IMG/VR virus record: IMGVR_UViG_3300033154_000314
Span: 1 to 23,029 of that record
Direction: 5' to 3' (one strand)
DNA length: 23,029 nt
From: a virus
Shown: positions 1 through 23,029 of the stretch, piece after piece
Numbering within the stretch: the stretch's first letter is position 1
Layout of the letters: each line of letters opens with the position of its first letter
Translations under genes and position numbers: made by a program
The notes under the pieces: model-generated
Seen by the model: the letters and a program-made list of their open reading frames with translations, nothing else
Databases searched by the model: none
What the model was told of the DNA's origin: nothing

Positions 1-209
1 CCAGTGCCAGGCAGTCTGCGCAGATAAGATTTGCCAATTTTTGTGACCAGTCTGAGGTTGGACAAAACGAACATATCGCGTGCTCGTTTGCCGCTGCGCT
101 CTATCCCCGGCGGGACTGGCTTTTTATGCGTCAGCCATGCCTGGATGCGTCTGCCAAGCTGGATCTCTTGATTCTTGGTCAGCAGGGCATATTTGCCCGA
201 GATGGCCAT
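1..209 (-). CDS. RNA polymerase sigma-70 family factor, N-terminal part (runs off left edge)
   Basis: This is the first 69 codons of a leftward gene cut by the window edge. The protein begins MAISGKYALLTKNQEI and contains ALLT..QEI.LGRRIQ, which fits sigma-70 region 1.2. After a short basic stretch comes ARDMFVLSNLRLVTKIGKSY, the region 2.1 signature of primary-type and group 2/3 sigma factors (NLRLV..I.K.Y). The family binds core RNA polymerase and directs it to promoters. The core-binding start of region 2 is visible; the -10 and -35 recognition regions lie outside. ATG at 209 is chosen because an in-frame TAG lies seven codons upstream with only a TTG between. It diverges from the terminase gene across 51 bases. 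Inference: it switches transcription to late genes. It could instead be a host-derived remnant, since the rest is unseen. Confidence 0.8.
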   Translation of the reverse strand, partial: MAISGKYALLTKNQEIQLGRRIQAWLTHKKPVPPGIERSGKRARDMFVLSNLRLVTKIGKSYLRRLPGT

Positions 210-260
210 GAATTCCAAATCAATAGCCTAAAGTAGTCATATCGTAACAGCAGAAACACC

Positions 261-1622
261 ATGGCGAATATTCTGACTGTTGCGGGTTCTGGTACGATCC
301 TCCAGGACAAGAAACCCAGTTTGGCTCAGCATGACGCAGATGCCGAGTCCAGCCTGCGTAGCCGGATGCTTGCAGACCTGCTGCCTGCACAGCGAGAATT
401 CGTGCTAGACAGCGACCATCGGATCCTCGGCTACATAGGCGGATTCGGCAGTGGCAAGAGTTTTGCTCTGTGCGCCAAGGCGATCTGGCTAGGGATGGCT
501 AATCCAGGCACAACAGCAATGGTGGCCGAGCCGTCATTCCCGATGATCCGCACGGTCTTCATGCCAGCGATGGAATTGGCACTGGATCAATGGGGGATCG
601 AATTTGATTTTCGAGTCAGTCCTCAGCCAGAATGGATTCTGAAGCTGCCGACTGGTCAATGCAAGCTCCTAGCTGTGTCCGCTGAGAACTGGCAGAAAGT
701 TCGGGGTCAGAATATTAGCTTCGTGCTCTGGGATGAGTGTGACACGTCACCAGAGGATGTGGCCCATAAGGCAGGCGAGATGTTCCTGGCCAGAATGCGG
801 ACAGGAACGGTCAATCAGCTGGCGGTTGCATCGACGCCAGAAGGATTCAGATGGGCATATCGAGTCTTTGTGGAGAATAAAGGCCCAGACAAGCGGCTGA
901 TCCAAGTAAGGACAGAAGACAACCCCAACTTGCCCGAGGATTTCGTGGCATCGCTGCGCACCAATTACCCGCCACAACTCATCCAGGCGTATCTAGAAGG
1001 TCAATTCGTAAATCTGGCCTCTTGTAGCTTATACCCAGAGTTTGATCGCAGCTTGGCCTCCACAGATGCCAGACCGGACCGGATGGACACCATCTTTGTG
1101 GGGATCGATCTGAACGTTGGCAACTGCGTGACTCAGCATCTCGTCAAACGCGGCGACACGTTCCATTTTTTCAATGAGGCGATATTCCGAGACACGCAGC
1201 AGATCGCAGCAGGCTTAAAAGAGATGTATCCAGAGCATTTTCGCGCTGGGCATTTGGTGCTGATCCCAGACGCCTCATCTAAACAGCGCAGCACAGCCGC
1301 AGCACAAGAGTCAGATCTCGGCATCCTCAAACGAGCAGGGCACAAAGTCAGCCCACAGCAGAGTAACCCCCTTGTGCAGGACCGGATCAACGCGGTCAAT
1401 GCACTGATCTCACAAGGCCGAATCAAAGTTGGCAATGGCTGCCCGCATCTCATCAAGACGTTCGAGCAGCACGCGTATGACGAGCGTGGCCGTCCAGAGA
1501 AAGGTGGCATCGGCATGGACGATCTGTCCCACTCCGGAGACGCTGCTGGCTACGCGGTCTACAGACTCGCGGCCATCAGGCAGTGGAAGACCAGCCCTAA
1601 GACAAAAATCCGAATCTACTGA
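261..1622 (+). CDS. terL: Terminase large subunit (TerL)
   Basis: This is the DNA-packaging motor, which cuts concatemeric phage DNA and pumps it through the portal. The N-terminal ATPase half shows a Walker A motif GGFGSGKS (residues 60-67) and a Walker B motif ending in D158-E159 (FVLWDE). An STPEGF segment follows as a likely coupling motif. The C-terminal half has the RNase H-like nuclease acidic residues: D283 in VGIDLN, D337 in LIPDAS, and a late GMDDLSHSGD cluster (D420, D421, D427). At 453 residues it has the normal length. ATG at 261 is the first start after the divergent gap; no strong Shine-Dalgarno is visible. No small terminase subunit is recognisable beside it. Family assignment is secure; the packaging type (cos or headful) cannot be told from sequence alone. 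Confidence 0.95.
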   Translation: MANILTVAGSGTILQDKKPSLAQHDADAESSLRSRMLADLLPAQREFVLDSDHRILGYIGGFGSGKSFALCAKAIWLGMANPGTTAMVAEPSFPMIRTVFMPAMELALDQWGIEFDFRVSPQPEWILKLPTGQCKLLAVSAENWQKVRGQNISFVLWDECDTSPEDVAHKAGEMFLARMRTGTVNQLAVASTPEGFRWAYRVFVENKGPDKRLIQVRTEDNPNLPEDFVASLRTNYPPQLIQAYLEGQFVNLASCSLYPEFDRSLASTDARPDRMDTIFVGIDLNVGNCVTQHLVKRGDTFHFFNEAIFRDTQQIAAGLKEMYPEHFRAGHLVLIPDASSKQRSTAAAQESDLGILKRAGHKVSPQQSNPLVQDRINAVNALISQGRIKVGNGCPHLIKTFEQHAYDERGRPEKGGIGMDDLSHSGDAAGYAVYRLAAIRQWKTSPKTKIRIY

Positions 1623-1786
1623 TTCTTAAACATTCTCTCAAGCACTTCTCGCTGGGCCAGGTTCATGTCGATCAGGCGCATGCACATTTCCCGCAGAAGG
1701 TTAGGATCCGAGATATGCCGGAGCTCTACCTGCATCCGAGCCATTGCAAACTCGCGTGCAATATCGAGCATGTCTTCGGGTTTCAT
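1616..1786 (-). CDS. Small helical protein, NblA-like layout (tentative)
   Basis: This leftward 56-codon gene starts at ATG 1786; an in-frame GTG at 1801 would add five residues. Its stop overlaps the last seven bases of the terminase gene. The product is charged and almost wholly helical in character: an EFAMARMQVELRHIS segment, then a second helix with Met and Leu at regular spacing (LLREMCMRLIDMNL), ending MFKNQ. NblA proteins, small adaptors that drive phycobilisome degradation in cyanobacteria and some cyanophages, are also about 55-65 residues, with an EF...S...helix layout and a hydrophobic C-terminus ending in L/F-K. That match is by eye and weak, so the function is a hypothesis. Codon use looks natural and it fills a gap between head genes, supporting a real gene on the minority strand. 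Confidence 0.6.
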   Translation of the reverse strand: MKPEDMLDIAREFAMARMQVELRHISDPNLLREMCMRLIDMNLAQREVLERMFKNQ

Positions 1787-1823
1787 GCTGTTAGTCTGCA
1801 CAAAGAGAGTATGCCTTCACTGT

Positions 1824-1976
1824 ATGTCTTGCTTTTACCCATCGAATATGCAGGAGGCCTGGTTTCCACAACTCAGAGTCCAGCGGCTGGCCAGGGAAGC
1901 TGCAGAGAAAGCTAGACTCAAGACCAAAGAGTCTGTGACTCCTAAGCCTAAACGCAAAGCTGTTCCCGCAGACTGA
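1824..1976 (+). CDS. Small basic protein of unknown function
   Basis: This 50-residue frame ends four bases before the portal start. The product begins MSCFYPSNMQEAWF and continues into a charged helix (LAREAAEKARLKTKE), with a Lys/Pro-rich tail (TPKPKRKAVPAD). ATG at 1848 (MQEAWF...) is an equally good start and would give 42 residues. Longer extension to ATG 1665 is rejected because it reads antisense through the leftward gene and gives an unlikely Cys/Arg/Ser-rich sequence. The tight spacing to the portal implies co-translation. I do not recognise a family. The basic tail may bind DNA or a head protein, but nothing in the sequence proves it. Confidence 0.5.
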   Translation: MSCFYPSNMQEAWFPQLRVQRLAREAAEKARLKTKESVTPKPKRKAVPAD

Positions 1977-1980
1977 TTAA

Positions 1981-3492
1981 ATGAGGAGTTACCCGTCATA
2001 CTCAGCCTATGCATACCAGGGCTGGCAAGGAAGTTTTAGCAGCCTGGCGGAGAACCCAGACGATCCGGCCACGGGATCACCTCAGTATTGGGCGATGTGG
2101 GAGCGCTGGATTCCGATCCAAGATGTGCTCTTGGGCACAATCGGGATGAGAGCTCAGGCGGAGAAGTATCTGCCGAGATTGTGCAACGAGACTGACGAGT
2201 GTTGGCAAACGCGAATCAACAGATCTGTTGTTACGCCGCTGCTTGATCGCGTGATCAAGGCCTCTGTTGGTCTCATCCTGCGTAAGCCAATCATCCTAGA
2301 AGGCGGAGACGAAGGATACTGGGAACAATGGCGTGAGGATGTAGACCGTGCAGGGAGTTCACTCGACGGATTCATGGGGAAAATCCTGTATTCGGCGATA
2401 GCATACGGGCATTGTGGATTCATCACAGATTTCCCAAGCAACGATGCCAGAACCCTTCGCGAAGAACGAGAGTTGGCGGCCAAGCCATATTTCATACAGG
2501 AAGAGGCAGTAAACATCTTGGGATGGCGGCATAACGCCATCGAGAATCAAGGTGAACTACAGCAGGTGCGTTTCCGAGAGTTCATCACAGAACCTGAAGG
2601 CAGATTCGGAAACACTGTCAACCGTCAAGTGCGGGTGATGGAACCGGGCAGATTCGAAGTCTGGAGAGAGAATGAGAATGGAGCTGGCACTGGCAATTAC
2701 GTGCTCCATGACACAGGTACAGTCAGCGTTCCTGAAATCCCGCTCGCTGTGGTGTATTCGCAGCGGCAGAATGTTCTGCTATCTAGACCACCCCTAGAAC
2801 CATTGGCGCACCTGAATATTCAGCATTACCAGCTGCAGGCGTCTCTCATCAACAGCTTGCACGTTGCAGCATTCCCACTACTCATGCTCCAAGGATGGGA
2901 CGACACGCATAATGAACTGCAGAACCTCTCCGTAGGTAACGCGCTGGCTATGCCCCCTGAGGGTGGCGCTTCCTACGTTGAGCCATCCTCCAATGCTTTT
3001 GGCGCTCTACAGCTCGAGCTTGAGGCTCTGTCTCAACAAATCAGCACGCTTGGATTCACGATCCTGGCAAAGCCCAAAGCATCCGCAGAATCTGGACAGA
3101 AGGCTATCATCGATCGAGCAGATTCGAATAGCATGCTCGCGCAGATCAGTATCAGCCTGGAACAGGCGTTACAGCAGGCTATGGATTGGGCAGGCGCGTA
3201 TGCCGGGGTAGAACCGCCAACCGTCAGCATCGATCGAGACTTCAATGCAGGTGAGCTGGAGGCATCGACCATCGCTCAGTTCATCAGTCTCTATAACGCT
3301 AACGTCCTCGATAAAGAAAGCGTGCTCAAGCTTCTCATTCGGGGTGAAGTGCTGCAGGACGACACCGACATCGAAGAAATTTTGGAGAGCACAGAGCAAG
3401 AGGAGCTCAGCGGACTAGAAGTCGAGACCATGGAGCCAGAGCCACCACAGGACGTTGAAGAGGAGATCGACAGCGAGCTAAATGACGGATAA
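1981..3492 (+). CDS. Portal protein (DUF4055-like)
   Basis: The portal ring occupies one capsid vertex, admits DNA during packaging and connects the head to the neck. This 503-residue protein shows the layout of the DUF4055 portal family: an N-terminal segment in which a conserved block (RINRSVVTPLLDRVIKASVG) precedes LILRKPI, then the SLDGFMGKILYSAIAYGHCG helix followed by FITDFP. Later come LNIQHYQLQASL and a C-terminal acidic tail rich in Glu/Asp (from about residue 460). Its place between the terminase and the MuF-type gene is the standard one. It starts four bases after the preceding small gene and its end overlaps the next gene by 11 bases, implying translational coupling. Confidence 0.88.
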   Translation: MRSYPSYSAYAYQGWQGSFSSLAENPDDPATGSPQYWAMWERWIPIQDVLLGTIGMRAQAEKYLPRLCNETDECWQTRINRSVVTPLLDRVIKASVGLILRKPIILEGGDEGYWEQWREDVDRAGSSLDGFMGKILYSAIAYGHCGFITDFPSNDARTLREERELAAKPYFIQEEAVNILGWRHNAIENQGELQQVRFREFITEPEGRFGNTVNRQVRVMEPGRFEVWRENENGAGTGNYVLHDTGTVSVPEIPLAVVYSQRQNVLLSRPPLEPLAHLNIQHYQLQASLINSLHVAAFPLLMLQGWDDTHNELQNLSVGNALAMPPEGGASYVEPSSNAFGALQLELEALSQQISTLGFTILAKPKASAESGQKAIIDRADSNSMLAQISISLEQALQQAMDWAGAYAGVEPPTVSIDRDFNAGELEASTIAQFISLYNANVLDKESVLKLLIRGEVLQDDTDIEEILESTEQEELSGLEVETMEPEPPQDVEEEIDSELNDG

Positions 3493-5500
3493 AGAGATAG
3501 CCGCAGTCGTCTGGAATGTCCTCAAGCTGGAAGGCCTAGCGACAGAGATTTCGAAGCTGCCCGCTAAAGAATTACGTGCTGCAATCGCACGTACTAGATC
3601 GATAGTGGAGGGGATGCCCACAGGAGCACTCGAGAGGGAATTGGCCTACAAGCAGATAGAGTTCGTTGTGCGAGACGTATTTGAGCTGCCAGCCAGGCAA
3701 TTGACTGTAGATCTGCAAGCAGCACTGCCCCCAGAGGCTGCTGCGCAAGTGACGTGGGCAGCCAAATACATAGACGCAGTCCCTCCTGCCATCAATGAAA
3801 CAACAAGAGCCGCTCTGGAAGCCGTAGGCGATGTGCGGATCCTGAATAAGGGAGTTTCCGAGATAGCGCAGCCATTGGCACGGTCTCAGTGGAGACGTGT
3901 TAATAAGGTAGTTCGAGCTGGATTCTTAGAAGGGAAGACCAATAGCCAGATAGCCAAGGACATAGGCGCGACATACAAAGCCAGCAAAGCCGAGATCCGC
4001 GCCATCGCAAGAACCGCAGTCATGGCCACAGCCCAGGAGAGCCACGATCAATTCTGGGATGCTAATAGTGAGGTAATAGAAGGCTGGATATATGATGCAA
4101 GCTTTGATTTCAGGGTGTGCCCGATCTGTGCACCACTACACGGCACAAAAGCCAAGACCAGACCCGAGCTTGTTGAGAAGACAGGCCTACCACCCATCCA
4201 TCCCAACTGCAGATGTATGATTATTCCGCTGACCGGGATTGACACAGCGACGGGAGAGCGGAGCTATGTAGAGCTATCTAAGGACAAACCAGCGGAGGGG
4301 GATGGGGTTCGGGTCTTTAAGCAGAAGGTCAGGGGAGAAGATGGCGAAATGTATTGGAAAGTCGCACGTGAGATGCCCGCAGACTCGACTATGGGCGATT
4401 TCATAAATCGGGCGACCATATCTACGCAGGACAACATACTCGGAGTCAAGCGAGCGGCCAGATTTAGGAAGCTAATCAGAGGCGGCACCTCTCCACAGTC
4501 GGCCCTCGTCAAAGTCACGAAGAGCAGTGCACCTGCACCTGCACCTGCACCAAGACCAAGACCAGCGCCCAAACCCGCACCTACGCCCACACCGGCCACG
4601 GTTGCCGCTCAGAAGGCCGAGGAGAAGGCCCTTGCCAAGCTCTCAACCCAGATGGGCTCGGCAGAGCTTGATGAAATACTGAGAGCCACCAACAGAAAGG
4701 TAGTCTCCAAGACCAAGCTTCCAGATGTCGCTGATGTCAGAGGCATCAATCCAGTTCGGCTGTTCCACGACAGCAAGGACAGTCTTGGCCGTGGTGCATT
4801 CGGCGAGGCACGCCTGACGGATAGGGGTGTGGTCAAGCGAGGGTGGCTATCTAAATCCGAGATATCAATCACAGAGACGCTGAACGATACAGGGGTTACG
4901 CCTCGTCTGCTCGGCTCGGCCTATGAGGGGGATTGGAAGCCGAAGCTATTCCCTGGAATGAACGTCCGCAGGGGATACATGCTGTTGGAGAAAGCTCCCG
5001 GCGATTCGATGCAGAAGCTGATATCATACGGGGGAGGTCTGACGGACAAGCAGGCGAATAGTGCATTTGAATCCTTGATGCAAGCCCGAAAGAAGATCCA
5101 TCTGAAAGGCGTTGCACATCAGGATATGCATCCTGGCAACTTATTGTTTGATACAAAGAGCGACAAACTGACTGTCATTGATTTTGGTCTAGCACGCAAA
5201 GACTCGAGAGCGGCTCTAGTTGAGGCTCTTGGTGTTATGCAATCTCCTATCGGCGTTGTCGGCGATTTTCAATCCAAGACTTTGCTGACATACCTCAACA
5301 AGACTGGCGGTGTGAAAAAATCAGAGATGTGGAAGCAGTTCAAGCGGAATCGAAAATCTGTCATTGAAAAACTCGAGGCTGAGGGAGCTGGCACTCTTGT
5401 CAACTGGAGTATTCGTCAGCCACTCCCAAAGGTAGTGACAACGAACTTGTCGACTCAGCGGGCGCTAGAATTACTCAAGGAATTATATGAGGGCATTTAG
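3482..5500 (+). CDS. MuF/SPP1-gp7-type minor head protein fused to a protein-kinase-like domain
   Basis: The N-terminal half (about residues 1-260) is a phage head-morphogenesis (MuF) domain: a helical start, then IARTAVMATAQESHDQFW, then the Cys/His signature C213-P-I-C216 followed by H240-P-N-C243-R-C245. A Pro/Ala/Arg-rich linker lies at about 348-376. The C-terminal part carries kinase-fold motifs in order: glycine loop G436-RGAFG-E442, candidate ATP-binding Lys K452 in VVKRG, candidate helix-C Glu E460 or E465, catalytic loop H546-Q-D548-M-H-P-G-N553, and D567-F-G569 in IDFGLAR. This HxDxHPGN style resembles RIO, WaaP and aminoglycoside-kinase-like enzymes more than classical Ser/Thr kinases, and I see no APE motif. 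MuF proteins sit inside the capsid near the portal and often carry C-terminal effector domains. A kinase packaged in the virion and delivered with DNA is inference. The two domains share one unbroken frame. Confidence 0.9.
   Translation: MTDKEIAAVVWNVLKLEGLATEISKLPAKELRAAIARTRSIVEGMPTGALERELAYKQIEFVVRDVFELPARQLTVDLQAALPPEAAAQVTWAAKYIDAVPPAINETTRAALEAVGDVRILNKGVSEIAQPLARSQWRRVNKVVRAGFLEGKTNSQIAKDIGATYKASKAEIRAIARTAVMATAQESHDQFWDANSEVIEGWIYDASFDFRVCPICAPLHGTKAKTRPELVEKTGLPPIHPNCRCMIIPLTGIDTATGERSYVELSKDKPAEGDGVRVFKQKVRGEDGEMYWKVAREMPADSTMGDFINRATISTQDNILGVKRAARFRKLIRGGTSPQSALVKVTKSSAPAPAPAPRPRPAPKPAPTPTPATVAAQKAEEKALAKLSTQMGSAELDEILRATNRKVVSKTKLPDVADVRGINPVRLFHDSKDSLGRGAFGEARLTDRGVVKRGWLSKSEISITETLNDTGVTPRLLGSAYEGDWKPKLFPGMNVRRGYMLLEKAPGDSMQKLISYGGGLTDKQANSAFESLMQARKKIHLKGVAHQDMHPGNLLFDTKSDKLTVIDFGLARKDSRAALVEALGVMQSPIGVVGDFQSKTLLTYLNKTGGVKKSEMWKQFKRNRKSVIEKLEAEGAGTLVNWSIRQPLPKVVTTNLSTQRALELLKELYEGI
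4529..4551 (+). repeat. GCACCT hexamer repeat encoding the Ala-Pro linker
   Basis: Almost four perfect copies of GCACCT (23 bases) encode alternating Ala-Pro in the linker between the MuF and kinase-like domains. Slippage at this repeat could change linker length without breaking the frame, because each unit is two codons. Confidence 0.85.
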
Positions 5501-5652
5501 TGAGCAAGTATGTTAAGCTACTACAACTAAGGAAGCTGGCCCTTCTGCAGAAAGACGAGAAGCTCGCGGCTGAATTAATGGAGGCAGCCGATGGATTAGT
5601 CAAGGCTGGCGTCGTCACGTCTAAGGAATTTCTCGCGGCTGAGTATCTATAG
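5500..5652 (+). CDS. Small helical protein of unknown function
   Basis: A 50-residue gene starts with GTG whose first base is the last base of the preceding TAG (TAGTG junction), a typical stop-start coupling. The product is amphipathic and helical: MSKYVKLLQLRKLALLQKDE, then AAELMEAADGLVKAG and a C-terminal FLAAEYL. No domain is recognised. The junction, the balanced charge and the fit between two genes argue for a real gene. Its stop overlaps by six bases the end of a possible leftward frame (5647-5853). It may act with the minor head protein, whose translation it follows, but that is only positional inference. Confidence 0.7.
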   Translation: MSKYVKLLQLRKLALLQKDEKLAAELMEAADGLVKAGVVTSKEFLAAEYL

Positions 5653-5853
5653 GTCTTCTAAAATGGGGCAAAACTGTATCCTTCCTAGATGGCCTTCCGC
5701 GACTCGTTCCATGAAATCGTGCCGGGGTATCGCCTCAATGGTGCGGTCCTTGTTTTCGCTGTAAAAGGCATTAAACAAGGCGGCATAGGCTCTGGCGCAA
5801 AGACTCTGGATATTGGCAATTTCGGCATCAGCCATATCACGTTTATTGAGCAT
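5647..5853 (-). CDS. Possible small leftward protein (conflicts with the start of the LamG-like gene)
   Basis: This leftward frame of 68 codons (ATG 5853, alternative ATG 5835) encodes a well-balanced sequence: MADAEIANIQSLCARAYAAL, then YSENKDRTIEAIPRHDF and a C-terminal CPILEDL. It ends tail-to-tail with the 5500-5652 gene, overlapping six bases. Against it, the frame lies codon-on-codon antisense to the first 55 codons of the rightward 5689-6897 gene. That phase is known to produce convincing shadow frames, because RNY codons read as RNY on the other strand. The rightward gene has no standard alternative start until GTG 5968, well inside apparent coding sequence. I cannot decide between them; both are listed and this one is the weaker. 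Confidence 0.35.
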   Translation of the reverse strand: MLNKRDMADAEIANIQSLCARAYAALFNAFYSENKDRTIEAIPRHDFMERVAEGHLGRIQFCPILEDL

Positions 5854-6897
5854 AAGAATGAATCGACCTGGCCGGTCCCAGAAAGCCTGGTCCCAGTTGA
5901 CGATATCGACGCGCTCTACAACACCCTAGAGCTTGCAGGGCTTTCTACCGTTGTCGATGGCGTCCTTGTGAATCCCTCGAATGTTGCCCTGCTCGAGTAT
6001 GGCGATAACTACCTAAACGCTGAGAGTGTCGGAGCGGATAGCCGTTTCATCTTCGAACGTTCAGATCGGGGTTCCTGGGTTCGCAATGGCGACAAATTTC
6101 TCGTGCCTAGCGCAGAATTTGACAATTTCAAAACCCTTGCGTTGGCTCGCCTCTCTACGGTGCTGGATGTTGTAGGACAGGTTTCCAATTCCTACATTCA
6201 CTTTGACGGCTCGAACGACTTCGTCGAATTCAGCGCAAAAGGGACGGCCAATGCCGGACTCCTGGACTGGACGCAAGACTGGTCAATCGGCATGACTCTA
6301 GTTGAGTTTGACGTCAAGTCTGACGGCAAATTTGTCACACTGTTCAAGAGTGGAGACAACGCGATTATGCTGCGTCGTGGTGGGTCTAACCACGGCCTGT
6401 ACGTGACTGGCAACGACGGTGCAACCAAGATCGGGGCAAACACCTGGTACGCGCCAAATGCGGGCGGCAAGATCCTGTTCGCTTATTACAAAGATTTCAG
6501 CCGCCTCCGGTACTACATCGGCAATGTAGACGGCACGTATGCACTACGGGCCAGCTATGTGGTCAACGTTGGCGCTATCGGTGGTAACACCCCCGGTAGT
6601 GAGTTCTCAATTGGCAAACGAGCTACCAACAACAACGTGGCCGAGAGTCTGATGTTCCATGGTGGTGCTAACAATGTCATTGTCGCCGCTGAACCTTTAG
6701 AAGGACCATATGTTCAAGAGTATTTCCAAGTCAACGAGGATTATGACCAAGCGAGTTTCTACCCCGACCTGACAAGTTGGGTCAAGATGGGTGAAGACAC
6801 CTACCCAACGGTAAGCGACACGCTAAATACTATGTCCGGCGGTGAACTAATCGGCGGCAACGAGAATGATTTTGTCCCAATTCCCGACCCTGCTTAG
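5689..6897 (+). CDS. Putative structural protein with LamG/concanavalin-like domain
   Basis: This is a 402-residue protein. From about residue 160 it shows the layout of a concanavalin A-like jelly roll: YIHFDGSNDFVEF as first strand, WSIGMTLVEFDV, FVTLFKSGDNAIMLRR, LYVTGNDG, then ILFAYYKDFSRLRYYIGNVDG and a late FSIGKRATN. These are the usual strand blocks of LamG-type carbohydrate-binding modules. The stretch before it (VPVDDIDALYNTLELAG..STVVDGVLVNPSN) may be an attachment domain. Position among head genes suggests a capsid decoration or head fibre that may bind surface glycans; this is inference. The start is uncertain: ATG 5689 is the only ATG for a full-length product, but its first 55 codons compete with an antisense frame. 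Confidence 0.72.
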   Translation: MAFRDSFHEIVPGYRLNGAVLVFAVKGIKQGGIGSGAKTLDIGNFGISHITFIEHKNESTWPVPESLVPVDDIDALYNTLELAGLSTVVDGVLVNPSNVALLEYGDNYLNAESVGADSRFIFERSDRGSWVRNGDKFLVPSAEFDNFKTLALARLSTVLDVVGQVSNSYIHFDGSNDFVEFSAKGTANAGLLDWTQDWSIGMTLVEFDVKSDGKFVTLFKSGDNAIMLRRGGSNHGLYVTGNDGATKIGANTWYAPNAGGKILFAYYKDFSRLRYYIGNVDGTYALRASYVVNVGAIGGNTPGSEFSIGKRATNNNVAESLMFHGGANNVIVAAEPLEGPYVQEYFQVNEDYDQASFYPDLTSWVKMGEDTYPTVSDTLNTMSGGELIGGNENDFVPIPDPA

Positions 6898-6922
6898 ACT
6901 TAATAAAACGACCATACGACTC

Positions 6923-7072
6923 ATGGCCTTTAGTCCACTCAAGCCTAAGACCGAGTATATGCGGCTTCCCATCCCCGACTATTCGGAGATTCGGGAGCCT
7001 GCAACCAACACGGTGGGAGTCCCTGTTCCCGGCAACCCCCAGCCTCGAGAAACATATCCCCGTCAGCGATGA
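6923..7072 (+). CDS. Small Pro-rich protein of unknown function
   Basis: A 49-residue gene starts at ATG 6923 and ends in an ATGA junction with the next gene, a sign of translational coupling. The product begins MAFSPLKPKTEYMRLPIPDY and is rich in Pro and charged residues (VPVPGNPQPRETYPRQR), so it is probably extended rather than globular. An upstream ATG at 6866 would overlap the preceding gene and adds an unlikely start, so it is rejected. I do not recognise the family. Confidence 0.6.
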   Translation: MAFSPLKPKTEYMRLPIPDYSEIREPATNTVGVPVPGNPQPRETYPRQR

Positions 7073-7281
7073 AACTCACAGGTCCGCTAAAACTGCTGGA
7101 CTTTGAAGATCGTGTACATAAGACGGTCCAGAGGGATCGTCTGAGAATCTGTCTGGATTGCGAGCATGCGATCTTTGGCATCTGTGATGTCTGCTACTGT
7201 CCCTTAGCAGCCAAAAGCTGGATCGCTTCAGAGTCTTGTCCTAAAGGGTATTGGAATGAGTGTTTGCGGAATCCATCTTGA
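7069..7281 (+). CDS. Small Cys-rich (zinc-ribbon-like) protein
   Basis: This 70-residue protein has a clear metal-binding pattern: RLRIC28-LD-C31, then C39-DV-C42-Y-C44, and C57-P followed by Lys-Gly-Tyr-Trp. The layout C-x2-C...C-x2-C-x-C...K...CP..W is shared by many small phage proteins of unknown role that are thought to bind zinc. The start overlaps the preceding stop (ATGA). Its last 26 bases overlap the next frame. The function is unknown; a structural or nucleic-acid-binding role is possible. Confidence is high for a real gene and moderate for zinc binding. Confidence 0.78.
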   Translation: MKLTGPLKLLDFEDRVHKTVQRDRLRICLDCEHAIFGICDVCYCPLAAKSWIASESCPKGYWNECLRNPS

Positions 7282-7522
7282 CGCGACACAGGTCACTGCC
7301 ATCAGTGGTCTGGCTTTCGCTGTAGCGTCCGAGGCAATCGGTCGGAGTAAGCTCAAGCAGAATAGTCTCTTAGACGTATTGCTGTCTGTCTGGGAGACTC
7401 ATTTAGAGGCTCGCAGATCAGCGGCTAATCGTTCGACTTCTGCTCGTACAGCCAGTCCGGCACCCAAGAAACGTGCCCGTCCACCCGCTCCAAAGCGGCC
7501 TTCCCGGTCCGCACCAAAATAG
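7256..7522 (+). CDS. Small protein with hydrophobic helix and basic tail, unknown function
   Basis: This 88-codon frame overlaps the end of the Cys-rich gene. The N-terminal half contains an Ala/Val-rich helix (ISGLAFAVASEAIGRSKLKQ) followed by NSLLDVLLSVWE; this VASE-IG-S-KLK-NS arrangement resembles small proteins I associate with cyanophages, from memory only. The C-terminal third is low-complexity and very basic (Ser/Ala/Pro/Arg/Lys), ending RPSRSAPK. That third lies antisense to the leftward gene 7425-7601, so its composition may be shaped by the other strand. The basic tail could bind DNA. The function is unknown. The N-terminal half looks more surely coding than the tail. Confidence 0.6.
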   Translation: MSVCGIHLDATQVTAISGLAFAVASEAIGRSKLKQNSLLDVLLSVWETHLEARRSAANRSTSARTASPAPKKRARPPAPKRPSRSAPK

Positions 7523-7601
7523 GCTTGACCACAACCTCAATCAGCGTCATCCCAAGCAGAAAGCCTACCAGACTGTCAAAGATGTTGTGCAGGTCTTCCA
7601 T
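7425..7601 (-). CDS. Small single-pass membrane protein, unknown function
   Basis: This leftward 58-residue protein begins MEDLHNIFDSLVGFLLGMTL at ATG 7601; an upstream ATG at 7625 would add eight residues. It has one hydrophobic segment (about residues 7-24), then EVVVKPILVRTGKAALERVD, and ends in a conserved-looking VPDWLYEQ. A single helix followed by a short charged tail suits a small inner-membrane protein; similar VPDWLY-ending proteins occur, as I recall, in cyanophages. A holin or spanin role is possible but not supported by neighbours. Its 3' end overlaps the rightward 7256-7522 gene by 98 bases, tail-to-tail. Confidence 0.62.
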   Translation of the reverse strand: MEDLHNIFDSLVGFLLGMTLIEVVVKPILVRTGKAALERVDGHVSWVPDWLYEQKSND

Positions 7602-7627
7602 AAGAGCAAATCTCAACTCTAACAAAG

Positions 7628-7795
7628 ATGCCTTGTTCTAGATGCGGTAAGCGCAGACTGTCCAGACACCAACAGCAGCAAATCGAACGAGAAAGACGCT
7701 TGATGCGCCAAATTCAGCGGAAAATGGCCGGAAACGCGATTCGGACTGAAAACAGACAAGATTCTGCTATCCAAGGCGATAACATGGGGGAGTAA
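7628..7795 (+). CDS. Small Arg/Gln-rich protein with N-terminal CxxC
   Basis: A 55-residue gene lies between the leftward membrane gene and the scaffold. It starts MPCSRCGKRRLSRHQQQ, so it has one C-x2-C pair directly at the N-terminus, followed by a very polar helix (IERERRLMRQIQRKM) and an acidic end (QGDNMGE). A single CxxC can form half of a zinc site in a dimer; that is speculation. It ends 12 bases before the scaffold start, in the same direction, so they are likely co-transcribed. The family is not recognised. Confidence 0.6.
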   Translation: MPCSRCGKRRLSRHQQQQIERERRLMRQIQRKMAGNAIRTENRQDSAIQGDNMGE

Positions 7796-7807
7796 CTTCT
7801 CTTTTCT

Positions 7808-8563
7808 ATGTCTGAGGAATTAGCGGTAGCTGCGTCTGTGACCAGCCCAGACGAGCCTGTGGCCGTAGACCCCGTTGCTCCCAACAAGACGACCGTCTCT
7901 CCTTCTGAGCAGTCACTCGGCAGTGCCGATACTGAATTGCTAAAGCACAAGCTAGGCCTTGCAAATTCGCATGCCAAGCAGGCTAGGAAGGAAGCTGAAG
8001 AAACGCGTTCTGAGGTCGTCCGATTAAGACAAGACCTCGAAGCGCAAAAGTCACTGCAACAATCAGTTGCACAGAAGAACCTCGAAGATCAAGGAGCATT
8101 TAAGCAGCTCTGGGAAGACGCCAAAAAAACGGTGTCGCAGCGTGACGCTGAAATCAGCGATCTTAAAACTCAACTCTCGTCTGTGACAGAGGAGCGTTCG
8201 CGAGATCAGCTGAAGGCTGCAGCGTTGTCTCAGATCAACACTGCAGGTGCGCTTAATTCTCAGCAGATGTATTTGCTACTTCAGTCTCAATTGCTGACAG
8301 ACAATGAGGGTCTCCCCGCGGTTCTCAATGGGGGTGTTGAGCAGCCGCTGAGCGACTATCTCGCCAATCTGAAGCAATCAGCTGAATGGCAGCATCATTT
8401 TGGTGCATCCGGGTCTAGAGGTATGAATGCAGCTGGCGCAGTGAGCGTTGCCCCAGGTAGGGACAATCCCTACCGCAAAGGCAATCTGACGGAGGTTTTA
8501 CGCCTTGAAGTTGAAAGCCCAGAACTGGCTAAGGCCTTAAAAGCCGAGGCTACGAAAGGCTAA
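7808..8563 (+). CDS. Capsid scaffolding protein
   Basis: Scaffold proteins template capsid assembly and leave or are degraded before DNA entry. This 251-residue acidic protein has the expected build: a disordered Pro/Val/Ser N-terminus (residues 1-40), a long heptad-like coiled coil (about 41-130, LLKHKLGLANSHAKQARKEA and onward), a hydrophobic middle (QMYLLLQSQLL), and a C-terminal NPYRKGNLTEVLRLEVESPE block. Such a C-terminal helix often binds the capsid protein. It sits directly upstream of the major capsid gene, 32 bases away. No separate prohead protease is visible in the window. Confidence 0.85.
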   Translation: MSEELAVAASVTSPDEPVAVDPVAPNKTTVSPSEQSLGSADTELLKHKLGLANSHAKQARKEAEETRSEVVRLRQDLEAQKSLQQSVAQKNLEDQGAFKQLWEDAKKTVSQRDAEISDLKTQLSSVTEERSRDQLKAAALSQINTAGALNSQQMYLLLQSQLLTDNEGLPAVLNGGVEQPLSDYLANLKQSAEWQHHFGASGSRGMNAAGAVSVAPGRDNPYRKGNLTEVLRLEVESPELAKALKAEATKG

Positions 8564-8595
8564 TCTTAATGCTCATTTCATAGAGGCCTATTCTC

Positions 8596-9678
8596 ATGGC
8601 AGCACCATTTCAGAATTACTCGGGCGGCACATTTCTGCCTGACCTGGTCACACGCCCAGAATTCCTTTCCTATATCTCCGAGGAGATTTTTAACCGCTGC
8701 GCTTGGATTCAGTCTGGTGTGATGGTGCGCAATAGCGCTCTCGACTGCCGCGCAGGTGGCGTGCGCGTGCGCGTTCCGTTCTTCCAGCCGATCGATCCGA
8801 CCGAGGAGACTATCGAATCCAATAGCACTTGGGGCACCAGTGGCGCTGGGTACTTGACTCCGCAGAAAATCACTGCGGACGAGCAGATCATGACGATCAT
8901 GCACAGGGGCTTCTCCTATGCAGTCGACGATTTGTCGGCACTCGGTTCAGGCTCAGATCCCATGGCTGCAATCCGCAGCTATCTGACTCGCGCTATTCTC
9001 AAGCTGCGTACAACGACTCTCATCAATCAGGTAGAGGGTCTGTTTGGAACCGCAATTAGCGCAAACGTCGTGGCTAAGTGCTCTGGATCCAGCGCGTCTG
9101 ATGAGACAAATTACCTGACTGCCTCGGCCTTTGCTGAGGCGCGTGCCAAGCTTGGTGAGCGTGGTGGTGACATCACTGCTGTTGCAATGCACAGTTCTGT
9201 GTATTACTACCTCGTCCAGGTTGGCGCTCTGACCTTCTCAACTGATGCTCTTACTACGGGTGGGAACATCCAATGGGGCGGTGGCGGCATCAATCTCCGC
9301 GCTGACGACGTGGCCTATTTCATGGGTGCACGCGTAATCGTGGATGACATGCTGACAGCAACCAACGATGGAGTAAGCGGCGAGTATCCTTGCTACCCCG
9401 TCTACGCTTTCGGCGGCGGCGTGGTCAATGAGGGTGTCCAGCAAGAGCTCCGCACTGAGGTTGATCGCAACATCTTGTCGAAGCAGGATGTCATGAGTCT
9501 TGACTACCATTACGGCATGCACGTGATGGGAACCACCTGGACAAATGCAGGCGACAACCCAGAGAACGCAGCTCTTAAGACTGCTGGAAACTGGGCGCTA
9601 GCGTACGAGACACCTAAGATGGTGCCAATCGTACAGATCAAGGTAAATACGCCTATCGACGGCACACCTTACGCTTGA
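8596..9678 (+). CDS. Major capsid protein
   Basis: This 360-residue protein is assigned as the main shell protein by order (scaffold before it, head-tail adaptor genes after it) and by composition and layout expected of an HK97-fold capsid protein. It has an N-terminal arm (MAAPFQNYSGGTFLPDLVTR), a loop region with WGTSGAGYLTPQKITADEQ, the helix-rich block ALGSGSDPMAAIRSYLTRAI, and a C-terminal half with MHSSVYYYLVQVGAL and the late strand VYAFGGGVV. It has a modest Shine-Dalgarno (AGAGG, about nine bases upstream of ATG 8596) and is closed by a strong terminator 12 bases after its stop, in line with high expression. No N-terminal delta domain for protease cleavage is apparent. Confidence 0.88.
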   Translation: MAAPFQNYSGGTFLPDLVTRPEFLSYISEEIFNRCAWIQSGVMVRNSALDCRAGGVRVRVPFFQPIDPTEETIESNSTWGTSGAGYLTPQKITADEQIMTIMHRGFSYAVDDLSALGSGSDPMAAIRSYLTRAILKLRTTTLINQVEGLFGTAISANVVAKCSGSSASDETNYLTASAFAEARAKLGERGGDITAVAMHSSVYYYLVQVGALTFSTDALTTGGNIQWGGGGINLRADDVAYFMGARVIVDDMLTATNDGVSGEYPCYPVYAFGGGVVNEGVQQELRTEVDRNILSKQDVMSLDYHYGMHVMGTTWTNAGDNPENAALKTAGNWALAYETPKMVPIVQIKVNTPIDGTPYA

Positions 9679-9690
9679 TCATTCCAAGCA

Positions 9691-9716
9691 CGGCCCCCCA
9701 AGTGGGGGCTTTTTTG
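9691..9716 (+). terminator. Rho-independent terminator after the major capsid gene
   Basis: A six-base-pair G/C stem (GCCCCC with GGGGGC) and five-base loop are followed directly by a run of six T. It lies 12 bases after the capsid stop codon. It probably ends or attenuates transcripts, so that capsid mRNA exceeds that of the downstream connector genes. Confidence 0.9.
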
Positions 9717-9767
9717 TGCCTTGAGGCAGATCTAGACTAGAGGATCCATCCCCGAAGCCTCGGCAAG

Positions 9768-9905
9768 ATGATTCAGCTTGTACGTTTGCACGCCTATCGA
9801 GGCGGTGTCTTTAATTTGGTCGATGTTCCAGTGTCTGACGCTAAAAGGAAACGCTTAGAATTAAGTCAGGAAGGCTGGGTTATTACTCACACCGAAACTG
9901 TTTAA
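9768..9905 (+). CDS. Small protein of unknown function before the head-tail adaptor
   Basis: A 45-residue gene begins at ATG 9768, after the capsid terminator, and ends immediately before the ATG of the next gene with no gap. The product (MIQLVRLHAYRGGVFNLVDV, then SDAKRKRLELSQEGWVITHT) looks like a small beta-rich domain. No family is recognised. Direct abutment to the adaptor gene implies coupled translation. Similar small genes are common between capsid and connector genes in siphoviruses, but a role is not shown by the sequence. Confidence 0.65.
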   Translation: MIQLVRLHAYRGGVFNLVDVPVSDAKRKRLELSQEGWVITHTETV

Positions 9906-10535
9906 ATGGCAACTCTGGACGCAGCCCTAGGCGGTGAAACCTCAAACAGCTATGTGGATCTAGCACAGGCTGAGGCTATCGCTGATAACTTGCAAGGCGG
10001 GGACGCGTGGATAGCCCGAACCGAGAACGAAAAGGAACTTTCGTTGATTCAGTCAACCATGTGGCTGGAGACTCTCGAGTATATTGGTCTCAGATGCACT
10101 GCAGCTCAGCGATTGGCCTGGCCTAGAAAGGACGCTACCTGCGACCGCACAGTGGCGACCTGCGATGCAATCCCTTATAAGATCAAAGAGGCTGAAGTGC
10201 TGGTAGCGATCCAGCTGGCGGCCAATCCAGATGCGATCCTGGGTGAAAATGGCGGCAACGCACCGGCAGGCACATTTACGAAGCGTCAAAAGCTCGGCGA
10301 CCTGGAGATTGAGTACGCACAGTTCAATACCAACTACGGCACAGCCTGCGACAACTGTGACGAGCCACCACTCTTGCAAGAGTATCCTTGGCTTGCTGCC
10401 ATCTTGGGATGCTGGATCATTGTCCCTAACGACGGTTCAGGTCGGGTGCTTACCAGGGAATGCTGCCCAGAATGGCCACTGACGCCCAATTACTTGTGGT
10501 CTCAGAACTACATGGACCCCCCTCCATACGATTAA
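9906..10535 (+). CDS. Head-tail adaptor (DnaT-like / gp6-like connector protein)
   Basis: This 209-residue protein shows the N-terminal pattern of connector proteins often labelled putative DnaT-like: SNSYVDLAQAEAIADN, a W, then ELSLIQSTMWLETLEYIGLR and the block QRLAWPRKDA, followed by a helical segment (KIKEAEVLVAIQLAAN) and KRQKLGDLEIEY. This family sits below the portal and forms the first neck ring. A Cys-rich C-terminal extension (CDNCDEPP, then ECCPEWP) is less usual; the paired cysteines might bind metal or form disulfides. It is the first gene of a coupled connector series: its TAA overlaps the next ATG (TAATG). Confidence 0.82.
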   Translation: MATLDAALGGETSNSYVDLAQAEAIADNLQGGDAWIARTENEKELSLIQSTMWLETLEYIGLRCTAAQRLAWPRKDATCDRTVATCDAIPYKIKEAEVLVAIQLAANPDAILGENGGNAPAGTFTKRQKLGDLEIEYAQFNTNYGTACDNCDEPPLLQEYPWLAAILGCWIIVPNDGSGRVLTRECCPEWPLTPNYLWSQNYMDPPPYD

Positions 10536-10903
10536 TGCCAGCTTCTCAGGATGCTTGGGCCAAGCCCCTTGCCAAGACTCTCGTAGACATCTTCCGAGTT
10601 GATGACTTAAGCTACACAAGGACTGGTGCCACAACCTACGACCCGGCAACAGGGGCTGTCAGCAGCGGAGAAACGGTCTATACAGCTGCTGGCGCTGTCA
10701 CGGTTTCAGGCAGGACATCGGATAGCACGACAGGGTCCGATCTCTATCTCGAGGTCTGGATGAACACAGAGTACATCGGCGGCCTGTTCCCGACTACCGA
10801 TGACTACTTAACCTACCAGGGGAGGAAATACAACATCACTCGGGTTGACCCGCAGTATTCTGGAGACACGAACTACGCATGCAAAGTGAGGGCTGAATCT
10901 TGA
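10535..10903 (+). CDS. Head closure / neck protein (putative)
   Basis: This 122-residue protein starts at ATG 10535, which shares one base with the preceding TAA. A longer frame from 10460 is rejected because it overlaps the adaptor gene. The sequence is beta-rich: VDIFRVDDLSYTRTGATTYD, then AAGAVTVSGRT and YLTYQGRKYNITRVDPQYSG. Position between the adaptor and the HK97-gp10-like protein, and a size near 120 residues, fit the head-closure (stopper) proteins that seal the portal after packaging. The assignment rests mainly on order. Its end overlaps the next TTG start (TTGA). Confidence 0.7.
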   Translation: MPASQDAWAKPLAKTLVDIFRVDDLSYTRTGATTYDPATGAVSSGETVYTAAGAVTVSGRTSDSTTGSDLYLEVWMNTEYIGGLFPTTDDYLTYQGRKYNITRVDPQYSGDTNYACKVRAES

Positions 10904-11289
10904 CAAAGAAGATACGCAATGCGAGCAGGGATCTAGACAGATTCCTCAATCACGTGCTGCGTAACACGATGGTCACGTTTCAGAGTGATCTGAGTTCTAC
11001 TAAGGTCAGCCCAGTCGAAACAGGCAGGCTACGGTCGAATTGGTTTGCGAGTGTTGGCACCAACAACGAAACCACAGACTCTACGAATTCTCCACAGACA
11101 GATGCAAGACAGCTGCCCTTGGACTGGAGGAAGCAGAATAACTTAGTAAACAACCTACCCTACGCCGAAAAACTCGCGTTCGGCGATTACGCGGTGAGCA
11201 AGGACCCGAACTGGTTCAGGGCATACTTCAACGCTAATGGTCAAGATGTGGTCGATAAAGCTGTCAAGAAAGCTGAGAGGGTGCTATGA
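10900..11289 (+). CDS. HK97 gp10-like tail completion protein
   Basis: This 129-residue protein carries the family signature SPVETGRLRSNW followed, after a variable loop, by NNLPYAEKLAFGDYA and a C-terminal helix (VVDKAVKKAERVL). HK97-gp10-like proteins finish the neck-tail joint. The start codon is TTG at 10900, overlapping the previous TGA as TTGA; the first ATG (M24) lies inside the N-terminal helix and would truncate the domain. It ends in an ATGA junction with the tail terminator gene, a second coupled overlap. Confidence 0.85.
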   Translation: MTKKIRNASRDLDRFLNHVLRNTMVTFQSDLSSTKVSPVETGRLRSNWFASVGTNNETTDSTNSPQTDARQLPLDWRKQNNLVNNLPYAEKLAFGDYAVSKDPNWFRAYFNANGQDVVDKAVKKAERVL

Positions 11290-11690
11290 GCTACCAGAGC
11301 ATACGTGGGTTTCTGGAGGCAAACACCACCGCCTCTCTCATCACTGGGGGGATCCCCACCATCTTCTATGACAATGTGGCGCATGCCCAGCCTGATGCGG
11401 AGCAGGCATATGCCTCGATCAGCATCACCTTCACAGACGTCAAGAGGGACACTATCGGCTGCCCAGGCAATGACAACATCGGTGGCACAATAACGGTCTT
11501 TATACGGACTCCAGCCAACACAGGTAGTGCGCCTGGAGAACAGGCAGCCTTTGAAGTGCTCAGGGGATGGTCATTCTGTACGCAGGTTTGGCTGAGGAAT
11601 TTAGACGGGCCTAGAACTATCGCCACAGATGAGAATGGCGTGCATCAGCTATTCACGGTGACAGCTGCTTTTTATGGCAAATTAGACTGA
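11286..11690 (+). CDS. Tail terminator protein (DUF4128 / gpU-like, putative)
   Basis: This 134-residue protein has a helix near its start (YQSIRGFLEANTTASLI), then YDNVAHAQPDAEQAYASISI, a beta strand block with GGTITVFIRTPA, the helix GEQAAFEVLRGW, and a final strand QLFTVTAAFYG. Order and size fit tail terminators, which cap the finished tail tube and join it to the head. It overlaps the preceding gene by four bases (ATGA). It is the last gene of the connector group; 70 bases of C-rich leader separate it from the major tail gene. Confidence 0.78.
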   Translation: MSYQSIRGFLEANTTASLITGGIPTIFYDNVAHAQPDAEQAYASISITFTDVKRDTIGCPGNDNIGGTITVFIRTPANTGSAPGEQAAFEVLRGWSFCTQVWLRNLDGPRTIATDENGVHQLFTVTAAFYGKLD

Positions 11691-11749
11691 ATTATCCTGT
11701 ACCCCCACAGGCAATCCCCAAATACACCCCCAGTAACCCAACTTTTTTC

Positions 11750-11756
11750 GAGGAGG
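11750..11756 (+). promoter_or_regulatory. Strong Shine-Dalgarno of the major tail gene
   Basis: GAGGAGG lies four bases upstream of ATG 11761 and is the strongest ribosome binding site I see in the window. The 70-base gap before it is C-rich and nearly free of G on this strand (runs of CCCCC and CCCC), so the leader is probably unstructured. Both fit very high translation of the tail tube subunit. Confidence 0.8.
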
Positions 11757-11760
11757 CCAA

Positions 11761-12564
11761 ATGGCTGAGATTTGCGGAGATTCTGTCCTGACTGGACAGG
11801 ATGGCTCCATTGAGTTTAAACCACCTGGAACGACTTTTTGTCTGGGAGATTTTTCAGACTTCGGAACAGATGGTACCACCACCCATATCACTGTTCCATG
11901 CACGCATGACTTCCGGGTCGGCGACATCGTCTGCCTGACCGAAGGCGCTGATGCTAACATTGACAGTTCCTTCACTGCCAGCACGTCAGGGAGTCCCAGC
12001 CCCTATTACATCGTTGCAGTCGACGCGGACTGGATTGAACTGTCGGCGACAGCTGGTGGAACTGCTATCGCTGCAGCTGGCGATGGTGGAACGGGTTCTG
12101 CCAACGCAGGAATCATCGAGATTGAGCTCTGCGATTTCTATGCCGTCTGCGGCGTCCGCGAATTCTCGCTGGATATCTCCCGCGAGGAGCTAGATATCAC
12201 AACGCTTCCTTGCTTCGACAGCGTGGCTGACGGATGCAGCAAGCTTGCGAAATTCAGGCAGACCCAATCTGGTTACGCATCCGCCACGGGCACTATGACC
12301 GTGTACTTCACATGCGACCAGAGCAACATCTCCAACCGTCTTCTGGGCTCTTCAGTCCTGAAGGACCAGACTGGAGCTCGTGCCAAACTATACGTTTGCA
12401 CGCAGGTAGATTCCAACGGTGTGGATGACGACGCTTCGCTGTTTGTCGATGCCTTCATCAACATTTCGGGCATGTCATTCTCCGTCAACCCCGACGATCC
12501 AACCTCTGCTGAACTCACTTTCTCTGTCAAGGAGATGGTGTCAGCGTTTGGTCTTCTGGCCTGA
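11761..12564 (+). CDS. Major tail (tube) protein
   Basis: This protein polymerises as rings around the tape measure to form the tail tube. It has 267 residues. The N-terminal 120 contain repeated Gly/Ser/Thr-rich beta stretches and a segment HDFRVGDIVCLTEG...YYIVAVDADWIEL, possibly an added surface domain. The tube domain follows from about residue 125: VREFSLDISREELDITTLPC (about 132-151), then SGYASATGTMTVYF and late strands SLFVDAFINISGMSFSVNPD. The REF-S-L-x-I-S...LD-x-TT signature recurs in two genes at 20.2 and 20.6 kb. It has the strongest ribosome binding site of the window before it and a terminator after it, and precedes the chaperone and tape measure genes, as usual. Confidence 0.85.
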   Translation: MAEICGDSVLTGQDGSIEFKPPGTTFCLGDFSDFGTDGTTTHITVPCTHDFRVGDIVCLTEGADANIDSSFTASTSGSPSPYYIVAVDADWIELSATAGGTAIAAAGDGGTGSANAGIIEIELCDFYAVCGVREFSLDISREELDITTLPCFDSVADGCSKLAKFRQTQSGYASATGTMTVYFTCDQSNISNRLLGSSVLKDQTGARAKLYVCTQVDSNGVDDDASLFVDAFINISGMSFSVNPDDPTSAELTFSVKEMVSAFGLLA

Positions 12565-12588
12565 TAGACTCCCATTGTCGAGTTGATT

Positions 12589-12617
12589 GCCCTGCCTTGA
12601 GAAAGCAGGGCTTTTTA
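12589..12617 (+). terminator. Rho-independent terminator after the major tail gene
   Basis: A perfect seven-base-pair stem (GCCCTGC with GCAGGGC), a nine-base loop and then TTTTTA lie 24 bases after the major tail stop. Like the capsid terminator, it probably makes tail-tube mRNA more abundant than the mRNA of the downstream chaperone and tape measure genes. Confidence 0.88.
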
Positions 12618-12651
12618 TTAGGTGCTAAAATGAAGTAACAGTTGATTCTCT

Positions 12652-13059
12652 ATGCGTGCTCTAGACAAGCTCAAAGCATCAGTGAGCATGAAGCCCAGCC
12701 GTAAAGCAGTGTTGCTGCCAGATGGGAATGAATTTGAATTCTGGATGACACCGCTGACGCTTGCAGAGCGTTCCAGAGCTCAGCGAAATTCCAAGACAGA
12801 CGACCCTGCAGACTTCACTCTTCAGCTACTGGCAGCTAAAGCGAAGGATGCAGATGGTGTGGCGATGTTTCATCAGGGAGACCTCCCAGAATTGCGGAAC
12901 AGCCTACCGGCATCCGTGGTGGAGTCTTTGATCCAGCTGTTGATTGAGAAAGAGGAGGATGAAGACGATGAGGAGCTTGACATGAAAAGTCCTGAAGGAA
13001 CAGCTTCGGAAGGACAATCACCTGATGGTGGAACTCCTCGTCGCCGAAAAACTTCATAA
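12652..13059 (+). CDS. Tail assembly chaperone, short form (gpG-like)
   Basis: This 135-residue protein lies between the major tail and tape measure genes, the fixed position of the tail assembly chaperone that coats the tape measure during tail building. It shows LLPDGNEFEFWMTPLTLAER, a helical middle (ADFTLQLLAAKAKD, VVESLIQLLIEKEE) and a very acidic stretch (EEDEDDEEL, about 103-111). The zero-frame end (MKSPEGTASEGQSPDGGTPR and on) is low in hydrophobic residues and looks like an overlap tail. A second frame, +1 to this one, opens within it and encodes the expected extension, so a frameshifted long form is likely. Confidence 0.82.
   Translation: MRALDKLKASVSMKPSRKAVLLPDGNEFEFWMTPLTLAERSRAQRNSKTDDPADFTLQLLAAKAKDADGVAMFHQGDLPELRNSLPASVVESLIQLLIEKEEDEDDEELDMKSPEGTASEGQSPDGGTPRRRKTS
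12985..12988 (+). other. Candidate programmed +1 frameshift site (AAA-A)
   Basis: In the short-form frame the codons read GAC ATG AAA AGT. The four A allow a Lys tRNA to slip one base forward from AAA to AAA, after which GTC CTG AAG is read. The slip falls directly after TGA (12983-12985) that closes the +1 frame, so it is the earliest usable point. A second A-run at 13047-13051 (CGA AAA ACT) would also permit +1 slippage, just before the zero-frame stop. A -1 slip here would hit TGA within three codons. Which site is used is not shown. Confidence 0.45.
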
Positions 13060-13183
13060 GACTCTTGGAGAGCTGCGAGAACAGGCCACTACAGATGAGC
13101 TTTGGCTCTGGATGGCCTATTTCGGAGTGCAACAGGATGAAGAGAGGACGGCACTCGCAAAGGCTCGCAAAGGACGGCGGTAG
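12986..13183 (+). CDS. Tail assembly chaperone extension (gpGT-like, +1 frame)
   Basis: This frame is open from just after TGA 12983-12985 to TAG 13183 and overlaps the short form by 74 bases in the +1 phase. It encodes KVLKEQLRKDNHLMVELLVA and continues AEKLHKTLGELREQATTDEL, WLWMAYFGVQQDEERTALAK, ending KGRR. The DEL-W-x-W-x-A-Y pattern is what T-type extensions of tail chaperones look like; this part recruits major tail subunits in lambda. The frame has no start codon at its beginning, but ATG 13025 could begin a separate 52-residue product. The fused form by frameshift is more likely from the family precedent. It ends 25 bases before the tape measure start. Confidence 0.75.
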   Translation, partial: KVLKEQLRKDNHLMVELLVAEKLHKTLGELREQATTDELWLWMAYFGVQQDEERTALAKARKGRR

Positions 13184-13208
13184 AATCTAAAAAGGACGGG
13201 CGCTGAGC

Positions 13209-16076
13209 TTGGCACAGGAATATTCAGTCGATATTGTTGCAAAGGTTCTCGGCGGGAGAGCGGTCAGAGCCTTAAACGAAGAGCTAGAAAAAAGTACGCA
13301 ACTTCTCAAGGCAAATAGGAAAGCATATACAGGAGTAGGTGCTGCATCGAGTAAGGCCTCGAACAACGTCAAGCAGTTTTCAAGATCGACAAAGACTGCA
13401 ACGGCCTCCACGCAAGGATTGTCAAATGCTGTCAGAGGGCTTGGCTCTGCTTTGGCCTCTGCTGCTATCGGCCAGAGGCTGGGCAATGCTATCGGCGATG
13501 CACGACAGCTGGAATTGTCGGGCAAACGGCTCGATATGCTGACCAAGGAGTATGCTCAGTTTGCAGGCATCCAGAAGGAAGCTGCAAGGCTGGCAGATCT
13601 ATTCCAGGTCAGCGTCGCAGAGTCTTCAAAATCGCTGTTCAACCTGGGTTCCAGACTTGGAGCGTCTGGTGCTGATTTGACCGATATCGTCTCCGTCTAT
13701 GAAGGCTTAAATTCAGCACTGGTCGTTACCGGCAGGAGCAGTCAAGAAGCCGCAGCAGCTAGCTACCAATTAGCGCAGGCTTTGGGTTCTGGTTCGCTGA
13801 CTGGTGACGAGCTTAAGACAATTTCGGAGACCTTGCCAGAACTCTTGAACGAAATCGCAAGAGCGGCTGGCAAGAGTGCTACCGAAGTCCGTCAGATGGC
13901 TAAGGATGGGGAATTAACCACCGACGTCATCATCAAAGCAACCTCGGCCTTGCGTGACAAGTATGGGCCTGCAGTAAGAGACAATATCCAGGTCAGTCAA
14001 AGATTCAGCAACGCTCTGAGTGGCTTGTCTGAGAAGATCGGCCAGAGCCTACTGCCCGTAGTCAATCCATTGCAGGAGACGCTAGCCAGCCTGCTGAACG
14101 TGGTGATCAAGCTGCCCGATCCACTCATCGCAATCGGCACTGCGGCCACCGTGGCGGCAGGAGGGTTCCTGGCGATTTCAGCTGCGCTGTCCTTGCTTGG
14201 ATTGCCTGGCGTCATTGCCCTATTCGGGAAATTGGCGACTACGCTGGCAGCATTCTCTGGAATCACTGCGACTGTTGTCACCGGATTTACGGCAGCAGGT
14301 GGTGCGATTAAAGCCACAACGGTCGCGGTGAATGCTCAAACAGTAGCGTTAGGTGCTTTGAAAACAGCGATGGCCGCCACACCATGGGTAGCCGCAGCAA
14401 TCGCAGTTGCAGCTGTTGGCTACGCGACCTATCAGACCGTTGATGCCGTCAATGATTTTAACCGAGTTCTTAGACAGTCTCCACTCAAAGAGGTTGAAGA
14501 CAAAATCGAGGAGCTAGAGAAGGAAATAGTCAAGGCCGAGAACAAAACGGTTTCTTGGACTGAGCAGATCTTCGACTTCATTTTTGGTGTAGATGGCGCT
14601 TCGACTGCGGTAGATGGCCTTTCCAATTCCATTGATCGGCTGAATAAAAGAAAGATTCAATTGACAGATCTGCGGCCAGAACAGGGTGCAGATCTGGACA
14701 TGGAAGAGATCAAGAGACTTGCAGACATATATGACCCCGTAGTACCAGAAACTCCAAAACCACCAACCCCCACGGGTGGAGGAGGAGGAGGTGCACCTGC
14801 TACAGACGATTTAGAATCCCTTCAAGCAACGCTGGCCTTAAAGACTAAACTTGCACCGCTGCAAGAGCGGATCAACCTGGCAGTGCTGAGAGGAGACGAG
14901 CTCACAAAAGCAAGGCTTGAAGGAGAGAAAGAGATGCTCATTTTGATGGATCAGCAAGAAGCTGCTCTGCGTGGTTTGAATACTGAAGAAGGTAAATCTC
15001 TCCAAGCACGGATCAACCAGCTGGATCTGGACGAGCAGGCACGAGAGAATGCAAAGAATCTAACCCTGAAGACAAAAGAGCTGGCGGAGGCCGAGCAGCA
15101 AAGATTGGAGACGGTCAGCGCTACATTGCAACCGATTAGGGACGAAGTCGAGCTATTGCAGGCCAAGCTGAATGGCAACGAAGACCTGATCCGCCAGAAT
15201 CAAGAGATTCTGCGGCTCAAGAAAGCTATCAAAGAGGCCGGAGGGACCGCTGAAGATGTGGCCGAGGCTTCTAGCCTGGTCAAGGAGCGAGATGCATTAA
15301 GAGAACGTGCGGAGGCGGCAGACAAGCTGAAGGAATCCTATAAGCAATTGGCCACCAGCATTGCAACTTCTTTGACTAGCGCCTTCAGATCCGTCGTAAC
15401 TGGCGCACAATCGGCACAACAGGCCCTGTCTAGCGCCTTCAAGGGGATCGCCGATGCCTTCATCGGCATGGCGATGAAGATGATTCAAGAATGGCTGGTG
15501 ATGCAAGCACTCGGAATGCTGAAACTCTTCGGTGGTGGCGTTCCTGGAGGTTCTCCAACCCCATTGGTGGACAGTTTGTCTAGAAATGCCGGTTCACCAT
15601 TCGAAGCGGGCGGGCAGATACCATTCTTCGGAACACAACAGCCAAGGATGTTTGCTGATGGTGGTAGGCCACCGCTGAATGAAGCCAGTATAATCGGAGA
15701 AAGAGGGCCTGAGTTATTTGTTCCAGATAGCGCAGGAACCATTCTTCCTAACGATGCCTTTGCTGCAGCCCGTAACGCAATGGGCGGTGGTGGTGGAGAC
15801 GGCGACTCCGGCGTTGTTGACGAAGCGTTTCAAGCTTCTGGAGATTCTATTAGTTCAGTTCGTGAACGCCTGATACAGAATGAAATGCAAGCAACCTCTG
15901 CAAAATATACGAATGGTCCCATCACCTTCGAGACGTACCAGATCGGAAGTATGGATGTAGTCACCCGCGAAGAAGCAGAAGCTATCGGGCAAGCAAGTGC
16001 TCAGCAAGCTAGGGCGCAAGTTTTTAGCGACATGCGGAACCGCCCCGCTGTCCGCCGACAAATCGGAGTTAAGTGA
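13209..16076 (+). CDS. Tape measure protein
   Basis: This protein sets tail length and later leaves the tube to help DNA cross the cell envelope. At 955 residues it is the second longest gene of the window. The N-terminal third has the tape-measure domain: SYQLAQALGSGSLTGDELKT, then LPELLNEIARAAGKS and GPAVRDNIQVSQRFSNALSG. Two hydrophobic stretches lie at about 305-365 and 391-412 and could insert in the host membrane. A Pro/Gly linker (about 515-530) and a long coiled-coil part (about 540-720) follow, and the C-terminus has the typical IIGERGPELFVPDSAGTILP block. The start is TTG at 13209, since this gives the complete N-terminus and no ATG lies nearby in frame. An approximate Shine-Dalgarno AAGGACGGG precedes it. 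Its TGA overlaps the next ATG. Confidence 0.93.
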   Translation: MAQEYSVDIVAKVLGGRAVRALNEELEKSTQLLKANRKAYTGVGAASSKASNNVKQFSRSTKTATASTQGLSNAVRGLGSALASAAIGQRLGNAIGDARQLELSGKRLDMLTKEYAQFAGIQKEAARLADLFQVSVAESSKSLFNLGSRLGASGADLTDIVSVYEGLNSALVVTGRSSQEAAAASYQLAQALGSGSLTGDELKTISETLPELLNEIARAAGKSATEVRQMAKDGELTTDVIIKATSALRDKYGPAVRDNIQVSQRFSNALSGLSEKIGQSLLPVVNPLQETLASLLNVVIKLPDPLIAIGTAATVAAGGFLAISAALSLLGLPGVIALFGKLATTLAAFSGITATVVTGFTAAGGAIKATTVAVNAQTVALGALKTAMAATPWVAAAIAVAAVGYATYQTVDAVNDFNRVLRQSPLKEVEDKIEELEKEIVKAENKTVSWTEQIFDFIFGVDGASTAVDGLSNSIDRLNKRKIQLTDLRPEQGADLDMEEIKRLADIYDPVVPETPKPPTPTGGGGGGAPATDDLESLQATLALKTKLAPLQERINLAVLRGDELTKARLEGEKEMLILMDQQEAALRGLNTEEGKSLQARINQLDLDEQARENAKNLTLKTKELAEAEQQRLETVSATLQPIRDEVELLQAKLNGNEDLIRQNQEILRLKKAIKEAGGTAEDVAEASSLVKERDALRERAEAADKLKESYKQLATSIATSLTSAFRSVVTGAQSAQQALSSAFKGIADAFIGMAMKMIQEWLVMQALGMLKLFGGGVPGGSPTPLVDSLSRNAGSPFEAGGQIPFFGTQQPRMFADGGRPPLNEASIIGERGPELFVPDSAGTILPNDAFAAARNAMGGGGGDGDSGVVDEAFQASGDSISSVRERLIQNEMQATSAKYTNGPITFETYQIGSMDVVTREEAEAIGQASAQQARAQVFSDMRNRPAVRRQIGVK

Positions 16077-16543
16077 TGCTGGCAATAGGGATCTATTTGA
16101 AACTGCTGGACTCTTCCGGCAATGACACTGGCTATCAATTCCAAAACTTCTTTCAAGGCGAAACTAGAACCTACAATGGCGTTGACTATGTTTTTGGTTC
16201 ATTTGGCTTTAGTGGCGGAACGTTAGATCTGGAAGGCGGAAATATTTCGGCTTCGCTGATCTTTTCTGTTAATCCTGTTTCGTTGTCAGTATTTGGTCAA
16301 GCCGTGAACGATTTTTGGTTAGCTGAAATCCGCACGGTATGGCTTGAGCCTGAAGCGTTAACAGAAACAGCTCAGCATTCAGAAGAGCTTTACGCCATTA
16401 CAGGGTATAACCACGACGGCAACCAGCTCTCTGTTCGGCTTGGTAGCCCAATAGACGCAGTGCAGAGCAACGTACCACGAAGGGTTTTAACAACAGCCCT
16501 GGTTGGCGAACTTCCAAGTACCGGTCAGATTAACCTTACCTAA
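16076..16543 (+). CDS. Minor tail / tail tip protein (gpL-like, putative)
   Basis: This 155-residue protein starts at ATG 16076, overlapping the tape measure TGA by one base; GTG 16073 would add one residue. It begins as a beta-rich domain (YNGVDYVFGSFGFSGGTLDL) and ends with the informative block LSVRLGSPIDAVQSNVPRRV..LVGELPST. That R-L-x-SP-x-D-A-x-x-x-x-x-P-R pattern is found in lambda gpL-like minor tail proteins, which link the tape measure to the tip. No Fe-S cysteine set, as in lambda gpL, is visible. Position directly after the tape measure and before the J-like hub supports it. From here codons become visibly A/T-richer. Confidence 0.72.
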   Translation: MLAIGIYLKLLDSSGNDTGYQFQNFFQGETRTYNGVDYVFGSFGFSGGTLDLEGGNISASLIFSVNPVSLSVFGQAVNDFWLAEIRTVWLEPEALTETAQHSEELYAITGYNHDGNQLSVRLGSPIDAVQSNVPRRVLTTALVGELPSTGQINLT

Positions 16544-19500
16544 TGGATATCACTAAACGCCCTTTCGTTCTGCTTCCTCAGGACCGCGTAATCATGGAGA
16601 TTACGGGCATGGATCGTGAGCAATATCGGGATTTTTGCTTGCAATGTTATATGGCCGGGCGAAGCATACCAAGCACCGATCCTGTCGCCTTTGATCCCTT
16701 TACGGCAGTTGCTTATTTGATAATCGGAATTGCCTTATCATTTGCAGCCTCATTGCTGGCACCAAAGCCACGAGTAGAAGAAATTACGCCTCAACGAGAA
16801 GAAGGTGGGCAGAATTTTGTTAATGGTCGAAAGTCAGCCCCTACAAGCGGATTTGATAGCGTTCAGAACGTTGTCGAAGTGGGCTCTGTAATTTCCATTG
16901 TTTATGCCAACAGGCGGGAGATCAATGGGATTTGGTATGGAGGAGTAAGAGTTAATACCAATTTATTGTGGAGCCAATTGTATTCGATTGGCGGTGGGCA
17001 GTTGTTACGGGCGCTTTTTTCTGTAAGTGAAGGAAATGTACCAACGCCTGACCCAGAACAATTCGCGATTGGAAACAATATCATCCGCAATTTTGATTTA
17101 GCCAAGAACGACGTATCAAGAGTAAGTCTCTATTACGTCAACGGATCCGATGCTAATAATCGCATTGTGTCAACAGACCATATTGCTGGCCGGAATGCAG
17201 ATAGCGATTTAGGAAATGCCGAAAACGATGGCGGAACGAATGTCTTTCAAGCCAGAACTGCTACCGGATGGGCGGATGATTTTTGCTCCGTCGTTGTTCC
17301 TTCAAATCAAACATCATTAGGGCTAAGTGGATTCATTGGCAATAACATGCCATTCAGGCCGAATCCTAGGATCAAGCCAACCGAAAACTATGACAACGAA
17401 CCGCAGAAACCTGATCCCCAAGGGAAGACAGAGCGGGCGCATGACGTTTGGAAGTATTACGGGCGGTGTGGTGTCAACAAATTAAATGGCAATCCGACGA
17501 CAGATGAATTTATTAATCTAGTTCCTGGCGATCAAATTACTTATTCTTTATTCTCAGATAGCGATAATGATGGCGTGTTTCAATATCAAATATCAGCGAA
17601 AGACGGTTTCTCCTATACAAACGACATTGCCGACAGTGTCGCCAGCAGGCAAAGCAGCTATGATGACCAAATCGTCCTAGGAGACAAATATTTAATTGGC
17701 AACGCAATAGGGGTTTGCGTTAGTCGCACTAATCAACCTTTCGTTTCTGAGGTAGATAATACGCCTGTGGGAGGCGGACAAACGGTAACAGCAGTATTTG
17801 AGATAACTGAGCCAGGGGGCATCCATGCTTACGACTCCCAAGGACTCCATCCCGCCCTCGGTCCGTATGATGATTACAACAAATTTGTAGGGAATAATTA
17901 TCCCGCGTATGGTCCTCGCGTTAACGCGACGCTCACATCCCACATTTTCCGTTTAACTGAGGCTTCATTTACAACGGAAAGAAGCACAAGGTACATTGAA
18001 GTTGGACTTAAAAGCCGCGTTAATCTTCAGATTAATGGTATCTGTTACTTTAGAGGAATTGCATACGATGATGAAGCTAGAACTTTGAGTAAAATTGATA
18101 GTGAGAGGGTAATAGACAACATTGTTTTTACTAACGGGAACTTTACTTCTCCCGAAGCTAGGTATAGTGGGTTCCGCGTTAAATTCCGTAGCACATCTAC
18201 AGCTGCCTACTCAGTGGTGCCAATGATTTTCTTGGTTCGCTCGCAGCAAAGCACAGACGTATTTAATTATTTGCGATTTGAAATGGATACTTCCAACACT
18301 TGGGAGTTTCAATTAACACCCGCTTCCTCTTGGGAGATAAGAAACGGTACAGATGATTTGCATGTACTGGACTATAAGAGAAACAATCGCGTGACGGTAA
18401 GCACATTGTTAGGTATGAATATAGTCTTTACGGGTTTGGCAAATATTGCAAGAAACGCTGATAATTTTGCGATCCCACCTCTAACAACAATTGACGGAAC
18501 AGAATTGGATGACAACAATGGTCCTGATCTGTCTTTTGATGATCTTGTGGACGGTAGAGGATATTACGGAGATGCGTTCGCCAGGATTGCTGAAGGATTC
18601 ATGTTTGAGGAGATGACAACAACAGCTAATCAACCTGAACACAGCATTGTTTACGTTAATGTTCAAACGACAAATTCGCAAATACCTCGCTATGACAACA
18701 TTGCGATGGTCGGAATGAATCTTCGGAGTAGCACCGAAATCCGAGAGCTTCAGCAGTTTAGTGTTTATGTCAATCAAGGAATTAATTCAACGAACCTCTT
18801 CCCAGAGGTGTTGCTTGATATGTTTACGAATACAAGATACGGCCTAGGAAACGTTTTAAATACAGCTCAAATCGATACGGCAAGTTTTGCCGCCATGGCC
18901 ACGTGGTGCGAAAATCGAAAGTATTTCTTCGATGGCGTAATAGATAGCAAGCTTAATATTCGAGATTGGGGGACCATTACGGCTAATAATTACTTGCTTG
19001 ATTTAATCGTCAGAAATGGACAGTTTGCTTTGCAACCCGTTGCTGATTTTGACACAAAGCCTGTGATTACTGCTCTGTTTACGAGTGGCAATATTTTAGA
19101 CAATACCTTTGAATTTACATCGGCTGATGAGCAAGACCGGATCAGGCCAAGAGTTTCTGTTAAATGGCGAGAGGAAAAATTAGACACAAATAATGGGCTG
19201 TTTCCTGTCGTTCGGCAAGTTACCGTAAGAGAAAGTGATACGGCGGAGGATGCCCCATTAGAAACATTGGACATTTCGGCGTATGCAACTTCTCAGAAGC
19301 AGGCCATTGATCTTGCTAAATGGACGTGCAGGCGAAGGCGGTATATCACGCATTCAATCAAATTTGAAACGACACCAACCCAGGCTGCCTTAGACATCGG
19401 AGCGGTTTTTAATTTGGGGATGGAAACAATCGCATACGATCAGCCTCAAAACGGAGCTATTGCCGCTGATGGGACCGTTACCAGTTGGCCGCCGTTAAGC

Positions 19501-19788
19501 AATGGAACTTACGACGCATTGACATGGACTGGCACTGCAACAACAGTTGAGGAGAGGACAATCAAAATTGAAAACGGAAAAGCCGTGGGGATTCAAAACG
19601 CAGTTTTCTGCATTAAGAGTGGTATCCAATCAGTGGAGACTTACAAGACGCAGGCTCTTAACTACACAGAAGATGGAAACATCAACGTGGAGGCAACAGT
19701 TTATCCCTGTGACAAAGATGGAGCTAGCCTGCTAACGATGGGCTGGGATGATCCCAGCAACTGGAGCATTGAGGGGCAAAGAACATGA
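16543..19788 (+). CDS. Tail tip / central hub protein (gpJ-like)
   Basis: This 1081-residue protein forms the tail tip and probably contacts the receptor. It starts as TAATG on the previous stop. After a polar start, residues 53-72 form one hydrophobic segment (AYLIIGIALSFAASLLAPKP), as also found in J-type or I/K-J fusion tips. Next comes VVEVGSVISIVYANRREING..YGGVRV, the start of the hub. A long divergent middle (about 240-600) contains beta-rich stretches not seen in lambda J, possibly carbohydrate-binding insertions. The region from about 680 is J-typical: GDAFARIAEGFMF, LLDMFTNTRYGLG, CENRKYFFDGVIDS, WREEKLDTN, and WTCRRRRYITHSI. Codon third positions are strongly A/T compared with neighbours, suggesting recent exchange. 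It ends in an ATGA junction. Confidence 0.85.
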   Translation: MDITKRPFVLLPQDRVIMEITGMDREQYRDFCLQCYMAGRSIPSTDPVAFDPFTAVAYLIIGIALSFAASLLAPKPRVEEITPQREEGGQNFVNGRKSAPTSGFDSVQNVVEVGSVISIVYANRREINGIWYGGVRVNTNLLWSQLYSIGGGQLLRALFSVSEGNVPTPDPEQFAIGNNIIRNFDLAKNDVSRVSLYYVNGSDANNRIVSTDHIAGRNADSDLGNAENDGGTNVFQARTATGWADDFCSVVVPSNQTSLGLSGFIGNNMPFRPNPRIKPTENYDNEPQKPDPQGKTERAHDVWKYYGRCGVNKLNGNPTTDEFINLVPGDQITYSLFSDSDNDGVFQYQISAKDGFSYTNDIADSVASRQSSYDDQIVLGDKYLIGNAIGVCVSRTNQPFVSEVDNTPVGGGQTVTAVFEITEPGGIHAYDSQGLHPALGPYDDYNKFVGNNYPAYGPRVNATLTSHIFRLTEASFTTERSTRYIEVGLKSRVNLQINGICYFRGIAYDDEARTLSKIDSERVIDNIVFTNGNFTSPEARYSGFRVKFRSTSTAAYSVVPMIFLVRSQQSTDVFNYLRFEMDTSNTWEFQLTPASSWEIRNGTDDLHVLDYKRNNRVTVSTLLGMNIVFTGLANIARNADNFAIPPLTTIDGTELDDNNGPDLSFDDLVDGRGYYGDAFARIAEGFMFEEMTTTANQPEHSIVYVNVQTTNSQIPRYDNIAMVGMNLRSSTEIRELQQFSVYVNQGINSTNLFPEVLLDMFTNTRYGLGNVLNTAQIDTASFAAMATWCENRKYFFDGVIDSKLNIRDWGTITANNYLLDLIVRNGQFALQPVADFDTKPVITALFTSGNILDNTFEFTSADEQDRIRPRVSVKWREEKLDTNNGLFPVVRQVTVRESDTAEDAPLETLDISAYATSQKQAIDLAKWTCRRRRYITHSIKFETTPTQAALDIGAVFNLGMETIAYDQPQNGAIAADGTVTSWPPLSNGTYDALTWTGTATTVEERTIKIENGKAVGIQNAVFCIKSGIQSVETYKTQALNYTEDGNINVEATVYPCDKDGASLLTMGWDDPSNWSIEGQRT

Positions 19789-20165
19789 CCGCCGATTTTC
19801 CTGCGCTATGCCCCAGTAAAAGATCATTGCAAGCAGGGCAGTATCCAACCAAACGATTTGACAGCATCTCTGGTGCGTCAGTAACGCGCCTGTATGGCAG
19901 CAAAGCATTCAATGCTGAACTGCAGCTGACATACCAGCTAAGCGATGATGACACGGCAGCATTGCTAAAGTCTTATCACGACAGCTACGGTGGTGCTGAT
20001 ACGCTTAATTTGCCGGAAGCGGTCTATGGCGGCATGAGCGAAAACTTGCAAGCTCAAGTTCGTGACTACTACTCATGGCGCTGGAACGCTCCACCATCAG
20101 TTGAAAGCCTTTTTCCAGGTCGCTCTAGAATCCTAGTAACCCTGATCGGAACACTGGACGGTTGA
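19785..20165 (+). CDS. Small tail tip protein of unknown exact role
   Basis: This 126-residue protein overlaps the hub gene by four bases (ATGA). It begins MTADFPALCPSKRSLQAGQY, contains RFDSISGASVTRLYGSKAFN..LQLTYQLSDDDTAALL, the block YHDSYGGADTLNLPEAVYGG, and ends SLFPGRSRILVTLIGTLDG. The Y-G-x-x-x-x-x-A-x-L-x-L-x-Y pattern and late beta strand look like small M-like minor tail proteins. No enzyme motif is seen. It keeps higher G/C at third positions than the hub gene, so the compositional change ends at this junction. A minor tail part is likely from position; the specific role is unknown. Confidence 0.6.
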   Translation: MTADFPALCPSKRSLQAGQYPTKRFDSISGASVTRLYGSKAFNAELQLTYQLSDDDTAALLKSYHDSYGGADTLNLPEAVYGGMSENLQAQVRDYYSWRWNAPPSVESLFPGRSRILVTLIGTLDG

Positions 20166-20166
20166 T

Positions 20167-20559
20167 ATGGCAGTTCTAACAGGCGCTGATGGTCAACTCG
20201 TTTATAACAACCGACCTGTTGCAAAGTGCCGTGAGTGGAGTATCAGCACGTCAAAAGACGCGCTTGAGACGACATGCTTGGCAAGTTTTGACCGCAGCTA
20301 CGTTGAAGGACTGCGTGGCACGACTGGGTCAGCAACCATCCTTTACGACCCAGAGGAGGCGTCAGGCAACAATCTGCTGAACTCGATCAATGCCAATGGG
20401 CAAAATGACACGGTCGATTTTGTGCTGTCACGCGCTGACGGCAAGCGTTTTCGCTGCAGTGGTTTTCTTACTTCAGTCAGCCCAAGCGTGACCGTTGGTG
20501 CCGTTCAAGCAGTCAGCGTCAGTTTCCAAGTTTCGGGCGCTGTTGATGGTGAGTTCTAA
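20167..20559 (+). CDS. Tail-tube-like protein (second tube-fold gene)
   Basis: This 130-residue protein starts one base after the preceding stop. It reads as a compact tail-tube domain: VYNNRPVAKCREWSISTSKD, ALETTCLASFDRSYVEGLRG, SGSA-like GTTGSATILYDPEE, VDFVLSRADGKRFRCSGF, and a last strand VQAVSVSFQVSGAVDGEF. The CREWSISTS...LETT motif matches the major tail protein at 11761 and the next gene. Tube-fold proteins near the tip usually form distal rings. It may therefore be a minor tube ring or a tip collar. It ends with TAATG overlap with the next gene. Confidence 0.7.
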   Translation: MAVLTGADGQLVYNNRPVAKCREWSISTSKDALETTCLASFDRSYVEGLRGTTGSATILYDPEEASGNNLLNSINANGQNDTVDFVLSRADGKRFRCSGFLTSVSPSVTVGAVQAVSVSFQVSGAVDGEF

Positions 20560-21707
20560 TGGCAGTCCTTGGCACTGGCGGGAGATTAGTTCTCAGGCGT
20601 GAGGCACCTGCTCCATGCGTTCTGCTCGATTCGGGGCTGAACTGGGAGAACGATACTTATATCAGCATCTGTCCGGGATATCTCAATGGCGATCGCATCG
20701 CTGCTGACTGTTTGCCTGTTATTCGCCCTGGTCAATATCCAGGCAACCCCTGTAACTGGTCGTCATATCAAGGCGGTCGCTGGTACTTAGGACCAAACCG
20801 AACACAGATCGCTAGCGATAGCGATCAGTTTTATAAGCAAGGCGGTGAGCAGTACCCAGATGGCCAGGCTGATGATGCCGCCCAGTTCTATGCCCGCGTG
20901 GGCGACACGTCGGGTGGCGATGAAATTGTCGGTTGTGTTCCAGATGGATATTGGATTCACATTGATGATTTGGGTCGAGTCTCTTTCTATGAAAGCCGTT
21001 GTGCAGCAATGGCTGGGTGTCCTAGCAATCGTTTGGACCTGGCCAATATTGCTGGTGCGGTGACAATCGCTCCGTATGGCAGTCTCGATTATCTGAATGC
21101 GGTTTGGGACTGTATTGCTGGTTTGAGTGGTGACTATGAATTCAGCGATGTATCGGATTCAGTCACTCTTGAGAGCATCTGCGAAGACGCACCTGACTAC
21201 ATCCAACCTGTGCCGAACCCCAACACAGAGGCTTATGCCTACAATAACGCGGATGTGGAACCACGGCCTGCAAATAGTCCTGCGCCTTATTGGGAATGCG
21301 TGGCTGACTTACGTGAGTGGTCACTTAATTTGTCTGCCCCAGAGGTGGACACCACAGCTGTCGCTGAGAAATTTGGTAATGCCGTGAAGAGTCTTGTGAG
21401 CGGTGGCGGCAGCACTGAATTCTTCATTGACAGGAAGTGCTTTAGCGATGGAACGACCAACGGCATGACGCTGATGCAGTTACTGCTGATGACGGAGCAG
21501 GGCTGCAAGGCAAGCGCTCAGTTTTACGTTCTTCAGCGGCCTGGCGAATGCGGCGCGGATGAATGCAGCGGGCTGATCAACGGCGATCTCTACTACGAGA
21601 CTGATTTGCTGATAACTCAGACCGCTGTGAATATGCGACCTACTGAGCTAGTTGTGGGAACTGCTCAATTCGTCTCCACAGGTCCGATTAAACTAAAAGA
21701 ATCCTAA
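20559..21707 (+). CDS. Two-part tail protein with Cys-rich N-terminus and tube-like C-terminus
   Basis: This is a 382-residue protein. The N-terminal 210 residues are rich in Cys, Tyr, Gly and Asp (CPGYLNGDRIAADC, YPGNPCNWSSYQGGRWYLGP, GCVPDGYWIHIDDLGRVSFY) with no membrane segment, suggesting an extracellular disulfide-stabilised domain, perhaps for binding. From about residue 245 it carries a tube-like domain: DLREWSLNLSAPEVDTTAVA (250-269), SLVSGGGSTEFFIDRKCF, LMQLLLMTEQGCKASAQFYV and a final ELVVGTAQFVSTGPIKLKE. The same REWSL signature occurs in the two other tube-like genes. A decorated distal tube ring or tip spike is the simplest reading. It starts in a TAATG overlap. The function of the N-terminal part is unknown. 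Confidence 0.68.
   Translation: MAVLGTGGRLVLRREAPAPCVLLDSGLNWENDTYISICPGYLNGDRIAADCLPVIRPGQYPGNPCNWSSYQGGRWYLGPNRTQIASDSDQFYKQGGEQYPDGQADDAAQFYARVGDTSGGDEIVGCVPDGYWIHIDDLGRVSFYESRCAAMAGCPSNRLDLANIAGAVTIAPYGSLDYLNAVWDCIAGLSGDYEFSDVSDSVTLESICEDAPDYIQPVPNPNTEAYAYNNADVEPRPANSPAPYWECVADLREWSLNLSAPEVDTTAVAEKFGNAVKSLVSGGGSTEFFIDRKCFSDGTTNGMTLMQLLLMTEQGCKASAQFYVLQRPGECGADECSGLINGDLYYETDLLITQTAVNMRPTELVVGTAQFVSTGPIKLKES
20807..20826 (+). repeat. Perfect inverted repeat within a coding region
   Basis: GATCGCTA and TAGCGATC form a perfect eight-base inverted repeat around a GCGA loop. It lies inside the 382-residue tail protein gene, with no T-run after it, so it is not a normal terminator. It may be chance or an RNA hairpin affecting translation. 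Confidence 0.6.
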
Positions 21708-21718
21708 CTGAGTTAAGA

Positions 21719-23029
21719 GTGGCTGAGATTATCCGTGCTGGACTGCCCGACAGTTTAGGTCATATCGATACGACCCAAGGCGACTTCAGGACTCAAATTG
21801 ACGCGATCACGGATACAGTCCGCCAGTTAGGCGGAAATCCAAACGTTTCTGCCACCACCAGCGATCCACTAAACGCGCCGTTTGTTCTGTACGTTGATCC
21901 AAATATCGGCTCAGATGTATTTGTATCTGGCGATTACACCACAACACCCAATACGACCTATGAAGACAAGATGCGGCGAATTTCGCTGCAACGACTTCAA
22001 TGCGGATATACCCAGAGCAGACCTTTCCGCACTATCAACCGTGCCATCATCGAGGCGGGAATTATTACCAGCCGGGATTACCTAGACCTGAATCCGGCAC
22101 CTTGTGGCGATCTGGTCAGCATTGTACTTTCGCCCGCTGTTCACACAATCCTGAACGACGTAGGGTCTGGCACGACAACGCCATGGGTTGACGGTCAAGA
22201 TCCGACCGATGCACAGCTTATTGAGTTCAATAACAACAACACCGGAGGTGTTCTGTTGCCTCGGGGCGTGTCGCTAATCAGCTTGGATCTGCGTAAAACA
22301 ATCCTCAGACCAAACGCTGTTCCAGCTCCAGCTAATGAGGCACCCGACCTATCAAACCGTCGTGCATGTTTCAAACTGACTGGCGGCTGCTATTGCTACG
22401 GGTTCACCGTTATGGATAAGCAGGGCAGCAGTGCTAGCCACCACCTGCTGGACGTATTTCAATTCACCACTCAAGCTGAACTTGATCAGTTTTATGGCAA
22501 GATCGTTAGTTCGTTTGGCGAGGCAGTGTTTACTGACTTTGTTAACGATGATTATGCGGAAGCGCGAACAAGTGAATATCAAATTGTTGGTCCACAGCCT
22601 GCTAATTCAACACCTGCTGTTGACACGATTTCGTCATCTAGCCCTTACATCTACAACATTTCAATTCGCAGCGTCCTCGGGATGTGCGGGCTATTGGCCG
22701 ATGGAGCGCGAGTGCCGGACTCGTTCAGATCTTGCGTGATCGCTCAATACACAGGTGTTTCACTACAAAAAGATTTCACATCATGGCAAATTTATGCCGG
22801 TGGAACTTGGTCAACCGCTGCGTCTGCTGGTGACATTATTGGCGCGGATCCTAATGATGTTCGCGTGGATCCACAACGTCGGTCTGTGCATATCCGAGCA
22901 GTCAATAATGCGGTCATTCAAGAAGTCTCAGTTTTTGCAATTGGGCAGGCTATTCACCATCTATCTGAGTCAGGTTCTAACGTCACTATCACAAATAGCA
23001 ACAGTAATTTTGGAGGCTGTGCATCATTA
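21719..23029 (+). CDS. Virion adhesin/fibre-like structural protein, 5' part (runs off right edge)
   Basis: The frame is open from GTG 21719 through the last base (437 codons), so the gene continues outside. The product starts MAEIIRAGLPDSLGHIDTTQ, followed by an Asp/Asn/Thr-rich part with VLYVDPNIGSDVFVSG and RPFRTINRAIIEAG, which matches the first turn of right-handed beta-helix (pectate-lyase-like) phage proteins (F-R-T-I-x-x-A-I-x-x-A). Next come IVLSPAVHTI, GVLLPRGVSLISLDLRKTIL and LTGGCYCYGFTVMD, regular short strands fitting a beta-helix. From memory, this layout is common in large cyanophage structural proteins; that is the main host clue here. GTG is chosen as the first plausible start after the previous stop (12 bases on); the Shine-Dalgarno is weak. 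A tail fibre or receptor-binding role is inferred from position. Confidence 0.8.
   Translation, partial: MAEIIRAGLPDSLGHIDTTQGDFRTQIDAITDTVRQLGGNPNVSATTSDPLNAPFVLYVDPNIGSDVFVSGDYTTTPNTTYEDKMRRISLQRLQCGYTQSRPFRTINRAIIEAGIITSRDYLDLNPAPCGDLVSIVLSPAVHTILNDVGSGTTTPWVDGQDPTDAQLIEFNNNNTGGVLLPRGVSLISLDLRKTILRPNAVPAPANEAPDLSNRRACFKLTGGCYCYGFTVMDKQGSSASHHLLDVFQFTTQAELDQFYGKIVSSFGEAVFTDFVNDDYAEARTSEYQIVGPQPANSTPAVDTISSSSPYIYNISIRSVLGMCGLLADGARVPDSFRSCVIAQYTGVSLQKDFTSWQIYAGGTWSTAASAGDIIGADPNDVRVDPQRRSVHIRAVNNAVIQEVSVFAIGQAIHHLSESGSNVTITNSNSNFGGCASL

Follow-up and report, generated by a model that had tools for sequence, protein, structure and literature searches.

Tail genes of the window

The window, that is the whole stretch of DNA analysed, is a linear IMG/VR virus record of 23,029 bases which carries a standard siphophage structural module. 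Its genes follow the order terminase, portal, MuF-like protein, capsid, neck genes, major tail protein (MTP), chaperone, tape measure, P156, J, M126, T130, T382 and fibre, the head and neck genes being named by their position and by reading of the sequence. The features relevant to the tail are the following:

11761..12564, + strand: MTP, the major tail (tube) protein, 267 aa, its tube domain split by an insert at about residues 20-126
16073..16543, + strand: P156, a probable gpL-type hub component, by profile match (E 3.6e-10) to Mic1_31, annotated 'Phage tail L'
16543..19788, + strand: J-type central hub/fibre protein, 1081 aa (phrog_27845, E 5e-23; phrog_31 'central tail fiber J', E 7e-10)
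19785..20165, + strand: M126, a minor tail protein of the phrog_15525 family, possibly a gpM-type distal tail protein
20167..20559, + strand: T130, a 130-aa tail-tube-fold protein without insert (Pfam PF16460; phrog_10528/158 major tail protein; invariant M126-T130-T382 order)
20559..21707, + strand: T382, a 382-aa tail-tube-fold protein with a tube domain made of residues 1-14 and 246-382
20601..21293, + strand: Cys-rich insert of T382, about residues 15-245, which by alignment follows the N-terminal hairpin and precedes the REWSL strand
21075..21275, + strand: module of about 65 aa within the T382 insert, residues 173-239
21719..23029, + strand: tail fibre (FIB), cut by the contig end (phrog_529 tail fiber, E 1e-68)

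MTP adjoins the chaperone and tape measure genes on their 5' side and occupies the usual place of a major tail protein, from tail terminator to chaperone/tape measure. T130 and T382 lie past the hub, outside that place and, in the gene maps of all loci, also outside the tape measure-to-hub interval where Dit or gpM genes are found.

Relatives of MTP were found in S-2L (34% identity to its 'major tail protein', E 7e-21 by tblastn) and KBS-S-2A, and relatives of the hub in S-CBS1, S-CBS3, S-LBS1 and Mic1, J being homologous to tail proteins of the first three. Relatives of the fibre, which span 900-1600 aa, were present in 458 phage records, mostly of Synechococcus and Prochlorococcus phages. 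Since all three sets of relatives belong to cyanobacterial phages, the host of this group of uncultured phages is probably a cyanobacterium.

Two other genes of the window were recorded. The 672-aa MuF-like protein (3482-5500) has a C-terminal half that looks kinase-type by eye (IHLKGVAHQDMHPGNLLFDTKSDKLTVIDFGLA), apparently a MuF-fused kinase-like domain. A 402-aa ORF (5689-6897) between the MuF-like and scaffold genes shows, by eye, LamG/concanavalin-like lectin features, an odd location for a receptor-binding-like protein.

Homology of MTP, T130 and T382

An earlier note on this DNA had proposed that MTP, T130 and T382 share a tube-like domain and a REWSL...DTT signature. The three open reading frames and their quoted peptides were found in place, and profile-profile comparison of the cores bore out the homology. 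The motif reads REFSL at residue 133 of MTP, REWSI at residue 22 of T130 and REWSL at residue 252 of T382; the pattern RE[WF]S[LI] occurs in just these three of the 136 ORFs of the window, where shuffled ORFs gave an average of 0.028. Pairwise BLASTP among the three proteins was marginal. When the cores were aligned as profiles with hhalign, E values of 3.5e-16 (T130-MTP), 5e-12 (T382-MTP) and 2.5e-6 (T382-T130) were obtained, and in alignments of the whole profiles, over about 110-125 columns, the motif columns coincided. Furthermore, iterated HMM searches seeded with MTP, T130 or T382 converged, with about 190 ORFs apiece.

The assignment to the tail-tube superfamily comes through T130, which matches PF16460 (lambda-type tail tube) with 34.5 bits, above the curated gathering cutoff of 28.4 (E 2e-8); 28 of 32 T130 homologues also match this family at E <= 0.1. 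In the same Pfam scan MTP and T382 taken alone fall below the cutoff and are joined to T130 via profile-profile alignment. The named matches of T130 and T382 in Pfam and PHROG scans are tube families only, and the profiles of T130, T382, MTP, M126 and P156 found no relevant PDB relative by sequence. It is almost certain that MTP, T130 and T382 are three homologous tube-fold proteins.

The idea that the motif is a special signature of these three genes did not hold. The same motif is present in the tube proteins encoded upstream in P-HS2/MED4-184-like phages and in S-H1 (in MED4-184 and S-H1 as RSWSLSVSKDTLETT, RSWNLTLDKAVLETT and the like), which makes it the usual signature of the family. As read from these alignments, REWSL...DTT is the ordinary first core strand of the family together with the start of a long loop, and is not private to the window phage.

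Two further candidates were rejected. M126, considered as a fourth tube homologue, is matched by tube-family profiles via a shared module and not via the core; and Mic1_20, a 'tail tube' gene located well past the hub, gave no match to the T130, T382 and MTP profiles.

Predicted folds and the split domain of T382

Structure predictions, which the earlier note had proposed, and fold searches with the models were run for MTP and T382. The AlphaFold2 models had mean pLDDT values of 68.5 (MTP) and 65 (T382, much of whose insert is unreliable in the model), and the order of the core strands was identical in both. Each model contains the beta-sandwich, single helix, N-terminal hairpin and core of a tube fold. 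The first Foldseek matches were mostly tail tubes and Hcp, namely 80alpha, SaPI1, Sf11, NF5, lambda and R4C for T382, and GTA, monocin and lambda for MTP. The strength of these matches is moderate (lowest E values 1.6e-3 for T382 and 2e-4 for MTP; Z about 8.6), and the assignment of the tube fold rests on them together with the sequence profiles.

In both models the motif lies in the first core strand (T382, E246-257; MTP, E127-145), a structurally equivalent position as the earlier note had supposed, and the beta strand it had placed ahead of each stop codon was seen in the MTP and T382 models. Its location of the T382 tube domain at the C-terminus has to be amended: the core is C-terminal, but the first ~14 residues (MAVLGTGGRLVLRR) belong to the domain too, as they align with the N-terminal hairpins of T130 (MAVLTGADGQLVYNN) and MTP (DSVLTGQDGSIEFK), and the VIA-align rows of T382 against tubes cover residues 4-382. 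T382 is consequently predicted to be one tube domain interrupted by a Cys-rich insert of about 230 aa, at about the same site as the insert of MTP. The Cys-rich character of this ornament was confirmed, with 9 of the 14 Cys of T382 falling in residues 20-245; most insert Cys sit in columns where Cys recurs among homologues.

A by-eye likeness between the two inserts (GDxV ... YYV/YWIHID) had raised the possibility of one inherited domain. hhalign gave an E value of 0.32, and 0.046 once the extra loop of T382 was trimmed, and kinship of the inserts was not supported.

Two features of individual T382 genes were also noted. The otherwise distant loci L016 (T382 at 1460-2467) and L092 (T382 from 7496) have an insertion of about 24 Gly/Gln-rich residues (for example VVTQAGDQLITQSGDDFF) at the same spot of the T382 insert. 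In L092 (7496-8723) the T382 reading frame is in pieces, by sequencing error, decay or frameshift.

The M126-T130-T382 cassette

In IMG/VR, M126 precedes and T382 follows T130 for 67 distinct T130 sequences, the exceptions being contig edges, call gaps and T130-like genes that act as the major tube protein in other phages. The order hub-M126-T130-T382-fibre is constant in the fetched loci wherever the contig permits. At 105 of 125 T130-T382 junctions the genes overlap by 1 nt, and in the window the start of T382 overlaps the stop of T130 (TAATG), an arrangement from which the two genes are predicted to be translationally coupled. T130 hardly varies in length around its median of 131 aa, T382 proteins are 292 to 399 aa long, and both are under purifying selection, with median dN/dS of 0.12 (T130) and 0.09 (T382).

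A strong Shine-Dalgarno sequence, GAGGAG, lies 5' of MTP, whereas T130 and T382 have no clear one and show only stop/start overlap or 1-nt spacing. These weak signals, set against the strong one of MTP, fit the production of few copies.

An expanded IMG/VR scan yielded 149 relatives of T382. With three diverse T382 queries, no tblastn match was obtained in 50,697 phage records, and none of 45 pattern matches in bacterial and archaeal genome contigs was a relative.

The tip in cultured relatives

S-CBS1, S-CBS3 and S-LBS1 encode a 312-aa MTP, P156, J and M126 (two copies), followed by a small fibre gene and by lysis genes. T130, T382 and FIB were each absent from these three related genomes at E <= 1, and since all are missing together, the three genes seem to have been gained or lost jointly. 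The T130-T382 pair is not strictly required for this type of hub, since it is lacking in phages that share the hub. In Mic1, relatives of M126 are found both 5' of the gpL-like gene and 3' of the hub. From these gene maps P156 is suggested to be a hub part of gpL type, with members of the M126 family able to act as distal tail protein; T130 and T382 would then be additions.

Link with the fibre and putatively exposed modules

The gene after T382 is FIB for 81 of 86 distinct T382 sequences; the remainder comprise three contig ends, one broken gene and one other gene. This last case, L068, has an unrelated tail fibre after T382, as expected if the pair serves whichever fibre is present. Similarity of FIB to the fibres of cyanomyophages begins only at residue 96-102, and its private, siphovirus-specific N-terminus of about 95 residues is a candidate anchor.

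The module at residues 173-239 of the T382 insert is missing from 10 of 84 T382 proteins. The same module, over about 60 aa, recurs as an N-terminal part of M126 in L073 and L136 (E 4e-20), where M126 is extended by some 60 aa (L073:13884-14459; L136:3211-3786); L136 has it in both M126 and T382, so that it is common to two different tail-tip proteins. In L137 (2234-5863), M126 reaches 1209 aa through an extension of about 1080 aa made of Ig/Hoc-like repeats, with about two Cys per repeat. The common module and this extension suggest that T382 and M126 are exposed, adjacent parts of the tip.

Age and origin of the pair

The earlier note had suggested duplication of the resident tube gene. Our core tree, which is unrooted, is based on 136 columns and contains some long branches, speaks against a recent duplication of this kind: T382 forms one clade with support of 100/100, the MTPs stand apart, and a single T130 clade was not rejected (AU p 0.605). 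Moreover, several cassette-bearing phages have another MTP, the phrog_290 protein of 312 aa common to S-CBS1/3 and S-LBS1. Because the lineages are separate and MTP is swapped while T130-T382 stays, the split must be old, and the pair was not recently copied from the resident tube gene. As judged from the tree and from synteny, both T130 and T382 are ancient paralogues of the tail-tube protein of siphophages, and the pair goes with the tip and not with the shaft.

Another set of tube paralogues was seen in Synechococcus phage S-H1 (L010:13510-14351), where two tandem genes annotated as hypothetical proteins lie 5' of the tape measure gene; they perhaps form a two-component tube.

Comparison with known systems

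The earlier note started from the premise that a siphophage has one tube protein and one distal tail protein. This premise does not apply to lambda, in which gpV, gpM and the N-terminal domain of gpL all have the tube fold (PMC10721106). T130 and T382 resemble the lambda-type tube (gpV N-domain; PF16460, Phage_TTP_11) in strand order and motif, and the models of MTP and T382 match the gpV, GTA, 80alpha, R4C and SPP1 tubes. Unlike that tube, T130 and T382 are encoded past the hub, on top of a major tube gene, and T382 has a 230-aa insert. In their presumed function they would be like lambda gpM and T1 gp37, in which a bare tube fold is used once at the tip beside the hub (PMC10721106, PMC11945409); T130 and T382 differ from them in being encoded after J, in a group that has M126 as another candidate, and in Pfam and PHROG scans no sequence kinship with gpM was detected.

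Decorations are common on tube and distal proteins (PMC9022992, PMC13243795). The T1 tube protein gp41 has an Ig domain at residues 16-94, flanked by sandwich residues 2-15 and 95-113 (PMC11945409). Going by this description, it occupies the position of the MTP and T382 inserts, which follow the N-terminal hairpin. YSD1/Chi tubes also carry their decoration, an inserted Ig-like domain, within the tube domain as T382 does, although the YSD1 insertion is described between strands 4 and 5, unlike that of T382 (PMC9022992). The insert of T382 differs from those of T1 and YSD1 in its larger size, its richness in Cys and its location on a second protein linked to the hub. The Dit of the marine siphophage R4C, a tube-like tip ring with an outward insertion domain, would be functionally like T382 (PMC10276861); the gene order is different, and Pfam and PHROG scans of T130 and T382 gave no kinship with Dit.

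Proposed role of T130 and T382

We favour, with a probability of about 0.5, the interpretation that T130 and T382 are low-copy accessory rings of the tail tip which serve the fibre; we infer their position, symmetry and docking of the fibre. According to this interpretation, the two genes are kept as a translationally coupled pair beside the tail tip and fibre genes, and each product would form a low-copy ring, or both a mixed ring or collar, on or around P156, J and M126. T130 would be a plain ring, whereas the outward-facing, Cys-rich insert of T382 (230 aa) would provide a platform on which the large fibre docks via its N-terminal ~95 residues. The pair would supplement the standard distal tail, and the major tube would not be replaced. 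The composite distal collar of T130 and T382 put forward in the earlier note is plausible. Gene order is no more than a hint of virion position. More tentatively, and at somewhat longer odds than the accessory rings themselves, T130 and T382 may form an extra tube-fold collar of the tip, of a kind that no cultured phage is known to have, whose Cys-rich insert is an exchangeable dock, letting a siphophage use fibres of the cyanomyophage type.

T130, or T130 with T382, could instead be the true hexameric distal tail protein, a Dit/gpM equivalent that joins the tube to the trimeric hub and happens to be encoded after the latter. The presence of P156 (gpL-like) as the only gene between tape measure and hub would agree with this, as would the bare tube fold of T130, like that of lambda gpM and T1 gp37 (PMC10721106, PMC11945409). 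We consider it unlikely, given that another protein does this job in the S-CBS phages and S-LBS1, which have the same P156-J-M126 set without T130 and T382, and that M126 relatives of Mic1 hold the gpM-like place 5' of the gpL gene.

That the two proteins are minor or alternative subunits of the shaft, in a composite tube with variant rings, appears improbable. The nearest named relatives of T130 are indeed major tube proteins, and the tandem paralogues of S-H1 indicate that two-gene tubes may exist; yet the T130/T382 loci stay with hub and fibre while the type of MTP changes (MTP family or 312-aa phrog_290), their translation signals are weak, and the T382 insert is large and variable. Least probable of all, at less than one chance in ten, is a role as assembly factors, such as a tube initiator or a chaperone-like protein, that are not parts of the virion. 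Clusters of this kind do include non-structural tail genes, and gpK was not found in lambda virions (PMC10721106), but the full tube core is kept, and a place in the virion would be in keeping with the Cys-rich insert and with the module that a further tail protein also has.

Significance

The re-use of the tube fold in phage tails is known, usually in proteins so diverged that structures alone reveal it. T130 and T382 are real, conserved proteins that fall within this known phage biology. What is new is that all three tube proteins of one tail can still be recognised as such at the sequence level, that two of them are encoded past the hub and occur along with a large fibre, and that one has a Cys-rich insert. 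If the fibre collar is real, it would be a natural modular adaptor explaining how a siphophage acquires fibres akin to the cyanomyophage ones, and would offer a testable case of tail-tip growth by paralogy.
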